From Alphaproteobacteria bacterium (GTDB lineage Bacteria; Pseudomonadota; Alphaproteobacteria; Rhodobacterales; Rhodobacteraceae), in NCBI GenBank assembly GCA_030427405.1, contig JAUHXK010000002.1, positions 248,001 to 312,000 on the forward strand: 64,000 nucleotides of DNA, in the 5' to 3' direction. Of this stretch, positions 1 to 64,000 are shown piece by piece (the stretch's first letter is position 1; the number at the start of each line of letters is the position of its first letter). The translations under genes and the position numbers were made by a program. The notes below the pieces were generated by a model. That model saw nothing but the letters and a program-made list of their open reading frames with translations. It searched no databases and had not been told where the DNA came from.

Positions 1-205
1 CGACCCAGTCTTCGGGCAAATCTGCCCCAAGGTCGCGCGCCTTGTCCCCGACACCGACCATCGTGCCGCCGACGAAGCGCGACATGCATTCCTCCAGGGA
101 CAGCGTCAGGCCATATCCGGCAAGGTTGCGGACAAGCGCGCGGTTCGCGATGACCTCGCTGTCGACCAGTACGCCGTCGCAATCGAAAATGACAAGATCA
201 TGCAT
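1..205 (-). CDS. HAD-family hydrolase, N-terminal fragment (cut by window edge)
   Basis: The reverse strand from 205 encodes 68 residues starting MHDLVIFDCDGVLVDSE, open to the window edge, so the C-terminal part lies outside. The DxDGVLVDSE motif (nucleophile and acid/base aspartates at residues 8 and 10) is the signature of HAD subfamily IA phosphatases such as phosphoglycolate phosphatase-like and beta-phosphoglucomutase-like enzymes. They remove phosphate from small sugar phosphates in the cytoplasm. The substrate cannot be told from this fragment. The ATG at 203-205 is the only plausible start near the motif. Confidence 0.8.
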   Translation of the reverse strand, partial: MHDLVIFDCDGVLVDSEVIANRALVRNLAGYGLTLSLEECMSRFVGGTMVGVGDKARDLGADLPEDWV

Positions 206-292
206 GGGCGGCTCCGTTGTTTATCTGCGACAGGGCCTACCCAAGGTCAGACGCGGCTGCAATCGGGCAAACGCATTTTGCCGCGTGATGTT

Positions 293-324
293 GCCGCGAC
301 CGCGACAGGATGCACGGTCGCGGC
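293..324 (-). terminator. Inverted repeat, possible terminator of the quinone-reductase-like gene
   Basis: A perfect 10-bp stem, GCCGCGACCG (293-302) pairing with CGGTCGCGGC (315-324), with a 12-base loop. It sits eight bases past the stop of the gene at 332-1174. No T-run follows on either strand, so a factor-independent terminator is only possible. The rest of 206-331 shows nothing else. Confidence 0.35.
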
Positions 325-331
325 ACCGATA

Positions 332-1174
332 TCAGGCCAGCGCCGCGGCGACGGCCTGTTTCATCGGTGTCGGCGCGTGCCCGATCAGCCTTGCCAGGGC
401 GCCGCTTTCGTCCAATAGCCATCCGTTGGCGGCACCTGCCTCGGCGTCGGCGATAAAGGCCGCAACGGGCTCAGGCAGCCCAACCGAGGTCAGGACACCG
501 GCATAATCGTCCTTCGGCAGCGAGGTATAGGGAATGTTCTGGCCGGTTTGCGCCGACACCTCGGCCGCCATATCCGCCAGCGTGAATGCATCCCCGCCCA
601 GTTCATAGGTCTGGTTTTCATGCCCGGCCCCGGCAACGGCCGCGGCCAGCGCTTCGGCATAGTCCTTGCGGGTTGCGGGGCTGACCCGGCCGGCGCCGAC
701 ACTGCCGACCATTCCACCGGCCTGAATCGAAGGTTTCAGGCTGTCGGTCCAGTTCTCGATGTACCACCCGTTGCGCAGCACGGTGACCTGCAGACCCGAG
801 GCCGACAACAGCTTTTCGGTTTCCTTGTGATCCTGGGCAATCATCAGCGGCGAGCTGTCGGCGCGGGTGATCGAGGTATAGACGATGCGTTGTACCCCGG
901 CGGCTTTGGCGGCCTCGATCACGTTGCGGTGCTGGCCGGTGCGGTCGTTGAAATCGCTGGACGAAATCAGGGCCAGCACCGTGACACCCTGCAGCGCAGG
1001 GACCAGCATTTCGGGTTTGGTATAGTCAAACGCACGCGCCGCAACGCCCATGTCCGACAGTTTTTCAGGCGAGCGCGCCAGGGCGACGATGTTTTCCGGC
1101 CCGGTAAGTGTTTTCAGTTTCTCGATGGCCAGGCGGCCCAGCTGTCCGGATGCCCCGGTAACGGCGAAAGTCAT
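332..1174 (-). CDS. qorB: NmrA-like NAD(P)-binding protein, NAD(P)H:quinone oxidoreductase type 2 (QorB-like)
   Basis: A 280-residue cytoplasmic protein with an N-terminal Rossmann motif (residues 5-13, TGASGQLGR) and NmrA/SDR-type architecture, close in length to E. coli QorB/YtfG (286). That family reduces quinones with NADPH. A conserved region at about 92-99 (GVQRIVYTS) and the tract VLRNGWYIENW at about 138 are typical of YtfG-like proteins. The gene faces an HxlR-type regulator across an 83-base gap, the arrangement of ytfG/ytfH in enterobacteria and of qor2/qorR in corynebacteria, which supports control by that regulator. The ATG at 1174 fits the Rossmann start. The substrate is inferred from family only. 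Confidence 0.82.
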   Translation of the reverse strand: MTFAVTGASGQLGRLAIEKLKTLTGPENIVALARSPEKLSDMGVAARAFDYTKPEMLVPALQGVTVLALISSSDFNDRTGQHRNVIEAAKAAGVQRIVYTSITRADSSPLMIAQDHKETEKLLSASGLQVTVLRNGWYIENWTDSLKPSIQAGGMVGSVGAGRVSPATRKDYAEALAAAVAGAGHENQTYELGGDAFTLADMAAEVSAQTGQNIPYTSLPKDDYAGVLTSVGLPEPVAAFIADAEAGAANGWLLDESGALARLIGHAPTPMKQAVAAALA

Positions 1175-1222
1175 GGTCTGCGTCCTTCTTCCGATTGTTG
1201 ACAGGGCGATATCTAACGCCTA

Positions 1223-1239
1223 ACTTACGAAAAGGAAGT
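1223..1239. promoter_or_regulatory. Candidate operator between qorB-like gene and HxlR regulator
   Basis: The gap holds a near-palindrome ACTTAC-GAAAA-GGAAGT (1223-1239), with outer arms ACTT and AAGT matching exactly. It is flanked by CTAAC (1219-1223) and GTTAG (1251-1255), also inverted copies. HxlR regulators of this group repress themselves and the facing oxidoreductase gene from such a shared region. That this is the operator is inference. Confidence 0.35.
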
Positions 1240-1257
1240 ACGCACAATTTTGTTAGT

Positions 1258-1626
1258 ATGAAAAAACACGCACTCCATATGAAAGCCGACGTGATGAGCG
1301 CGAAATGCCCGTCGCGGCAATTGTTCAACCACGTGACCAGCAAATGGGGCGTTTTGGTGTTAATGGCGCTTGTTCCGGGCACCCAACGCTACAGCGACCT
1401 GCGGCGCAGAATCGACGGCGTCAGTGAAAGGATGCTGGCACAAACTTTGCGAACGCTGGAAAAGGACGGGTTCATCCTGCGCAAGGCCTACAAAGTTGTT
1501 CCGCCGCATGTGGAATATACGCTTACCCCACTTGGGATGGGCGCGGCCGAGCGGGTGATGTCACTGGCCCAGTACCTGGAAGGAGCCTTGGACGACGGGC
1601 GCATTCAACTGGCCGCATCGGCCTGA
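1258..1626 (+). CDS. HxlR-family winged-helix regulator (YtfH/QorR-like)
   Basis: A 122-residue DNA-binding protein with one winged-helix domain over nearly its full length. The conserved CPSR (residues 17-20), the HVTSKWGVLVL segment, GVSERMLAQTL recognition helix and VVPPHVEYTLTPLG wing match YtfH/QorR closely. The cysteine of CPSR is the single conserved cysteine that makes QorR-type members sensitive to thiol or quinone stress. A longer reading frame opens with TTG at 1195, but ATG at 1258 gives the family's usual length; no strong ribosome site decides between 1258 and 1279. It is divergent from the QorB-like gene and probably represses it. Its 3' end overlaps the convergent rsmD by 22 bases. 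Confidence 0.82.
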   Translation: MKKHALHMKADVMSAKCPSRQLFNHVTSKWGVLVLMALVPGTQRYSDLRRRIDGVSERMLAQTLRTLEKDGFILRKAYKVVPPHVEYTLTPLGMGAAERVMSLAQYLEGALDDGRIQLAASA

Positions 1627-2180
1627 TTACCCACCCGCCACATCATCGAGATATGGGTATCGCCGTATTTGCGCGTATCTTCCGGCTCAAACCCCGCGGG
1701 GGCCGCCATCGGCGCGCTTTCTTCCCAGACGATCAGCGCATCAGGGGCAATCCATCCCCCGGCCAGCGCGGCGCCCAGCGCCTTTTGCCCAAGCGACTTG
1801 CCATAGGGCGGGTCCAGAAACACCAAGTCGAACCCCGCGCCCGTGTTCGCGCCCAACCGCGCCGCATCGCGGCGGATCAGCTCTGTGCGGTCAGCGCTAT
1901 GGGTCAGGGCGATATTCTTGCGGATCAAACCCTGCGCCACGCGCCCGTCATCGACAAAGGTGGCATGCACAGCGCCGCGCGACAGCGCCTCAAGCCCAAG
2001 CGCACCAGTGCCTGCAAACAGGTCCAGCACACGCAGGCCATCAAAATCGATCTTATGCGACAGCACATTGAACAGGCTTTCGCGGACCCGGTCCGTGGTG
2101 GGCCGCAAATGCGCGCCCGCATCGCCCTTGCCGACCGGCGTCAGGGCCCGCCCGCGAAACGCTCCGGCGATGATCCTCAC
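1605..2180 (-). CDS. rsmD: 16S rRNA (guanine(966)-N(2))-methyltransferase RsmD
   Basis: A 191-residue AdoMet-dependent methyltransferase that modifies G966 of 16S rRNA in the 30S subunit. It starts VRIIAGAFRGRALTP; then RPTTDRVRESLFN, the AdoMet motif DLFAGTGALGLEALSRGA, and the catalytic motif LDPPYGKS, all standard for RsmD and in order. The start is GTG at 2180. It overlaps the stop of the upstream flavoprotein gene as GTGA (2177-2180), so translation is probably coupled. The longer frame to 2333 translates as low-complexity sequence over the flavoprotein gene and is not part of the protein. Confidence 0.92.
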   Translation of the reverse strand: MRIIAGAFRGRALTPVGKGDAGAHLRPTTDRVRESLFNVLSHKIDFDGLRVLDLFAGTGALGLEALSRGAVHATFVDDGRVAQGLIRKNIALTHSADRTELIRRDAARLGANTGAGFDLVFLDPPYGKSLGQKALGAALAGGWIAPDALIVWEESAPMAAPAGFEPEDTRKYGDTHISMMWRVGNQADAAS

Positions 2181-3388
2181 GCCTTGAGCAGCGGTTTCAG
2201 ATCCGCACCGGCATCTGCCACCACCGCCGGATCGGCAGTCTTGCCCATTTCGATCAGACGTTTGCCGACCATATAGGCGCGCGGGTCGTTCATGGCATCG
2301 ACCGCGATCAGTTGATCGCCACGATAATACCAATAGGAAACGCTTGGCCCTTCGCCCTGTCGCGTGACGACACGATCATAGCCGGTGTTCAGACCTGCGA
2401 TTTGCAACTTGACGTCGAACTGATCCGACCAGAACCACGGCTTTGCCACATAATCCCTGGCCGCGCCCAGCATGTTCTGGGCCACGATCTCGGCCTGGTC
2501 GATGGCATTGGGCACGCTTTCCAGACGGATACGGTCGCCCTTGTGCGGGAATGAGGCGCAATCGCCCGCCGCCCAGATATTGGGGTCGGACGTGCGGCCA
2601 TGGGCATCGGTCTTGATGCCATTGTCCAAGTCCAGCCCGGCCATTTCAGCCAGTTGCGTCGAAGGGGTGATGCCCACGCCGACCACGACGAAATCGACCG
2701 GCAGTTCGGTCCCGTCACTTAGCACCGCGCCAGTGACCCGGCCGTTTTCGCCCGTCAGATGGTCCAGCCCGACGCCTTCGCGGATATCGGCGCCGTATTT
2801 GCTGTGCAGTGTGCGGAAATAGTCGCTGGTTTCAGGCGCGGCGACCCGCTGCAGGATGCGGTCCGCCATCTCGACCAGCGTTACTTTGACCCCGCGCTTG
2901 GCGCAAACGGCCGCCGCTTCAAGCCCGATGTAGCCGCCGCCCACGATCAGCGCCCGCGCGCCGTCCTTCACCTTGGGCTCCATCGCGTCAATATGGGCCA
3001 GGTCGCGCACGACATGCACACCATCCAAATCACCGCCTATGGCCGCCGGAAGACGGCGCGGTTCGGACCCGGTGGTCAGCGCCAGCTCGTCATATTGGAT
3101 CACCTCGCCGCCCACGGTCACGGTCCGGGCCTTCTGGTCTATGCCAGTCACAGGCTGACCAAGACGCAGGGTGATATCGTTCTCGGCATAAAAACTTTCG
3201 GGCCGCAGGAACAGGCGCTCCATCTCCATCTCGCCCAACAGATATGCCTTGGACAATGGCGGGCGCTGATACGGGGGATGCGGTTCGGCACCGATCAAGG
3301 TGATCTTCCCGTCAAAACCGTCATTGCGCAGCCGCGCAACCAGCGATGCGCCGGCCTGGCCTGCCCCGATCACGACAATATGGCTCAT
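2177..3388 (-). CDS. FAD-dependent NAD(P)H ferredoxin/putidaredoxin reductase-like protein
   Basis: A 403-residue flavoprotein. An FAD Rossmann motif begins at residue 5 (VIGAGQAGASLVARL), an NAD(P) motif lies at about 149 (ALIVGGGYIGLEAAA), and the second FAD motif is at about 270-280 (IWAAGDCASFPHKG). A C-terminal reductase domain follows (WFWSDQF). This is the layout of rubredoxin, putidaredoxin and phthalate-type ferredoxin reductases, which pass electrons from NAD(P)H to a small iron-sulphur protein. No partner ferredoxin or oxygenase gene is adjacent, so the partner is unknown. The start at 3388 has a strong GGGAGGAAC ribosome site. It is coupled to rsmD. Confidence 0.85.
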   Translation of the reverse strand: MSHIVVIGAGQAGASLVARLRNDGFDGKITLIGAEPHPPYQRPPLSKAYLLGEMEMERLFLRPESFYAENDITLRLGQPVTGIDQKARTVTVGGEVIQYDELALTTGSEPRRLPAAIGGDLDGVHVVRDLAHIDAMEPKVKDGARALIVGGGYIGLEAAAVCAKRGVKVTLVEMADRILQRVAAPETSDYFRTLHSKYGADIREGVGLDHLTGENGRVTGAVLSDGTELPVDFVVVGVGITPSTQLAEMAGLDLDNGIKTDAHGRTSDPNIWAAGDCASFPHKGDRIRLESVPNAIDQAEIVAQNMLGAARDYVAKPWFWSDQFDVKLQIAGLNTGYDRVVTRQGEGPSVSYWYYRGDQLIAVDAMNDPRAYMVGKRLIEMGKTADPAVVADAGADLKPLLKA

Positions 3389-3487
3389 GTTCCTCCCGCC
3401 CTGTCGAATTTGCGTGGTCTCAGTCGTCAGCATACCTATATTGCGGCTGAGACCGACTCTGCAAATCCAATCGACAGGAGCATGAAA

Positions 3488-3973
3488 ATGATTGCAACAG
3501 GTGACACTCTGCCCGACGCGACCCTGATCCAGCTGGGGGCGGACGGCCCCGAAGGTGTTCGGATTTCCGAAAAGACCAAGGGCCGGAAGGTCGTCATATT
3601 CGCGGTCCCCGGCGCCTATACCGGAACCTGCACGACCGCGCATGTTCCCAGCTTTATCCGAACCAAAAGCCAATTCGACGCCAAAGGGATCGACGAGATC
3701 ATTTGCGTGGCGGTCAACGATCCCTTCGTGATGGGGGCCTGGGGCGAAGCCACCGGCGCAACCGAGGCGGGCCTGACCATGCTGTCAGATGCCGCATCGG
3801 AATTCACCAAGGCCATCGGAATGGAGTTTGACGTGCCGCCCGCCGGGTTGTTTGGCCGCTCCAAGCGCTATGCAATGCTGGTCGATGACGGCAAGGTCGT
3901 GGCGCTGAACATCGAAGAAAACCCGGGCGTTTGCGAATTGTCCGCAGGCGAAGGGCTGCTCGAGTCGATCTAA
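3488..3973 (+). CDS. Peroxiredoxin of the Prx5 type
   Basis: A 161-residue thiol peroxidase that reduces hydrogen peroxide and organic peroxides in the cytoplasm. The peroxidatic cysteine lies in PGAYTGTC (C48), and a second cysteine in NPGVCELS (C149) could resolve the sulphenic acid. The protein has the length and GDxLPxATL opening of Prx5-family enzymes, which use thioredoxin or glutaredoxin. Two ATGs are possible: 3482 sits one base after the AGGAG, while 3488 sits seven bases after it, so 3488 is chosen. It is divergent from the ferredoxin-reductase-like gene; the 99-base gap must hold both promoters. Confidence 0.9.
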   Translation: MIATGDTLPDATLIQLGADGPEGVRISEKTKGRKVVIFAVPGAYTGTCTTAHVPSFIRTKSQFDAKGIDEIICVAVNDPFVMGAWGEATGATEAGLTMLSDAASEFTKAIGMEFDVPPAGLFGRSKRYAMLVDDGKVVALNIEENPGVCELSAGEGLLESI

Positions 3974-3979
3974 ACAATG

Positions 3980-4003
3980 GGCCTCCGGGCTCGACCGGAG
4001 GCC
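3980..4003 (+). terminator. Stem-loop terminator after the peroxiredoxin gene
   Basis: A perfect 9-bp stem GGCCTCCGG (3980-3988) and CCGGAGGCC (3995-4003) with a six-base loop starts seven bases after the peroxiredoxin stop. Only a few scattered T residues follow, so termination may be partial. Confidence 0.55.
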
Positions 4004-4098
4004 TGAACGTTCTAACTGGCTTGATGTGCGGTGGCCAAAGGCAAACACTTGACATGATCAGGCCCAGTTCAAGCCCAGTTCAAGCAAGGAGTCATCGG

Positions 4099-4344
4099 AT
4101 GAAACTGAAAGCGATTGCACTGGTTGGGTTCGGAGCAGCAGGGCTGGCGGCCTGCGGTCCGGCACCTACCCCGCAACAGCAGGCGGCCCGGCAGCACGAA
4201 ATTGCCTGCCTGGGCGGAACCTTGGGCGGCGCGCTGATCGGCGGCGTGATCGGCAACCAGTTCGGCGGCGGCTCGGGCAAGGACATCCTGACTGCCGCAG
4301 GCGCCGCTGCGGGTGGCTTCGAAGGCCAGAGATACGCGTGCTGA
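4099..4344 (+). CDS. Small glycine-rich lipoprotein (glycine-zipper type)
   Basis: An 81-residue protein with a lipoprotein signal: hydrophobic start and lipobox LAAC, so C19 would be the lipidated residue. A Gly/Ala stretch at about 38-70 (GGTLGGALIGGVIGNQ, then GAAAGG) has the spacing of a glycine zipper that packs into membranes, as in the glycine-zipper 2TM outer-membrane lipoproteins. The ribosome site AAGGAG lies eight bases before ATG 4099. It is followed closely by the EF-hand gene, probably one transcript. The function is unknown. Confidence 0.7.
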   Translation: MKLKAIALVGFGAAGLAACGPAPTPQQQAARQHEIACLGGTLGGALIGGVIGNQFGGGSGKDILTAAGAAAGGFEGQRYAC

Positions 4345-4355
4345 GGAGACAGGGA

Positions 4356-4703
4356 ATGAAACATGCAGTTTTCGTGATCATGGGCCTTGCCTTTGCCGGA
4401 CCAACAGCCGCTGAAACCGTGGCCCAGTTGCACGAGGCCGAACTGAAGGCCATCGACACCAACAATGACGGGTTTCTGTCCAGGGACGAGTTTGACGCCT
4501 TCTCGGACTACGCGTTTCAGGAAATGGACGACGACAAGAACGGAACGCTGGGACTTGATGAGGCCAAGCCGTTCCTGGATATCAAACATTTTCGCAAATC
4601 CGACAGCAACGGGGACAACGTGGTGTCCCGCGCGGAGTACGATGCGCAGATGCACGCGGATTTTACCGATGCAGATCGCGACGGAAACGGTCAACTCGAC
4701 TGA
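4356..4703 (+). CDS. Exported EF-hand calcium-binding protein
   Basis: A 115-residue protein with a signal peptide (cleavage near AETV, residue 19-20) and four EF-hand-like loops: DTNNDGFLSRDE, DDDKNGTLGLDE, DSNGDNVVSRAE and DADRDGNGQLD at the very C-terminus. The last loop is cut one residue short of a full 12-residue loop. It would bind calcium in the periplasm as a buffer or sensor; no catalytic domain is attached. The gene starts 11 bases after the lipoprotein gene and has a GGAG ribosome site. Confidence 0.78.
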   Translation: MKHAVFVIMGLAFAGPTAAETVAQLHEAELKAIDTNNDGFLSRDEFDAFSDYAFQEMDDDKNGTLGLDEAKPFLDIKHFRKSDSNGDNVVSRAEYDAQMHADFTDADRDGNGQLD

Positions 4704-4754
4704 TCAAGTGCAGGTCGCGCAGGGCGGGATATTTCCGGCAAACAGGAGCGTATT

Positions 4755-5063
4755 ATGAACAAATGGGTTATTTTGGCCGCATGTGGGCTTTTGACTGCAT
4801 GCGACGTCCCGCAGGCCCCGGTTGTGACCGGCCCGGACGGGCAAACACGTATCCAGATCAACCCCGCCGGTCTGACCTGTTATGACACCCGCTGTCTGAC
4901 CATCGACCCCCGCGCCCGCAGCGTCCGGATGACGGGCAACCGCGCAACCGGGATACCCGGCAATATCGACGTCAGCGATGGAACCGTAACACCTGCCGAG
5001 TTCCGGCAGCTGGGCGAAAAGGCGATGCTGGCAGGCGGGATGGGATCGCGCGGAGACCGCTAA
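4755..5063 (+). CDS. Small lipoprotein of unknown function
   Basis: A 102-residue protein with lipobox LTAC (C16). The mature part has a predicted beta-rich middle ([21 protein letters not shown]) with a CYDTRC cysteine pair that could form a disulphide, then a helical tail. No known family is recognised. An AGGAG ribosome site precedes the ATG. Its 3' end overlaps the convergent phhB by four bases. Confidence 0.65.
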
Positions 5064-5353
5064 CACAAACTGTCCATCTTGCGGGCAAGCTTGGCATCCA
5101 GCGCCGACAGCCCGCCAACGTCATGGGTTGACAGGACGACCTCGACCGTGCGGTAGACATTTGACCATTCGGGGTGATGGTTCCATTTCTCGGCCCAGAT
5201 CGCCACCTGGGTCATCCAGCCGAATGCATCGACGAAATCCTCGAAGATGAATGTCTTTGTGATCGCGTCCCGATCCTTGACCATCGTCCAGCCGTTCTTG
5301 AACAGCGGGTCCAGCAAAGGCCCTCGGGTCTCGGTCGACAAAAGTTCTGTCAT
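5060..5353 (-). CDS. phhB: Pterin-4a-carbinolamine dehydratase
   Basis: A 97-residue enzyme that dehydrates 4a-hydroxytetrahydrobiopterin, recycling the pterin cofactor of aromatic amino-acid hydroxylases; it also occurs without such a hydroxylase, where its role is less clear. The active-site motif NHHPEW (H59, H60, P61) and the end-of-fold [10 protein letters not shown] are diagnostic, and the length is typical. Its ATG overlaps the stop of the upstream GNAT gene (ATGA, 5350-5353), so it is the last gene of a translationally coupled set. No phenylalanine hydroxylase gene is in the window. Confidence 0.92.
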
Positions 5354-6537
5354 TGCTGTTCCTCCGGGTTTGATTTTCGGAACGGGCCGTATTCTGTCAA
5401 GATCTCGATCTCTTCTCCCACCGCGTCGGCCTCGGCGTCCAGGTATTTTCTGACGGCATCCGCAAAGCCCGGATCACCGACCCAATGCAGGCTGAAGGTG
5501 CGGGTCGGCAGGTATCCCCTGGCCAGCTTGTGTTCGCCCTGGGCACCGGCCTCGACCCGGCGCAGCCCGTGGGCAATGGCAAAGTCGATCGCCCTATAGT
5601 AGCACAGTTCGAAATGCAGACATGCATGGTGTTCGGTGCATCCCCAATAGCGACCGAACAAGGTCTCGCGCCCAACGAAATTCAGCGCGCCAGCAATGGC
5701 CTGGCCGTCGCGTTCGGCCAGGACCAGCACCATGTCATCCGCCATCGTCTGATGGGCGATCTCGAAGAACTGGCGCGTCAGGTAGGGGCTGCCCCATTTG
5801 CGGGCGCCGGTGTCCTGGTAGAACCGCCAGAACGCATCCCAATGCTCGGGCCGCAACTCTGGCCCTGTCAGAACCCGGATGTCTCCGCCGAAATCCAGCG
5901 CCTGCGACCGCTCTTTGCGGATATTCTTGCGCTTGCGGGACGAAAGCGCAGACAGGAACCCGTCGAAATCGGCATACCCGTCATTGAGCCAGTGAAACTG
6001 CTGCGAATTGCGCATCATCAGCCCCATCTGCACCCCTGCCTGCGCTTCGGCCTCGGTGCAAAAGGTTGCGTGCAGTGACGAGACCTGATTATCGGCCGCC
6101 AGTTGCACCGCCCCCTGCACAAGCGCGGACATACCCACACCCTCATACCCCGGACGGACCAGGAACCGGCGCCCGGTGGCCGGGGTAAAGGGCACCGCGA
6201 CCTGAAGTTTCGGGTAATAGCGCCCGCCCGCGTTTTCATAGGCATGCGCCCAGCTGTAATCAAAGATATACTCGCCCTGGCTGTGAGACTTGGCATACAT
6301 CGGCGCGGCCGCGATCAGCATCCCGTCCAGATAGGCGGTCAGGTATTGCGGATGCCAACCAGTCCCCGGCCCGACCGATCCACTTTGTTCCAGCGCAAGC
6401 AGGAAACGATGCGTCGTAAACGGATCCAGCGGCCGCCCCCCCGAGGCGGCCTCGGGGCAGGCACAGCTATCCCACTCTGCCGCCGATATCTGCGAAAGAG
6501 AGCCCAGAACCCGAACTTCGATTTGTGCCTGATCCAT
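5350..6537 (-). CDS. FemAB-like GNAT acyltransferase (COG3146 / DUF482)
   Basis: A 395-residue protein with the features of the COG3146 family: an early SAAEWD motif, [17 protein letters not shown], the central [16 protein letters not shown] and the C-terminal [11 protein letters not shown]-like segment (here [16 protein letters not shown]). These proteins have an acyl-CoA acyltransferase fold, related to FemAB peptidoglycan transferases. Their substrate is not known. ATG 6537 is chosen over the upstream ATG because GGAGGG sits just ahead of it. It lies between a glycerophosphodiesterase gene (45 bases upstream) and phhB. Confidence 0.8.
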
Positions 6538-6582
6538 ATTCCCTCCGCGCCCGTCCATTATTTGTAGTGGCTGGAAAAAGGA

Positions 6583-7353
6583 TCAACCCGGTTGCGGCGC
6601 CAAATACCCCTCAAAGGTCACATTGTCGGCAACCGCGCGCGCCTGTGCCTCTTGTTCGGGCGACCGGATCGTCCAGCACAAAACAGGGACCGCCTGCGCC
6701 TTCAGCTGGGCCACACGCGGGCGCGTCAGATCGTGCCATTCATGGCTGATGAAACTTGCGCCCGAACGGTCGAAATCGGCAATTTCGCGCAGATGATCCC
6801 GCAGTGCCTTTGGCAAGTTGCAGTCGGCGTCGCCATAAGAGCTGGTGACCAGACCCCGAGGCAGGTGCGGCGCGCAGCGCGCCAGTTCGGCCACGCTGTT
6901 GGGGTTGAAGGACATCAGCGCAACCGGCCCGTCATATCCGCCCAGCGCCCGAACCGTATCTTGTTCCAGCGCGCCAACATCGGGGCCCATTGCCCCGTCC
7001 TGATCCTTGAGCTCGATCAGCAAGGGCACCCGACCTGCGACAAGTTCAAGAACTTCGTCCAATGTCGGAATGCCCTCGCCACCGGACTGCAACAAGGTGA
7101 TCTGCGCGGCCTGATCCACGGTCATTTGCCGGATCGCACCAGATTGGCCCGTCAGCCGTTCAAGCGCATAGTCGTGAAACACAACCGCCCGGTTGTCGGC
7201 GGTCAGTTGCAGGTCGATCTCGATCCCGTACCCGGCCTCGGCGGCCGCCTTTATGGCAGCCCGGCTGTTTTCCGGGCGGCCTTGCGTTTTGTCGTGCAGC
7301 GCCCGATGCGCGATCGGGTGCCGCAGAAACTCCGGTGGCAGCGGCGGGGTCAT
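6583..7353 (-). CDS. Glycerophosphodiester phosphodiesterase, cytoplasmic UgpQ-like
   Basis: A 256-residue TIM-barrel enzyme that splits glycerophosphodiesters into glycerol 3-phosphate and an alcohol. IAHRALHDKTQGRPENS (about 13-29) carries the catalytic HR and PENS, GYGIEIDLQLTAD the metal-binding Glu/Asp, and VVFHDYALERLTG the second catalytic His; LIELKD follows at about 113. There is no signal peptide, as in UgpQ and unlike periplasmic GlpQ. Its ATG overlaps the stop of the ridA-like gene (ATGA). Confidence 0.88.
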   Translation of the reverse strand: MTPPLPPEFLRHPIAHRALHDKTQGRPENSRAAIKAAAEAGYGIEIDLQLTADNRAVVFHDYALERLTGQSGAIRQMTVDQAAQITLLQSGGEGIPTLDEVLELVAGRVPLLIELKDQDGAMGPDVGALEQDTVRALGGYDGPVALMSFNPNSVAELARCAPHLPRGLVTSSYGDADCNLPKALRDHLREIADFDRSGASFISHEWHDLTRPRVAQLKAQAVPVLCWTIRSPEQEAQARAVADNVTFEGYLAPQPG

Positions 7354-7805
7354 TGGATTTCGAAAATACCTTCGATTTCTACGGCCACGCCCAGAGGCAG
7401 TGACGCGGCGCTGACCGCCGAGCGCGAATGCCGGCCCGCCTCGCCCAATGCCTCGACCAGAAAATCGGATGCGCCGTTGATCACTTGCGGCTGCGCGGTG
7501 AAATCCGCGGTCGAGTTCACGAACCCGGTCAGCTTGATCACGCGAACCAGCCGGTTGATATCGCCGTCGCAGGCGGCCTTGACCTGCGCCAGCAGGTTCA
7601 CCGCGCAAACCCTGGCGGCTGCGGCCCCTGCTTCGACATCCATGTCATCCCCCAGCTTGCCGGTAATCAGGTCGTCGTCCTTGGATATCTGACCCGAAAC
7701 ATAGACGATGTTGCCAACACGGACGAACGGGACATAGTTCGCCGCAGGCGCCGGAGCGTCTGGCAGAGCCACACCGAGGTCTGCCAGCTTGTCTGAAATG
7801 CTCAT
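7350..7805 (-). CDS. RidA/YjgF-family enamine-imine deaminase-like protein
   Basis: A 151-residue protein of the longer YjgF subfamily, with GNIVYVSGQIS near residue 32, the helix VNLLAQVKAACDGDINRLVRVIKLTGFV and the C-terminal HSRSAVSAASLPLGVAVEIEGI. The arginine in SRSAV lies where RidA uses an arginine to bind the carboxylate of reactive enamines. RidA proteins remove 2-aminoacrylate and similar reactive intermediates. It is the first gene of the run ridA-like, glycerophosphodiesterase, GNAT, phhB. Activity of the long subfamily is less well tested than that of RidA itself. Confidence 0.85.
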   Translation of the reverse strand: MSISDKLADLGVALPDAPAPAANYVPFVRVGNIVYVSGQISKDDDLITGKLGDDMDVEAGAAAARVCAVNLLAQVKAACDGDINRLVRVIKLTGFVNSTADFTAQPQVINGASDFLVEALGEAGRHSRSAVSAASLPLGVAVEIEGIFEIQ

Positions 7806-7981
7806 GATTTGGTCCTCATCATTGGTCGCTTTGGCGGGACGCTAACCGGGAAGGCAGACTTGGAAAAGCCATAATCATCCGTTTTTGTCGCCGATGAGAT
7901 TCTGGGCAGAACTTCTCTTATTCCGAAGTGTTGAAGTTGGGTCACTTTACCTCGCACTGTGCGGCGGGTTAAACGCTAGGA

Positions 7982-8002
7982 GTTTCAAATCGAGTGTGAA
8001 AC
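7982..8002. promoter_or_regulatory. Inverted repeat in the ridA-like/mlaA divergent gap
   Basis: GTTTCA (7982-7987) and TGAAAC (7997-8002) form a perfect inverted repeat with nine bases between, a spacing usual for a dimeric regulator. The gap 7806-8099 (294 bases) also has a hairpin GCCCGG/CCGGGC (8058-8079) just before the mlaA ribosome site. No clear -35/-10 pair was found. Its role is a guess. Confidence 0.25.
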
Positions 8003-8099
8003 GTCTATGTGGCGGCGGACCAAAAGCGGCAGACAAAGCCACCTGTATTGATTGAAGGCCCGGAAACTCCGATCCGGGCACCCAGGAGTAACGAAGACC

Positions 8100-8915
8100 G
8101 TGACGCGTAGTATCCGTTTGAAACACATGATTTTTCTTTCGTTCATGACGGTTCTGTCGGCCTGCGCCTCTAACCCTGACGGACCCACGCGGCAGGGCAG
8201 TGTTTTCGACCCGTATGAAAATACCAACCGGTCGATTCACAAGTTCAACCTGGGCGTGGACCGGTTTCTGTTCCGCCCGGCGTCCAAGGGCTATGTGAAA
8301 ATTGTCCCCGACCCGATGGTGACCAGTTTCAATCACTTCGCCGAAAATATCTCGTTGCCCGGCCAGGCCGTGGATTACCTGTTGCAGGGCAACCCCAAAC
8401 AGATGGGCAATGCCCTGCTGCGGTTCGTCATCAACATGACCGTCGGCGGCATCGGCCTGTCCGACCCGGCAAGCGAGCTGAACCTGCCGCCGGTCGATAC
8501 CGATTTCGGCGAAACGCTGCATGTCTGGGGTTTTGGCGAAGGTGCATATGTCGAGCTTCCGTTCTATGGTCCGTCAACAACGCGGGATGCCGTTGGGGTT
8601 GTCGTGAACCTGTTCTCGAACCCGATCAATTTCACGCCGACGCGCCCTGCCGATAACCTTGGCGTTTATGCCGAGGTCGTGCGCCGCATGGGCGACAGGG
8701 GCCGCTACTCGGATACGGTCGATTCAATTTTGTACGAAAGCGCAGACAGTTACGCCCAAGCCCGCCTGATCTATCTGCAAAATCGCCGCTTTGAACTTAC
8801 AAGGGATGACGAGGACGCCTATCTGGGTTTGTACACGGACCCCTATGCCGAGACCGGAACCGACCCTGTCAGGGACCCATATCTAGACCCCTACGAGGAC
8901 CCCTATGCCGAATAA
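8100..8915 (+). CDS. mlaA: MlaA (VacJ) outer-membrane lipoprotein of phospholipid transport
   Basis: A 271-residue MlaA family protein. Lipobox LSAC puts the lipid on C22. The hallmark FDPYENTNRSIHKFN and VDRFLFRPASKGY segments follow, then NPKQMGNALLRFVINMTVGGIGLSDPA and the GEGAYVELPFYGPSTTRDAVG region. MlaA removes phospholipid from the outer leaflet of the outer membrane and hands it to periplasmic MlaC. The start is GTG 8100, downstream of AGGAG; a TTG at 8052 would add a hydrophilic stretch ahead of the signal. The C-terminus is odd: an acidic tail with four DPY units. mlaC overlaps by 11 bases. Confidence 0.9.
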   Translation: MTRSIRLKHMIFLSFMTVLSACASNPDGPTRQGSVFDPYENTNRSIHKFNLGVDRFLFRPASKGYVKIVPDPMVTSFNHFAENISLPGQAVDYLLQGNPKQMGNALLRFVINMTVGGIGLSDPASELNLPPVDTDFGETLHVWGFGEGAYVELPFYGPSTTRDAVGVVVNLFSNPINFTPTRPADNLGVYAEVVRRMGDRGRYSDTVDSILYESADSYAQARLIYLQNRRFELTRDDEDAYLGLYTDPYAETGTDPVRDPYLDPYEDPYAE

Positions 8916-9513
8916 TGCCCAAACCCGCCGCACGTTTCTCACCACTGCCATCGCCGGCGTTGCGATTGCCGGGGCTCCGCTGCCTGTCTTTGCCCAAAGC
9001 GAAGCCAGCGCCAAGCAGCTGGTCAACGCGGTGGTCGGGGACATCAACCGGGTGATCGACTCGGGCAAGTCCGAAAATGCGATGCTGCGCGATTTCGAAA
9101 AGATCTTTGCCCAATATGCCGATGTTCCGATCATGGCGCGCTATGCGCTGGGGCCAGATGCACGTTCGGCCAGTTCCGCGCAACTGCGCCAGTTCACCAA
9201 GGCCTTTCAGGGGTATATCGCCCGCAAATACGGCCGCCGCTTCCGGGAATTCATCGGCGGCGAGGTTACCGTTCGCAACGCCCGCAAGATCAAGGCGGGC
9301 TTCGAGGTGCGGACTTCAGTCAAGCTGCGCGGCTCGTCCCCGTTCGAAGTCACCTTTTTGGTGTCGGACAAATCCGGGCGCGACAAGTTCTACAACATGT
9401 TCATCGAAGGCGTGAACCTGCTGCTGACCGAGCGGACCGAAATCGGTGCCATGCTGGATGCCCGCAAAGGCAACCTGAATCAGCTGATTACGGACCTGAA
9501 CAAAACCGGTTAA
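8905..9513 (+). CDS. mlaC: MlaC-like periplasmic phospholipid-binding protein
   Basis: A 202-residue protein of the MlaC/Ttg2D family. A twin-arginine signal (TRRTFLTTAIAG, R8-R9) with cleavage after about A30 means export after folding. The mature part shows the MlaC features: a helical start, FEKIFAQYADVPIMARYALG, FTKAFQGYIARKYGRRF and KFYNMFIEGVNLLLTER. It would carry phospholipid between MlaA and the inner-membrane MlaFEDB importer, whose genes are not in this window. ATG 8905 lies inside the mlaA end, so the two are co-translated. Confidence 0.9.
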   Translation: MPNNAQTRRTFLTTAIAGVAIAGAPLPVFAQSEASAKQLVNAVVGDINRVIDSGKSENAMLRDFEKIFAQYADVPIMARYALGPDARSASSAQLRQFTKAFQGYIARKYGRRFREFIGGEVTVRNARKIKAGFEVRTSVKLRGSSPFEVTFLVSDKSGRDKFYNMFIEGVNLLLTERTEIGAMLDARKGNLNQLITDLNKTG

Positions 9514-9543
9514 AGGCGGGCAGGCGCCCCGCCCTGGCCTGCG

Positions 9544-9562
9544 CCGCTTGGTCAGCAAGCGG
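9544..9562. terminator. Stem-loop between convergent mlaC and fliP
   Basis: CCGCTTG (9544-9550) and CAAGCGG (9556-9562) form a perfect 7-bp stem with a five-base loop, in the 93-base gap between the convergent mlaC and fliP. A second GC-rich stem, GGCGGG with CCCGCC, begins at about 9515 right after mlaC. Neither has a T-run. Confidence 0.4.
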
Positions 9563-9606
9563 GGCTTGCCGCAGGTTCTGAGCTGCCCTGGCCGCCCCAG
9601 GTGCCG

Positions 9607-10338
9607 TCAGGGCATGTAGCTGCGTACCAGGGCACCGGCGATCAGAGACCAGCCGTCGGCAATCACGAAAAACGCCAGTTTGAACGGCAGAGATACCGTC
9701 GCGGGCGGGACCATCATCATGCCCATCGACATCAATACCGCAGCGACGACCAGGTCGATGATCAGAAAGGGCAGAAAGATCAGGAACCCGATCTGAAAAG
9801 CCCGCGCGATTTCAGACAGCATGAAGGACGGCATCAAGACCGACAGGGGCGCCTTGGCCGTAAGCTGCAACCTGTCGCCATCAGGCCGCAACGATGCCAT
9901 GGCGTGGAACGTATCGGCGTCAAGCCGGGCCGCCATGAATTCGCGGAAGGGAACCATTGCACGTTTCAGCGCCGGTTCCACCGCAAGGGTTTCCTGCGTC
10001 AGGGGGCGGATACCGCTGATCCAGGCTTCGGTAAACACCGGCTCCATGATGAAATAGGTCAGAAACAGCGCCAGGCTGACGATCAGCATATTCGGCGGCG
10101 ACTGCTGCAATCCCAGCCCCTGCCGCAATATGGCCAGAACCGTTATCAGGAACGGAAAGCACGTCACCATGATCGCCAGGCCCGGCGCCAGGCTGAGCAC
10201 CGTGATCAACAGGATCAGCTGTATGCTGCGGGCAGAGATTGATCCGCCCTCTCCCAGGGACAGGGAAAGGTCCTGCGCGGCGGCAAAACCGGGGCACAGC
10301 ACCAGAAAGACCAGGATCAGGCAGCCACCAAGCCGCAT
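9607..10338 (-). CDS. fliP: Flagellar type III export gate protein FliP
   Basis: A 243-residue membrane protein with a cleavable signal (about 1-22) and four membrane segments, the standard FliP plan. The conserved stretch ITVLSLAPGLAIMVTCFPFLITVLAILRQGLG, then PPNMLIVSLALFLTYFIMEPV and the C-terminal IGFLIFLPFLIIDLVVAAVLMSMGMMMVPP are diagnostic. FliP forms the export gate core with FliQ and FliR at the base of the flagellum. Its start overlaps the fliN stop as TAATG. Confidence 0.95.
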   Translation of the reverse strand: MRLGGCLILVFLVLCPGFAAAQDLSLSLGEGGSISARSIQLILLITVLSLAPGLAIMVTCFPFLITVLAILRQGLGLQQSPPNMLIVSLALFLTYFIMEPVFTEAWISGIRPLTQETLAVEPALKRAMVPFREFMAARLDADTFHAMASLRPDGDRLQLTAKAPLSVLMPSFMLSEIARAFQIGFLIFLPFLIIDLVVAAVLMSMGMMMVPPATVSLPFKLAFFVIADGWSLIAGALVRSYMP

Positions 10339-10625
10339 TATCCGATCCCGTTTTGCAGATCCGCGATTTCCGTCAGGCGCACGGCAAGCTGACCGGGCTG
10401 TTCGCCCTCGACCTCTTCCAACAGGCCACGCGCGACCAGCTGATCACCCACGTAAAGATCAACCGGGTCCTCGACCCGCTTATCAAGGGTCAACACCGCA
10501 TTTTCGCCCATGGTCAAAAGATCACGGATCAGCGGGCGCGCACGCCCGACCGAGACCGTGACTTCGATCGGGACAGCCTCGAACGGGTTTGGCTTGCCCG
10601 AGGCGGCAGAGTTGGGATCACTCAT
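10338..10625 (-). CDS. fliN: Flagellar motor switch protein FliN (short)
   Basis: A 95-residue SpoA-domain protein: PIEVTVSVGRARPLIRDLLTMGENAVLTLDKRVEDPVDLYVGDQLVARGLLEEV matches FliN. It forms the C-ring of the flagellar motor and binds FliH. ATG 10625 lies inside the end of fliH (8-base overlap) and its stop overlaps fliP. The protein is short for FliN because the non-conserved N-terminal extension is nearly absent, as in other Rhodobacterales. Confidence 0.9.
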   Translation of the reverse strand: MSDPNSAASGKPNPFEAVPIEVTVSVGRARPLIRDLLTMGENAVLTLDKRVEDPVDLYVGDQLVARGLLEEVEGEQPGQLAVRLTEIADLQNGIG

Positions 10626-11154
10626 TTGATATAACCTCTTTCGTTTCAAACACATATGCGTCAAATGCCTGCGCGATGGAGGTCACCAGCGCACTGCAAT
10701 CCACCTCGCGCCGGGCGATACCGACCTGAATTCTGGCCTGCCCGTCAAGCAGGGACGGGTCTTCCTTGATCTGCGGCTTGGGCGACAATTCGGCAGGGAT
10801 CAGCATTTCGACGCTCTGGGCCTGACCTGCCGGAACCAGTAGCTGCATGGGCTGGCCGATTTGCTCGCGCGCCATGTCGCACAATTGTTCGGTCAGCCGG
10901 GCGGCGAACCCACGATCCACGGCCGCGGGCAAAACGACGCGTGTCAGGCTTTCAAACATCGGCTCAAGCGAGCGCGTCATGCGGGTCATCGCCTCGTGGT
11001 GGGTAAAGGACAGATCGCCCAACGACCGGGTCAGCGCGGCGGCCGCCTGCCCGCGCCCATCCTCTTGCGCCTGAACCGCGTCTTCCCACCCCGCACCGTA
11101 ACCGTCTTCGAAGGCCGCCAGGCGCTGCTCCTCAAGGGCTTCGTCGCTGAGCAC
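10618..11154 (-). CDS. fliH: FliH-like flagellar export apparatus protein (N-terminus interrupted)
   Basis: 178 residues from GTG 11154, opening with an acidic helix (LEEQRLAAFEDGYGAGWEDAVQAQ) and followed by a FliH/YscL-like C-terminal half. FliH holds the FliI ATPase in check and docks it on FliN and FlhA. Position between fliF and fliN supports the call, as the sequence alone is weakly conserved. The same frame continues upstream to an ATG that overlaps the fliF stop (TGATG, 11212-11216), but a TAA at 11176-11178 interrupts it after 12 codons. No ribosome site precedes GTG 11154. The gene may make a shortened protein or be damaged. Confidence 0.65.
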   Translation of the reverse strand: MLSDEALEEQRLAAFEDGYGAGWEDAVQAQEDGRGQAAAALTRSLGDLSFTHHEAMTRMTRSLEPMFESLTRVVLPAAVDRGFAARLTEQLCDMAREQIGQPMQLLVPAGQAQSVEMLIPAELSPKPQIKEDPSLLDGQARIQVGIARREVDCSALVTSIAQAFDAYVFETKEVISNE

Positions 11155-11214
11155 GTGAAGCGCGTCGCCGTTGGATTACGCGGTGAAATCTTCCAGAAGG
11201 TGAGCGATGGACAT
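11155..11214 (-). other. 5' end of fliH reading frame with in-frame TAA
   Basis: ATG 11214 opens MSIAHLLEDFTA and stops at TAA 11176-11178. Seven further in-frame codons (SNGDALH) then lead straight into the GTG used for the fliH entry. The ATG overlaps the fliF stop as TGATG, just as the other genes here overlap, which points to this as the original fliH start. One base change, or one sequencing error, would join the two parts. Confidence 0.6.
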
Positions 11215-12809
11215 CACACTGCCTCCTCACCTTCTTCAAGCCAGCTGCGCAGGATTTCGACGGTTTCCTCTTGCTTGTCGCCGATCATCGCGCGCAATCG
11301 GTCCACGGCATCCTCTCCCTGCGGGGCAGACAAGGCCGGAACCGGGCCGCCCTGCTGGGCCTGTGGCGGCAACGGCGCAAATGCCTGGGAATCATCCGCA
11401 GCAATCTCGCCGACCAGCGGCGCGCTTTGGTCTGGAACCGGGTCACCCGCCGCTGGCAAAGCCGGAACAGACGCCTTGCCGGTCAGAATGGGGCGGATGA
11501 CGAACAGTCCCAATACCAGCGAAACAGCGGCCAGAACGGCCATCTGGATCAGGGACATCGCATCCAGGTGCAATTTCTGCCAGAAAGACGCCGCCGCCAG
11601 GGTGCCTTGCGGCTCTGTTGTGGGCAGGTCCAGCGATTTGAGGGTAATGACATCGCCCCGATCCGCGTCAAACCCGACCGCCGAAGCGACAAGCTCCTCC
11701 AGAGCATCCAACTCGGCCTGCGGCATGGGGACAAAAGACGCGGTCCCGGTCGCGTCAACCGAACGGGTCCCGTTGACCAGGACCGCAACGGTCAGTCGCT
11801 TGATCGCTCCGGGGGCGCGATGCACTTCTAATTCCGTCTCGGAAACCTCGTAATTTACGCGTTCGCGGGTCTGTGTCGCGGTAGAATTGGACTCGTCCCC
11901 GCCTGCGCCGTCCCCGTCCGGCAGGTTCGAGGCGACCGTCACGTCAGACGACTGATTCTGGGCACTGTCAGAGCGTTCCTCGACATCGGTGCTGATCGCC
12001 ACACGCCCTTTCGGGTCGATGCGCCGTTCGCGGATCGACTCGGTTTCCGTCACCGTATCGACGCTGACTTCGACCACGGCATTTCCCGGCCCTACCCGCG
12101 CTTCGATCAGGCGCATGACCCGTTCGCGCAATTGCCGCGCCTTGTCGTCCGCAGTGTCCGCCGCGACCGCGGTGTCCTGCGCCCCGATGACCGCCCCGTT
12201 CGAATCGATGACAGCCACGTTCTCGGGCGTCAGCCCACTGACCGCGGAAGAGACCAGAAACCGGATCGCCTTGGCCTGTTCGGCTGAAATTTGCGCCCCA
12301 GACGCCACCAGATAGACCGACGCTGTGGGCTCTGACCGCCGTTCGAACGGGTTTGACGACCCGTTGGCGATATGCACCCGTGCCTGCGTGATCTGAGGGC
12401 TGCCCACGATGGTGCGCGCCAGCTCACCTTCCTTTGCGCGCCAATAGGCGGCATCGAACATCTGCGACGTCGTGCCGAATCCGCTAAGCGAATCAAGCAA
12501 TTCATAGCCCTGACTGCCATTTGCAGGCAGGCCCTCGCTGGCCAGGGTCATCCGCAACTCGTCACGTTGCGCACCAGTCACATAAATTGACCCACCCCGG
12601 ATGTCATAGCGAACGCCGCGCTGATCAAGCGCGCGCACGATGTCCCCTGCCGCGCCGCTTTCAAGCCCGGCGTATAACAGCGTCATCGAAGGCGCTGTCG
12701 CCAGACGCGACATTGCAAGAACCCCCAGAAACACCAGTGCGACCGCACCGGCAACGACGATTTGTTTACGCCTGTCCAAACTTGCCCAGACAGTTCCGAT
12801 CTGCTGCAC
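11214..12809 (-). CDS. fliF: Flagellar MS-ring protein FliF
   Basis: A 531-residue inner-membrane protein with two membrane spans (about 17-38 and 425-446) and a large periplasmic part between. ALDQRGVRYDIRGGSIYV, the YelldSLSGFGTTSQMFDAAYWRAKEGELARTI segment and the ring-building motif after ITQARVHIA are standard for FliF. It builds the MS ring, the base of the flagellar motor. Two GTG starts are possible: 12815 overlaps the ribosome site GGAGG, and 12809 lies five bases after it, so 12809 is chosen. The C-terminal tail for FliG binding (EETVEILRSWLEE) is present. It is divergent from fliL. Confidence 0.94.
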   Translation of the reverse strand: MQQIGTVWASLDRRKQIVVAGAVALVFLGVLAMSRLATAPSMTLLYAGLESGAAGDIVRALDQRGVRYDIRGGSIYVTGAQRDELRMTLASEGLPANGSQGYELLDSLSGFGTTSQMFDAAYWRAKEGELARTIVGSPQITQARVHIANGSSNPFERRSEPTASVYLVASGAQISAEQAKAIRFLVSSAVSGLTPENVAVIDSNGAVIGAQDTAVAADTADDKARQLRERVMRLIEARVGPGNAVVEVSVDTVTETESIRERRIDPKGRVAISTDVEERSDSAQNQSSDVTVASNLPDGDGAGGDESNSTATQTRERVNYEVSETELEVHRAPGAIKRLTVAVLVNGTRSVDATGTASFVPMPQAELDALEELVASAVGFDADRGDVITLKSLDLPTTEPQGTLAAASFWQKLHLDAMSLIQMAVLAAVSLVLGLFVIRPILTGKASVPALPAAGDPVPDQSAPLVGEIAADDSQAFAPLPPQAQQGGPVPALSAPQGEDAVDRLRAMIGDKQEETVEILRSWLEEGEEAV

Positions 12810-12867
12810 GCTCACCTCCGACTCGCCGACATTCTGTGCGGCTCAGCCTCTGTTTGGACGATTGCCC

Positions 12868-12882
12868 TTAACAATCGGTTAG
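12868..12882. promoter_or_regulatory. CtrA-like site between fliF and fliL
   Basis: TTAA-N7-TTAG (12868-12882) differs in one base from the CtrA consensus TTAA-N7-TTAA of alphaproteobacteria. It lies in the 86-base gap from which both flagellar arms start. CtrA is known to control flagellar genes in Rhodobacterales, so this location fits. Direct evidence is only the motif. Confidence 0.45.
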
Positions 12883-12895
12883 TTCCTGGGGGGTT

Positions 12896-13426
12896 ATGAC
12901 AGATGCCGAGAAATTGGATGAGGACGTCATGACGGACGCAACCGTGACCGAGGAACCGGCCAGCAAGAAATCCGCCAAAACGGGGGTGATCCTGGGATGT
13001 GTCCTGGCCCTGGCCGGGGCGGTCGGCGGGTTTTACCTGACCCGTTCAAGCCTGTTGCCCTTTGCGCAACAGCCCAAGGACGCCGCCGACGAGGCGGCGG
13101 AAAAGGGAACACCCGTCAAGGCGCTGCCTGCCGTCGGTTACATCGACCTTCCCCCGGTGATCGTGTCGGTCAATACCGGCGAATCGCGGCACCTGAAATT
13201 TCACGCGCAGCTTGAGGTCAACGCCCCCTATGTCTCGGACGTCGAATCGGTGCTGCCCCGGATCATGGATGTACTGAACGGGTATCTGCGCGCGCTCGAA
13301 GTGTCCGATTTCGAGGATTCGCTCGCGCTGGTGCGCATTCGCGGGCATTTGCAGCGCCGCATCGGAATCGTCGTTGGCGACGGTCGGGTGCGCGACGTTC
13401 TAATCACTGAATTCGTATTGAACTAG
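12896..13426 (+). CDS. fliL: Flagellar basal-body-associated protein FliL
   Basis: A 176-residue single-span inner-membrane protein: short cytoplasmic start, membrane helix at about 29-50, then a periplasmic FliL domain with YIDLPPVIVSVNTGESRHLKFHAQLEV and the C-terminal RIGIVVGDGRVRDVLITEFVLN. FliL surrounds the stator units and raises motor torque. It heads the plus-strand flagellar arm with a 9-base gap to the next gene. Confidence 0.92.
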   Translation: MTDAEKLDEDVMTDATVTEEPASKKSAKTGVILGCVLALAGAVGGFYLTRSSLLPFAQQPKDAADEAAEKGTPVKALPAVGYIDLPPVIVSVNTGESRHLKFHAQLEVNAPYVSDVESVLPRIMDVLNGYLRALEVSDFEDSLALVRIRGHLQRRIGIVVGDGRVRDVLITEFVLN

Positions 13427-13435
13427 GAGGCGGGT

Positions 13436-13978
13436 TTGGAACTTATTGCCGATATTCTGCTTGTTGCTGGCGCGCTGGGTGCGGGCTTGTATTGCTTTGT
13501 CCTGGCCCGGCGGCTGAAGCGCTTTACCGATCTGGAAAAGGGCGTCGGCGGCGCGGTTTCCGTTCTGTCCGCACAAGCAGATGAACTGAAAACGTCTTTG
13601 GATACCGCGCGCACGGCTTCGGACCATTCCGCGCAGGCCTTGTCAGAGCTGACCAAACGGGCGGAAACCGTCGCGCAGCGGTTGGAACTGATGATGGCGT
13701 CCATGCACGACCTTGAGGCACGGGAAGAGTTATCTGAAACGCCCCCCGACCAGCCCACCCATGACCATCCGGCCGAGGACGAGACCCCGCTGCCGGATGC
13801 CGATCCGGACGACCCACCGCACAGCGATGAAACCACGGCCGACGCGCCTTTGTCCGCGCCTGCGGAAACCCCTGACCCGGTTGAAACCCTGGAACCTGCG
13901 GACACACCCGAGGCCAAGCCACCCGAAGGCGTAATGTTCTTTCGGCACGCCCCGCGAAACGGTGCCTCTCCATCATGA
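13436..13978 (+). CDS. Membrane-anchored coiled-coil protein of the flagellar operon, unknown function
   Basis: 180 residues: an N-terminal membrane helix (about 3-24), a helical stretch likely to be coiled coil (about 30-95), then a disordered acidic and proline-rich tail (about 95-165). The start is TTG 13436, supported by a strong AGGAGG five bases before; no ATG is suitable. Its place between fliL and the motE-like gene, with a 4-base overlap to the latter, suggests a motor-associated role. No named family is recognised. Confidence 0.75.
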   Translation: MELIADILLVAGALGAGLYCFVLARRLKRFTDLEKGVGGAVSVLSAQADELKTSLDTARTASDHSAQALSELTKRAETVAQRLELMMASMHDLEAREELSETPPDQPTHDHPAEDETPLPDADPDDPPHSDETTADAPLSAPAETPDPVETLEPADTPEAKPPEGVMFFRHAPRNGASPS

Positions 13979-14568
13979 AACGGACATCAGGCAATCTTGG
14001 CGGCAACAAGGCGCGTGGCGGCGTTCTGACGGTCATTTCCGCGCTTATGATCGGGTCTGCCGTTCTGCGCATCGGCCTTGAGGCCGGCCCGGCCCTTGCG
14101 CGCACGGCTCAGAGCGAACCCGCGTCCGACGCTCAACCAGACAAGACCGGCCCGCAGGACCGGGACATTCAAGCCCTGCTGACCGAACTTTTGCGCCGAG
14201 AAGACGCGCTGGCAAAACGCGAGGCCGCCTTGCAGGACAAGGAAAAAGCGCTTGAAATCGCAAGTCAGGCCGTCGACGCCAGGCTTGACGCGTTGCATCA
14301 GGCCGAAGAGTCGCTGCGGGCAACCTTGGCCATCGCAGAGCGGGCAGCCGAATCCGACCTGACGCGGTTGACCGATGTCTATCAGAACATGAAGCCCAAG
14401 GATGCGGCCGCCCTTTTCGAAACCATGGACCCGGTCTTTGCCGCCGGTTTCCTGTCACGGATGCCGCCGGACTCAGCCGCAGGCGTCATGGCAGGCCTCA
14501 GCCCCGAAGCCGCCTATACCATCAGCGTCGTAATGGCGGGACGCAACGCGCGCGCGCCACAAGAATGA
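13975..14568 (+). CDS. MotE-like protein (MgtE N-domain, COG3334)
   Basis: A 197-residue protein with a membrane helix at about 17-35, a charged coiled coil (about 60-115) and a C-terminal MgtE_N-type domain (TDVYQNMKPKDAAALFETMDPVFAAGFLSRMPPDSAAGVMAGLSPEAA). In rhizobia MotE acts as a chaperone for the periplasmic motor protein MotC. The same role is likely here, but no motC-like gene was recognised. The ATG overlaps the previous stop (ATGA). Confidence 0.8.
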   Translation: MKRTSGNLGGNKARGGVLTVISALMIGSAVLRIGLEAGPALARTAQSEPASDAQPDKTGPQDRDIQALLTELLRREDALAKREAALQDKEKALEIASQAVDARLDALHQAEESLRATLAIAERAAESDLTRLTDVYQNMKPKDAAALFETMDPVFAAGFLSRMPPDSAAGVMAGLSPEAAYTISVVMAGRNARAPQE

Positions 14569-14614
14569 CCGGCATGCCCGCCGTTTTCAGATACTGTTCC
14601 GTTGGAGATCGCAA

Positions 14615-15484
14615 ATGATTGGACTTGTTGGAATTGTCGTCATCTTCGCCATGGTCTTTGGCGGCTATCTGGCCGCGGGCGGGAAAATGGCAATCATCCT
14701 GAAATCGCTGCCATTTGAAATGATGATGATCGGCGGCGCCGCGGTCGGTGCGTTCCTCATCAGCAACGATATGGGCGCCGTCAAACACACCGCCAAGGAC
14801 ATTGCCAAGGTCTTTAAGGGCCCCAAGTGGAAGCCCGAAGATTACCGCGACTTGCTGTGCCTTCTGTTTTCCCTGATCCGAATCGCGCGGGCCAACCCGG
14901 TCGAGGTTGAGGAACATATCGAAGACCCCAAGAACTCGACCCTTTTCTCTGCCTATCCCAAAATTCAATCCGACACCGAGGCGGTCGATCTCATTTGCGA
15001 TACGATGCGCTCGGCCGCGATGAATTACGACGATCCACACCAGGTCGAAGAGGTTCTGGAAAAGCGGATGGAGGCGAATTTTCATCACGCCATGCATTCC
15101 AGCCACGCGCTGCAGACGGTCGCCGACGGCCTGCCCGCCCTGGGCATCGTCGCCGCCGTTCTCGGCGTGATCAAGACGATGGGGTCCATCGACCAGCCAC
15201 CCGAAGTGCTGGGCAAACTGATCGGCGGCGCTCTGGTGGGGACTTTTCTGGGCGTGTTCTTGGCCTATGGGTTGGTCGGACCCTTCGCCGGGAAACTGAA
15301 GGCCGTCGTCGAAGAGGACAATCACTTTTACCAGCTTATCAAAGAGGTTTTGGTCGCCAATCTGCACAATCACAACGCCGCGATGTGCATCGAGGTCGGG
15401 CGCCAGAATACCCCGACGCACAACCGCCCCGGCTTTACCGAACTGGAGGACGCCCTGAAAGACCTGAAACAGGCAGCGGCATGA
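14615..15484 (+). CDS. motA: Flagellar stator protein MotA
   Basis: A 289-residue protein with four membrane helices and the large cytoplasmic loop between the second and third. Helix 3-4 features are clear: VADGLPALGIVAAVLGVIKTMG, then LGKLIGGALVGTFLGVFLAYGLVGPFA. MotA with MotB forms the ion channel that drives flagellar rotation. motB is not in this window. The gene ends in an ATGA overlap with the next gene. Confidence 0.95.
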   Translation: MIGLVGIVVIFAMVFGGYLAAGGKMAIILKSLPFEMMMIGGAAVGAFLISNDMGAVKHTAKDIAKVFKGPKWKPEDYRDLLCLLFSLIRIARANPVEVEEHIEDPKNSTLFSAYPKIQSDTEAVDLICDTMRSAAMNYDDPHQVEEVLEKRMEANFHHAMHSSHALQTVADGLPALGIVAAVLGVIKTMGSIDQPPEVLGKLIGGALVGTFLGVFLAYGLVGPFAGKLKAVVEEDNHFYQLIKEVLVANLHNHNAAMCIEVGRQNTPTHNRPGFTELEDALKDLKQAAA

Positions 15485-17652
15485 TCCGGCTGGTTATCCT
15501 TGTTGCCGCGACGTTGCTGTTCGCAGGTTTGAGCCACGCGCAAGAGGTCAGGATTCGTTCGGGTGAACATGGTGCCTTTACCCGGCTTGTCCTGCAGGTC
15601 CCACCCGAAACGGGGTGGTCCCTTACGCCGCGGGCTAGCGGTGCGCGTCTGGATGTCGACCTGGATGGTGTCACCTTTGACACGGGCGCGGTATTTGCAC
15701 GCCTGACCGAAAATCGGTTGACGTCCCTGTCTCAGGACGCCCCCGGCGGCCCGCTTGAACTGGCGTTTGGCTGCACCTGTTTCGCCACGGCGTTCATGCA
15801 CCGAGAGACTATGCTGGTGCTGGATATCGCGCCCGGAACACTTCCCCCTCCCATAGGGCCTGCCGAGGCGCCACAGGCATCACCCGGACAGCTTCCCCGA
15901 CGCCCGACCGCGCCGGACGATCTGACTGGCCCGTCCCTGCCGCATTTATCCCAGAACCTGAACCAGTTTGATGAACAGTTGATGTTGCGCGTCCTACAGG
16001 GTGCCGATCGTGGCATCGTTGACTTGCAGGTCGCCCCGCCCGGACCGCGCGCATCGGTTGTCGGGGGCGAAGGCAACGCGCTGAGCCATTTTCCGTCCAA
16101 TGTCGTGGTCTCGTCCATTCTGGATGACCTGCACAGGCTGAACGCCCCCGGCATCGCGCAGATTGATACCCGTGCGGCCTGCATAACCAATGCCGAGCTT
16201 GGCTTTGACACTTGGGCGGATTCGCGACCATTTCCACAGCAGGTGGCCAGCGCGCGCGCTGAATTGTTTCACGAGTTTGACAAGGTCGATCCGGGCCGGG
16301 TTCTGGATCTTGCCGGCATCTATGCCTTTCATGGTTTCGGCGCCGAAGCCGTTGAACTAATGGCCCTGCTGGATACCCCGTCGCCACGCGCTGATTGGAT
16401 TTCGGCCATCGCGCATGTGGCCGATGAACGCGGTCTGCACGGGCAAAACCCATTTGCCGGAATGCAGCGGTGCAGCGGGGATGCCGCGCTTTGGGCGGCG
16501 CTGACCGAACAAGAACTGCAGGCCCAGGCGGACTTGCAAGCCATCGAAACATCGTTTCTGCGGCTTCCGGACCACTGGCGGCGCGCGGTCGGGCCCGCAT
16601 TGTCCGAAATCCTGGTAAAAGGAGAAAAACTTGAACCAGCCCGCCGCATTCTGCGCGCGGTCGAGCGCATCGACGCACCTGGGCGGCCTGCCGTTTCGCT
16701 TGCCAAGGCCGGGGTTTCGGCTGCCGAAGGCAACGGGGACAAGACCGAGGACCTGCTGTCTGATGTGGTTGCACGTTCCGAAGCCGGGATCGAGGCCCCC
16801 CTGGCTCTGGCGCGGCTGATCGAAAAGCGCTGGTCGGACCGTGGTTCAATTTCTGGTAAGGAAAAAGACCTGGCCGCCGCCTACGCGGTCGAGTTGCGCA
16901 ATTCCGACCTGGGCCCGGTGATGGAACGCAGCCATGCCGTCGCCCTTGCATTGGCGCAGGAGTTCGACCCGGCGCTTGAACTGGTCCGGACACGCGATGC
17001 GGATCGAAGTTGGGATGGAACCCGCGATCGGGTCCTTCAGGTGCTTGCAGAGCGATCCGATGACCTGACATTTCTGCGCCACACGGTCCGATTGCCAGAT
17101 GATGTCACCGACCACCTGTCGATTGAAACAGCCATCATCCTGTCCAATCGCCTGGCATCCCTGGGGTTCGGAACGCGCGCGCATGCGCTTGCGAACCGAC
17201 AGCATGATGTTCAACGCCGCAAGGAAAGGGCCCTCATACGGGCCCGGGTTGCCTTGTTGGACGGTCATCCGCACAAGGCCCTGTTGGAACTGTCGGGCGA
17301 TACTTCACAACAAGCACAATTGCTGCGCGCGCGGTCCCTTGCAGCGGCAGGGGCGCTGGCCGACTCGGCCCAACTGTTTCAGGATCTGGGCGAGGCTGAG
17401 CAGGCCGACAGGCTTTTCTGGTTGGCCGACGAACAAGAGCAGGCAGTTCAGGCCCCAACCGGAAAATTTGCCACCCTGGCGGGGTTGAGCCGGTCATTGG
17501 AAACCCCTGCCCCGCGTCAACCGGACCGACCACTTGCAGATGCCGCCGCGTTGCTTTCGAACAGCGCCGATACACGCCAAAACATCGAACAATTGTTTGC
17601 GACCCTTGATCAAGTTCCACCGGAACCGGAGCCCACAGAAGACTCTAAATAG
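15481..17652 (+). CDS. Large exported helical-repeat protein of the flagellar cluster, unknown function
   Basis: A 723-residue protein with a signal peptide (cleavage after about A20, LSHA-QEV). A beta-rich region at about 22-95 (VRIRSGEHGAFTRLVLQVP) resembles the AMIN domain that binds peptidoglycan or envelope partners. A proline-rich linker (about 115-155) follows, then a long alpha-helical region (about 230-700) resembling TPR or Sel1-type repeats. It starts by ATGA overlap with motA, so it is made together with the stator. Similar genes sit after motA in roseobacters but I know of no tested function. A periplasmic stator or peptidoglycan-anchoring role is inference. Confidence 0.72.
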   Translation: MIRLVILVAATLLFAGLSHAQEVRIRSGEHGAFTRLVLQVPPETGWSLTPRASGARLDVDLDGVTFDTGAVFARLTENRLTSLSQDAPGGPLELAFGCTCFATAFMHRETMLVLDIAPGTLPPPIGPAEAPQASPGQLPRRPTAPDDLTGPSLPHLSQNLNQFDEQLMLRVLQGADRGIVDLQVAPPGPRASVVGGEGNALSHFPSNVVVSSILDDLHRLNAPGIAQIDTRAACITNAELGFDTWADSRPFPQQVASARAELFHEFDKVDPGRVLDLAGIYAFHGFGAEAVELMALLDTPSPRADWISAIAHVADERGLHGQNPFAGMQRCSGDAALWAALTEQELQAQADLQAIETSFLRLPDHWRRAVGPALSEILVKGEKLEPARRILRAVERIDAPGRPAVSLAKAGVSAAEGNGDKTEDLLSDVVARSEAGIEAPLALARLIEKRWSDRGSISGKEKDLAAAYAVELRNSDLGPVMERSHAVALALAQEFDPALELVRTRDADRSWDGTRDRVLQVLAERSDDLTFLRHTVRLPDDVTDHLSIETAIILSNRLASLGFGTRAHALANRQHDVQRRKERALIRARVALLDGHPHKALLELSGDTSQQAQLLRARSLAAAGALADSAQLFQDLGEAEQADRLFWLADEQEQAVQAPTGKFATLAGLSRSLETPAPRQPDRPLADAAALLSNSADTRQNIEQLFATLDQVPPEPEPTEDSK

Positions 17653-17804
17653 AGCAATTGAGGACAAAAAGGCTCATCCCGGCGATCCTGCTGCACCGCC
17701 ATGATCATGTTTTCACCCGCTGGTTTCGGCGTCTTGATCCAACCGTCGAAAAGACGGCTATTGCACATTGGGAACAGGCCCGTCAGGTCCTTGGTGGCTC
17801 ATAA
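17649..17804 (+). other. Short open frame at the flagellar cluster edge, possible gene remnant
   Basis: The gap after the 723-residue gene has an open frame with a protein-like, aromatic and charged composition (HVFTRWFRRLDPTVEKTA), ending at TAA 17802-17804. It has no ATG; a TTG at 17658 lacks a ribosome site. It overlaps the 3' end of the opposing MmgE gene by 22 bases. It may be the tail of a lost gene. The gap also has a small hairpin CCGTC-GAAAA-GACGG (17743-17757). Confidence 0.2.
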
Positions 17805-19135
17805 AGCAAACTGCTCAGGTCCGAGAAACGCGCCCCGGGTTTGGTGAGATCCAGCGTCGCCTTGCAAAGCTTGTGCGCCCTATCCGCCCCGACCACCGGA
17901 GCAGAGAACTGCAAGAACTTTTCGACGATTTCCTGGCGCGACAACGGGTCCTCGGGGCCGCCGCGCGCGTTGACATCTCCGGAAGTCAGAACCCTGCCAT
18001 CCGTCGTCGCAATCTGAACATCGGCCCAGCGGCCTTCGGGAAACCGCGCAGTGTGCCGCGCGGTTTCTGATACCTGGATGCGGGTCATGACATCGGCGAC
18101 GACCGGATCGGTCAGTCCTGCCCCGGATATATGTTCGACCCCAATCCGGCCATACACCGCCTGCACCGCGGCGGCGAATGGCAGTGAATATTGCGCTTTG
18201 GACGTTGTGTCAGGAACCCCCGCGAACAGGCTTGCGGCCTGTTCGAAGCTATTGATCTGAATGTGACGGACGAGGTGATGAGTAAGGTTGTTTTCCTGCA
18301 TCAGCATACGAACGCCATCCAGGGCGGCGTGGGCCCAACGACAGATCGGGTAGGGCTTGATATATTGATGCTCGACCTGCCAAAAATCACCCAGATCCCG
18401 CCAGTACCTCGCGGCCCGGTCTTCTTCGACGGTCACGGCTGGCGCCCCGGCAAACCCGCGTTCCCCCAGGATCGCGGCCGACATTCCTACCAACGCCCCC
18501 CAGCCCGATCCATCGTGCAACATCGTCGGATTGGCGATTTCACGCATCATCTGGCTGCGCGGGCCGTGATATTCGGCAATTCCCAGGGCCTGCCGCAGCT
18601 GATTGGCGTTGTGGCGCCGCAAACGCGACGCCATGGCCGCAACACCCAGGGCGTTCCAGGCGCCGGATGTGTGATAGTCGCTGACCGTGGCATGCAGCGC
18701 CATCGCCGCGCGCCCGGCGACCTCGTAACCGGTTATGGCAGCGGCCAGCGCGTCGGCGCCGGACAGGTCGGGCCGATGCTCGGCAAGCGCGGTTAGGGCA
18801 GGCAGAACGACCACGCCGATATGGCCTTTGGTCGGATTATACCCGTCATGCCCGTCCAGGTTATCGATCTGAGTAGCGCCCGCATAGGCCGCGCCCGCAA
18901 GGCTGACCTTGCGCCCGTCAAACGGTATCCGCGCGCCAAAGCCCGGATCACTGCTGGCAAACAGCAGCGCTGCGGTGTCCCGCGCGATTATCCCGGCCTC
19001 CATTGGCCTCGCGGCAATGAGGATGCCCATTGTATCCAACAGCAGCAGCGCCACGGCTGTTCTGCTGGTTTCGGGCATTTCTTCCGCCGGTCGCCTCAAG
19101 ACAAATGCGGCGAGGCGATCGAAAGACCCGGTCAT
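17783..19135 (-). CDS. MmgE/PrpD-family protein
   Basis: A 450-residue member of the family that includes 2-methylcitrate dehydratase, cis-aconitate decarboxylase and iminodisuccinate epimerase-like enzymes. Family features: LLLDTMGILIAARPMEAG near the start, AGATQIDNLDGHDGYNPTKGHIGVVVLPALTALAE (with the D/H pair near the active site), HTSGAWNALGVAAMASR and KPYPICRWAHAALDG. The substrate cannot be predicted. Its ATG overlaps the stop of the GcvT-type oxidoreductase gene (ATGA), so the two probably act in one pathway. Confidence 0.85.
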   Translation of the reverse strand: MTGSFDRLAAFVLRRPAEEMPETSRTAVALLLLDTMGILIAARPMEAGIIARDTAALLFASSDPGFGARIPFDGRKVSLAGAAYAGATQIDNLDGHDGYNPTKGHIGVVVLPALTALAEHRPDLSGADALAAAITGYEVAGRAAMALHATVSDYHTSGAWNALGVAAMASRLRRHNANQLRQALGIAEYHGPRSQMMREIANPTMLHDGSGWGALVGMSAAILGERGFAGAPAVTVEEDRAARYWRDLGDFWQVEHQYIKPYPICRWAHAALDGVRMLMQENNLTHHLVRHIQINSFEQAASLFAGVPDTTSKAQYSLPFAAAVQAVYGRIGVEHISGAGLTDPVVADVMTRIQVSETARHTARFPEGRWADVQIATTDGRVLTSGDVNARGGPEDPLSRQEIVEKFLQFSAPVVGADRAHKLCKATLDLTKPGARFSDLSSLLYEPPRT

Positions 19136-21555
19136 TTGACGACGTCCCGCAGCCGCAAGCCATCCGGGTCAAACGGTGGCTCGGCCAGCAGGGTCGCCCG
19201 GTGCGGCCGCCCGAGGATGAATATTTCGACCCTATCCCCCGGTTGCGCCACTTTTGGGTCGGCAAACCCAATCGCAAGCGACTTGCCGACCGAATACCCG
19301 TAGGCCCCTGACGTGACCCGGCCAACAGGCCGTCCATCCGGCGTAAAAATCGGCTCACCACCCGAGGCATCAGCCATGTCGGCCTCAACCTCAAAGATCG
19401 ACAGGACCTCACGCGGGGTGTTTTCCTTGATCGCCAAATAGGCGTCTTTGTGCAGAAACGCCTTGTCCAGCTTGATCAGCCCCGCCAGCCCCACCTCTTG
19501 TGGCCAATATTCCTGGCTGTATTCACGGCCCCACGAACCATAGCCTTTTTCGATCCGCAAAGACCCCAGCGCGCGCGCGCCGACGGGGCCACCGCCCAAC
19601 TTGGCCGATACGTCCAAAAGTGCGGAATAGAGCCTGATTTGGTCGTCTTCGGCGCAATGAAGCTCCCATCCGAGGTCGCCGGTAAAGCTGACGCGGATGG
19701 CCAGACATGCCACACCGGCGACCGAGATCCGGCGGGACCGCATGAACCGGAACCCGCTATTGGACAGGTCTGTTTCGGTCAGGTGCTGCAACAGCTCACG
19801 CGATCTGGGCCCCGCGACGCTGAACCCAGCAATGCGCTTGGTCGCAACGTCGAAAGTAGTGCCTTCGGGCAGGGCGACCATGTTGAAGAAACGCTGGTGA
19901 TACCGCTCGGCCATGCCCGAACCGATCATCATGTATTCGTCCTGGTCGACCTTGGTGATGGTGAAATCTCCGGCCACACCGCCCCGCCCCGAGATCATCG
20001 GCGTCAGGCAGGATCGCCCCACCTCTGTTGGCGCGCGGTTGGCAACCAAGCGGTCCAGCCAGTCATGGGCGCCCGGTCCCTTGATGACGTAGTTGGCGAA
20101 ATTCGAGATGTCGATCACGCCCACCGTCTGGCGCAGCATCCGTGTTTCACGCCCAACCGGTTCCCACCAGTTCTGGCGGGCAAAGCCGTTTGTTTCGCGC
20201 AGGCCCGGCTGGTCGGCAAACCAAAGCGGGTGTTCCCAGCCACAGTTCAATCCAAAGACGCCGCCCATCTTTTGTTGCATGTGATAGGCGGGGCGCACAC
20301 GGGCCGGACGCCCCGCGCTGCGTTCTTCGTTTGGGAAATGGATGGCAAACCGGTGGGTATAGGCATCTTCGACCCGCGCCCTGGTGAATGCCTTGTCCGC
20401 CCAATCGCCAAACCGCGCCAGATCCCAGGCGAACATGTCGTATTGCGGCTCGCCTTCGATCATCCACTGTGCCGACAACAGGCCCAACCCGCCGGATTGC
20501 GAAAAGCCGGGGATAATCCCGGTGCAGCAGAAATAGTTTCGCAGCTCGGGCACAGGCCCCCAGATCGCGTTGGCATCGGGCGACCAGATCATTGGCCCGT
20601 TGATCACACGCTTGACGCCAGCCGTAGCGGCAACCGGCACGCGGTCGGTGGCGCGGATGACGTTTTCCATGATCCGGTCCAGATCGTCGGGAAACAGGTC
20701 ATGGGCAAAATCCAGCGGCGTGCCGTTTTCTGCCCAGAACTTCATATCCTTTTCATAGGCACCAATCAGCAGCCCGTTTCCTTCCTGGCGGAAGTAATAT
20801 TCGCCGTCGCGGTCGGCAATCGACGGCAGGCGACGACCAAGCGCGGCGACCTCGTCAATGGCCTCGGTGACGAAATACTGATGCTCGGTCGGTTGCAAGG
20901 GCAGTTCGATCCCCGCCATCGCCGCGACCTCGCGGCCCCAAAGCCCCCCTGCATTTACCACACACTGCGTGCGAATATCACCCTTTGCGGTGCGCACGAT
21001 CCATGATCCATCAGGCTGCTGTTCAGTCCCCAACACGGGGCAAAACCGCTGAATCGTGGCCCCCATCGCGCGTGCACCAGCGGCATAGGCTTGGGTTACG
21101 CCGGATGGGTCGACATTGCCGCCATCAGGTTCGAACATGATACAACGGACGTCATCAAACTGCGCCAGCGGGTGCAGATCTTTCGCCTGTTCGCGGCTGA
21201 TCTCGTGAAAGTTCAGACCATAGAACCGGGCCTTGGCCTCTTGCAGGCGCAACTGGTGCTCGCGGTCCTCGGTCTGTGCCAGATATAACGAGCCAGGCTG
21301 GAACACCCCGCACCCCTGCCCGGTTTCCTTCTCCAGCTCTTTATACAGGTTCATCGTGTAATGCTGGATGCGGGTGATGTTGTTGTTGTCGTGCAGCCCG
21401 TGGATGTTGGCGGCCGCATGCCAGGTCGATCCACTGGTCAGTTCATCGCGCTCCAGCAGCACTACGTCTGTCCAGCCAAGCTTGGCCAGATGATACAGGA
21501 TCGAACATCCGACCAGCCCCCCTCCGATTACAACGGCCTGCGCGTGGGTTTTCAT
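19132..21555 (-). CDS. GcvT-family FAD-dependent oxidoreductase (dimethylglycine/sarcosine dehydrogenase-like)
   Basis: An 807-residue two-part enzyme. The N-terminal DAO-type flavin domain (about 5-370) has the FAD motif VIGGGLVGCSILYHLAKLG and the SGSTWHAAAN tract that in relatives precedes the histidine linked to FAD. The C-terminal half (about 430-800) is a GcvT/aminomethyltransferase domain that binds tetrahydrofolate (FSVAGPRSRELL, FTGDLGWELHCA). Such enzymes strip N-methyl groups from dimethylglycine, sarcosine or related amines and pass the carbon to folate. With betB upstream, betaine-type catabolism is likely; the precise substrate is open. AGGAGG precedes ATG 21555. Confidence 0.85.
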   Translation of the reverse strand: MKTHAQAVVIGGGLVGCSILYHLAKLGWTDVVLLERDELTSGSTWHAAANIHGLHDNNNITRIQHYTMNLYKELEKETGQGCGVFQPGSLYLAQTEDREHQLRLQEAKARFYGLNFHEISREQAKDLHPLAQFDDVRCIMFEPDGGNVDPSGVTQAYAAGARAMGATIQRFCPVLGTEQQPDGSWIVRTAKGDIRTQCVVNAGGLWGREVAAMAGIELPLQPTEHQYFVTEAIDEVAALGRRLPSIADRDGEYYFRQEGNGLLIGAYEKDMKFWAENGTPLDFAHDLFPDDLDRIMENVIRATDRVPVAATAGVKRVINGPMIWSPDANAIWGPVPELRNYFCCTGIIPGFSQSGGLGLLSAQWMIEGEPQYDMFAWDLARFGDWADKAFTRARVEDAYTHRFAIHFPNEERSAGRPARVRPAYHMQQKMGGVFGLNCGWEHPLWFADQPGLRETNGFARQNWWEPVGRETRMLRQTVGVIDISNFANYVIKGPGAHDWLDRLVANRAPTEVGRSCLTPMISGRGGVAGDFTITKVDQDEYMMIGSGMAERYHQRFFNMVALPEGTTFDVATKRIAGFSVAGPRSRELLQHLTETDLSNSGFRFMRSRRISVAGVACLAIRVSFTGDLGWELHCAEDDQIRLYSALLDVSAKLGGGPVGARALGSLRIEKGYGSWGREYSQEYWPQEVGLAGLIKLDKAFLHKDAYLAIKENTPREVLSIFEVEADMADASGGEPIFTPDGRPVGRVTSGAYGYSVGKSLAIGFADPKVAQPGDRVEIFILGRPHRATLLAEPPFDPDGLRLRDVVK

Positions 21556-21625
21556 GGCTGAACCTCCTGCTGGCGGGCCAGATGACCCTTTCAGGAAAGT
21601 CAGCCACAGGTGCGGGGTGGCTTAT

Positions 21626-21660
21626 GCTCTGTTCCCGACGCGAAATGTCGGGAACAGAGC
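21626..21660 (-). terminator. Perfect 14-bp hairpin between betB and the GcvT-type gene
   Basis: GCTCTGTTCCCGAC (21626-21639) and GTCGGGAACAGAGC (21647-21660) pair perfectly around a seven-base loop, 19 bases after the betB stop. There is no long T-run, so it may be a terminator, an attenuator that lowers expression of the downstream genes, or an RNA-stabilising structure. The remainder of 21556-21678 shows only the downstream ribosome site. Confidence 0.55.
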
Positions 21661-21678
21661 GCTGTTGCCCAATTTCGC

Positions 21679-23133
21679 TTAGTACGGCGCCTCAACGTCG
21701 TTCATTGAGACATAGACCGTCTTCATCTCGCTGAAATGGTTGATCGCCAATTTCGAGTTTTCGCGGCCAACACCGGACATTTTCGACCCTCCAAAGGGCG
21801 CTTCGACCGGCGCCAGGTTGTAGGTATTGATGTAGCATGTCCCGGCCTCGAACCCGGCCACGACACGGTGGGCGCGGGTCAGGTCATTGGTAAACACACC
21901 TGCCGCAAGGCCAAATTCGGTATTGTTTGCGCGGGCCATCACCTCGGCTTCGGTTTCAAAGTCCAGAACCGACATGACCGGTCCAAAAATCTCTTCTTTG
22001 GCGATGGACATGTCGTCGGTGACATCGGCAAAGACGGTTGGCTGCATGTAATAGCCGTCGCGGTCCAAACGGGCACCGCCATAGACCAGCCGGGCGCCTT
22101 CGGCCTTGCCCTTCTGGACATATCCCAGGGCAATGTTCATCTGGTTTTCGCTGACCATCGGGCCAAAGGTGACGGTTTCATCCATCGGATCACCGATTTT
22201 CGCGGTCTCCAGCCGTTCGCAAAGACGGGCAAGGAAAGCGTCTTTGATGGCTGTGTGCACAAAGACGCGTGTCCCGTTCGAACAGACCTGCCCGGACGAG
22301 TAGAAATTGCCCAGGATCGCACCCGATACGGCGTTTTCGATATCGGCATCGTCGAACACGATCATCGGGGACTTGCCGCCCAGTTCCATCGTGACGTGTT
22401 TCATACCTTCGGCGGCGGCCGCATAGACCCTGCGCCCGGTCGGTACCGAGCCGGTCAGCGACACCTTGGCCACGCGCGGATCGGTGACCAGCGACGCGCC
22501 CACCGCGCCATATCCCTGTATCACGTTATAAACCCCGTTGGGGGCGCCTGCCTCGGTCAGGATTTCAGCAACCTGCAATGCGGACAGGGGCGTGGTTTCC
22601 GAGGGTTTGAAGACCATCGTATTGCCACAGGCCAGCGCCGGTGCGCCTTTCCAACAGGCAATCTGCGTCGGGTAGTTCCACGCGCCAATCCCCACGCAGA
22701 CGCCCAGCGCCTGGCGGATCGTGTACACGAAGTCGCCCCCGCCCAGCGGAATATGTTCGCCCGTAAGCGACGCCGCCAGGCCGCCGAAATATTCCAGAGC
22801 ATCCGCGCCGGATGTTGCATCCGCCACAAGCGTTTCCTGCAGCGGCTTGCCGGTATCGTGTGTTTCAAGAACCGAAAGGTCATGGTTGCGTTCCCGCATG
22901 ATATCTGCGGCCCTGCGCAAGATACGGCCCCGTTCGGTTCCCGTCATGGCGGCCCATTTCGCCTGCGCCGCTTTGGCGCTGTTCAGGGCCATTTCAACAA
23001 TTGCCGGTGTTGCCGCGTGCAGTTGGGCGATGCGTTCGCCGGTTGCGGGATACACGACGTCAATCGTGGCCCCGTCCGTATCTTCGACATATTGCCCATC
23101 GATGTAGTGGCTGGCCGGGGGTTGAAATCTCAT
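21679..23133 (-). CDS. betB: Betaine-aldehyde dehydrogenase
   Basis: A 484-residue NAD(P)-dependent aldehyde dehydrogenase. The glutamate in MELGGKSP and the catalytic cysteine in [14 protein letters not shown] are present, and CSNGTRV is characteristic of BetB, which oxidises betaine aldehyde to glycine betaine. Length and the opening [11 protein letters not shown] fit. ATG 23133 has AAGGA seven bases upstream. A longer frame to 23319 runs through the promoter region and is not part of it. No betA or betI gene is in the window. The closely related gene pair downstream suggests a betaine and demethylation role. Confidence 0.86.
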
Positions 23134-23163
23134 GGAATCATCCTTTGATCTTTGTTGGATGCG

Positions 23164-23192
23164 CAGATAACGCGCACCATAACTGGTCGCAA
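23164..23192 (-). promoter_or_regulatory. Candidate promoter of betB
   Basis: On the minus strand TTGCGA (23192-23187) and TATCTG (23169-23164) are 17 bases apart and lie about 30 bases ahead of betB. The match is moderate. Confidence 0.35.
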
Positions 23193-23250
23193 GACGACGG
23201 GACAGGCTGGTTCGGAAACGGCGCCTTGGGGTGCGCGACCGGCAGGAATC

Positions 23251-23295
23251 TTGAAAAAGTTCCAAAAATGTTCTATATTTGTTCTCATGTGGAAC
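23251..23295 (+). promoter_or_regulatory. Sigma-70-type promoter overlapped by a four-part LexA-like operator
   Basis: TTGAAA (23251-23256) and TATATT (23274-23279) are exactly 17 bases apart. Across them run GTTC at 23259, 23270 and 23281 and GAAC at 23292, each exactly 11 bases from the next. Two overlapping copies of GTTC-N7-GTTC result, which is the known LexA box of alphaproteobacteria. The boxes cover the -10 and the likely transcription start, an ideal position for repression. It drives the 109-residue gene at 23309. Confidence 0.8.
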
Positions 23296-23308
23296 GGAGG
23301 TTGTCGCG

Positions 23309-23638
23309 ATGTCACACATTGCCCGTCAAAGCTGGTTCGAAACGCCCAGCAACGATTACCACCTGCTGCCGGTCACAGACCGTCAGATGCGTTATGCGCG
23401 CGCGATTGCCGAGAAATCCGCCCTGGAAATCCCGGTCGAGGCACAGCGCGACCGCAAGGCCCTGTCTGACTGGATTTCGACGCATAAACCCGCGGCGACC
23501 TCGCAATTCGACAGTTACCCAACTGGCAAGCAGGTCGCCTTTGCCGAGCGGATATCACGCAGCAAAAGGCGGCCCATTCCGGCCGAGTGCTTTCGGGACA
23601 AGACTCAGATGTCGCGCTGGATCGACCTGAACCGGTGA
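23309..23638 (+). CDS. Small two-repeat protein under a LexA-like operator, unknown function
   Basis: 109 residues from ATG 23309, with GGAGG eight bases upstream. The protein contains a tandem duplication: residues 22-58 and 71-107 align without gaps, sharing the pattern T-x-(R/K)-Q, A, I, IP-x-E, RD, S-x-WI at the same spacing (about 12 of 37 identical). The unit resembles short repeats seen at the C-termini of some DNA topoisomerases and mobilisation proteins (pattern K-Q-x3-A-x2-I). It has no membrane segment or signal. The operator implies induction by DNA damage. A nucleic-acid-related role is inference. Confidence 0.72.
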
Positions 23639-24142
23639 TCAGTCATGCCTGTGGGTGCGCGAATAGATCGTGACTGCCGCCGCGACAAACAACCCAAGCA
23701 GGATATATCCGGTGACGGCCTCGGCTGCGGCAAGCGCGCGGCACAACCCGGCAGGGGACAGATCGCCATATCCGACCGTGGTAAACGTGACATAGGAAAA
23801 ATATAGTACGTCCGCCGGGCCGTTGGCGCCGATGACACACAGGTCGCTGTACCCGAATGCGCCGTAAACGGCAGCAAACAGGAAGGGCACGACCTGAATG
23901 AAAGAGACCCCCATCAGAAACAACAGCCTGCGTGGCGACTTTACCTGCGTCATGTAATACCAGGACTGGGACACCAGCCAAACCACCAGACCGATCGCGG
24001 CAATCGTGCCGATCGTGTATCCGGCCTGCGTTTCGTTCAGTCGCGACAATCCATACCAGGCCAGAAAGCTGGCCAGAACCAGGCCCAGCGCCGCAACCAG
24101 GGTCGATTTCCATTCTTCCAGGGTTCTGGGTTCGTGGTGCAT
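23639..24142 (-). CDS. Two-helix-type potassium channel protein
   Basis: A 167-residue membrane protein with about four hydrophobic helices; the last two flank a pore loop with the potassium selectivity filter TVGYGD (122-127). This is the Ion_trans_2 module, forming a tetrameric potassium channel in the inner membrane. No RCK or TrkA-N domain is attached, so gating is not apparent. ATG 24142 is favoured over the one at 24199 because GGAG sits six bases before it. It ends one base from the convergent two-repeat gene. Confidence 0.85.
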   Translation of the reverse strand: MHHEPRTLEEWKSTLVAALGLVLASFLAWYGLSRLNETQAGYTIGTIAAIGLVVWLVSQSWYYMTQVKSPRRLLFLMGVSFIQVVPFLFAAVYGAFGYSDLCVIGANGPADVLYFSYVTFTTVGYGDLSPAGLCRALAAAEAVTGYILLGLFVAAAVTIYSRTHRHD

Positions 24143-24217
24143 GTCAACTCCGTCAGACCGAACTGCGGCAATCATCGGGCCTTGGGGCCTGCGCCGCAAC
24201 CTTATTCCGGGCCGCGG

Positions 24218-25123
24218 TCAATCGGTCTTCAGATGCTCTGCCCCGCGTGTCCGCGCCAGCGCAATCTGTTTTTGCCGCTCGCGGAAACGCGCCTTGTCGG
24301 CGGATGAGGTCTCGTGAATACACTGATGGCAGGAAACGCCCTGTTCATATTCGGCGCGCGCCATATCCTCGGGCAAGATCGGCCGGCGGCAGCCGTGGCA
24401 CAAGGAATGTGGCCCCTCGACCAGCCCGTGCCCAACCGACACGCGGTTGTCAAAGACGAAACACTCGCCTTGCCAGGAACTGTCCTCGGCGGGGGTTTCC
24501 TCAAGATATCGCAGAATACCGCCCTTGAGGTGATAGACATCTTCGACCCCCTGCCCCAGCAGGTAATTGGTGGATTTCTCGCAGCGGATACCGCCGGTGC
24601 AGAACATCGCGACGCGCTTGTTGTGGAACCGGTCCTTGTTCTGTTCCCACCATTGGGGAAATTCGCGGAAACTTGCCGTTTCAGGGTCTATTGCGCCCTC
24701 AAAGGTGCCAATCGCCACCTCGTAATCATTGCGCGTGTCGATGACGACCACATCATCCGAGCGGATCAGGGCGTTCCAGTCCTGCGGCTCGACGTAATGG
24801 CCAACGCTGGCGCGCGGGTCGACATCGGGCTGGCCCATCGTCACGATCTCTTTCTTCAGGCGCACCTTCATCTTGCCAAATGGCGGGTGATCGGATGTCG
24901 CCTCCCTCCACTCAAGATCGGCGCAACCGGGCAGGGCTTTGACATGCGCCAGAACGGTATCAATTCCGGCGCGTGGCCCGGCGATGGTGCCGTTGATCCC
25001 CTCGCTTGCCAGCAGCAGCGTCCCCTTGACCGATTGCGCGCGGCAAAGCACCAGCAGCGGCGCCTGCAGCGCGGCGGGGTCCGGGAAGCGGGTAAAGTGG
25101 TAGAGTGCAGCGATCGTATACAT
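24218..25123 (-). CDS. trhO: tRNA uridine(34) hydroxylase TrhO (YceA, rhodanese domain)
   Basis: A 301-residue protein: N-terminal acylphosphatase-like domain (about 1-95), central rhodanese domain (about 110-215) with active-site loop CTGGIRC (C175), and a C-terminal region with cysteine pairs CHGC and CHQC. The family hydroxylates U34 of certain tRNAs with oxygen as the first step toward 5-methoxyuridine derivatives. The length and ending (EDMARAEYEQGVSCHQC) fit YceA/TrhO. Confidence 0.92.
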   Translation of the reverse strand: MYTIAALYHFTRFPDPAALQAPLLVLCRAQSVKGTLLLASEGINGTIAGPRAGIDTVLAHVKALPGCADLEWREATSDHPPFGKMKVRLKKEIVTMGQPDVDPRASVGHYVEPQDWNALIRSDDVVVIDTRNDYEVAIGTFEGAIDPETASFREFPQWWEQNKDRFHNKRVAMFCTGGIRCEKSTNYLLGQGVEDVYHLKGGILRYLEETPAEDSSWQGECFVFDNRVSVGHGLVEGPHSLCHGCRRPILPEDMARAEYEQGVSCHQCIHETSSADKARFRERQKQIALARTRGAEHLKTD

Positions 25124-25219
25124 GCGCGCGGTCTAAACCCGCCCGGTCAGAGTCGCAAGAGACCGGATTGACGCCCCCTGCCCGGCACCCTACCGATAGG
25201 GCAACCCAAGGAGGCCGAA

Positions 25220-25813
25220 ATGACCCATGCCCTGCTCGTAATCGACGTCCAGAACGATTTCTGCCCCGGTGGCGCACTGGCCGTCGCCCAGGGCGATCAG
25301 GTCGTGGCCCCGATCAACGCGATGATGGATGCGTTCGACGCCGTGATCCTGACACAGGACTGGCATCCGGCGGGCCATTCTTCTTTCGCGGGCACACATC
25401 CGGGCAAAGCGCCGTTCGAATTGATCCAGATGCCCTACGGCCCGCAGGTTCTGTGGCCCGATCACTGTGTCCAGGGCACCAAGGGGGCCGCATTCCACCC
25501 CGATCTGCGAACCGATGCCGACCTGATCATCCGCAAGGGCTTTCGCAGCGATATCGACAGTTACTCGGCCTTTTTCGAGAATGACCAGTCAACTCCGACC
25601 GGATTGGAAGGGTATCTGAACACCCGAGGGATCACGCAGTTGACCATGGTCGGGCTGGCGACCGATTTCTGCGTGCATTTTTCGGCTGTCGATGCCGCGC
25701 GCCTGGGGTTTGACGTAACAGTCAGGACTGCGGCCTGTCGCGCCATCGACCTGGACGGATCACTGGCCGCAGCCGAAACCGCGATGCGCGAGGCCGGTGT
25801 GACGCTTGCCTGA
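25220..25813 (+). CDS. pncA: Nicotinamidase
   Basis: A 197-residue enzyme that converts nicotinamide to nicotinate in the NAD salvage pathway. The catalytic triad is visible: D9 (VIDVQNDF), K106 (IIRKGF) and C151 (ATDFCVHFSA). The metal-binding D47, H49 and H53 lie in QDWHPAGH. AAGGAGG precedes the ATG. The next step enzyme PncB is encoded 700 bases downstream on the same strand, with an opposing gene between them. Confidence 0.93.
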   Translation: MTHALLVIDVQNDFCPGGALAVAQGDQVVAPINAMMDAFDAVILTQDWHPAGHSSFAGTHPGKAPFELIQMPYGPQVLWPDHCVQGTKGAAFHPDLRTDADLIIRKGFRSDIDSYSAFFENDQSTPTGLEGYLNTRGITQLTMVGLATDFCVHFSAVDAARLGFDVTVRTAACRAIDLDGSLAAAETAMREAGVTLA

Positions 25814-25816
25814 CCG

Positions 25817-26350
25817 TCAGGGCGAAGCGCCCGCTGCGGCCAGAAACTTGAGCAACACGAACAGGATCACGGCCAGTCCAAGGGCAAATCCGATACGGCC
25901 CGGCACCGTCCGCCGTTCGGGCTTTGTCGCAGTCTGAGGCGTCGGGCGCGGGTCACCCTGCGGCTCGCGACGCGAAACACCCACCAAGGGCCGCGCCGTC
26001 CTGACATGGTTCAGAAACTGCCGGAAATCGAACTCACCGCTATATTCGCCCTGCACGCCCATGCTTTTGATATTGGAAAACAGGTTGCGCAGGATGCGTT
26101 CACGCGCCTCGGCGTCTTCGGGCAGGTAAAATCCGCGCGGCGTGACGCTGCCGGGTGTGTCCAGGCCAAAGCCCGCATCCAGGAAAATCTTGCGGATCTT
26201 GGGCGAAGCCCCCCGCAATGCGTCCGCCGTTTTCACGTCGCGAAACAGCGCGCGCACTGGGACCGGCCCGGTCGCATTCGCAGCGATTTGCCCGCCTTCG
26301 GCTTCGCCCGGTTCCATTTCTACAATATCAAAGTCGTACTCGAGACTCAT
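25817..26350 (-). CDS. Tail-anchored hypothetical protein
   Basis: A 177-residue protein, acidic at the start (DFDIVEMEPGEAEGG), with a central globular part (about 38-115) and a proline-rich linker before one C-terminal membrane helix (about 152-172), so the bulk faces the cytoplasm. No family is recognised. It lies between pncA and pncB on the opposite strand and ends three bases from the pncA stop. Confidence 0.6.
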   Translation of the reverse strand: MSLEYDFDIVEMEPGEAEGGQIAANATGPVPVRALFRDVKTADALRGASPKIRKIFLDAGFGLDTPGSVTPRGFYLPEDAEARERILRNLFSNIKSMGVQGEYSGEFDFRQFLNHVRTARPLVGVSRREPQGDPRPTPQTATKPERRTVPGRIGFALGLAVILFVLLKFLAAAGASP

Positions 26351-26515
26351 TCACAAACTTCAACCTTCTGGTTCCATCCCCCCTTCCCCCTAAACGGTGA
26401 AGAGCCGTCAGAATATGCCCGCATTGTGACCTGACCTAGGCATTGTCACCGAATCCGCGACTCTTGCCATTCAGCGCCCCGATTGATCTAACAGCGGAAA
26501 TCGCAGGAGTTTCCC

Positions 26516-27808
26516 ATGGTCGACATCGCGACCCGTGTCTACAACCACAAATGGAAGATCGACCCGATTGTGCGGTCTTTGATCGACACGGATTTCTACA
26601 AACTGCTGATGTGCCAGTCAGTGTTTCGCAACAAGCCCCAAACCGACGTGGTTTTTTCGCTGATCAACCGGTCGAATCACGTGCCCCTGGCCCGTTTGAT
26701 CGACGAGGGCGAGCTGCGCGAGCAGCTGGACCACATCCGCTCACTCAGCCTGAGCCGCGGCGAAAGCACCTGGTTAAGGGGCAATACGTTCTACGGCAAA
26801 CGCCAGATGTTCCGCCCCGATTTCATGGAATGGTTCGAGGATCTGAGGCTTCCGCCCTATCACCTGGAACGCAAGGGCGATCAGTATGAACTGACCTTTG
26901 AGGGCAAGTGGCACGAGGTCATGTTGTGGGAAATCCCGGCGTTGGCGGTGCTTATGGAGCTGCGGTCGCGCGCCGTGCTCAATAACATGCGCCGGTTCGA
27001 ACTGCAGGTGCTTTATGCCCGCGCGATGACGCGGGTTTGGGAAAAGATCGACCAGCTGCGCGGGATTGAAGGGCTGGGTATCGCCGATTTCGGTACACGG
27101 CGTCGGCATTCCTTCCTGTGGCAGGACTGGTGCGTTCAGGCGATGATCGAAGGGCTGGGCCCCGCCTTTACCGGGACGTCGAACTGCCTGATCGCCATGC
27201 GCCGCGAGGTCGAAGCGATCGGCACAAACGCGCATGAGCTGCCAATGGTCTATTCTGCCCTTGCCGAGACGGACGAGGCGCTGTCACAGGCCCCCTATGA
27301 CGTCCTGAGCGACTGGCACGAGGAACATGACGGCAACCTGCGGATCATCCTGCCCGACACCTATGGCACCAGGGGGTTTCTGGACAACGCGCCTGACTGG
27401 CTGGCGGGTTGGACCGGAATCCGGATCGACAGCGGTGATCCGGCCGCAGGTGCGGAAATCGCCATCGACTGGTGGAAATCGCGCGGCGAAAACCCGATGG
27501 AAAAGCGCATCATCTTTTCTGACGGGTTGGATGTGGACAAGATCCAGGAACTGCACGCGCGGTTCGCGGGGCGTACAAACGTATCCTTTGGCTGGGGCAC
27601 GCTGCTGACCAATGATTTCCGCGGGTTGGTGCCCGACGACGCGCTGGCGCCGTTTTCGCTGGTGTGCAAGGCGGTTTCCGCCAATGGGCGCCCAACAGTG
27701 AAACTGTCGGATAACCCCGAAAAGGCAATGGGCCCGCCAGACCAGATCGCGCGCTACAAACGCGTGTTCGGTGTCGGCGCACAAGAGTCGATCGAGGTCA
27801 TCGTCTAG
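26516..27808 (+). CDS. pncB: Nicotinate phosphoribosyltransferase
   Basis: A 430-residue enzyme that joins nicotinate to PRPP, giving nicotinate mononucleotide for NAD synthesis. SLIDTDFYKLLMCQ near the start, FGTRRRHS at about 197 and GIRIDSGDPAAGAE at about 303 are the standard PncB motifs; the histidine of RRRHS is the one phosphorylated by ATP in the family. CAGGAG lies before the ATG. With pncA it completes nicotinamide-to-NaMN salvage. It overlaps the convergent aldehyde dehydrogenase gene by four bases. Confidence 0.93.
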   Translation: MVDIATRVYNHKWKIDPIVRSLIDTDFYKLLMCQSVFRNKPQTDVVFSLINRSNHVPLARLIDEGELREQLDHIRSLSLSRGESTWLRGNTFYGKRQMFRPDFMEWFEDLRLPPYHLERKGDQYELTFEGKWHEVMLWEIPALAVLMELRSRAVLNNMRRFELQVLYARAMTRVWEKIDQLRGIEGLGIADFGTRRRHSFLWQDWCVQAMIEGLGPAFTGTSNCLIAMRREVEAIGTNAHELPMVYSALAETDEALSQAPYDVLSDWHEEHDGNLRIILPDTYGTRGFLDNAPDWLAGWTGIRIDSGDPAAGAEIAIDWWKSRGENPMEKRIIFSDGLDVDKIQELHARFAGRTNVSFGWGTLLTNDFRGLVPDDALAPFSLVCKAVSANGRPTVKLSDNPEKAMGPPDQIARYKRVFGVGAQESIEVIV

Positions 27809-29256
27809 CCGTGATAGGCGGCGACCGTTTTCAGTTGTGAAAAGCCATAAAGCGCCTCAAAGCCCTTTTCGCGGCCATGGCCAGATTTGCCAACGCCACC
27901 AAACGGCAACTCGACCCCGCCGCCCGCGCCATAATTGTTGACAAACACCTGCCCCGAACGCAGCCGCCTGGCCAACCGCATCTGCCGGGCGCCATCCCGT
28001 GTCCAGACGCTGGCGACCAAACCGTAATCTGTGCTGTTGGCTATAGTTAGAGCCTGTTCTTCTGTATCAAACGGGATCAGCACCTGGACCGGACCAAATA
28101 TCTCATCCCGCGCCAGAACATGATCGGGGGCCACGTCCGCAAACAATGTGGGCGGCACATAAGCCCCGCCTTCGGGCGCGTCTTCGACGATCTTGCCCTG
28201 CCCGGCGATGGTCAGGTCCGCGCCCTTGTCCAGAAATCCGCTGACGATCTGCTTTTGCCGGGCCGAGATCAACGGGCCAACGCGCAGGTCCTGCATTGCC
28301 GGACCAACGCTCAGTTCCTCATACGCCTTGGCCATTCGGGATTTGACCCGTTCGTAAACGCCGCGCTGCACCAGAATCCGGGACGATGCCGAACAGGTTT
28401 GCCCCGCGTTCTGGATGCCTGCATTCACCAGAAACGGCAGTGCGGCATCCAAATCGGCATCGTCAAAGACCAGTTGCGGGGATTTACCACCCAGTTCCAG
28501 CGTCACCGGAACCACATTGCGCCCCGCCGCCTGCTGCACCAAGGCCCCCGTTGCGACCGATCCGGTGAACGAGATATGGTCAACGCCCGGATGCCCGGAC
28601 AGGGCCGCACCCGCTTCGGCGCCCAGACCGGGCACTACGTTCAGCGCCCCGGCCGGCAGGCCGGCTTCAACCGCGAGGTGGGCAAAGGCCAGTGCAGTCA
28701 GGCACGCCTCTTCGGCTGGTTTCAGAACACAGGCATTGCCCATCGCCAATGCCGCCCCGACAGAGCGTCCAATGATCTGCATCGGATAGTTCCAAGGCAC
28801 GATATGACCCGTCACCCCATGCGGTTCGCGCAGGGTATAGACCGTGTAGCCGTCCAGATAAGGGATGGTCTCGCCCATCACCTTGTCGGCTGCACCGCCG
28901 TAAAACTCGCAATACCGCGCCAGCGCCACCGCATCCGCCCGCGCCTGCGTCAGCGGCTTGCCAACATCCAGCGCCTCAAGCGCGGCCAGATCCTCGGCGC
29001 GGTCCAGCACCAGTTGCCCCAGACGGGTCAGGATTCGGCCCCTTTGCAACGCGGTCATACGGCCCCAATCGCCATCCAATGCGGCCCGCGCCGCGGTAAC
29101 GGCCGCATCGACATCCGGTTCAGCACCACGCGCGATCCGGCAGATTTCTGCGCCGTCGGACGGGTTGATCAGCGGCAGGGTTTCACCCGAGGACGCAGAG
29201 ACCCAGGTCCCGCCAATCAGGCACTGGGTGGGGTCAAACCATGGCTGGTGGGTCAT
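27805..29256 (-). CDS. Aldehyde dehydrogenase family protein
   Basis: A 483-residue NAD(P)-dependent aldehyde dehydrogenase with the catalytic glutamate in LELGGKSP and the cysteine in NAGQTCSASSRILV. The CSASSR context resembles enzymes acting on omega-amino aldehydes (gamma-aminobutyraldehyde type), though substrate class cannot be fixed from this. It lies 34 bases downstream of the ABC ATPase gene on the same strand, so it is probably the last gene of the transporter and channel operon and may oxidise a product of the imported compound. Confidence 0.85.
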   Translation of the reverse strand: MTHQPWFDPTQCLIGGTWVSASSGETLPLINPSDGAEICRIARGAEPDVDAAVTAARAALDGDWGRMTALQRGRILTRLGQLVLDRAEDLAALEALDVGKPLTQARADAVALARYCEFYGGAADKVMGETIPYLDGYTVYTLREPHGVTGHIVPWNYPMQIIGRSVGAALAMGNACVLKPAEEACLTALAFAHLAVEAGLPAGALNVVPGLGAEAGAALSGHPGVDHISFTGSVATGALVQQAAGRNVVPVTLELGGKSPQLVFDDADLDAALPFLVNAGIQNAGQTCSASSRILVQRGVYERVKSRMAKAYEELSVGPAMQDLRVGPLISARQKQIVSGFLDKGADLTIAGQGKIVEDAPEGGAYVPPTLFADVAPDHVLARDEIFGPVQVLIPFDTEEQALTIANSTDYGLVASVWTRDGARQMRLARRLRSGQVFVNNYGAGGGVELPFGGVGKSGHGREKGFEALYGFSQLKTVAAYHG

Positions 29257-29290
29257 ATTGGGGCTCCGAATAGGCTCTAACTAAGGTCAA

Positions 29291-30889
29291 TTACACTGCT
29301 TCCTTCCCGATCTGTGGCAATCGGGGCGCGGCGGCGATCAGCGATTGGGTATAGCGATGTTGCGGGTCGGCGAAGACCTGTTCCGTCTCGCCCTGTTCGA
29401 CGATCCGGCCGGACTGCATGACCAACACCCGGTCGGTGATGGTGCGCACAACGCTCAGATCGTGGCTGATGAACAGATAGGTCAGGTCATAGGTGGCGCA
29501 CAGTTCCGCCAACAGATCGAGGATCTGCGCCCGGACCGAGACATCAAGCGCCGACACCGCTTCGTCAAACAGGATCAACTCGGGGCGGATGATCAGGGCA
29601 CGGGCAATTGCGATCCGTTGCCGTTGCCCGCCCGAGAACTCGTGAATGTACTTGCCTGAATCATCCGGGCTGAGGCCGACCGCCGTCAGCATCTCGGCGA
29701 TCCGGTCCTGCCGTTCCGCCCCGGTGGGCGGGCTTTCCAGCAGGTGAAAGGGCTCGGTCACAAGGCGCGCGACCCGGTGACGGGGGTTAAAGCTGCCATA
29801 CGGGTCCTGGAACACAACCTGCATCTTGCGACGCACGGCAAGGTTTGGCCGGTGACCCGTGAAAACCGGCTGTCCATCCAGATGAATCGCGCCGGACTGC
29901 ACCTCTTCCAAACCCAAAATGGCCCGTGTTAGGGTCGATTTTCCGCATCCGGACTCGCCCACCAACCCCAAACGCTCACCCTTGTTGAGGGTAAAGCTGA
30001 CCCCATCCACCGCGCGGTGATGACCGGGTCTATCGAACAAAGCCTTGCGGGGCAGACGATAATCGCGAACCACTTGCGAGACCTGCAGCAAGGGCTGAGG
30101 CTCGACCGGCTCGGGCAGGGTTACCTGGTGGCCCGAGGCTTCGAACAACATGCGGGTATAGGGATGGCGCATGTGGCCCAGCAAATGTTGGGTCGCGCCG
30201 CTTTCGACCACTTCGCCGTGGCGCATGACGGTGATCCGGTCGGCCATATCCGCCACAACCGCCAGATCATGGGTGATCATCAACAGCCCCATATCGTATT
30301 CGCTGACCAGCCCCTTGAGCAATTCGAGGATTTGCGCCTGCGTCGTCACGTCCAGCGCAGTTGTCGGTTCATCGGCAATCAGCAGCTTGGGGCGCAGCGC
30401 AATGGCCATGGCGATGACCACCCGCTGGCGCTGGCCACCCGACAGTTCATGCGGAAAGCGCGATAGCGGGAACCGATCAGGCGGCAAGCCGACACGGCTC
30501 AGCACCTCTTCGGCGCGGACGCGGGCCTGCGCGGGGGGCATCGCCTTGTGGATCAGGATTGTTTCCATCACCTGATCGCCGATGGTCTTGACCGGGTTCA
30601 GCGCCGTCATCGGCTCTTGGAAGACCATGCCGATCGAGGCGCCGCGCAGGGCGCACATTTCGGCCTCGGGGCGGTTCAAAAGTTCGGAACCGTTCAACCG
30701 GATCGCACCGCTGACCTCGGCCCCGTTCGGCAGCAATTGCATCACGGCCAATGCCGTCATTGACTTGCCCGAGCCGCTTTCGCCGGTCACGGCCACGATC
30801 TGACCCGGGGCGATGGACAGGTCGACCTGCTTCAGGATCGGCACCCCGTGGATTGCCAGCGACAGGTTTTCGATCTCAAGCAAACTCAT
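29291..30889 (-). CDS. Double-ATPase of an oligopeptide/dipeptide-type ABC importer (DppD-DppF fusion)
   Basis: A 532-residue cytoplasmic protein with two complete ABC domains in one chain. Domain 1: Walker A GESGSGKS (about 37-44), signature LSGGQRQR, Walker B LLIADEPTT. Domain 2: GESGCGKS (about 330), signature FSGGQRQR, Walker B LILFDEAVS. OppD/DppD- and DppF-like halves are often separate genes; the fused form is common in Rhodobacterales. It powers uptake through the permeases encoded upstream. ATG 30889 overlaps the permease stop by four bases. Confidence 0.93.
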   Translation of the reverse strand: MSLLEIENLSLAIHGVPILKQVDLSIAPGQIVAVTGESGSGKSMTALAVMQLLPNGAEVSGAIRLNGSELLNRPEAEMCALRGASIGMVFQEPMTALNPVKTIGDQVMETILIHKAMPPAQARVRAEEVLSRVGLPPDRFPLSRFPHELSGGQRQRVVIAMAIALRPKLLIADEPTTALDVTTQAQILELLKGLVSEYDMGLLMITHDLAVVADMADRITVMRHGEVVESGATQHLLGHMRHPYTRMLFEASGHQVTLPEPVEPQPLLQVSQVVRDYRLPRKALFDRPGHHRAVDGVSFTLNKGERLGLVGESGCGKSTLTRAILGLEEVQSGAIHLDGQPVFTGHRPNLAVRRKMQVVFQDPYGSFNPRHRVARLVTEPFHLLESPPTGAERQDRIAEMLTAVGLSPDDSGKYIHEFSGGQRQRIAIARALIIRPELILFDEAVSALDVSVRAQILDLLAELCATYDLTYLFISHDLSVVRTITDRVLVMQSGRIVEQGETEQVFADPQHRYTQSLIAAAPRLPQIGKEAV

Positions 30890-31701
30890 GCCCGCGCCAC
30901 TCTTATCCGGGGGTCCAGCCAGTCGCGCAGCCCGTCGCCCAACAGGTTCAGACCCAACACCGTAACGATGATGGCAAGACCCGGAATCAGAGCCAAATGC
31001 GGGGCAAAACTGACCATTGTCTGCGCATCGGCCAGCATCCGGCCCCAACTGGGCGTGGGCGGTTGCGCGCCCAATCCTACATAGGACAAGCCCGCCTCGG
31101 CCAGAATGCCCAGGCTGAACTGGATGGTCCCCTGCACGATCAGCAGGTTGGCCACATTAGGCAGGATATGTTCCGCCGATATCCGCGCTGCGCCCTTGCC
31201 CGACACACGGGCGGCAAGGATGAACTCTCGTTCCCAAAGCGATAAAGCGGCCCCGCGGGTGATGCGCGCGAAAACAGGGATGTTGAAGATGCCGATGGCG
31301 ATGATGGCGTTTACGGCCCCGGCGCCGAACACGGCGGTTATCAGGATGGCGATGACCAGCGAAGGGAAAGCAAAAACCAGATCATTGCCGCGCATGATCA
31401 CCTCGTCCAGCCATGACCCTTTGCGGGCGGCTGCCGTCAGGCCCAGCGGCACGCCGAAACCCACACCGATGCCCACCGCCACCAGCGCCACCGCAATCGA
31501 GGTGCGCGCACCCACCATGATCATCGAAAATATGTCCCGCCCGAAATGATCCGTGCCGAACCAGTGCTGCGTGCTGGGCGGCTGCAACTTGTCGGGAATG
31601 TTCAGCGCGGCATGGTCATAGGGTGTCCAGACAAACGACACCACCGCCGCCAAAAGAACCAGCGACGACAGCAGCGTTCCAAGGATCAGGTTGCGGCTCA
31701 T
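30886..31701 (-). CDS. DppC/OppC-type ABC permease
   Basis: A 271-residue inner-membrane permease with six helices. HWFGTDHFGRDIFSMIMVGARTS (about 45-67) is the standard motif of DppC-type permeases. The EAA loop that contacts the ATPase is at about 165-185 (ILAARVSGKGAARISAEHILPN). It starts by ATGA overlap with the DppB-type gene. Confidence 0.92.
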   Translation of the reverse strand: MSRNLILGTLLSSLVLLAAVVSFVWTPYDHAALNIPDKLQPPSTQHWFGTDHFGRDIFSMIMVGARTSIAVALVAVGIGVGFGVPLGLTAAARKGSWLDEVIMRGNDLVFAFPSLVIAILITAVFGAGAVNAIIAIGIFNIPVFARITRGAALSLWEREFILAARVSGKGAARISAEHILPNVANLLIVQGTIQFSLGILAEAGLSYVGLGAQPPTPSWGRMLADAQTMVSFAPHLALIPGLAIIVTVLGLNLLGDGLRDWLDPRIRVARA

Positions 31702-32645
31702 GTCCGGCTCCTCAACCTTGGATCAACGGCGGCATAGGCCAAATCGACCAGAAAATTCACGGTGATAACGGCAAAGACCAGCAGCATGACCACCGATTCC
31801 ACCACGATCAGATCGCGGGCCGAGATCGCCTGAAACACCAGCCGCCCCAAGCCGGGCAGGTAAAACACCTGTTCGATGATGATCGACCCTGCCAGCAGGA
31901 AGGAAAATTGCAGCCCGATAATTGTCAGCACCGGGATCAGCGCGTTGCGCACCCCGTGCCGCCACAGCGCCTGACGGCGGCTAAGGCCCTTGGCGCGGGC
32001 CGTGCGCATGAAATCCTCGCCCAGAATATCCAGCAGGGATGAGCGCATGACGCGCGCCAGAATGGCCGCCTGTGGCAGGGCCAGCGCGATGGCGGGCAGG
32101 GTCAGCGAATGCAGACCTGTCCAAAAACCGGTTTCCCAGCCGACGAACCCTCCGGCATTGAACCAGCGCAGGTTGATGGCGAAGATCAGGACCAGCATCA
32201 TCGCAAACCAGAAATTCGGTACCGCGATACCCAGTTGCGTGGCGCCCATGACCGCCAGGTCTCCGGGTTTGCCCCGGCGCGCAGCGGCATAGATCCCGGC
32301 GGGAAAGGCGATCAGGGTGGACAGGGTCAGCGCATAAAGCGCCAGCGGCAGCGACACCCACAGCCGGTCCGCGATCATCTGCGATACAGGCGTGCGATAG
32401 GTGTAGGATGTGCCAAAATCCCCGGTCAACATCCCGCCGACCCAGTTGAAATACCGCTGCAGTTTGGACACGTCCAACCCAAGCTCTGCCCGCAGGGCCG
32501 CCAAGGTATCGGGCTGCGCGTTCACGCCCAGCATGAAAGACGCCGGATCACCCGGAGCAACCTCGATCACGCCGAAAATGACGACCGACGCAACCGCGAG
32601 GCTGATGATCAACGAGAGCAGGCGTTTGAGAGAATAACGAAGCAT
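31698..32645 (-). CDS. DppB/OppB-type ABC permease
   Basis: A 315-residue inner-membrane permease: LRYSLKRLLSLIISLAVASVVIF start helix, APGDPASFMLG, and the C-terminal DFMRTARAKGLSRRQALWRHGVRNALIPVLTIIGLQ, which is the EAA loop region of DppB proteins. ATG 32645 is taken as the start; a GTG three codons earlier is the alternative, and neither has a good ribosome site. The pLGIC gene ends 40 bases upstream on the same strand. Confidence 0.92.
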   Translation of the reverse strand: MLRYSLKRLLSLIISLAVASVVIFGVIEVAPGDPASFMLGVNAQPDTLAALRAELGLDVSKLQRYFNWVGGMLTGDFGTSYTYRTPVSQMIADRLWVSLPLALYALTLSTLIAFPAGIYAAARRGKPGDLAVMGATQLGIAVPNFWFAMMLVLIFAINLRWFNAGGFVGWETGFWTGLHSLTLPAIALALPQAAILARVMRSSLLDILGEDFMRTARAKGLSRRQALWRHGVRNALIPVLTIIGLQFSFLLAGSIIIEQVFYLPGLGRLVFQAISARDLIVVESVVMLLVFAVITVNFLVDLAYAAVDPRLRSRT

Positions 32646-32685
32646 TGGCGCCACGTTAGGGTCGCAATCCGCCGGGGTCCAGCAC

Positions 32686-33756
32686 CTATGGCACTACCAG
32701 AAAGACAGAAACCGCATATGCGACGATTGCGGCATACCCCAGGGGGTAAATCCACTTGATCGCATAATTATCAAGCTTCCTGGCCGCCTCTTCCCGGCCT
32801 GCGACCTTTAACCGGCGCAAGGCGACGTTGAACACAATCAGCGCCCCCGTCATCAGGAACATGCATTGCAGTATGAAGTCCAGAAAGGTCAGGTATCCCA
32901 GCTTGGGCAAATCTTCGGAAATGGCCCAGTTGAACGCGACGAAAACCAATAGATTTGCGCCTGCGATTTCGATCCGCTTGCGGTATTCGTCCAGAAAAAA
33001 CAGCGCCCAGCCCACGGTGACCAGCACCAGCATCGGCAGGAACACGCGAATGACGTAATAGGTCAGGTGCCGCTTGCCTTCGAAAATCAGCGCCACCTGG
33101 TCGCTGTCGCGGCCCGACAAGCCGGTGACTGTCGAGGCCTCAAGCCGCGCATTGCCCAAAATCCATTCTTCCTCGCCCAAAAGATCGCCCAGGCCCGAAA
33201 ACTCGTCCAGCGGGTAATAGGACACGTATTCGGACGGTAGGATGGACACCACTTCGAACTGAAACCGCTGGGTGTCGAACGGGTATTTGCGAAAGTTGAA
33301 ATAGGGTGCCTGCAGCGTCAGCGAGGATTTCTCGAGATAGACCACACGCCCGTCATGGTTCAGCCCGGCGGCGGATTCGTGTATCCACTTGTTGGACTGC
33401 TGGTTATGGATGACAAAGGCTGGCAAAACCGTGCCGATTTCGGCCGCGTGATCGGCCAGCGCCGGAGGGCTGAACACGCGGATATCGCGGCCCGCTTCCT
33501 GCGGGTCGAATGCCAGCGCGGGGTCGACCCATTCCACCCGCAACACAACAACGGCACCGTAATTCTCGGCTTTTTGATCAACGCCGGTGATCTGGTCAAT
33601 CCAAATGCCGATCCCCACATCCAGCGGGTTTTCAGGCGTTCCCGTCAGGGCATCCAGCCGGCCCCCAAGGGCGTTTTGCGCCTGGACCTTTCCGGGCATG
33701 GCCGCGTTAAGGCACAGAAAGGCGGCAGCAAGGGCAAGACTACGTAGCAGTGTCAT
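32686..33756 (-). CDS. Pentameric ligand-gated ion channel (Cys-loop/Pro-loop family, GLIC/ELIC-like)
   Basis: A 356-residue relative of nicotinic-type receptors. Signal peptide about 1-27; extracellular (periplasmic) ligand-binding domain about 45-228 with IWIDQITGVDQKAENYGAVV and EWVDPALAFDP, which parallel the GLIC sequence closely; the Pro-loop APYFNFRKYPFDTQRF (150-165). Four membrane helices follow: M1 about 231-255, M2 about 262-280, M3 about 288-312, M4 about 336-356. Five copies form a channel across the inner membrane opened by a periplasmic ligand. There is no large M3-M4 loop, as usual in bacteria. It lies between the solute-binding protein gene and the permease genes, same strand. 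ATG 33756 is used; TTG 33759 is possible. Confidence 0.9.
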   Translation of the reverse strand: MTLLRSLALAAAFLCLNAAMPGKVQAQNALGGRLDALTGTPENPLDVGIGIWIDQITGVDQKAENYGAVVVLRVEWVDPALAFDPQEAGRDIRVFSPPALADHAAEIGTVLPAFVIHNQQSNKWIHESAAGLNHDGRVVYLEKSSLTLQAPYFNFRKYPFDTQRFQFEVVSILPSEYVSYYPLDEFSGLGDLLGEEEWILGNARLEASTVTGLSGRDSDQVALIFEGKRHLTYYVIRVFLPMLVLVTVGWALFFLDEYRKRIEIAGANLLVFVAFNWAISEDLPKLGYLTFLDFILQCMFLMTGALIVFNVALRRLKVAGREEAARKLDNYAIKWIYPLGYAAIVAYAVSVFLVVP

Positions 33757-33786
33757 CAATACAGTTTTTCACATCCGGCGGGGGCC

Positions 33787-33809
33787 CGGGGCTGCAAGGC
33801 GCAGCCCCG
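33787..33809 (-). terminator. Stem-loop between solute-binding protein and ion-channel genes
   Basis: CGGGGCTGC (33787-33795) and GCAGCCCCG (33801-33809) form a perfect 9-bp stem with a five-base loop, nine bases after the binding-protein stop. There is no T-run. Such intergenic stems in ABC importer operons commonly hold the binding-protein mRNA at high level while reducing read-through into downstream genes. Confidence 0.5.
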
Positions 33810-33817
33810 TGTGTTTG

Positions 33818-35305
33818 TCATTCGGACCAGCTGATCGCGGTCAGGTCGATCGCGGCGGTCGGGGCATTCTCCCAAAGCCCCTGAACACCCGCCTTGGCCA
33901 CGCCCAGCTTGGCCAGCTGGAACAGGTATCCATTGACGTAATCCGCGGCAATCAGGCGCTGTGCCTCGCCCAGAAGCTTGCTGCGTTCTTCTGGATCGGT
34001 GGTGGTATTGAGGGTGTCCATCAGGGTCTGGAAATCCAGGCTGTCATACTGGAAGTAATAATCCGGGCGCGCATAGATACCGATATCCATCGGCTCGGTA
34101 TGGCTGACGATCGTCAGGCCGAAATCCTTGCCTTTAAAGACCGATTCCAACCATTGCGCCCATTCCACATTGATGATCTCGGCCTTGATGCCGACCTCGG
34201 CCAGTTGCGCGGCGATGATTTCACCGCCACGGCGCGCGTAGGACGGCGGCGGCAGGTGCAACGTCGTTTCAATCCCGTCGGCAAACCCGGCCTCGGCCAG
34301 CAACGCTTTGGCCTTTTCCGGGTCATGGGCCGAATTCCCCGTCAGATCGACATAGGCGGGGTTATGCGGCGCGAAATGCGTGCCGATGGGCGTGCCATAG
34401 CCAAACATCGCCCCGTCGATGATCGCCTGCCGGTCAATCGCATGGGCCAGCGCCTGCCGCACGCGGATATCATCAAATGGCGGCTGCTTGTTGTTGGTCG
34501 ACAGGATCGTCTCGCCCTCGGTTGACCCTACCAGCACCTGAAAGCGCGGGTCGGCCTCGAACTGGGGCAGGTTTTCGGGTGCCGGGAAATTGTCGAACAC
34601 GTCGATATCTTCGGCCATCATGGCGGCAAAGGCGGCGGTCGGGTCCGAGATGAACTTGAAGGTCGCAGTCTCTAATGCGGGCTGATCGCCCCAGTACTCA
34701 GGGTTGCGGTTCAGCGTTATGCTGTCGCCCTGCACCCATTCACCAAAGGTGAAGGCGCCTGTTCCCACCGGGTTGGTCTTGATGTCACCGATGCTTTCGG
34801 ACGCGACGATCACCGCGTCGCCCCAGGCCAGGTTGAACAGGAAGTTTCCGTTGGGGGCGGCAAGCGTGACCTTGACCGTCAACGGGTCGATCACCTCGAC
34901 GCTTTCGATCCCGGCAAACAGTGCCTTTTGCGCATTTGCGCTGTCTTCGGTCAGCGCGCGGTCAAGGCTGAACTTGACGTCCTCGGCATCCATGGCGGTG
35001 CCATCATGGAACGTGACACCTTCACGCAGCTTGAACGTGTACTGGGTCCCGTCACCCGAAATCTCCCAGCTTTCGGCAAGCCCCGGCACGACCGACCCAT
35101 CACCCATGAAACGGGTCAGGCCTTCGAAGATATTGGTGTAGACCACCGAATCAATGGCCTGGGCCGCGGCACTGGTCGGGTCCAGATGCGGGGGTTCCAA
35201 CTGCATCGCGATGGTGATGTCCGATTTGGCCATGGCCTGCGACGCAAGCAAGGTTGCACCAAGCGCAAGGGCCGATGCAAAGGATCGAACTGACTGCATT
35301 TCCAT
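33818..35305 (-). CDS. Periplasmic solute-binding protein of a dipeptide/oligopeptide-type ABC importer (SBP_bac_5)
   Basis: A 495-residue protein with a signal peptide (cleavage near ASQAMA-KSD, about residue 26) and the family 5 fold: MQLEPPHLDPTSAAAQAIDSVVYTNIFEGLTR, LREGVTFHDGTAMDAEDVKFSLDR, then RQALAHAIDRQAII. Family members bind peptides, nickel, opines, amines or sugars, so the ligand is open. It is the first gene of the operon. GGGAG precedes ATG 35305 by eight bases. The divergent panB gene lies 169 bases away; that gap holds both promoters but no clear -35/-10 was seen. Confidence 0.92.
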   Translation of the reverse strand: MEMQSVRSFASALALGATLLASQAMAKSDITIAMQLEPPHLDPTSAAAQAIDSVVYTNIFEGLTRFMGDGSVVPGLAESWEISGDGTQYTFKLREGVTFHDGTAMDAEDVKFSLDRALTEDSANAQKALFAGIESVEVIDPLTVKVTLAAPNGNFLFNLAWGDAVIVASESIGDIKTNPVGTGAFTFGEWVQGDSITLNRNPEYWGDQPALETATFKFISDPTAAFAAMMAEDIDVFDNFPAPENLPQFEADPRFQVLVGSTEGETILSTNNKQPPFDDIRVRQALAHAIDRQAIIDGAMFGYGTPIGTHFAPHNPAYVDLTGNSAHDPEKAKALLAEAGFADGIETTLHLPPPSYARRGGEIIAAQLAEVGIKAEIINVEWAQWLESVFKGKDFGLTIVSHTEPMDIGIYARPDYYFQYDSLDFQTLMDTLNTTTDPEERSKLLGEAQRLIAADYVNGYLFQLAKLGVAKAGVQGLWENAPTAAIDLTAISWSE

Positions 35306-35474
35306 GAATTTCACTCCCAACTGAGACAGGCTGGCCCGCTTTGCGCGGATCGTTCTCAGACCAATGTCCCCGTAAACCCAGGGTCATTCAAGGAATTGTT
35401 CGCGCAACCGGGGTTTCTATGACCTTGCGCAATCTGCTATGCCGCGCTGCAACGTGAACACCGGAGGAGCGACC

Positions 35475-36314
35475 ATGAGCGCCACCGCCCGAAAAAAGGC
35501 CCCGAACGCCGAGGATATTCGCGCCCGGAAAGGCGGCGAACCCCTGGTCAGCCTGACCGCCTACACCACGCCAATGGCCCGGTTGATGGATGCCCATTGC
35601 GACTTTGTTCTGGTCGGTGACAGCGTTGGAATGGTGCTGCACGGGCTGGATTCGACCCTTGGCGTGACCATGGAGATGATGATCCTGCACGGGCAGGCGG
35701 TGGCGCGGGGGCTGGACCGGGCGATGATGGTCGTCGACATGCCGTTCGGCAGCTATGAACATTCACCCGCCGAGGCGTTCCGCAACGCCGCCCGGCTGAT
35801 GGCCGAAACAGGGGCTGCCGCGGTCAAGCTGGAAGGCGGGGTCGAGATGGCCGACACGATCCGTTTTCTGGTCAAACGGGGCATTCCGGTCATGGCGCAT
35901 ATCGGGCTGACGCCGCAATCCATCAACACGCTGGGCGGCTACAAGGTGCAAGGCCGCGATGAACAGGCCGACGCGGTTCTGGCTGACGCCCGCGCCGTCA
36001 CCGATGCCGGTGCGTTTTCGGTCGTGTTAGAGAAGGTTCCGCAGGGGCTTGCCGACCAGATCACCGCCGAGGTGTCAATTCCGACCATTGGTATCGGCGC
36101 CTCGGCCGGGTGCGACGGGCAGATACTGGTCGTCGATGACATGGTGGGCTTTTTCACCGCCTTCAAACCGAAATTCGTCAAACGCTATGCCGAGCTGGGC
36201 CCCCTGGCCGAAGCTGCCATTGCCGAATACGCCGCCGAAGTCCGCGCCCGCAGCTTTCCGACGGATGAACATGTGTTTGCCGATCAGGCCCCCGCCAAGG
36301 TGGCCAAGCCATGA
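35475..36314 (+). CDS. panB: 3-methyl-2-oxobutanoate hydroxymethyltransferase
   Basis: A 279-residue TIM-barrel enzyme, first step of pantothenate synthesis: adds a hydroxymethyl group from methylenetetrahydrofolate to ketoisovalerate. [32 protein letters not shown] and [20 protein letters not shown] are the family motifs; the metal ligands are the aspartates in GDSVG and [17 protein letters not shown] precedes the ATG. It overlaps panC as ATGA. Confidence 0.95.
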
Positions 36315-37153
36315 CCGCGCCGATCCTGCGCCGTCTGGACGACCTGCGCGCCCTGACCACCAGTTGGCGCAGCCGCGGCGAGGTGATTGGCGTCGTGCCC
36401 ACGATGGGCGCGCTGCACCAGGGGCACCTGTCCCTGGTCGAGGCCGCAAAGGCGGGGTGCGACCGGGTGATCGTGACCATCTTTGTGAACCCCAAGCAGT
36501 TCAACAACCCCGAGGATTTGGCCAAGTACCCGCGCACTGAAAATGAAGACGCGCAAAAGCTGCTTCCCTTCGATGTTGACGCCATCTATGTGCCCGACCC
36601 TGAAGAGATCTACCCGCAAGGTTTCGCAACTACCGTTTCGGTTGCAGGCCTGACCGACGTGATGGAAGGCGAATTTCGACCCGGACATTTTGACGGGGTC
36701 GCCACCGTCGTGGCCAAGCTGTTCCTGCAAACGCAGGCGGATCGGGCCTTTTTCGGGGAAAAGGATTTTCAGCAACTGATGGTCGTCCGCCGCATGGCGC
36801 GTGATCTGGACATCCCGATCCAGGTCGTCGGATGCCCCACGATACGCGAGCCCTCGGGGCTGGCCATGTCCTCGCGCAACCTGCGCCTGTCGCCCCAGGG
36901 GTTGCAGGTTGCCGCCCAAAAGCACCGGATCATGAATGACCTGGCACGCGCCTTGCAAGGCGGTGCGGCGTTTGACCCGCTTGCCGCCAGCGCCCGGACC
37001 GCGCTGTTGGCCGCCGGCTTTGCGCAGGTGGAGTACATTCAGCTGCGTTGTGCCGAAACGCTTGACCCTTTGAGCCGCGCAGATAAGCCCGCCCGCCTGT
37101 TTGTCGCGGCCTGGGCAGACGGTGTGCGCCTGATCGACAACATTCCCGTCTGA
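36311..37153 (+). CDS. panC: Pantoate--beta-alanine ligase
   Basis: A 280-residue ATP-dependent ligase making pantothenate from pantoate and beta-alanine. The nucleotide-binding motif [14 protein letters not shown] (HxGH), [45 protein letters not shown] and the KMSKS-like [10 protein letters not shown] are all present. It is co-translated with panB, the usual pair. A weak hairpin CGCTC/GAGCG (37155-37170) follows the stop. Confidence 0.95.
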
Positions 37154-37221
37154 ACGCTCTGGCACGAGCGCCTTTGATTGCGCTAAACTGTTGCAAAACC
37201 AATACGGGAGGGGCGGCAGGC

Positions 37222-38700
37222 ATGACCTATATTCTTGCCATTGATCAGGGCACGACGTCATCGCGTGCCATTTTGTTTGATGCCAACATGCAGCGCGCCG
37301 GCACCGCGCAGCAGGAATTCACACAGTATTTCCCGCAGGAAGGCTGGGTTGAACATGACCCCGAAGAGATCTGGGACAGTGTTCTGACTGTTTGCCGGGA
37401 CGTCATGGCAAACACGGGCGTGACCGCCGACCAAATCGCTGGCATCGGCATCACCAACCAGCGCGAAACTACCGTGGTCTGGGACCGGGGAACCGGCAAG
37501 CCGATCCACAATGCCATTGTCTGGCAGGACCGCCGCACCGCCGATATCTGCGCCCGCTACAAGCAGGCCGGATGCGAAGACGACGTCACCGACCAGACCG
37601 GCTTGCTGCTGGACCCCTATTTTTCGGGCACCAAGGTGAAATGGTTGCTGGATACGATCCCCGGAGCCCGTGACCGCGCCAAGGCTGGCGACCTGATGTT
37701 CGGCACGATCGACAGTTTCCTGATCTGGCGCCTGACCGAAGGGCGCAGCCACGTCACCGACGCCACCAACGCCGCGCGTACATTGCTGTATAACATCCAC
37801 AAAGGCGAATGGAGCGCCGAGATCTGCGACCTTCTGGATGTGCCGCTGATCATGCTGCCCGAGGTTCTGGACTGTGCCGCGGATTTCGGAAAAACGGCTC
37901 TGTTCGGGGGCGAAATCGCGATTCTCGGGGTGGCTGGCGACCAACAGGCCGCAACGATAGGACAAGCCTGTTTTCAGCCGGGAATGTTGAAATCAACCTA
38001 TGGAACGGGCTGTTTCGCGCTGTTGAATACGGGCGATACGCCGGTCGAGTCGAAAAACCGGCTGCTGACGACGATCGCCTACCAACTGGATGGAAAGCGG
38101 ACCTATGCGTTGGAAGGGTCGATCTTTGTGGCAGGGGCGGCGGTTCAGTGGCTGCGCGATGCGCTGCAGATCATCGGCTCGGCCGAGCAAAGCGGCGAAT
38201 TGGCAATGCGGGCCGATCCCAACCAGAACGTCGTTCTGGTGCCTGCCTTTACCGGGCTTGGGGCGCCCTATTGGAAACCCGATTGTCGCGGTGCGGTGTT
38301 TGGCCTGACCCGCAATTCGGGCCGCGCGGAATTTGCCCGCGCCACGCTGGAAAGCATCGCATACCAAACCCGCGACCTGTGGCATGCCATGCAGGGCGAC
38401 TGGGGCACGGATACAGAGGTCACCCTGCGCGTCGATGGCGGCGCCAGCGCATCCGACTGGGCGATGCAGGGGCTGTCCGATTTTCTGGGCGCGCCGGTCG
38501 ATCGGCCGGTGATGCTGGAAACAACCGCCTTGGGGGCGGCCTGGCTGGCCGGAATGCGCGCAGGGGTTTACCCGGATCAGGCCGGATTCAGCGAGACCTG
38601 GGCGCTGGATCGCCGGTTCGAGCCGGAATTGTCCGAACCCGAGCGTGACGCGGCCTATGATCGCTGGAAACGTGCTGTTGCCGCTGCAATGGCGTTCTGA
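37222..38700 (+). CDS. glpK: Glycerol kinase
   Basis: A 492-residue FGGY-family kinase that phosphorylates glycerol to glycerol 3-phosphate. [17 protein letters not shown] at the start, [42 protein letters not shown] and [17 protein letters not shown] are standard. GGGAGGGG precedes ATG 37222. No glycerol facilitator or glpD gene is adjacent, so it appears to be separate from a glp operon. It is convergent with smpB. Confidence 0.95.
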
Positions 38701-38710
38701 ACTGCGGCGG

Positions 38711-38730
38711 AAGGATCAGCTGTGATCCTT
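38711..38730. terminator. Bidirectional hairpin between glpK and smpB
   Basis: AAGGATCA (38711-38718) and TGATCCTT (38723-38730) pair perfectly around the tetraloop GCTG. The hairpin includes the last codons of smpB and lies 10 bases after glpK, so it could end both transcripts. It has no T-run beyond the two in the stem. Confidence 0.5.
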
Positions 38731-39192
38731 CATCAGCCGCTGCTTTTGACGTGACCAGTCCCGCTTGGCCTGGGTTTCGCGCTTGTCATGGGTCTTTTTG
38801 CCCTTGGCGATGCCGATTTTAACCTTGGCCCGGCCCTTGTGGTTGAAATACAAAACCAGCGGCACAAGGGTCATGCCCTTGCGCTGTGTCGCGTTCCACA
38901 GATTGGCCAATTCCTTGCGCGACACCAGCAGTTTGCGGCGGCGCCGTTCCTCGTGCTTAAAGACCTTGGCCTGTTCGTAGGGCGCGATATAGCTGTTGAC
39001 CAGCCAAAGCTCTCCGTCGTCGACCGAGGCATAGCTGTCGGCGATGTTCGACCCGCCCGCGCGCAGGGACTTAACCTCGGACCCTTCCAGCATGATACCG
39101 CACTCGATATCGTCCTCGATCGCGTAATCGAAGCGCGCACGCCGGTTTTCGGCGATGACTTTGTAATTCGGGTCTGTCTTTTGTTTGGCCAT
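38716..39192 (-). CDS. smpB: SsrA-binding protein SmpB
   Basis: A 158-residue RNA-binding protein that brings tmRNA to stalled ribosomes. [43 protein letters not shown] and the basic C-terminal tail [24 protein letters not shown] are diagnostic. Length is typical. The tmRNA gene is not in this window. Confidence 0.95.
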
Positions 39193-39250
39193 GACGCGTT
39201 GATTTAGGCGGCTTCGCTGGCCCTTGCAAGAAGCCGATTGCCGCCGGGCG

Positions 39251-39793
39251 TCAGGTTTTCGCCGAGATTATCAGGTCGGGCCCGAAAATCGTGTCGGCGT
39301 GGTTGTGCAAATAAATCTTGAGCCATGGGGTAAACCGCTCGGGGTGCCGCAGGACCTCGGCCAGCAGGTCATGATAGTCGATCCAGCGGATATCCATGAC
39401 CTCGTCAGGGTTGGGGTTGATGGTCAGCGGCCCGCGCACATGGGCCAGAAACACGTCGACCACCTCGTTTTCGACCATGCCGTTGCCGACATCCGCGTGA
39501 TATTCCAAGCGGTGCCGATATTCGGGATACAATCCCGTGATCCCCAGTTCTTCGCGCAGGCGGCGCACGGCGCAAACGCTCGAGCTTTCGTCCCAGTCGG
39601 GATGGGTGCAGCATGTATTCGCCCACAGGCCCGGTGTGTGGTATTTTCCCATCGCCCGACGCTGAAGCAGGATTTCGGTGCCCCGCACGGCAAAGACCGA
39701 CACCGCCTTGTGCTTAAGCCCCTTTTCATGCGCCTCAAGCTTGTCCACGGGGGTCAGTTCGCCCTGAACCCATGCCGGGATGGTGATTCCCAT
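39251..39793 (-). CDS. idi: Isopentenyl-diphosphate delta-isomerase (type 1)
   Basis: A 180-residue Nudix-fold enzyme that interconverts isopentenyl and dimethylallyl diphosphate for isoprenoid, quinone and carotenoid synthesis. The active-site cysteine lies in [15 protein letters not shown] and the catalytic glutamate in [13 protein letters not shown]; the Nudix-like helix RRLREELGI is present. AGGAGAGG precedes ATG 39793. The 218-base gap upstream holds its promoter and the cycA terminator. Confidence 0.93.
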
Positions 39794-39957
39794 TTATCCT
39801 CTCCTGGTGCCAATTCGACAAATGTCAGGCTCGTGCGAAACTTGCTGCGTCCTGCCCGGACGGCTTGGCGTGTCGTTGCAATGCGGGCCTTGAAATGGCG
39901 TGTTGCTCCGCCTTGGTTCCCAAGGTGACCTTGAATTTCCTGTCGATCAACCGCACG

Positions 39958-39982
39958 AAAGGCCGCAGGGGCTGCGGCCTTT
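39958..39982 (-). terminator. Terminator of cycA
   Basis: AAAGGCCGCAG (39958-39968) and CTGCGGCCTTT (39972-39982) form a perfect 11-bp stem with a three-base loop, about 30 bases after the cycA stop. Read on the minus strand it ends in CCTTTCG, and on the plus strand in CCTTTTG. Another small hairpin CCTTGG-TTC-CCAAGG lies at 39911-39925 nearer idi. Confidence 0.75.
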
Positions 39983-40011
39983 TGCTCATTTCACCAAGAT
40001 GAGGTCTGGCG

Positions 40012-40425
40012 TTACTCGCCCGAGACACTCGCGATATAGGCAAAGACATCCTCGCCACCGCTTTTCAAGCGGAAGGTCATCTTGGATTTGGCCCCGGTGT
40101 CATCCAGGTAGCTTTTCAGGAACGCCTTGGGATCCTGAGCATATTCGACAAATGTGGTCTCGTCCCAGACCAGCCCGTTTTCACCGGCTGCAACCAGACT
40201 GTCACCGTATTTGAACCCTTCCAGCGTGCCCGCCGTGCGGCCCGAAATGCCATACAGGTTGGGGCCGGTTTTGCCGCCCTTCACGATCGCCTCGCCATCC
40301 GGGCCCGCGATCATGTGGCAGGATTTGCACTTGTTGAATGTTTTCTTTCCGGCCTCGGCATCGCCTTCCGCAAACGCGGGGACGGCCAGCAGTCCGACAA
40401 GAAGAGGTGCGATAATTCGTTTCAT
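40012..40425 (-). CDS. cycA: Cytochrome c2/c550-type electron carrier
   Basis: A 137-residue periplasmic cytochrome with a signal peptide (cleavage after about A19, AFA-EGD). Haem attaches at CKSCH (33-37); M116 in KSKMTFRL is the likely second axial ligand. The insert GGKTGPNLYGISGRTAG and the KTFNKCKSCH context match alphaproteobacterial class I c2/c550 proteins, which carry electrons from the bc1 complex to oxidase or a photosynthetic reaction centre. No photosynthesis gene is seen here. Confidence 0.9.
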   Translation of the reverse strand: MKRIIAPLLVGLLAVPAFAEGDAEAGKKTFNKCKSCHMIAGPDGEAIVKGGKTGPNLYGISGRTAGTLEGFKYGDSLVAAGENGLVWDETTFVEYAQDPKAFLKSYLDDTGAKSKMTFRLKSGGEDVFAYIASVSGE

Positions 40426-40548
40426 AGCTCGTGCTCCGATGCGATTTAGCTGCCCCGAATGGAACGCCCCAAGACACAGGAGTCAACGCGCATTTGCCGT
40501 CCGGCGTCACCGGGTCGCAGTGGACAAAAGTCGCATTTTTCACTTATA

Positions 40549-41559
40549 TTATTGCGTTTCCGACCAACACGGCAGCAAGTCGCCGGGGGCCGGAGAGGCC
40601 AGGAAAACGGCCCGCGCAATGGCCCGGCTCAGGCACAGGGCGGCGGCGTGACCGATCATCGCCATATCGGCGGAGCCATCCGTTGCCGGGCGCGTTCCGG
40701 TGCTGACTGCGAAAACCAGATCACCGTCACCCGGCGTATGCGCGGGAACAATCGCGCGGGCAATGCCGTCATGCGCGGCCGTCGCCATCCGCTGGCACTG
40801 CGGTTTGGTCAGGTCCGCGTCGGTGGCCACGATCGCAATCGTGGTGTTGGCCCGATCGGAACGGTGGGCGTGCATGGCCGCGGCCTTGCGGCTGGCCCCG
40901 GGCCGACCCAGCCCCGAGGCCGGGTCCGGGCCCATGCCGCCGAATTCATCCCCGATTTCAAACGGGGCTGCCCAGAAATGGCGGTCACCCGCCGTTGTGA
41001 CACTGCCCATCGGGTTGGCCGCGACCAGGGCGCCGACAATGGTGCCATCATCCAGCACCAGCGATGCCGACCCGAGCCCGCCTTTGTGCATCGCCGCAAG
41101 CGCCCCGGTTCCGGCACCCACCGACCCCAGGTCGAATGACTCGGCAGCCGTATCAAACGCGGCGCGGCCAAGGGCGCGATAGGGGTTTTGGTCCCATCGC
41201 TTGTCACCGCCATTGAGCAGGTCGAACAAAATTGCTCCGGGGACGATGGGCACGTTGACGGACCCCACCGCAAAGCCCCTGCCCTGCGCCCTCAGCCCGT
41301 CGGACACACCTGAACAGGCGTCCAGCCCAAAAGCCGACCCGCCCGACAGGGCGATGGCATCCACATGGGTCACGGACTTATCCGCCGCAAGAAGATCCGT
41401 TTCGCGGGTACCGGGGGCCCCGCCCATGACATGGACCGATGCGGTGAACGGGCCCGCAGCGGTCAAAACCGTGGCTCCCGACTTCAGGGCGTCGTCCTGC
41501 GCATTTCCGACCTTGAGGCCGGGGATATCGGTAATCAGGTTTCGCGGTCCGGGGGTCAT
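40549..41559 (-). CDS. P1-family (S58) peptidase, DmpA/NylC-like
   Basis: A 336-residue Ntn-fold hydrolase of the S58 family, which includes aminopeptidase DmpA and the nylon oligomer hydrolase NylC. The opening NLITDIPGLKVGNAQD, GGAPGTRETDLL, ALSGGSAFGLDA and the segment RANTTIAIVATDADLTK are family features. In NylC-type enzymes the chain is cut between Asn and Thr at this last site, freeing the threonine nucleophile; the same N-T pair is here. The natural substrate is unknown. There is no signal peptide. Confidence 0.88.
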   Translation of the reverse strand: MTPGPRNLITDIPGLKVGNAQDDALKSGATVLTAAGPFTASVHVMGGAPGTRETDLLAADKSVTHVDAIALSGGSAFGLDACSGVSDGLRAQGRGFAVGSVNVPIVPGAILFDLLNGGDKRWDQNPYRALGRAAFDTAAESFDLGSVGAGTGALAAMHKGGLGSASLVLDDGTIVGALVAANPMGSVTTAGDRHFWAAPFEIGDEFGGMGPDPASGLGRPGASRKAAAMHAHRSDRANTTIAIVATDADLTKPQCQRMATAAHDGIARAIVPAHTPGDGDLVFAVSTGTRPATDGSADMAMIGHAAALCLSRAIARAVFLASPAPGDLLPCWSETQ

Positions 41560-41586
41560 TGATGAACTCGTGCCTTGTTGCAGGGA

Positions 41587-41635
41587 AGCGCGCAGGCGCG
41601 CTGCCTCCGGCGGGGATATTTATGGCCAGATGAAG
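41587..41635. repeat. Hairpin plus conserved Rhodobacterales intergenic box
   Basis: A hairpin AGCGCG-CAGG-CGCGCT (41587-41602) is followed by CCTCCGGCGGGGATATTTAT and GGCCAGATGAAG, up to 41635, between the SDR and P1 peptidase genes. From memory, very similar boxes recur between genes in many Rhodobacterales genomes; that is recollection, not a search. Only one copy was seen in this window. It could act as a terminator for the SDR gene or as a small repeated element. Confidence 0.45.
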
Positions 41636-41641
41636 AGCGGA

Positions 41642-42388
41642 TCAGATACAGCGGCCACCGTCGACTTCCAAAGCGGTGCCGGTGACCATACCGGCCTCGT
41701 CCGAACATAAGAAACAGGCGGCGTTGGCCATGTCTTCCGGGGTCGAGAACCGGCCCAGCGGGATGGTCGACAGGAATTTGGCCCGGATTTCGGGCGTATC
41801 CTCGCCCATGAAGGATTTGAGCAGCGGTGTTTCCCCGGCGACCGGGCAGATCGCGTTGACGCGGATGCCGGAAGGGGCAAGTTCCACGGCCATGGTTTTG
41901 GTGGCGGTGATCATCCAGCCCTTGGAGGCGTTGTACCAGTTCAGGTTGGGACGCGGTGACAGGCCAGCCGTTGAGGCCACGTTCAGGATGGCCCCGGTTT
42001 TGCGGGATTTCATATGCGGCACCAATGCGCGCGCGGTCAGGTACACGGATTTCATGTTCACATTGAACACACGGTCGAAATCCTGTTCGCTGACGTCTTC
42101 CAGCGGCGTCGGCAGGTGAGTGACGCCGGCGTTGTTGACCAGGATATCCAGCCCGCCGAAATCCCGGATCGCCGTTTCCGCCATGGACTGGACAGACGCG
42201 CGATCAGCGACATCAACCTGCTGCGGTTGCGCCCGGTCGCCCAGTTGTGCCGCCAGGTTTGCTGCCGCGTCTCCGTTGATATCCGCAATCATCACACGGG
42301 CGCCTTCGGCCACGAATTTCTGCGCGATCCCGGCGCCGAATCCCGATGCGCCGCCTGTGACGATTGCGGTTTTTCCTTCCAGCCTCAT
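41642..42388 (-). CDS. Short-chain dehydrogenase/reductase
   Basis: A 248-residue classical SDR. Cofactor motif TGGASGFGAG (11-20), NNAG in ILVNNAGVTH, and the catalytic S, Y, K in VASTAGLSPRPNLNWYNASKG (YxxxK). The aspartate in MIADING after the second strand favours NAD over NADP. The C-terminal ALEVDGGRCI is typical. The substrate is not predictable; nothing adjacent gives a pathway. Confidence 0.88.
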   Translation of the reverse strand: MRLEGKTAIVTGGASGFGAGIAQKFVAEGARVMIADINGDAAANLAAQLGDRAQPQQVDVADRASVQSMAETAIRDFGGLDILVNNAGVTHLPTPLEDVSEQDFDRVFNVNMKSVYLTARALVPHMKSRKTGAILNVASTAGLSPRPNLNWYNASKGWMITATKTMAVELAPSGIRVNAICPVAGETPLLKSFMGEDTPEIRAKFLSTIPLGRFSTPEDMANAACFLCSDEAGMVTGTALEVDGGRCI

Positions 42389-42448
42389 GCCGTGATCCTT
42401 TTGCCGCCTGTGCGGGTCAGATTATCAATGGGCAGGCAATATGCCAGA

Positions 42449-42868
42449 TCAATCTTCGGACACTTTGCCCCGCAAAGCCTTGACGTCGCCACGCGCCTTT
42501 TTCGCCGCCAAGCGCCGCTTGACCGATCCATATGTGGGCTTTGTCGCGATCCGGCGTTTGGGCTTGACCAAAGCGCGGGCAATCAGCTCGGCCAGCCGGC
42601 TGCGCGCGATTTCACGGTTGCGGGCCTGGCTGCGGGTTTCTTCGCATTGAATGATGATTGCGCCATCCTTGGTCCACCGCCGCCCGGCCAGACGTTTCAG
42701 ACGGTTCTTCACCGGTTCGGGCAGGGATGGCGAGCGCGCGGCTTCGAACCGCAGTTCAACTGCTGTCGAGACTTTGTTGACGTTCTGACCACCGGGACCG
42801 GAGGAACGCACAAAGCTCTCGGTCATTTCCCAATCCTGCAGGATGATATCATCGGTGATGCGCAACAT
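42449..42868 (-). CDS. arfB: Alternative ribosome-rescue factor ArfB (peptidyl-tRNA hydrolase YaeJ)
   Basis: A 139-residue protein with the release-factor catalytic motif GGQ in SSGPGGQNVNKVST (about 24-26) and a long basic C-terminal tail (RALVKPKRRIATKPTYGSVKRRLAAKKARG) that enters the empty mRNA channel of stalled ribosomes. It hydrolyses the peptidyl-tRNA without a stop codon. With smpB it gives the cell a second rescue route. ATG 42868 gives the family length; the longer frame to 42901 adds nothing conserved. Confidence 0.92.
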   Translation of the reverse strand: MLRITDDIILQDWEMTESFVRSSGPGGQNVNKVSTAVELRFEAARSPSLPEPVKNRLKRLAGRRWTKDGAIIIQCEETRSQARNREIARSRLAELIARALVKPKRRIATKPTYGSVKRRLAAKKARGDVKALRGKVSED

Positions 42869-42895
42869 AGGGCTGACCTTACAAGGCACGGGTGG

Positions 42896-42929
42896 AAACA
42901 AAAAGGGCCGCCCCGGCGGGACGGCCCTT
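42896..42929 (-). terminator. Strong rho-independent terminator
   Basis: On the minus strand AAGGGCCG (42929-42922) pairs with CGGCCCTT (42910-42903) and the stem runs into TTTTTGTTT (42904-42896). This is the best intrinsic terminator in the window. It ends a minus-strand transcript that enters from the right, that is the element at 42930-43075 or the end of yhhQ, not arfB. Confidence 0.85.
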
Positions 42930-43075
42930 CGAAAGTTCAGGAGGTGGGGTCGGTTAGATCAATCGACCAGCCGGAGCGAGCGCTCCGCCAAGGGCTGCCC
43001 TAGCAGGCGATCCCCCCGGTTGTTCCGACACCTCTCTCCAATCTCTTTCTCGACACTGGATCACCTCCTTTTCTA
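42930..43075 (-). ncRNA. Candidate structured small transcript with very long Shine-Dalgarno match
   Basis: Read on the minus strand, the region opens with AAGGAGGTGATCCAG (43070-43056), complementary over 13 bases or more to the 3' end of 16S rRNA. It then has a hairpin GGAGC-GCTC-GCTCC (about 42973-42986) and a weak stem GGTCG/CGACC, and closes with CACCTCCT (42946-42939). That last 8-mer is an exact inverted copy of AGGAGGTG at 43069-43062, so it could hide the ribosome site. The strong terminator follows at once. It could be a small RNA or the mRNA of a tiny peptide. I know no named family for it. Confidence 0.45.
43000..43056 (-). CDS. Possible 18-residue peptide
   Basis: GTG 43056 lies seven bases after AGGAGG of the long ribosome site and opens VSRKRLERGVGTTGGIAC, then TAG. 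The spacing is ideal for initiation. The peptide is basic at the start and has one C-terminal cysteine. A second frame starts at the GTG inside the ribosome site and runs 36 codons. Conservation is needed to accept either. Confidence 0.3.
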   Translation of the reverse strand: MSRKRLERGVGTTGGIAC

Positions 43076-43131
43076 TCTGTTGCGGTTAACTTTGAGCCTG
43101 ACACAAGATGCGCCATTCTCAAAGCACTTTT

Positions 43132-43779
43132 TTACGCAGGCTGTGCGGCGGTCAAACGGGCGACGATCACCTTGAACGGGATCAGGGCGATCAAAGCCAG
43201 TGACAGCTTTACCAACCAGTCCGCAAAGGCCAGCGTAACCCATAGCGGCGCCATCGGGCCGGTCAGCATGAACGGCACGGGCTCCCATGCCCAGCTGATC
43301 GCGGCGTCAGCGTTTGCGCCGAAGAAAGTGACCGAGGCCGAGAAGGCCAGCGTAAAGAAGATCGCGGTGTCCAGCGCCGATCCGACCAGAGTCGAAACCA
43401 GCGGCGCGCGCCACCAGCGGCCACCGCGCATCGCGTTGAAGACTGTGACGTCAGTCAGTTGCGCGATCAGGAAGGCGGTGCCCGAGGCAACAGCGATCCG
43501 CAGCGGCACGGCGGCATAGGTGAAACCATCGCCCTGCAGCATGATCTGGCTACCGATCAGCGAGCAGATGATACCGGTGACAAACCCGGCGAACACGACC
43601 TTGCGGGCCGGACCCACGCCATAGACGCGGTTCATGATGTCAGTGACCAGGAAGGCCAGCGGATAGGTGAAAGCACCCCAGGTCAGCAATCCGTCAAGGA
43701 TCAGGAACTGGACCAGGATGTTAGAGGCCACGACAATGGCGGCCATGGCAATGATGCCGGGAATATAAGAGCGTTGCAT
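43132..43779 (-). CDS. yhhQ: Queuosine-precursor transporter (YhhQ/VUT family)
   Basis: A 215-residue inner-membrane protein with about six helices: IIAMAAIVVASNILVQFLI, then the hallmark FTYPLAFLVTDIMNRVYGVGPARKVVFAGF, and DVTVFNAMRGGRWWRAPLVSTLVGSALDTAIFF. Members import queuine or preQ precursors for tRNA modification. ATG 43779 gives the family length; the longer frame starts in non-conserved sequence. No preQ1-type riboswitch was recognised upstream. Confidence 0.9.
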   Translation of the reverse strand: MQRSYIPGIIAMAAIVVASNILVQFLILDGLLTWGAFTYPLAFLVTDIMNRVYGVGPARKVVFAGFVTGIICSLIGSQIMLQGDGFTYAAVPLRIAVASGTAFLIAQLTDVTVFNAMRGGRWWRAPLVSTLVGSALDTAIFFTLAFSASVTFFGANADAAISWAWEPVPFMLTGPMAPLWVTLAFADWLVKLSLALIALIPFKVIVARLTAAQPA

Positions 43780-43870
43780 TTTCAGATGCCCGTTTTGACA
43801 AGGTAGCGGCGACTTGGCCAAGGGTTCATCCCAAGGCAAGCCGTGCGTTTAGACCCTTGGTCGCCGCAAG

Positions 43871-44755
43871 TCAATCGGGCAGCAGGTATTCCACCAGCTC
43901 GGTGCGTTGCAGGGCCAGGAAATTGTCGTCGGAAACCATCGTGACCCGCATCCGCCCCTGAGCGTCGCGCCAGATGGACAGACCTTCGAGGTTGTCATGG
44001 GTGCCGGTCGCGGTTTCCAGCAGGGTTTCTTCGGCAGATGGCACGTCGCCGGTCGTGTCCCATCGCCTCAGGCGCGTGCGAAACCCGGTCAGCGACACGC
44101 TGCGTTCAAGGACATACAGCCGCCCGTCGGGGCCGAAATCAGCCGAAACCGGAAGAAAACCGCCCCGCGCGGGCAGGACAAACGGTGTAGACCACGACTG
44201 ACCGTCCCAGCGATAGACCGGGATGTCGCCCTGCAGCGTGCGGCTTTTTTCCGTTAACGTGTACAGCCATCCCCGCCTGTCCATCGCAAGGGCTTCGAAT
44301 GACCCGTTGCGGTCCAGCCCGTCAAATGCGGACGGGCGCGGCAGCACGCGCGCATGGGTGCCGGGTGCTGCGTAATGGGCAACCCGGTGGACCCCTTCAA
44401 AGGATACGAAAAGACTGCCATCCGGTGCCGCGGCCAGACCTTCGGAATCACCGGCATAGCCCAGCATGGTACGGCCAGTGCTGGACAGAACCGGCCAATG
44501 GCCCAAAATGCGAACGTCCGCTATCGCGCCGTTGTCGCGTTCGATCCGGCCAGTCACAAAGGTGGCCCGGTCACTGAGCGCAATGAAACTGCGCCCCGTG
44601 TCCGAAACATGTATGGCCGAGAATCCGCCGAACCATTCAGCAGGGTGCCGCCAGGCAAAGCTGTCGGCAAGGGTGGCCGTTTTGACATCGACCGCCCACG
44701 CCGCCCCGGCCAACGCCAGGCCGCCAATCATTTCGAGTGCAAAACGGATGCGCAT
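43871..44755 (-). CDS. Exported esterase-like/phytase-like beta-propeller protein (PF13449 type)
   Basis: A 294-residue protein with a signal peptide (cleavage near AAWA-VDV, about residue 22). The body has repeating beta-blade features: GGFSAIHVSDTGRSFIALSDRATF, DSEGLAAAPDGSLFVSFEG, FEALAMDRRGWLYTL and DNLEGLSIWRDAQGRMRVTMVSDDNF, matching the esterase-like activity of phytase family. The real substrate of these periplasmic proteins is unknown. Its start lies inside the last 28 bases of mepA, so it is co-translated with it. Confidence 0.82.
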   Translation of the reverse strand: MRIRFALEMIGGLALAGAAWAVDVKTATLADSFAWRHPAEWFGGFSAIHVSDTGRSFIALSDRATFVTGRIERDNGAIADVRILGHWPVLSSTGRTMLGYAGDSEGLAAAPDGSLFVSFEGVHRVAHYAAPGTHARVLPRPSAFDGLDRNGSFEALAMDRRGWLYTLTEKSRTLQGDIPVYRWDGQSWSTPFVLPARGGFLPVSADFGPDGRLYVLERSVSLTGFRTRLRRWDTTGDVPSAEETLLETATGTHDNLEGLSIWRDAQGRMRVTMVSDDNFLALQRTELVEYLLPD

Positions 44756-45591
44756 TGCTGAGGAAGGTCGGCCAGCGTGTATTCACGGCGTTTCTTTGGG
44801 GGTGGCGCGTTCGGATCCGGCGGCGGCGGGTTCAGGATGTTCTGCACCCACTGCCGGGCCTCGGCGCACCCATCGCCCTTGGGCGGGGCGTCCTGATTGA
44901 CACAGCCGCGGGACCCCCGGGGGCATTTCAGGCGAACGTGAAAGTGATAGTGGTGCCCCCACCAGGGCCTGATCTTGCGCAGATAGGCGCGATTTCCCTT
45001 TTCGTCATTGCACATCTGCACCTTTGCGCCGGGAAAGACGAAAATGCGCGCGACCCGCTTGTCCTTGGCCGCCTCGCGCAGGACAGCGTGGTGTTGAGAG
45101 GTCCAGTTCCCGTTCACATAGGCCCCGCTGGCGCGGCGCAGCGAAATCGAGGACAGGTTTTCCCGCGCCTTTCGCGACAGGCGCATATTGTCACCGGGCA
45201 GCATCCAGATATCGACATCAAGGCCCAGCTGATGCGACCGGTGGCCCGAGGTCATCGGCCCCCCGCGCGGTTGACTGATATCGCCGACATACAGCCCGTT
45301 CCATCCCGGCTGTCGGGCTGCAAACCGGCTCAGGTCCTGGACATAGTCGATCGTTTCAGGATGGCCCCAATTCCGGTTGCGCGACAAACGCATGGCCTGC
45401 CATGTCGCACCGGTTTCCGGCAGTTGCACCGATCCGGCCGCACAGCCGCGCGAATAACTGCCGAACGCGGCCGGTTTTTGCTGTGAACTGACCCTTTGAG
45501 CCCCGAAAAGTTGCTTTGCCAAAGGCTCGGCCGCGACCTCTGCAGCAAAGCCCAGGGCGGCGACGGTCACGAAAAAACGCAGTAATTTCAT
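44728..45591 (-). CDS. mepA: Penicillin-insensitive murein endopeptidase
   Basis: A 287-residue periplasmic zinc metallopeptidase that cuts D-alanyl-meso-DAP cross-links of peptidoglycan. Signal peptide about 1-21; metal-site motifs GGPMTSGHRSHQLGLDVDIW and WWGHHYHFHVRLKCP are diagnostic of MepA. Cysteines (SRGCAAG, CPRGSRGC, GDGCAEA, PQQC) fit a disulphide-rich periplasmic protein. It is coupled by ATGA to the MFS gene upstream and overlaps the phytase-like gene downstream. Confidence 0.92.
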   Translation of the reverse strand: MKLLRFFVTVAALGFAAEVAAEPLAKQLFGAQRVSSQQKPAAFGSYSRGCAAGSVQLPETGATWQAMRLSRNRNWGHPETIDYVQDLSRFAARQPGWNGLYVGDISQPRGGPMTSGHRSHQLGLDVDIWMLPGDNMRLSRKARENLSSISLRRASGAYVNGNWTSQHHAVLREAAKDKRVARIFVFPGAKVQMCNDEKGNRAYLRKIRPWWGHHYHFHVRLKCPRGSRGCVNQDAPPKGDGCAEARQWVQNILNPPPPDPNAPPPKKRREYTLADLPQQCASVLHSK

Positions 45592-46964
45592 CTGTTCTGG
45601 TCCCCTTCCGGTCTGACCCAGCGCATCAGGAACAAGCCCAGAATAAACAACGCAACGATGGGTGACACCCCCAGACGTGCGCTGCCGGTCATCGTTGTCG
45701 CAATTCCGATCAGCAGAGGCGCGGCAAAGGCCGTCGCCCGGCCCGACAGGCCATAAAGCCCAAAGCTTTCGACCGGGGCCTTTGGGTCGGTGTGGCGCAC
45801 CATCATCGAACGGCTGGCCGATTGCAGGATGCCCCCCATCCCGCCAATCAGCACGCCGCAACCAAAGAAAACAAGGTCCGGCAGGCCCGAGCCCGACGGC
45901 AAACCAAGCCCGAAAATCTGGGTCCGGTCCATCGACACGATCGTTGTGCAGACAAGGATCAGGACCCAGATCGCGACCAGGATCACCGGTTTGGGACCGT
46001 ACCGCCTGTCCAGCTTTCCTCCGACCCAGGAAAAGGCCGCCGCCGCCAGCACGCTGACAATTCCGAAAACCCCGATCTTGGTCAGGTCCCAGTGCAGCAC
46101 CAGCGTCGCGTAGACCCCACCAAAGCTGTAAAGACCGTTCAGCGCGTCGCGGTAAAACATCGATGACCCCAGGTAACTGGCAAGGCTGGTGCGATGACGC
46201 AACGCCGCGACCGAGCGGCCCAGCACGCGCAACGCCTCGGCCACCGTGCCGGTCTGGCCAGTCTTGCCGGAAGGCGCATCGTCGCGAACCCACAGGAAAT
46301 AAGGCACCATGAACAGGATAAACCACCCGGCGGTGAACGGCCCGACAAAACGCGTGCCTTCCCGCGTTGCCGCGTCAAGACCGAACAGGGGGTCCATCCC
46401 GATCAGTGTCTTTCCATTGGCCTGTTCCACAAACAGCGCCAACATGATGGCCAGCGAAATCAGCCCCCCGAAATAGCCAAAGGCAAAGCCTGATCCCGAA
46501 ATCTCGCCGACTTCGCTGTCATCGCCCAGATCAGGCAGCTGCGAGTTGATGAAGATCAGCGCGTATTCCGCCCCGACAAAGCCGATCCCGAACGCAGACA
46601 GCATCAGCCACATGTTCGACCCGTCCGGCAGCGTGAACCACAACGCGGCAGACCCGACCGCATACATGAGCGAGAACCCGAATATCCAAGGTATTCGACG
46701 GCCCGACACATCCGCCATTGCGCCCATTAGCGGCGCGCCAAAGGCGATGATCAGGCCAATGATGGTCATGCAATTGGCCCAGACGGTCTGCGCCCGCGCG
46801 CCAGCCGCCTCGGGGTCGAGGCCCGAGTTCAGGAAATACTCGGCCGCGACGCCAGCGAAATAGGGGCCAAAGACAAAAGTCACCAGCAAGGTGTGGTAGG
46901 GTTGGCTGGCCCAGTCGAAAAACCACCATCCCCAGATGCGCCTGCGCTTGGAAACCTCTGCCAT
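45588..46964 (-). CDS. MFS transporter of the UMF1/ATG22-like family
   Basis: A 458-residue membrane protein with about 12 helices. WGWWFFDWASQPYHTLLVTFVFGPYFA near the start, and FGAPLMGAMADVSGRRIPWIFGFSL with the MFS loop 2-3 motif, mark the family. Homologues are related to the vacuolar effluxer Atg22 but bacterial substrates are unknown. Coupling to mepA suggests that it may take up a product of peptidoglycan turnover; this is inference. ATG 46964 has AAGGGG five bases ahead; 46979 is an alternative. Confidence 0.82.
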   Translation of the reverse strand: MAEVSKRRRIWGWWFFDWASQPYHTLLVTFVFGPYFAGVAAEYFLNSGLDPEAAGARAQTVWANCMTIIGLIIAFGAPLMGAMADVSGRRIPWIFGFSLMYAVGSAALWFTLPDGSNMWLMLSAFGIGFVGAEYALIFINSQLPDLGDDSEVGEISGSGFAFGYFGGLISLAIMLALFVEQANGKTLIGMDPLFGLDAATREGTRFVGPFTAGWFILFMVPYFLWVRDDAPSGKTGQTGTVAEALRVLGRSVAALRHRTSLASYLGSSMFYRDALNGLYSFGGVYATLVLHWDLTKIGVFGIVSVLAAAAFSWVGGKLDRRYGPKPVILVAIWVLILVCTTIVSMDRTQIFGLGLPSGSGLPDLVFFGCGVLIGGMGGILQSASRSMMVRHTDPKAPVESFGLYGLSGRATAFAAPLLIGIATTMTGSARLGVSPIVALFILGLFLMRWVRPEGDQNR

Positions 46965-47092
46965 TCCTGCCCCTTGCATTCTTTGCGTTCATAAGAGTTG
47001 TCTTTGCACCGTTTCGCAAGCGTTCAGTTGGTACAGACTTGCTCTTTGGCGCGGGGGTGCTTAGGTCTCGGCCATCAAGATACGGAGTGCCC

Positions 47093-47380
47093 ATGCTGTC
47101 GCTGATCCAAATTCTGCTGCTGATCCTGGATATTGTCTGGTTCATCATCCTGGCCCATGTGATCATGAGCTGGCTGATCAACTTCCAGGTGCTCAACCTG
47201 CATCAGCAACTTGTGGCCCAGATCTGGTATGGCCTGAACCGTATACTAGAGCCGATATATGGCCCGATCCGTCGCATTCTGCCTGCGATGGGCGGGCTGG
47301 ATCTGACGCCGCTCGTGGTGTTGATCGGGGTCTATGCGCTGCGGATCATCCTGATCAACAATATGCCGTACTTCTACTGA
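47093..47380 (+). CDS. YggT-family membrane protein
   Basis: A 95-residue inner-membrane protein with two hydrophobic segments (about 5-26 and 68-90) around a conserved amphipathic middle: LILDIVWFIILAHVIMSWLINFQVLN, then RILEPIYGPIRRILPAMGGLDLTPLVVLIGVYALR. The LEPIYGPIRRILP motif is the YggT signature. The family has been linked to osmotic shock and cell-shape control. It is divergent from the MFS gene. Confidence 0.88.
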   Translation: MLSLIQILLLILDIVWFIILAHVIMSWLINFQVLNLHQQLVAQIWYGLNRILEPIYGPIRRILPAMGGLDLTPLVVLIGVYALRIILINNMPYFY

Positions 47381-47458
47381 CCTCTTGTTCACCGATTCTT
47401 AGTATGTGATTGTCCTGTCTTAAGCGCAGATAAACCTTAAAACAGGGCACACCCGCAT

Positions 47459-49498
47459 ATGTTTGACGCCGCGCCGATGCTGCGAGATGTCTTTGGATTC
47501 GACGCCTTCCGCCCCGGTCAGGAGGAAATCGTCGATGCCGTGACGGCGGGCGAAAACGTGTTGGCGATCATGCCGACGGGCGGCGGCAAATCCCTGTGTT
47601 TTCAACTGCCTGCGTTAATGCGCGAAGGGGTCACGGTGGTGATCTCTCCGCTTATTGCGCTGATGCGGGACCAGGTCCGCGGCCTGCAGGAAGCCGGTGT
47701 TGCGGCGGGTGCCCTGACCTCGGGCAACACGCCCGAGGAAACCGACGCGGTATGGGAGGCGTTGGAAGCCGGGCGGCTCAAGCTGCTTTACATGGCGCCC
47801 GAGCGTTTGGCGGCGGGCTCTGCGCTGGGCATGCTGCGGCGGATCAACGTCAGCCTGATCGCGGTGGACGAGGCGCATTGCGTCAGCCAATGGGGCCACG
47901 ATTTCCGCCCTGACTATCTTCGAATCGGAGAGCTGAGGCGTGCCCTGAACGTGCCGCTGGCCGCCTTTACCGCGACGGCAGATGCGGAAACACAGGACGA
48001 GATTGTCGAGAAACTGTTCGATGGCACGCCGCCGCAAAAGTTCCTGCGCGGCTTTGATCGGCCCAATATCCATTTGGCCTTTGCCGCGAAGGACGGGCCG
48101 CGCAAGCAGATCCTCGATTTCGCCGCTGCACGCAAAACCCAATCCGGCATCGTCTATTGCGGCACCCGCAACAAGACCGAGGTTCTGGCCAAGGCTCTGC
48201 GTGACGAAGGGCATTCGGCCTGCCACTATCACGGCGGCATGGACCCCGAGGACCGCCGCATAGTTGAAACCCGTTTTGCGCGCGAGGACGGGCTGATCGT
48301 CGTCGCCACCGTGGCCTTCGGGATGGGCATCGACAAACCCGATATCCGCTGGGTTGCCCATGCGGACCTGCCCAAATCCATCGAGGCCTATTACCAGGAA
48401 ATCGGCCGCGCGGGGCGCGATGGCGCACCCGCCGAAACCCTGACCCTGTTCGGCCCGGACGACATCCGCCTGCGTCGATCCCAGATCGACGAGGGGTTGG
48501 CCCCTCCCGAGCGTCGCATGGCCGATCACGCCCGTCTGAACGCTCTGCTTGGTCTGGCCGAGGCGTTGGTCTGCCGCCGTCAGACCTTGCTGGGCTATTT
48601 CGGTGAACGGGCCGAGCCCTGCGGCAAATGCGATTTGTGCGACAGCCCCCCGCAGGTGTTCGACGGTACCACGCCCGTCCGCATGGCCCTGTCCGCGATC
48701 CTGCGCACCGAGGAATGGTTCGGGGCCGGGCACCTGATCGACATCCTGCTGGGCAACGAGACCGACAAGATCCGCGCGCGACGCCATGATGCCTTGTCCA
48801 CCTATGGCATCGGCAAAGAATGGTCGCGCCCGCAATGGCAAGCCATATTCCGACAGATGATGGGCCATGATCTGGTCCGCCCCGACCCAGAACGCCACGG
48901 TGCCCTGCGTATGACCGAAGCGGCAAAACCGATCCTGAAGGGCGAAGCGCAGATCAATCTGCGCAAGGACACGATCCGCAAGGCCACGCGGCGGCCTGCC
49001 GTCAAGGCGATGGTCTCTGACGAGGATGCGCCGCTGCTGTCCGCGCTCAAGGCCAAGCGGCGAGCCCTGGCCGAGGCGGCCCGCGTTCCGGCCTATGTCA
49101 TCTTTCCCGACCGGACCCTGATCGAAATGGCGGAAACCCGTCCCGCCACGCTGGATGACATGGCCCGGATCAGCGGGATTGGCGCGAAAAAGCTGGAACG
49201 ATATGGCAGTACCTTCCTTGAAGTGCTGACCGGTGCGGTCGAAGAGGTGCACCCCGCACGTCGCAAGCTTGCCGGGCGCGACCAGGGGGGCATCTATGAC
49301 CGCCTGCTCGAAGTTCAGTCACAGTTGTCACGCGGCCCAGACGGGATCGACAAGCCGCTGACCTGCTCGGCCTCGCAACTGGCCAAGGTTGCGCAGTTGC
49401 GGCCCGACGATCCGCGCGGGTTGGAACAGGTTCTGGGCGATCGCCGTCACGAACGGTTTGGTGCAGCGTTTCTGGACGTGTTGCAACAGGCGGGCTAG
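47459..49498 (+). CDS. recQ: ATP-dependent DNA helicase RecQ
   Basis: A 679-residue 3'-5' helicase. Walker A MPTGGGKSLCFQLPA (about 40), DEAH box with VDEAHCVSQWGHDFRPDY, ARGRAGRDG-like motif VI (EIGRAGRDGAPA), zinc-binding cysteines in CRRQTLLGYFGERAEPCGKCDLCD (about 365-388), then an RQC winged helix and an HRDC domain at about 520-595. A further C-terminal region of about 70 residues (LEVQSQLSRGPDGIDKPLTCSASQLAKVAQL) follows HRDC; this extension is usual in alphaproteobacterial RecQ. The start is ATG 47459. Confidence 0.95.
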   Translation: MFDAAPMLRDVFGFDAFRPGQEEIVDAVTAGENVLAIMPTGGGKSLCFQLPALMREGVTVVISPLIALMRDQVRGLQEAGVAAGALTSGNTPEETDAVWEALEAGRLKLLYMAPERLAAGSALGMLRRINVSLIAVDEAHCVSQWGHDFRPDYLRIGELRRALNVPLAAFTATADAETQDEIVEKLFDGTPPQKFLRGFDRPNIHLAFAAKDGPRKQILDFAAARKTQSGIVYCGTRNKTEVLAKALRDEGHSACHYHGGMDPEDRRIVETRFAREDGLIVVATVAFGMGIDKPDIRWVAHADLPKSIEAYYQEIGRAGRDGAPAETLTLFGPDDIRLRRSQIDEGLAPPERRMADHARLNALLGLAEALVCRRQTLLGYFGERAEPCGKCDLCDSPPQVFDGTTPVRMALSAILRTEEWFGAGHLIDILLGNETDKIRARRHDALSTYGIGKEWSRPQWQAIFRQMMGHDLVRPDPERHGALRMTEAAKPILKGEAQINLRKDTIRKATRRPAVKAMVSDEDAPLLSALKAKRRALAEAARVPAYVIFPDRTLIEMAETRPATLDDMARISGIGAKKLERYGSTFLEVLTGAVEEVHPARRKLAGRDQGGIYDRLLEVQSQLSRGPDGIDKPLTCSASQLAKVAQLRPDDPRGLEQVLGDRRHERFGAAFLDVLQQAG

Positions 49499-49531
49499 AT
49501 ACCGCAGGACAGGCAAGAAACGAGGGCGGAT

Positions 49532-50302
49532 ATGCTGGTAGTGATTTCCCCGGCCAAACGGCTGGACTGGGCAGAGCGGGATGTCGCGGTCTCGCAGCCC
49601 GACTTTCAGGACGACGCGGTCCGGCTGTCAAAAACCGCCCGCAACCTCACTTTGGGTGACCTGAAAAAACTGATGGACCTCAGCGATGATCTGGCCCGCC
49701 TGAACCGGGACCGCTTTCGCGCTTTTGCCAACACCCCCGAGGCCGCGGCCACCCGCCCTGCTGCGCTGGCCTTTGCAGGGGATACCTATCAGGGGCTAGA
49801 GGCCGGGTCACTGGATGCTGACGAACTGGCCTGGGCCCAGGATCATCTGCGTATCCTGTCGGGCCTGTACGGTCTGTTGCGTCCGCTTGACGCGATCCAG
49901 CCTTACCGGCTGGAAATGGGCAGCAGGCTGAAAACCCGGCGGGGTAAGAACCTGTATGACTATTGGCGCGACCAGCTGAGCAAGGCGCTGAATGCGCAAG
50001 CCGAAGGTATCGGCAGCGCCGTCCTGGTGAACTGTGCCAGTCAGGAATATTTTGGTGCAGTAGACCCTAAAGCCCTGAAATTGCGCGTCATCACACCAGT
50101 TTTCATGGAGGACAAAAGCGGCAAGCCCAAGGTTGTCAGCTTTTTTGCCAAGAAAGCGCGCGGGGCAATGGCGCGGTTTGTCATCCAAAAGCGCCTGACC
50201 GACCCGGCCGGTCTTTTGGATTTCGACCTGGGGGGCTATGCGTATCAGCCTGATCTGTCGGATGTGGACAAACCGGTATTCCTGCGCCCTTATCAGGCCT
50301 GA
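49532..50302 (+). CDS. yaaA: Peroxide-stress protein YaaA (DUF328)
   Basis: A 256-residue cytoplasmic protein of the YaaA family, which lowers free iron and DNA damage during peroxide stress and can bind DNA. The start MLVVISPAKRLD, AFAGDTYQGLEAGSLDADELAWAQDHLRILSGLYGLLRPLDAIQPYRLEMGSRL, NLYDYWRD and the ending VVSFFAKKARGAMARFVIQKRL are diagnostic. It lies 33 bases after recQ, so the two may share a transcript. Its 3' end overlaps the convergent VOC gene by 10 bases. Confidence 0.94.
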   Translation: MLVVISPAKRLDWAERDVAVSQPDFQDDAVRLSKTARNLTLGDLKKLMDLSDDLARLNRDRFRAFANTPEAAATRPAALAFAGDTYQGLEAGSLDADELAWAQDHLRILSGLYGLLRPLDAIQPYRLEMGSRLKTRRGKNLYDYWRDQLSKALNAQAEGIGSAVLVNCASQEYFGAVDPKALKLRVITPVFMEDKSGKPKVVSFFAKKARGAMARFVIQKRLTDPAGLLDFDLGGYAYQPDLSDVDKPVFLRPYQA

Positions 50303-50760
50303 TCCAGCATCGACTGATCATAGGCGACCAGTTCGACCGTGTTGCCCTCGGGGTCCTGGGTGAAGATGCCGCGCCATCCGATCCAGCTGAACTGTTCGAT
50401 CCGATAGGGCTGGCCGATCGTGTCATACCAGCGCATCGCCGCCTCTTGTTCCGCAAATGGCAGAGACAGCGCGATGTGATGCAGCGACGACCCCGCACCG
50501 GTCACCGGGGCGGGGCCGACTGCCTTACTCCGGTCAGAGCCGGGGCCGGGACTGGGGGCGTGCTGAAACAGGGCCAATACCTGGGTATGCCCGCCAAACC
50601 CCTCGGCAATGCGAAAGAAGGTGATGGCGCTGGTGCGATTTCCGCTCAGACGCTGCAACCCGATCACGTCCTCGTAGAACGCAACCATCTTGTCCATATC
50701 AGCGCAGCGAATTGCAATTTCGCCCAGCGCGCGGGGACGAAAGCCTCGGTCCTTATCCAT
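50293..50760 (-). CDS. VOC (glyoxalase/dioxygenase-fold) family protein
   Basis: A 155-residue single-domain protein with paired beta-alpha-beta-beta-beta modules: LGEIAIRCADMDKMVAFYEDVIGLQRL (metal-site position occupied by E rather than the more usual H), LHHIALSLPF, and GIFTQDPEGNTVELVAYD with the C-terminal glutamate. Likely a lyase, dioxygenase or resistance-type metalloenzyme; its substrate is unknown. Confidence 0.8.
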   Translation of the reverse strand: MDKDRGFRPRALGEIAIRCADMDKMVAFYEDVIGLQRLSGNRTSAITFFRIAEGFGGHTQVLALFQHAPSPGPGSDRSKAVGPAPVTGAGSSLHHIALSLPFAEQEAAMRWYDTIGQPYRIEQFSWIGWRGIFTQDPEGNTVELVAYDQSMLDQA

Positions 50761-50769
50761 GCAAATACC

Positions 50770-52983
50770 CTAAGCGCCGGCACGCGGATCGGCAATGACG
50801 GGTCGGGCGGCCTGGGGGCAATGGTCCTGGATCATCTGGCAGATCAGCTTTTTGTGTAATGGCTTGGTCAGATAATGATCCAGCCCCGCCGCCAGAATAC
50901 CCTGATCGTCCCCGGCCATCGCATGCGCTGTCAGCGCGACGACCGGAACATGCCGGCCCGTTCCGACTTCGATCCGGCGAATTTCGGCCGTGGCCTGCTT
51001 GCCATCCATCTTTGGCATCGAAATATCCATGAAAATCAGGTCGGGATCAAAGTCGGAATAGGCATCAACCGCCTCGACCCCGTTGGCGACAAAGCGGAGT
51101 TCGATATCAAGGTCCTTGGTCATCTTGCCCAGAATCAGCTGGTTGGTCCGGTTGTCTTCTGCTGCAAGCACGCGCATCTGCCGCTGACCGGCCCGCGCCT
51201 GGTCGGGTTGGGCCTCAGTGGTGTCACCCTCGGGCGGCTGCCCTGGCGCAAACAGGGGCGTATCAAGCGCCATCAGGCGTGAATACAGTTCGGCCCGAGG
51301 AATGGGTTTCTGCAAGACACCCTCGATCAGGCGATGCGCCGGGTCGGCGTGGATCAGGCCCGGATTGGCCGACATGATCACGATCGGAACATCGTCCCAG
51401 CCTCGATCCCGCAGGGTCGTTGCAAGCTCTAGCCCGTCCATATCGGGCAGGTCATGGTCGCACAGAACCAGGCCGACCGTGTCATCCACCGCCTTCAGCG
51501 CCTCTGACCCCGATGCGCAGACCGTCACGCGTGACCCCAAACGGCTGAGTTGCTTGGTCAGAATGGCCCGGTTGACGGCCAGATCCTCTACCACGACGAC
51601 ATGTTGCAGCCGTCCGGCCAAATCCGGCGGCGCGGGTTGCGGCCCCTCGGCGGTTGGCAGTTGAACACGGAACCCGAAACAGGACCCGACACCCGGATCG
51701 CTTTCGACCCAAACCGTGCCGCCCATCATCGTGATCAGGCGCTTGGTGATGGCAAGCCCAAGGCCGGTCCCTTCGAACTGCCGGTTCTGTGCATCCTCAA
51801 CCTGATTGAACTCGCCAAATATATGGGCGATCTTGTCCGGGTCGATCCCGATCCCGGTGTCTTCGATGGCCACGTGAATATCACAGCTCTGAGCCTCGGC
51901 GCTGGGAACGCCGGTCACGCGGATCAGCACATGACCGTCTGACGTGAATTTCACCGCATTCCCAACGAGGTTCGTCAGTATCTGCCGTACCCGCCCCGGA
52001 TCGCCGACAAACAGCGTCGGCAGGAACAGGTCATAATCGACCAGCAAGGTCAGCCCCTTGTCGCGCACGCTGGGCTGCAACAGCATCGCAACCTCAAGAA
52101 TGCACCTCTCAAGGTCGAACTGTTCGGGGTGGAGGGTCAGCTTCTCCGCTTCGATCTTGGAATAGTCCAGAACGTCGTTGATGATCACCAACAGGGCCTC
52201 GCCCGAATTGCGGATCGTGTTGACATATAATCGCTGCTCTTCGCCCAGCGGGGTTTCCGTCAGCAATTCCGTCATGCCGACAATCCCGTTCATCGGGGTT
52301 CGGATCTCGTGGCTCATGTTGGCCAGAAAGGCCGATTTGGCCCGGTTCGCAGCCTCGGCCCGTTCGCGGGCGGCGCGCAGCTCGGCCTCGTGCCGGACGG
52401 ATGATGTGATATTCAGCGCCAAGCTGACCACGTCACCGCCATGTCCGCGTTGGTCAATCAGTCGGATATATTGCCCGTTCCACAGCTGGATCACGACCGG
52501 ATCAGGGGCCGGAGACGCCCAGCGGCGTGCCATCTGGTCCTGCCAGTCCCGCGCAGAGTCCGAGCCGATATCCACGATCCCTTCGCGGGTCAGAAGTTCG
52601 AGAATACGCGCATAGGATATGCCCGGCGCCACCTCTTCCAACCCTTCAAAAACGCTCAGATACGCGGTGTTGGCGCTGATCAGAAGGCCGTCGCCGTCAA
52701 AAAACGCAAACCCGTCCTGAATGGTCTGGATCGAATGCCACAGCCTGCGTTCGGCGACTTCGACCTTGGCATGGGCGACGGTCAGGTCGGATTTCACCTT
52801 TTCGTTTTCGCCCCGGACGGTTTCAACCTCGGCCTGGGTTTCGCCGATGCGTTTGGTCAGGGCAATCGCGTGGCGGCCCAGCTTGCGATTGGCTGCCGAC
52901 AATTCGGCCTGTTTCAGGTCAAGCATCCGCTCGGCCGCAAGACGGGCGCGTCTTTCCCGCGCCAATTTTTCTGCAAGGCTCAT
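50770..52983 (-). CDS. Hybrid sensor histidine kinase with two receiver domains
   Basis: A 737-residue cytoplasmic protein with no membrane segment. An N-terminal coiled coil (about 1-80) comes first, then a PAS domain (about 82-195, IQDGFAFFDGDGLLISANTAYL), the phospho-acceptor histidine H225 in MSHEIRTPMNG, an ATPase domain with N box NLVGNAVKF and G box GTGLGLAI, a receiver-like domain at about 470-585 (VVVEDLAVN, LCDHDLPDMDG), and a full receiver at about 615-730 (LAAEDNRTN, FMDISMPKMDG, ALTAH, KPL). The signal and output are unknown. ATG 52983 is chosen; the longer frame runs into the promoter of the opposing gene. Confidence 0.9.
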   Translation of the reverse strand: MSLAEKLARERRARLAAERMLDLKQAELSAANRKLGRHAIALTKRIGETQAEVETVRGENEKVKSDLTVAHAKVEVAERRLWHSIQTIQDGFAFFDGDGLLISANTAYLSVFEGLEEVAPGISYARILELLTREGIVDIGSDSARDWQDQMARRWASPAPDPVVIQLWNGQYIRLIDQRGHGGDVVSLALNITSSVRHEAELRAARERAEAANRAKSAFLANMSHEIRTPMNGIVGMTELLTETPLGEEQRLYVNTIRNSGEALLVIINDVLDYSKIEAEKLTLHPEQFDLERCILEVAMLLQPSVRDKGLTLLVDYDLFLPTLFVGDPGRVRQILTNLVGNAVKFTSDGHVLIRVTGVPSAEAQSCDIHVAIEDTGIGIDPDKIAHIFGEFNQVEDAQNRQFEGTGLGLAITKRLITMMGGTVWVESDPGVGSCFGFRVQLPTAEGPQPAPPDLAGRLQHVVVVEDLAVNRAILTKQLSRLGSRVTVCASGSEALKAVDDTVGLVLCDHDLPDMDGLELATTLRDRGWDDVPIVIMSANPGLIHADPAHRLIEGVLQKPIPRAELYSRLMALDTPLFAPGQPPEGDTTEAQPDQARAGQRQMRVLAAEDNRTNQLILGKMTKDLDIELRFVANGVEAVDAYSDFDPDLIFMDISMPKMDGKQATAEIRRIEVGTGRHVPVVALTAHAMAGDDQGILAAGLDHYLTKPLHKKLICQMIQDHCPQAARPVIADPRAGA

Positions 52984-53096
52984 GATCGTGGTTCCGGGTC
53001 GTTTGCAGGCAGCATTCCCGGATTGCGTGAAAAAGTGCTTAAACCGTTGCAATAAGCCGCCCCCCCATGCAACCCTGCCCGAAATAGGAGGTCGCC

Positions 53097-56000
53097 ATGC
53101 GCCGCTTTGTTTTGATTTCAATCACTTTTATTCTGATGCTTGCCGTTCAGGGCACCCAAGGCGTGGCCCAACCAGCGGCCCCCGAGTTTCGTTTTCTCAG
53201 CACCCGCGACACCGATTTTTACGGGTCGGACCTGGACGCGTTGTTCGACACTGATCTGCGGTCATGTATCCAGGCTTGTGCCGCCAATGACCGTTGCACG
53301 GCCTTCACCTATAACACCCGGTCCGATGCCTGTTTTCCCAAAAGCGGCGTAAACCGGCAGGAGGCTTATTCGGGCGCGCTTTCGGCGCTTAAACTGCCCA
53401 CTCCGGCCGCGGTGCGCGACCGGGCCCAAGACCGGGCGCAGGCACTGGAGGTGCTGGGCGACGCGGACCTAAAGCGCGCCATGCAGCAAGCCCGCGACCT
53501 GGGGTTCCTGCACATGGCGGGTGGCTATGATCTGGACACCGTACTTGCGTCAATGCGGGCGGCTTCAGGCCCGACACAGGCGATGCAATGGGCGGGTGTC
53601 GCCGTGGCCCTCAGCGACCGGGCCGATCTTTGGGTGGAATATGCCCGCCTGCTGCTGGCGATAAACCCGTCGGGCTGGTCCGAGAAACGCGATATGCGAA
53701 ACCGCGCGCTCAGCGCTGCGATCAACGGATATCTGCGCTCGGATACGGACGGGACTCAAATCGCCGCGCTGATGACGCTGGCCGATGCGCTGGACGCGGC
53801 AGAGCGCGGGCGGGACATGATACCCGCATTGCGGCTGGCGGAAACGATACAACCGCGCGAAGACGTTCAGGCCGCGCTGGACCGTGCGATTGCCAAATAC
53901 GGGTTCCGCGTCGTCGACAGCAGCGTCGAAAGCGACGCGGCAGCGCCGCGAATCTGCATCGAGTTTTCAGAACCTCTGGTCAAGGCCGGCGTGGATTACG
54001 ACCCCTATGTACAGCGCGCCGAAAGCGGGCTGGTGGTTCAGATCGACCAGCGGCAACTGTGCGTTGACGGTGTCGCGCATGGCAGCCGATACCGCGTGAC
54101 GCTGCGCGAGGGGCTGCCATCGGCCTCGGGCGAAGCGCTGCACCGCGATGTCGAGCTGACACATTACGTTCGGGACCGAGCGCCTTCGGTCCGGTTCCCG
54201 GGGCGCAGCTATGTTCTTCCCAGAACGGCAGAGGCGGCCTTGCCGGTCGAGACGGTCAACACGACGGGCTTGGACCTGACGCTGCGCCGCGTCAGCGACC
54301 GCAACCTGCTGCGCGCAGTGCAGCAGGATTTCTTTGGGCGACCGCTCAGTTCGTGGGAAGAAGACGAATTTTCGGACCAGATCGCGCAGGACATCTGGAC
54401 CGGAACCGCAACGGTTGCCATGCAGTTGAACCAGGACATGACCGCGCGCCTGCCCATGGCCCAGGCCATTGCGGACCAGCCGCCGGGGATATACGCGCTG
54501 ACGGCCCGTATTCCGGGCAGCGACCCCGATGACGCGCCCGCCGCCACGCAGTGGTTCGTCCTGTCGGACCTGGGCCTCAGCACCGCGTTGGGCACGGACG
54601 GGCTTCATGTCACGGTGCGCAGCCTTCAGAACGCAACCGCACGCGAGGGCGTCACGCTCTCGCTGATATCCAATGCAAATGCGGTGCTTGGCACGGCCGA
54701 GACCGACGCAGCCGGCTATGCCCGGTTCGACCCCGGCCTGACCCGCGGCAAGGGCGCAAGCGCGCCCGCACTGGTCATGGCTCAGGGTCAGGATGCGGAT
54801 TTCAGCTTTCTGTCGCTGACCGATCCCGCCTTTGACCTGTCGGACCGGGGTGTCGAAGGGCGCGCACCAGCCGGGCCGGTCGATGTCTTTATGACCACCG
54901 ATCGCGGGGCCTATCGCGCGGGGGAGACCATTAATGTGACGGCACTGACGCGGGATGATCGGGCAAATGCGGTCGAAGGCCTGCCGCTGACCGCCATCCT
55001 CTATCGTCCTGACGGCGTCGAATATCGCCGGATCGTATCCGATGGCGGCGTGGCGGGCGGGCATGTCTTTGCTTTGCCGGTCGCCGCTGACGTCCCGCGC
55101 GGCGCCTGGCGGGTCGAGCTTAAGTCCGACCCAAAGGCCGCGGCGCTGGCCCGCCAAACCGTTCTGGTCGAGGATTTCCTGCCGGAGCGGATTGATTTCG
55201 AGCTGTCCCTGCCCGACGCGCCTCTGCGTCCCGGTGACAGCCCGCCGCTGCAAATCACGGCACGCTACCTGTTCGGCGCGCCCGGATCGGACCTGACCAT
55301 AGACGGGCAAGTCACCGCGCGCCCGGCAGACTCCGTGCCCGGTTTCACCGGATACCGATTTGGTCGCTATGACGCCGACCTGGCCACCAAAAGCAGCTAT
55401 TTCGGCAATGCGCGGACGGATGCTTCGGGCGCGGCGACGGTGGCGGTTGAAATCCCCGAACTGAAAACCGAAGGCACACCGATCGAAGCCAACGTTATTG
55501 CGCGTCTGGCAGACGGGTCCGGCCGCCCGGTCGAACGCCGACTGTCCGTTCCGGTTCTTCCGCCGCAGCCGGTAATCGGTATCAAGCCGCTGTTTGACGA
55601 CGTGATCCCCGAAGGCACCGAAGCTGCGTTTCAGATCGTTGGCCTGGCCCCCGATCTGACCGCCAGCCCGATGCGCCTGCGCTGGACTCTCAACCGCGTC
55701 GAAACGCGCTATCAGTGGTATCAGCTTTACGGAAACTGGAACTGGGAACCGACGACCCGCCGCACGCGGATTGCAACCGGCGAGGTCGAATTGGGGACCG
55801 AGCCGCTTTCGCTGAGCCAGCCGGTAGACTGGGGGCGGTATGAACTGGTCGTGCAGCGCGTGGACGGAACCTATGCTGAATCGGCGGTGGATTTCTATGC
55901 CGGGTGGTACCAGGCGGCAGACGCCTCGACCACGCCGGACCGGCTGGAAATGTCGCTGGATGGCGACAGCTATCGCGTCGGGGATACCGCCCAGCTGCGG

Positions 56001-58523
56001 ATCGTGCCCCGCGCTGCCGGGGTTGCACAGATCGAGGTCCTGTCAAACCGGCTGATCCACCGTCAGATGGTCGAAGTTCAGGCCGGCGAGACCGTGATCC
56101 CGCTGGACGTGACCGAGGATTGGGGCGCCGGGGCCTATGTCACGGCGACCGTGATCCGACCCATGGACCCGACGGCAGGTCAGAACCCCAGCCGCGCCAT
56201 GGGTATTGCCCATGCCAACATCGACGCTGCGGCACAAAAGCTGGACGTGGTTATCGATGTTCCCGAAACAACCAGCCCAAGAAAGACCGAAAAAGCCCGC
56301 ATCAGGGTCGAAAATGCCAAACCGGGTGACCCAGTATGGCTGACACTGGCGGCGGTCGATGTGGGTATTCTGAACCTGACCGGGTTCGAAAGCCCGGACC
56401 CGCAAGACTATTACTTTGGCCAACGGCGGTTGGGCGTTGAACTGCGCGACGTTTACGGGCGCCTCATCGACGGGATGAACGGGGCGATGGGCTCGGTCCG
56501 GTCGGGCGGCGACAATGATGCCGGCATGCGGCGGCAATCTCCGCCCCCGACACAGGACCTGATGGCCGTGTTCAGCGGTCCGGTTCAGCTTGGGCCGGAC
56601 GGCACGGTCGACCTCGACATTGCGCTGCCCGCGTTCAACGGAACCGTGCGCCTGATGGCCGTCGCATGGTCCGCCACGGCAGTGGGGCAGGCGCAGGCCG
56701 ACATGATCGTCCGCGATCCGGTTGTCGTCACCGCCAGCCTGCCGCGTTTTCTGGCCCCCGGCGACCAAAGCAGAATGTTGCTTGAGATCGTTCACGCCGA
56801 CGGCCCGGCGGGCGAGATGACACTGGGCATTTCCAGTTCCGGCGGGCTTGACCTGGGACCGGTTCCAACCCGTGTCGCGTTGCAACCCGGCGGCAAGGCG
56901 GTTTTCGAGGTTCCTTTGCAGGCAACCGCGGTCTCGGACCCCGAAATCAGCATTGCGCTGACCACGCCGGATGGGCGCGACCTGGCGCAGACTTTCCGCC
57001 TGCCGGTGCGGGCAAACGATCCTGTTGTGGCACAGACCCGACGGTTTGCGCTGGGGTCGGGCGACAGCTTCCTGTTCTCGCAGGATGTGTTCGACGGCTT
57101 TCAGCCGGGCACGGCCCGTGCAACGCTTACGGCAGGGCCCTTGGCAAAATTCGATACGCCGGGGCTTTTGAATCAACTTGACCGCTATCCCTATGGCTGC
57201 ACCGAACAGGTGACCAGTCAGGCCTTGCCGCTGCTGTACCTGTCATCGGTTGCCGAGGCTTCTGGGTTGGGGTCCGGCCCGGCCATCGACCTGCGCATCG
57301 GCGTGGCAATCCGGTCCGTACTGACCCGGCAGGCCGCCAACGGGGCTTTTGGCCTGTGGTATGCCCAAAGCGGGGATTTCTGGCTGGACGCCTATGTTAC
57401 GGACTTCTTGTCCCGCGCCCGGGCCAGCGGCCATGACGTCCCGGACCGGGCGTTTGCCCAGGCAATGGACAACCTGCGCAACCGCATCAACTATGCCCCC
57501 GATTTCGACGCGGGCGGACAGGATATCGCCTATGCGCTGATGGTCCTGGCGCGCGAAGGTGCTGCCTCGATGGGTGATCTGCGGTATTACGCTGACGTCA
57601 AGGGCGATGCCTTTGACACCCCGTTGGCCGCGGCGCAGCTTGGCGCGGCGCTGGCGTCTTATGGCGATCAGACCCGCGCAGACGAGATGTTTGTCCGGGC
57701 CAGCGCGATGCTGACCCGGGCCCCGGCAGAAAACCAATCCGTCTGGCGTGCCGATTATGGAACCGACCTGCGGGATGCCGCGGGCCTGCTGACGCTCGCA
57801 ACCCGCTCTGGCACCGAGGCCATCGACCGCGACGCGCTGATCCAACGCGTCAGCGCGGGCGGCGCGCATCTGTCCACGCAAGAGGCCGCCTGGTCCCTTC
57901 TGGCCGCGCATGCGCTGATCTCGGACCCCGAACATTCGGGCCTTTTGGTAAATGGCGCCCCGGTTGACGGACCCTTTGTCCAGGTTCTGCAAACCGGGCA
58001 GAACGATGTCCTGAACATCTCGGCCCAGGGTGCGCAGCCTGCCGATATCACCCTGACCGTCACCGGTATCCCCGACGTTCCGCCCGCTGCCGGCGGCTCG
58101 GGGTTCCAGATCGAGCGGGAGTATTATTCGCTGGACGGCGCGGTTCTGGACCCGACGGGTTTTGACACCGGGGACCGGTTTGTCACGGTTCTGACCGTCA
58201 CCCCCTTCGAGGATGGCGGCGCAAGGCTGATGATCGACGACCCGCTTGCCGCCGGGATCGAGATCGACAACCCCAGCCTTCTGCGCGCGGGCGATGTTCG
58301 GTCGCTGGACTGGCTCGACCTGACGCCCGCCCTCCATGCCGAGTTCCGGTCGGACCGGTTCCTGGCGGCGGTCGATGCCTTTGGTCGCGGCCCGGTAACG
58401 CTGGCCTATGTCGCCCGAGCGGTCACGCCAGGCGAGTTCCATCATCCGGCGGCGTCGGTCGAAGATATGTATCGCCCGCAAAACAGGGCGCGCACGGATA
58501 CCGGCCGGATATCGATCGAATGA
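53097..58523 (+). CDS. Bacterial alpha-2-macroglobulin with N-terminal PAN/apple-like domain
   Basis: An 1808-residue exported protein. Signal peptide about 1-24. A cysteine-rich PAN/apple-like domain (about 30-101; CIQACAANDRCTAFTYNTRSDACF) precedes a series of MG beta-sandwich domains. The thioester motif is CTEQ (C1368-Q1371, YPYGCTEQ), followed by the helical TED domain and a C-terminal MG domain. Such proteins trap attacking proteases through the thioester in the periplasm. It has no lipobox, unlike E. coli YfhM. pbpC follows after 39 bases, the classical pairing: one disarms proteases and the other repairs peptidoglycan. Confidence 0.92.
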   Translation: MRRFVLISITFILMLAVQGTQGVAQPAAPEFRFLSTRDTDFYGSDLDALFDTDLRSCIQACAANDRCTAFTYNTRSDACFPKSGVNRQEAYSGALSALKLPTPAAVRDRAQDRAQALEVLGDADLKRAMQQARDLGFLHMAGGYDLDTVLASMRAASGPTQAMQWAGVAVALSDRADLWVEYARLLLAINPSGWSEKRDMRNRALSAAINGYLRSDTDGTQIAALMTLADALDAAERGRDMIPALRLAETIQPREDVQAALDRAIAKYGFRVVDSSVESDAAAPRICIEFSEPLVKAGVDYDPYVQRAESGLVVQIDQRQLCVDGVAHGSRYRVTLREGLPSASGEALHRDVELTHYVRDRAPSVRFPGRSYVLPRTAEAALPVETVNTTGLDLTLRRVSDRNLLRAVQQDFFGRPLSSWEEDEFSDQIAQDIWTGTATVAMQLNQDMTARLPMAQAIADQPPGIYALTARIPGSDPDDAPAATQWFVLSDLGLSTALGTDGLHVTVRSLQNATAREGVTLSLISNANAVLGTAETDAAGYARFDPGLTRGKGASAPALVMAQGQDADFSFLSLTDPAFDLSDRGVEGRAPAGPVDVFMTTDRGAYRAGETINVTALTRDDRANAVEGLPLTAILYRPDGVEYRRIVSDGGVAGGHVFALPVAADVPRGAWRVELKSDPKAAALARQTVLVEDFLPERIDFELSLPDAPLRPGDSPPLQITARYLFGAPGSDLTIDGQVTARPADSVPGFTGYRFGRYDADLATKSSYFGNARTDASGAATVAVEIPELKTEGTPIEANVIARLADGSGRPVERRLSVPVLPPQPVIGIKPLFDDVIPEGTEAAFQIVGLAPDLTASPMRLRWTLNRVETRYQWYQLYGNWNWEPTTRRTRIATGEVELGTEPLSLSQPVDWGRYELVVQRVDGTYAESAVDFYAGWYQAADASTTPDRLEMSLDGDSYRVGDTAQLRIVPRAAGVAQIEVLSNRLIHRQMVEVQAGETVIPLDVTEDWGAGAYVTATVIRPMDPTAGQNPSRAMGIAHANIDAAAQKLDVVIDVPETTSPRKTEKARIRVENAKPGDPVWLTLAAVDVGILNLTGFESPDPQDYYFGQRRLGVELRDVYGRLIDGMNGAMGSVRSGGDNDAGMRRQSPPPTQDLMAVFSGPVQLGPDGTVDLDIALPAFNGTVRLMAVAWSATAVGQAQADMIVRDPVVVTASLPRFLAPGDQSRMLLEIVHADGPAGEMTLGISSSGGLDLGPVPTRVALQPGGKAVFEVPLQATAVSDPEISIALTTPDGRDLAQTFRLPVRANDPVVAQTRRFALGSGDSFLFSQDVFDGFQPGTARATLTAGPLAKFDTPGLLNQLDRYPYGCTEQVTSQALPLLYLSSVAEASGLGSGPAIDLRIGVAIRSVLTRQAANGAFGLWYAQSGDFWLDAYVTDFLSRARASGHDVPDRAFAQAMDNLRNRINYAPDFDAGGQDIAYALMVLAREGAASMGDLRYYADVKGDAFDTPLAAAQLGAALASYGDQTRADEMFVRASAMLTRAPAENQSVWRADYGTDLRDAAGLLTLATRSGTEAIDRDALIQRVSAGGAHLSTQEAAWSLLAAHALISDPEHSGLLVNGAPVDGPFVQVLQTGQNDVLNISAQGAQPADITLTVTGIPDVPPAAGGSGFQIEREYYSLDGAVLDPTGFDTGDRFVTVLTVTPFEDGGARLMIDDPLAAGIEIDNPSLLRAGDVRSLDWLDLTPALHAEFRSDRFLAAVDAFGRGPVTLAYVARAVTPGEFHHPAASVEDMYRPQNRARTDTGRISIE

Positions 58524-58562
58524 CCGGCGCAGGCCCTGTTCCCGTGACGGCGGACCAGCGCC

Positions 58563-60599
58563 ATGCCTAGGCCCGCGCGCCTGTTGCTTGCCCTTGCCGG
58601 GGCCCTGTACCTTGCAGGCTTTGCGCGCGATCGGGCCGACGACTGGATCACCGCAACCCGGCTGCCGCCGGTGCTTGCGGAAACCTCGGTCGAGATGCGC
58701 GACCGGAACGGCGCCTTGCTGCGCGCATTTCCTGTGGCCGACGGCATATGGCGGCTGCGCCCCGGCCCGGTCGACCCGCAGTTTCTCGACATGCTAGTGC
58801 GCTATGAAGACAAGCGGTTCTGGTCCCATAACGGCGTGGACCCCACCGCCCTGTTACGCGCCGCAGGGCAGTCGCTGCGGAACGGACGTACTGTGTCCGG
58901 CGGCTCGACCCTGACAATGCAGGTCGCGCGGCTGATCGAAGACGGCCCGACCGGACGCTGGAGCGGGAAACTGCGCCAGATCAGGGTGGCCCTGGCCCTT
59001 GAGAGGCGCTTTACCAAGCATCAGATTCTGACCCTCTACCTGACCCACGCGCCCTATGGCGGCAATCTCGAAGGGGTCCGGGCCGGGGCGCGGGCGTGGT
59101 TCGGGAAAGACCCCGTTCGCCTGACGCCCGCCCAGGCCGCCCTGTTGGTGGCCCTGCCCCAATCGCCCGAGGCACGACGGCCCGACCGACACCCGCGCGC
59201 CGCCCGTACCGCCCGTGACCGCGTCCTGCAACGCATGGCCCGGCAGGGTGAGTTGACCCAACAGGAAGCCCGCGCCGCCCAGACCGACGCTGTGCCCGCG
59301 CGGATGAGGTCTTTCCCCCGGCTTGCGCCCCATCTGACAGAACGCACGCGCCAGATGCTGCCGCAGGCCGGACCCCACGATCTGACCCTGGATGCCGGGC
59401 TTCAGGCCCGGTTAGAGCCGCTGGTGGCACAGACCGCATTCGATGCCGGCGACCGGGTATCCGCGGCGCTGATTGCAGTCGATCATCAAACCGGAGAGAT
59501 CCTGGCTTCGGTCGGGTCGGCGGGGTATGCGGATGCGCGACAGGGATTTGTTGACATGACCCGCGCCCTGCGCTCGCCCGGCTCGACCCTGAAACCACTG
59601 GTTTATGGGCTGGCCTTCGATCAGGGGCTGGCCCACCCAGAAACGCTGATCAGCGACAGCCCCGTGATGTTTGGCCGCTATGCCCCGCGCAATTTTGACG
59701 GCATTTTTCGCGGGGATGTTCGGGTACGGGACGCGCTGCAAATGTCGCTGAACATTCCTGTCGTAAGGCTGACCGACGCCTTGGGGCCGGCCCGCGTCAT
59801 GTCGGCCCTGCGCAACGCGCGAACCGATCCGCAATTGCCGGGTGGCACGCCGGGGCTGGCCATTTCCCTTGGCGGCGTGGGGATCAGCCTGCATGACCTC
59901 GTCCAGCTTTACACGGCAATCGCAGCCGGGGGACAGGGCCCCGGCCTGCACCATCTTGCACTGGCCCAGACAGCCCCGACCGCGCGTATCTTTTCAGACA
60001 CCGCCGCATGGCAAGTGGCAGATATCCTGACGGGCCTGGCACCGCCGCCGGGCGGTCGGCCGGATATCCTTGCCTATAAAACCGGAACGTCCTATGGGCA
60101 CCGGGATGCCTGGGCCATCGGGTTTGACGGTCGGCACGTCGTCGGCGTGTGGCTGGGCCGCGCGGATGGCACACCGGTGCCGGGCGCGTTTGGCGGCGAT
60201 CTGGCCGCTCCGCTGTTGTTTGACGCTTTTGGCCTCTTGGCCCCGGATTTCACGGCGCTGCCACCGCCACCGCCCGCGACCTTGCTTGTCGGCGCCGCGC
60301 AACTGCCGCCACCCCTGCAACGCTTTCGCCCCCGAACCACGGTTTTCGACAGCGCCGCAGCGGCCCCGCGTATGCTGTTCCCTCCGGAAAACGCCGTGTT
60401 AGAGACACAAGGCGCGCCGCTGACCGTCAAACTGCGCGGCGGGACCAGCCCGTTTTCGGTTCTGGCAGATGGCGTGCCGGTCGTGACCGGGCAGCGGCAG
60501 CGGGAATTTGAGATCCCTAATCCGGGGCCGGGATTTGCGGCGCTGGTGGTCGTGGACGCCACCGGGCGGTCCGACAGGGTGCGGATACGGATCGACTGA
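58563..60599 (+). CDS. pbpC: Penicillin-binding protein 1C
   Basis: A 678-residue bifunctional peptidoglycan synthase-like protein with an N-terminal membrane anchor. The glycosyltransferase domain has the catalytic glutamate E82 in YEDKRFWSHNGVD and GGSTLTMQVARL; the transpeptidase has S341-T-L-K344 (SPGSTLKPLVYG) and KTGTS (K506). A C-terminal BiPBP_C domain (about 590-678, GAPLTVKLRGGTSPFSVLADGVPV) is specific to PbpC. It forms the usual pair with alpha-2-macroglobulin. Confidence 0.94.
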   Translation: MPRPARLLLALAGALYLAGFARDRADDWITATRLPPVLAETSVEMRDRNGALLRAFPVADGIWRLRPGPVDPQFLDMLVRYEDKRFWSHNGVDPTALLRAAGQSLRNGRTVSGGSTLTMQVARLIEDGPTGRWSGKLRQIRVALALERRFTKHQILTLYLTHAPYGGNLEGVRAGARAWFGKDPVRLTPAQAALLVALPQSPEARRPDRHPRAARTARDRVLQRMARQGELTQQEARAAQTDAVPARMRSFPRLAPHLTERTRQMLPQAGPHDLTLDAGLQARLEPLVAQTAFDAGDRVSAALIAVDHQTGEILASVGSAGYADARQGFVDMTRALRSPGSTLKPLVYGLAFDQGLAHPETLISDSPVMFGRYAPRNFDGIFRGDVRVRDALQMSLNIPVVRLTDALGPARVMSALRNARTDPQLPGGTPGLAISLGGVGISLHDLVQLYTAIAAGGQGPGLHHLALAQTAPTARIFSDTAAWQVADILTGLAPPPGGRPDILAYKTGTSYGHRDAWAIGFDGRHVVGVWLGRADGTPVPGAFGGDLAAPLLFDAFGLLAPDFTALPPPPPATLLVGAAQLPPPLQRFRPRTTVFDSAAAAPRMLFPPENAVLETQGAPLTVKLRGGTSPFSVLADGVPVVTGQRQREFEIPNPGPGFAALVVVDATGRSDRVRIRID

Positions 60600-60611
60600 C
60601 GATGGGCGCGC

Positions 60612-62654
60612 CTAGCGGCGGCCTTCGCGCAGCCATCCCCCCAGAAGAAAACCGCCCGCCAAGACCAGAACCAGCCAGGGTGGCAGCAATCCGGCCTGTG
60701 TGACATCGCGCGTCTCATAGGCGTTGCGAGGCGTAATCCCGATCCAGCCGCGCCCCGCCGCGGGCCGCCCGGCGCGGGTATTGCGGATGGCAGGCACGCC
60801 GTCTTCCAGCGCCATGACACCCCCGCGCAAAGGCGACAGGACCGGTTCCAGTATTTCGCCGGTGGCAATCGTGCGCTCGAACTCTTTCGGGGCGGCGGGC
60901 CCAAGGCCGATTACGGCGGATTGTTCACCTTCCTGCAAACGGTAAAGCCCAATCTCGGGGCCGGTGAACAGGGCCTCGAACCGGCCCAGAGACACTTCGG
61001 TAAGAGTGATTTCGCGCGTTTCGCCATTGGGCAGTGTGATGGTGACCGGCCCGACCTCGTTTTCAAGCGACTGGCGAATGATGCGCATCGTTTGCCCATT
61101 CGCCTCGGCCCACAGCGCCTCTTCTTCCAGTTCGGGCTCTTTCATCATCCAATGCGCCAGCCTGCGCAGCAGCTCCAGCTGAGGCCCACCACCGTCAAAG
61201 CCCCTGCTCCAAAGCCAAGCATGATCCGAGGCCAGCAGGGCCACCCGCCCTTCGCCCACCCTGTCCAGCACCAGCAGCGGGCGGTCGTCCTTGCCGGTCA
61301 TCAGCAACGCGCCGGAACGATGGATCACGTCGATCTGGCGCAACCACGCCCCCCATGTGTCGGACTGCCCCAGATCCGCAGTGACAGGGTGGCGCTGGCC
61401 CAAATCGGTAACCATCGGGACAAAACGGTCCTCGATGACACGCGCCGTCGGATGGGCGGGCACGACCGGCCCCAGGGGTGAACGGAAAATACTGTCAGCG
61501 GTGGCAAAATCCGGCCCCGCCGCAATCAGAACCGCGCCACCATCGTTGATGTAGTTGTTGACGTTATCCAGATAGATTGCAGGCAGAATGCCGCGCCGCT
61601 TGTAACGGTCGAAGATTATCAGATCAAAGTCGTTGATCTTTTCCAGAAACAGCTCACGCGTTGGAAAGGCAATCAGGGACAATTCGTCAACCGGCACGCC
61701 ATCCTGCTTTTCGGGCGGGCGCAGGATGGTGAAATGCACCAGATCGACCGAACTGTCCGATTTCAACAGGTTGCGCCAGGTCCGCCCGCCGGGATGCGGT
61801 TCGCCCGAGACAAGCAGCACCCGCAGCCGGTCGCGGACCCCGTTCATCTGGATCAAGGCCGTGTTGTTGCGATCGGTCAGCTCTCCTTGGGCTTCGGGCA
61901 CCGAGAACCGGATGACGTTGCGCCCGCCATGCGGCAGGGTAACCGGCAATTCGACATCCACACCGACAGGAATGGTGATCTGCTGAGGCGCACCGCCACC
62001 CACCGATATCTCAAGCGGGGCCGAGGCGGCACTGACCGGCGCCGCACCGCTATCCTCGATCCGCAGGGTCAGGGTCACCGGCTCTCCGATGATGGCAAAG
62101 GCGGGTGCATTTCGCACGATCAGCCTGCGGTCCCAGTCGGCGGCGCGGCCGGTCTGCAACAGGTGCATCGGCACGGGCAACTCTGGCGCCTGGTCGGCAT
62201 CATGAACAATCCCGTCGGATATCACGAGGATGCCAGCGATCCGCGCGCGCGGTTCTTCCGCGAGGGCGGTGTTCAGCGCGGTCATCACCTGTGTACCTTC
62301 GTCGCCTTCGCCGTCGCCGACGCGAATACGGCGCAGTTCGGTATTGTCCCGCGTCAGGATCGCATCGGCCAACGCCTCGGCGGCCAGGGCTGTCTGCTCG
62401 GCCCGGTCCGAAAGCGTCTGGCTGGCGCTTTCATCTTCGATCATCAGAACGATATCCGTCAGCGGGGCACGATCCTCGACCTGATAAACCGGCCCAGACA
62501 ACGCGGCGACGATCACCGCGACGGCCAACCCGCGCAAGGCCCAGCCCGACAACCCGCGCCACAGCGCCAGCACTATGCCGCCAAGGGCCAGCCCGGCGAT
62601 GGCAATCAACACGGGCCACGGGATCAGCGGGTCGAATATGACAGTTCCGGTCAT
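60612..62654 (-). CDS. Large membrane protein with degenerate VWA-like and glutamine-amidotransferase-like regions
   Basis: A 680-residue protein with two N-terminal membrane helices (about 12-55) and one at the C-terminus (about 655-673). The region 65-165 (DIVLMIEDESASQTLSDRAEQT, ARIAGILVISDGIVHD) looks like a von Willebrand A domain in which the MIDAS motif DxSxS is altered to EDESAS. Residues about 290-500 (VLLVSGEPHPGGRTWRNLL, LIIFDRYKRRGI, GGAVLIAAGPDF) resemble the class I glutamine-amidotransferase-like fold, without an evident catalytic cysteine. It is coupled by ATGA to the DUF4159 gene upstream. In related bacteria such genes accompany MoxR ATPase and DUF58 genes. The function is unknown. 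Confidence 0.78.
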   Translation of the reverse strand: MTGTVIFDPLIPWPVLIAIAGLALGGIVLALWRGLSGWALRGLAVAVIVAALSGPVYQVEDRAPLTDIVLMIEDESASQTLSDRAEQTALAAEALADAILTRDNTELRRIRVGDGEGDEGTQVMTALNTALAEEPRARIAGILVISDGIVHDADQAPELPVPMHLLQTGRAADWDRRLIVRNAPAFAIIGEPVTLTLRIEDSGAAPVSAASAPLEISVGGGAPQQITIPVGVDVELPVTLPHGGRNVIRFSVPEAQGELTDRNNTALIQMNGVRDRLRVLLVSGEPHPGGRTWRNLLKSDSSVDLVHFTILRPPEKQDGVPVDELSLIAFPTRELFLEKINDFDLIIFDRYKRRGILPAIYLDNVNNYINDGGAVLIAAGPDFATADSIFRSPLGPVVPAHPTARVIEDRFVPMVTDLGQRHPVTADLGQSDTWGAWLRQIDVIHRSGALLMTGKDDRPLLVLDRVGEGRVALLASDHAWLWSRGFDGGGPQLELLRRLAHWMMKEPELEEEALWAEANGQTMRIIRQSLENEVGPVTITLPNGETREITLTEVSLGRFEALFTGPEIGLYRLQEGEQSAVIGLGPAAPKEFERTIATGEILEPVLSPLRGGVMALEDGVPAIRNTRAGRPAAGRGWIGITPRNAYETRDVTQAGLLPPWLVLVLAGGFLLGGWLREGRR

Positions 62655-64000
62655 TGGCCCAACCTATCCAAAAGAGCAGGCACATGAACCTGGTCGGACT
62701 TATAATTCCCGGTCAGCACATGCATGACGAGATTGACGCCAAACCGGTTCGCCAATTCGCGCTGGCGTTCTCCGGCATAGCCGCGTCCGACAGGAAGCAA
62801 GGCCTGGCCATTGCGATCGACAGCCCAGGCAGCGGCCCAGTCATTGCCGCCAATCACCACCGGCGTGACGTTGTCATTGAGGTTTCGGAACGGCATCCCC
62901 TCGATCTGTTCGGCATCCGGCGGGGCCGCTTCGACCCAGACCTCGGTGCCGACGTAACGGCCCGGAAAATCCTGCAACAGATAGAACGCCCGTGTCAGGA
63001 CGTGATCCCGTGGAACAGGCTCTAACGCGGGTATATTCAACGGCGCGGCCAGGTTCTGCAACTTGCGGCCATTGGGGCTTGAGGCGCCGAAACCGGCGAT
63101 GTCGCCGTCCCGCGTGTCGAACAGGATCATCCCGCCCGACCGCAGATAGGCGTTCAGCTTGGCGTAAGCCGCCGCCGATGGCTGCGGCTGATCGGGCGTA
63201 ATCGGCCAGTACAACAACGGGAAAAAGGCCAGTTCGTCGCGTTCAAGGTCCACGCCGATCGGGTCGGCCGGTTCGACCGAAGTGCGGAAATACAGGGTTT
63301 GCGCCAGCCCGCGCATCCCGGCCAGTGCGACATCGTCCACCTGGGCATTGCCTGTCAGGACATGGGCCAGCACAAGCTCCTGGGTTGCGGCAAGCGCAAA
63401 ATCGGTGTCGGCGGCATCCTGGGCCTGCGCCTGTGGCACGGCCAGAAGCACGCCCAGCACCAGGGTCGCCGCGCGTGCCAGCCCCAACCGGCCAGACAAA
63501 GCCAGCGACGCAACGACATCCGCGGTCAAAAGCAACAGGGCAAGGCCAAGCAGCAGGCCGCCAAGCGGGGTTTCGGTGCTGACTTCCTGCCCTTTGACCG
63601 GCACGTTGGCCGGCCATGTCGCCGGGGTCAGACCCGCATCGCCGGATACGGTGTTCAGCGCCAGTTTCTGCTTGCCGCTTTCATAGAGACCGGGCCTCAA
63701 GTCGGGTCCGACCGGACCGGTCAGCAGGTCAACGCCGTCTACCCCCGCAAGATTGCCCGCATCGGACAAGGCACCAAACCCGTCCAGGATCTGGATCGGT
63801 TCCCATGTCGTACCCTGAAGCTGCGCCTCTTGCCGGGTCTTCGCCGCCGAAGCGACCGCCAGACGGTCCAGCATTTCGACAAACAGGCCGGACAGTGGCA
63901 AGCTGGACCATTCCGCGTCTGCGGTGACGTGGAAAAGAACGACCTGGCCCAATCCAAGTGCCTTGCGGGTGACAAGCGGCGTACCGTCTGACAGCGCCGC
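62651..64000 (-). CDS. DUF4159 / BatA-like membrane protein, C-terminal part (cut by window edge)
   Basis: 449 codons, open at the window edge, so the N-terminus (in relatives a BatA-type region with membrane helices) is missing. A hydrophobic stretch at 63470-63560 (GGLLLGLALLLLTADVVASLAL, then LVLGVLLAVPQAQA) leads to the C-terminal DUF4159 domain (FALAATQELVLAHVLTGNAQVDDVALAGMRGL ... GGMILFDTRDGDIAGFG ... GYAGERQRELANRFGVNLVMHVLTGNYKSDQVH). It is co-translated with the 680-residue gene. A role in envelope protein handling together with a MoxR ATPase is inferred from context in related genomes. Confidence 0.8.
   Translation of the reverse strand, partial: AALSDGTPLVTRKALGLGQVVLFHVTADAEWSSLPLSGLFVEMLDRLAVASAAKTRQEAQLQGTTWEPIQILDGFGALSDAGNLAGVDGVDLLTGPVGPDLRPGLYESGKQKLALNTVSGDAGLTPATWPANVPVKGQEVSTETPLGGLLLGLALLLLTADVVASLALSGRLGLARAATLVLGVLLAVPQAQAQDAADTDFALAATQELVLAHVLTGNAQVDDVALAGMRGLAQTLYFRTSVEPADPIGVDLERDELAFFPLLYWPITPDQPQPSAAAYAKLNAYLRSGGMILFDTRDGDIAGFGASSPNGRKLQNLAAPLNIPALEPVPRDHVLTRAFYLLQDFPGRYVGTEVWVEAAPPDAEQIEGMPFRNLNDNVTPVVIGGNDWAAAWAVDRNGQALLPVGRGYAGERQRELANRFGVNLVMHVLTGNYKSDQVHVPALLDRLGQ

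Follow-up and report, generated by a model that had tools for sequence, protein, structure and literature searches.

Structures of bacterial pentameric ligand-gated ion channels (pLGICs) serve as models of nerve receptors. In 2004, pLGIC genes were reported in predicted operons with genes of type II periplasmic binding proteins (PBP-II), and a functional cooperation of the two proteins was proposed in the part of that work used here (Tasneem et al. 2004, PMC549065). Like the gene described below, the ELIC gene is predicted to share an operon with the gene of a metabolic enzyme, which was taken as a hint at the ligand; the word "transporter" is absent from the main text of that paper, as far as its accessible part goes (PMC3119659). 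Another relative, sTeLIC, is amine-modulated, and its vestibule binds a phenethylamine, an amphetamine and a cinnamate, according to the sections of PMC11988449 relied on here. The available part of a 2016 pLGIC inventory makes no mention of Ruegeria, Silicibacter, Rhodobacter, neighbor or gene context (PMC4795631). A search of the open literature, with subscription journals outside its coverage, returned no title on an arrangement of this kind in Ruegeria or its relatives.

In the present study, a window of 64,000 nucleotides from a member of the Rhodobacteraceae was analysed. It contains a cluster of six genes, all on the minus strand, which encode, in this order, an SBP_bac_5 binding protein, a pentameric channel, permease 1, permease 2, a fused double ATPase and an aldehyde dehydrogenase (Table 1). 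According to Pfam, the importer set is complete for the Opp/Dpp/Nik type (SBP_bac_5, two BPD_transp_1 and two ABC_tran with oligo_HPY). ABC importers of this type have the same binding protein, two permeases and double ATPase, but here an accessory slot parts the binding protein from the permease. The host is a marine bacterium, and a relative of the nerve-receptor channels is encoded in it amid a gene cluster for nutrient import.

The gap between the channel and permease 1 genes is 40 bases, and overlaps of 4 bases join permease 1 to permease 2 and permease 2 to the ATPase. An earlier sequence-only reading had given the same gene order, single strand, 40-base gap, permease/ATPase overlap and terminal aldehyde dehydrogenase, and all of these were confirmed. 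The binding-protein gene starts with an ATG preceded by GGGAGTG. For permease 1, the ATG at 32645 was preferred to the GTG at 32654, which overlaps the CTGGAC-N17-CTAACGT element.

Table 1. Features of the importer cluster in the window
Feature	Position	Strand	Remarks
Binding-protein gene (SBP_bac_5, Opp/Dpp/Nik type)	33818..35305	-	Pfam PF00496, 324.9 bits
Hairpin, 9-bp, G+C-rich	33787..33809	-	Immediately 3' of the binding-protein stop codon; coding strand without a T run
Pentameric ligand-gated ion channel	32686..33756	-	356 aa, signal peptide, ATG start, PF02931; sTeLIC/DeCLIC side of the family
CTGGAC-N17-CTAACGT element	32653..32682	-	7 bases 5' of the permease 1 ATG; putative promoter, leaderless mRNA
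Permease 1 (DppB/NikB type)	31698..32645	-	PF00528, PF19300
Permease 2 (DppC/NikC type)	30886..31701	-	PF00528
Fused double ATPase (DppD-DppF type)	29291..30889	-	Two PF00005 stretches and PF08352; ATG at 30889
Aldehyde dehydrogenase	27805..29256	-	PF00171

The SBP_bac_5 domain presumably has the type II fold. As in the operons of 2004, a stand-alone type II binding-protein gene stands beside a pLGIC gene; unlike in the part of that report considered (PMC549065), an entire Opp-type importer and a dehydrogenase follow, the channel lies in an exchangeable slot that is followed by a promoter-like element, and 53 of 54 genomes of the genus lack CheA and CheW. The earlier statement that no characterised system of this make-up is known therefore needs a qualifier, since predicted operons of pLGIC and PBP-II genes had been reported.

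The channel protein and its candidate ligands

The channel protein carries a Neur_chan_LBD domain (PF02931, 44.9 bits at a Pfam cut-off of 26). Its closest solved relatives by sequence are sTeLIC (6fl9, E 1.7e-77) and DeCLIC (9.1e-72), then GLIC (1.6e-23); these three fill the best 60 of 232 solved-structure matches, and ELIC is absent among those 60. This corrects the initial label of a GLIC/ELIC-like channel. The AlphaFold model (mean pLDDT 76.9, pTM 0.62) comprises ten strands followed by four helices (231-254, 258-280, 288-318 and 322-354). Its best fold match is sTeLIC 9ex6 (Foldseek, E 2.4e-32), with ELIC absent among the 50 fold matches listed. The Pro-loop PFD.Q is present (F153, F155, P159, F160, D161 and Q163 are invariant in 24 aligned proteins), and that of the window's channel has no Cys. 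Judging by the domain, the Pro-loop and the predicted fold, the protein is a prokaryotic pLGIC (Pro-loop receptor), for which a homopentameric state and ion conduction are predicted.

The channel of a Tevnia symbiont, sTeLIC (6fl9, 9ewa, 9ewl), is the nearest in both sequence and fold, with about 42% identity and the same simple architecture. The core of DeCLIC (6v4a, 9ftg) is about 37% identical and has a Glu at the matching pore position, but DeCLIC carries an additional N-terminal domain that the window's channel lacks. By a position numbering that we assume to be correct, an acidic residue lies near the pore mouth of the window's channel, which suggests that the channel may be cation-selective. 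In our alignment, the sTeLIC vestibular Trp75 corresponds to Leu and Leu93 to Ala, and Tyr104 is retained; the roles of the sTeLIC residues follow the part of PMC11988449 used.

Amines had been suggested as ligands with reference to ELIC and to the aldehyde dehydrogenase. Aromatic residues in loop C are typical of ELIC. They have no counterpart in the window's channel, where the loop C stretch (residues 199-224, delimited by alignment to sTeLIC) is devoid of aromatic residues, with no F, Y or W between W198 and F225. Together with the leucine in place of the sTeLIC vestibular tryptophan and a nearest relative other than ELIC, this weakens the amine argument, and the residues checked lend no support to gating by amines. 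Deduction of the ligand from the dehydrogenase was also dropped, as this protein is below the cut-off for every one of the 25 NCBIfam families listed and its nearest solved chain, 4ywe, is a putative enzyme. The binding protein matched 11 NCBIfam families, all under their cut-offs. An HDAC-like gene of the slot was considered as a sign of acetyl-polyamine metabolism, or amines, and was rejected, being closest to HDLP, which we take to be an Aquifex protein, and having the opposite orientation. A paper on transporter mutants of Ruegeria pomeroyi mentions no peptide, oligopeptide, nickel, opine or aldehyde dehydrogenase in the portion of its main text considered (PMC10130141).

Linkage of the channel and binding-protein genes

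In 54 genomes of the genus, where channel matches with E below 1e-140 were counted, 38 of 38 channel genes lie directly behind the same binding-protein gene, on the same strand and within about 140 bases. This is the conserved co-directional binding-protein neighbour known from the operons of 2004. Elsewhere in the genus, one further channel match was found (27% identity, G329). The adjacency is far from chance, and the random contexts in close relatives that the sequence-only reading had named as grounds against itself were not what the genus displayed.

The importer is more widespread than the channel in the family: the binding protein was found in 178 of 295 genomes, the channel at 50% identity in 14 and any match to the channel protein in 25. 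In a class-wide sample, the PF02931 model, a less sensitive search than the channel protein itself, matched 5 of 385 genomes (4 above the cut-off, one being the window's own). The channel is co-directional in 47/47 compared channel loci. The channels of the slot group in a single clade (support 0.93) that excludes the off-slot channels L158, L159, L160 and L041. The p-distances of the channel correlate with those of the binding protein (0.90), permease 1 (0.78) and permease 2 (0.56) in 47 loci, a set including one duplicate pair and excluding L177, whose channel is in two frames. With a median dN/dS of 0.08 (13 pairs), the channel gene is under purifying selection. As a counterpoint to the passenger role considered below, channel and binding protein have long been inherited together, which could also mean a functional bond.

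Within the family sample, the linkage was seen in ten genera, counted as group codes; outside the family the order was not found in a thin search with several short contigs (L042, L047, L048 and L252 are short). Among 29 stretches checked by tblastn, three are slot loci and the other 26 gave no binding protein or permease 1, a search with the window's proteins that might overlook distant SBP_bac_5 genes. L171 (G180) has the end of a permease 2 (73%) and an ATPase (64%) upstream, and L041, L044, L045, L162 and L250 gave tblastn matches to the ATPase only. In L161 (G220), which is outside the 29-stretch comparison, permeases are located 4.8 kb behind a channel that is truncated by the contig end. 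The channel had no match in 72,556 plasmid records.

Such linkage could be explained if the channel senses the compound taken up by the importer, or its breakdown product, and the ion flux reports the arrival of the nutrient. The position behind the binding protein in all 38 cases and the evolution in step with it (r = 0.90) are in line with this, as are pLGICs that are fused to, or encoded next to, binding proteins (PMC549065), the decarboxylase gene beside ELIC taken as a ligand hint (PMC3119659) and the phenethylamine, amphetamine and cinnamate bound by the sTeLIC vestibule (PMC11988449), each as given in the part of the source used. However, 15 readable genus loci carry an intact importer and no channel, and G100 has the channel but neither permease 1 (at E 1e-60) nor the binding protein (at 1e-150). 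When 31 channel-bearing loci are compared with 16 that lack the channel, the commonest residue of the binding protein differs in 14 of 500 columns, and even the top-ranked column does not split them cleanly. The loop C free of aromatics and the Leu at the position of the sTeLIC vestibular Trp point the same way. A shared ligand is accordingly a plausible but unlikely explanation; a shared nutrient signal is possible. As a whole, the sequence-only interpretation finds partial support. It has also been conceived that the binding protein contacts the channel and hands the ligand over to it as to the permeases. The adjacency and r = 0.90 are the points in favour of such docking, and no column of the binding protein cleanly follows channel presence, which makes it very improbable.

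The slot and its occupants

Sixteen of the 54 genus genomes have no channel match. In 15 of these, the locus is readable and the importer intact, and the slot contains a 339-aa gene without annotation (9 loci), an SH3 gene (4 loci) or next to nothing (2 loci). For a wider comparison, 125 binding-protein loci were taken; 12 without a permease downstream in the stretch were not counted and two duplicates were removed. The channel occupies 47 of the 111 distinct loci, the slot is shorter than 300 bases in 27 (including L193, where masked bases make it unreadable and a channel is possible) and 13 are unassigned, proportions that are not frequencies because the loci were gathered with the channel and the binding protein as baits. 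The same 111 loci contain a TPR339 occupant in 9 (co-directional), SH3 in 4 (opposite), an HDAC-like gene in 8 without and 3 with the channel (always opposite), and a cupin gene in 5 without and 1 with the channel (co-directional; 2 additionally hold the HDAC-like gene). About 67 of the 178 binding-protein-positive genomes of the family had their slot inspected, and most of these were the ones whose binding protein is the most similar. A gene upstream of the second G213 channel (L159) was rejected as a TPR339 relative, having only chance-level BLAST matches.

This slot is exchangeable, and the channel is one alternative among its several occupants. The description of the channel as built into the operon does not hold, as an intact importer occurs without a channel in the 15 readable genus loci and in most family genomes bearing the binding protein. 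It might then be thought that the slot merely tolerates insertions and that the channel hitch-hikes there, with an unrelated function and without co-regulation of any significance. The occupants other than the channel are mutually unrelated, and some are reversed; channel presence changes at least 15 times on the 110-tip operon tree, with 32 changes over all slot states; and purifying selection acts on the 339-aa occupant as well (dN/dS 0.08-0.13 in four pairs). Against this, the channel is co-directional in every locus while SH3 and HDAC-like genes are always opposite, yet the 339-aa and cupin genes are co-directional too, and a single further match, the 27% one in G329, was found elsewhere in the genus. 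Pure hitch-hiking seems quite improbable.

Transcription of the cluster and the role of the channel

About 7 bases 5' of the permease start, the CTGGAC-N17-CTAACGT element occurs irrespective of the occupant in 74 of 110 loci, compared with 13 of 2200 shuffles and 0/110 in each of two control regions; because the element was originally spotted by eye in the very loci counted, these controls show specificity and not independent prediction. The spacer is 17 in 73/74, and the distance to the ATG is 7 bases in 64/74 and 6 in 9/74. In the window the element is perfect and is the sole mismatch-free site genome-wide (pattern including the ATG). It was found with the channel in 41/47 loci, with TPR339 in 7/9, with SH3 in 4/4, with other occupants in 16/24 and in near-empty slots in 6/26, where its scarcity may partly reflect kinship; it is weak in L165 and L177. 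The element fails a scan for the E. coli sigma-70 consensus (TTGACA/TATAAT), and an SD-like motif 5' of the permease was seen in 3/94 loci and 0/69 motif rows. It is probable that the element is a leaderless promoter dividing the cluster in two, and the cluster probably consists of two transcription units. Since the element lies between the channel and the permease in 41 of the 47 channel loci, separate transcripts for channel and importer, which the sequence-only reading had named as grounds against itself, are likely. In L032, L033, L034 (Falsiruegeria mediterranea) and L194, which lack the element and where the channel ends 10 bases from the permease, a single message is likely.

Behind the binding-protein gene, a hairpin with a stem of at least 7 is present in 42 of 47 channel loci, versus 17% of 1200 shuffles, and is joined by a T run in 6/47. 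The hairpin of the window was called terminator-like for the opposite strand only.

We propose with moderate confidence that the channel is an autonomous, co-expressed passenger, which entered the slot one time and is expressed from the binding-protein promoter, with a separate promoter for the permease half. It would be an autonomous pentameric channel of the inner membrane, from the sTeLIC/DeCLIC side, whose gene entered the slot probably once, in an ancestor of several Rhodobacteraceae genera. Reading from the binding-protein promoter would continue past the hairpin, which may end or protect the binding-protein message, and because of this position behind the hairpin the channel would be made in smaller amounts, at the times when the binding protein is produced. 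A separate promoter-like element at the start codon would serve the permease-ATPase-dehydrogenase half, leaving the slot dispensable. The channel would share the importer's expression and not its transport machinery, and may open on a periplasmic signal, be it an ion, pH or a small molecule.

The role of a chemotaxis receptor, proposed for bacterial pLGICs from gene contexts in the part of the 2004 paper used (PMC549065), is largely refuted here and seems extremely improbable. CheA (PF02895) and CheW (PF01584) were detected in one genome of 54, G322, by searches that gave matches in 7 of 14 reference genomes used as controls; G322 has the channel, but the remaining 37 channel genomes have neither protein. 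A more speculative and rather doubtful idea is that of a nutrient-regulon channel, co-produced with the binding protein, through which the imported compound or an accompanying ion would be converted into a membrane-potential signal without the CheA-CheW pathway.

The exchangeable nature of the place calls for caution in deducing function from operon membership. The conserved promoter-like element would allow unrelated and even reversed genes to occupy the slot without harm to the importer. The genus is a resource: the channel occurs at a single fixed position in 38 of 54 genomes, a further 15 have an intact importer but no channel, and 53 of 54 are without CheA-CheW chemotaxis. The nutrient-regulon channel, if true, would give a bacterial pLGIC a physiological role, with sister species that naturally possess or lack the channel.

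Contents of the slot behind the binding-protein gene

The importer locus comprises six genes on the minus strand: those of a SBP_bac_5 binding protein, a pentameric ligand-gated ion channel (pLGIC), two permeases and a fused double ATPase of the Opp type, and an aldehyde dehydrogenase. This gene order is the one proposed in the sequence-only reading, and the domain assignments are clear. At most of the genus loci listed, nicotinate phosphoribosyltransferase and nicotinamidase-like genes adjoin the importer on one side and panB-panC on the other. About 3.6 kb past the dehydrogenase end, a small ORF encodes the potassium-channel filter TTVGYGD.

Coordinates of the features discussed (gene starts read from the sequence)
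Feature	Location	Position	Start	Strand
Binding protein	window		ATG 35305	minus
Channel	window	32686-33756	ATG 33756	minus
Promoter-like element	window	32653-32682		
Permease 1	window		ATG 32645	minus
Permease 2	window		ATG 31701	minus
Fused ATPase	window		ATG 30889	minus
Dehydrogenase	window		ATG 29256	minus
Importer flank	window	25220-27808		
Importer flank	window	35439-37153		
ORF with potassium-channel filter	window	23639-24199		minus
339-aa protein gene	L181	3555-4571		
pLGIC and TRAP-like genes	L171	3236-7764		
CheA and CheW matches	G322, contig C2	64012-65650		

The slot, that is, the interval between the binding-protein and permease 1 genes, was compared at 113 loci (111 distinct), each with a binding protein and a downstream permease; the loci were gathered by searching for the channel and by taking the top matches of the binding protein, so their proportions are not frequencies. 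The slot holds a channel gene at 47/111 loci, always in operon direction (47/47), and fewer than 300 bases at 27/111, one of them masked. Other occupants in the same direction are a 339-aa protein without a Pfam match (9/111) and a cupin (five loci without and one with a channel). An HDAC-like gene (eight without and three with a channel) and an SH3 gene (4/111) lie on the opposite strand. Cupin and HDAC-like genes occur together at two loci, single slots contain an iron-permease-like or a cation-exchanger gene or, on visual inspection alone, a gene resembling that of a tannase or a GMC oxidoreductase, and 13/111 loci are unassigned.

In the genus set (54 genomes, including that of the window), the slot contains the channel in 38 genomes, the 339-aa gene in nine and the SH3 gene in four; two slots are nearly empty and one is unreadable. 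The readable channel-less loci (15/15) contain both permeases, the ATPase and the dehydrogenase. The secreted-looking 339-aa protein (L181 and eight further loci) is the commonest alternative occupant in the genus, and a 60% relative of it is encoded elsewhere in one genome, G331, which also has the channel. At two loci (L022 and L164, G043), about 6.5 kb with sarcosine oxidase subunit-like genes (by eye) separate channel and permease, and the promoter-like element described below still precedes the permease.

Linkage and descent of the channel gene

The proposed linkage of channel and binding-protein genes is real: at a threshold of E below 1e-140, 38/54 genus genomes encode the channel, and the coordinates place 38/38 of these genes immediately after the binding-protein gene, in the same orientation. 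Among the 295 family genomes sampled, 178 contain the binding protein (E up to 1e-150), 25 give any channel match and 14 encode a channel of 50% identity or more, with 15 genes in total. Eleven of these 15 occupy the slot. The G220 gene, at the end of a contig, is 4.8 kb ahead of the permease and shares its strand; the remaining three, in G207, in G100 and, as an additional copy, in G213, map elsewhere. The Pfam channel model matched in 5/385 class genomes, four of them, including the window's own, above the curated cut-off.

A tree of neighbouring proteins with 110 tips requires at least 15 changes of channel presence and at least 32 of slot state. Channels from the slot group in a single clade (support 0.93), outside which four off-slot family channels branch. 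Channel distances correlate with binding-protein distances at r = 0.90, the values being 0.80 for permease 1 and binding protein and 0.85 for the two permeases. The best fit is a channel that entered once, was inherited together with the binding protein and was repeatedly lost or replaced; joint exchange of binding protein and channel by recombination is a possible alternative.

By its sequence, the channel gene is under no decay. By the Nei-Gojobori method, with synonymous sites in part close to saturation, its median dN/dS is 0.08 in 13 pairs. The binding protein has 0.046, permease 1 0.033 and the dehydrogenase 0.066, and four pairs of the 339-aa occupant give 0.08-0.13. Outside the genus, the G007 channel is broken by stops and that of G110 is read in two frames, which a sequencing error could also explain.

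Other pLGIC genes were found in different surroundings. Locus L171 (G180) is a separate pLGIC-importer neighbourhood, where a pLGIC from a different subfamily (29% identity) lies directly behind a TAXI-TRAP-like binding protein and permease (by eye) on the same strand. Upstream of it is an Opp-type permease-ATPase, 73/64% identical to that of the window. Distant pLGIC genes at L168 and L173 (22-26% identity) adjoin genes named by eye as tamA- and tamB-like.

Hairpin and promoter-like element

A G+C-rich hairpin directly 3' of the binding-protein stop was found at 42/47 channel loci vs 17% of shuffled sequences, with a T run at 6/47; it is absent behind the binding protein at 9/9 loci with the 339-aa gene. 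Hairpins of this type often shield the 5' message or reduce read-through.

The permease start is immediately preceded by the element CTGGAC-N17-CTAACGT, which was first spotted by eye and afterwards counted in the same loci. With up to two mismatches it occurs at 74/110 loci, with a spacer of 17 in 73 and seven bases to the ATG in 64, vs 13/2200 shuffles, 0/110 upstream of the binding protein and 0/110 inside the permease. Conservation is highest on the two boxes and lower between them. The element is found whatever the occupant and is rarer in near-empty slots (6/26), which may reflect kinship. SD-like motifs ahead of the permease occur at 3/94 loci. We read the element as a putative promoter whose transcript would start at the permease AUG; a study that documents leaderless mRNAs in Sinorhizobium also cites them for Rhodobacter sphaeroides (PMC3616915). 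Two results count against the promoter reading: a scan with the E. coli consensus does not report the element, and the pattern forms no repeated class in the window's genome (allowing up to three mismatches, 22 places vs 31 for the reversed control). Four loci (L032, L033, L034 and L194) lack the element and have 10 bases between the channel end and the permease, so that their gene set is probably one message.

Possible ligand and role of the channel

The window channel has a signal-peptide-like N-terminal start and a Pro-loop, and its AlphaFold model (mean pLDDT 76.9, pTM 0.62) shows ten strands followed by four helices. Among the matches listed, sTeLIC is its nearest solved relative in both sequence and fold, followed by DeCLIC. 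The acidic pore residue suggests that it would be cation-selective. Amines were proposed as ligands in the sequence-only reading. The sTeLIC study describes vestibular binding of 4-bromophenethylamine, 4-bromoamphetamine and 4-bromocinnamate and names Trp75, Leu93 and Tyr104 for it (PMC11988449); as read from the sequence alignment, these positions are Leu, Ala and Tyr in the window channel. The stretch that aligns with loop C (residues 199-224) is free of aromatic residues, and among eight slot channels compared only that of L165 has one there. Since loop C lacks aromatics and the vestibular residues are Leu, Ala and Tyr, amine or aromatic ligands are neither excluded nor favoured.

Tasneem and colleagues described predicted operons that combine genes for a pLGIC and a type II binding protein, and proposed chemotaxis receptors as the role (PMC549065). 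CheA and CheW were both found in 1/54 genus genomes, the channel-bearing G322 (controls matched in 7/14 reference genomes); for the other 37 channel-bearing genomes this role does not fit. In G322, both matches lie together on one contig.

The gene arrangement is confirmed, and the view of the channel as built into the importer operon and sensing the imported compound is partly supported. Shared expression with the importer seems likely, and a shared ligand is possible. The locus is a variant of the already described pLGIC/binding-protein association, to which the exchangeable slot and the promoter-like element add new facts.
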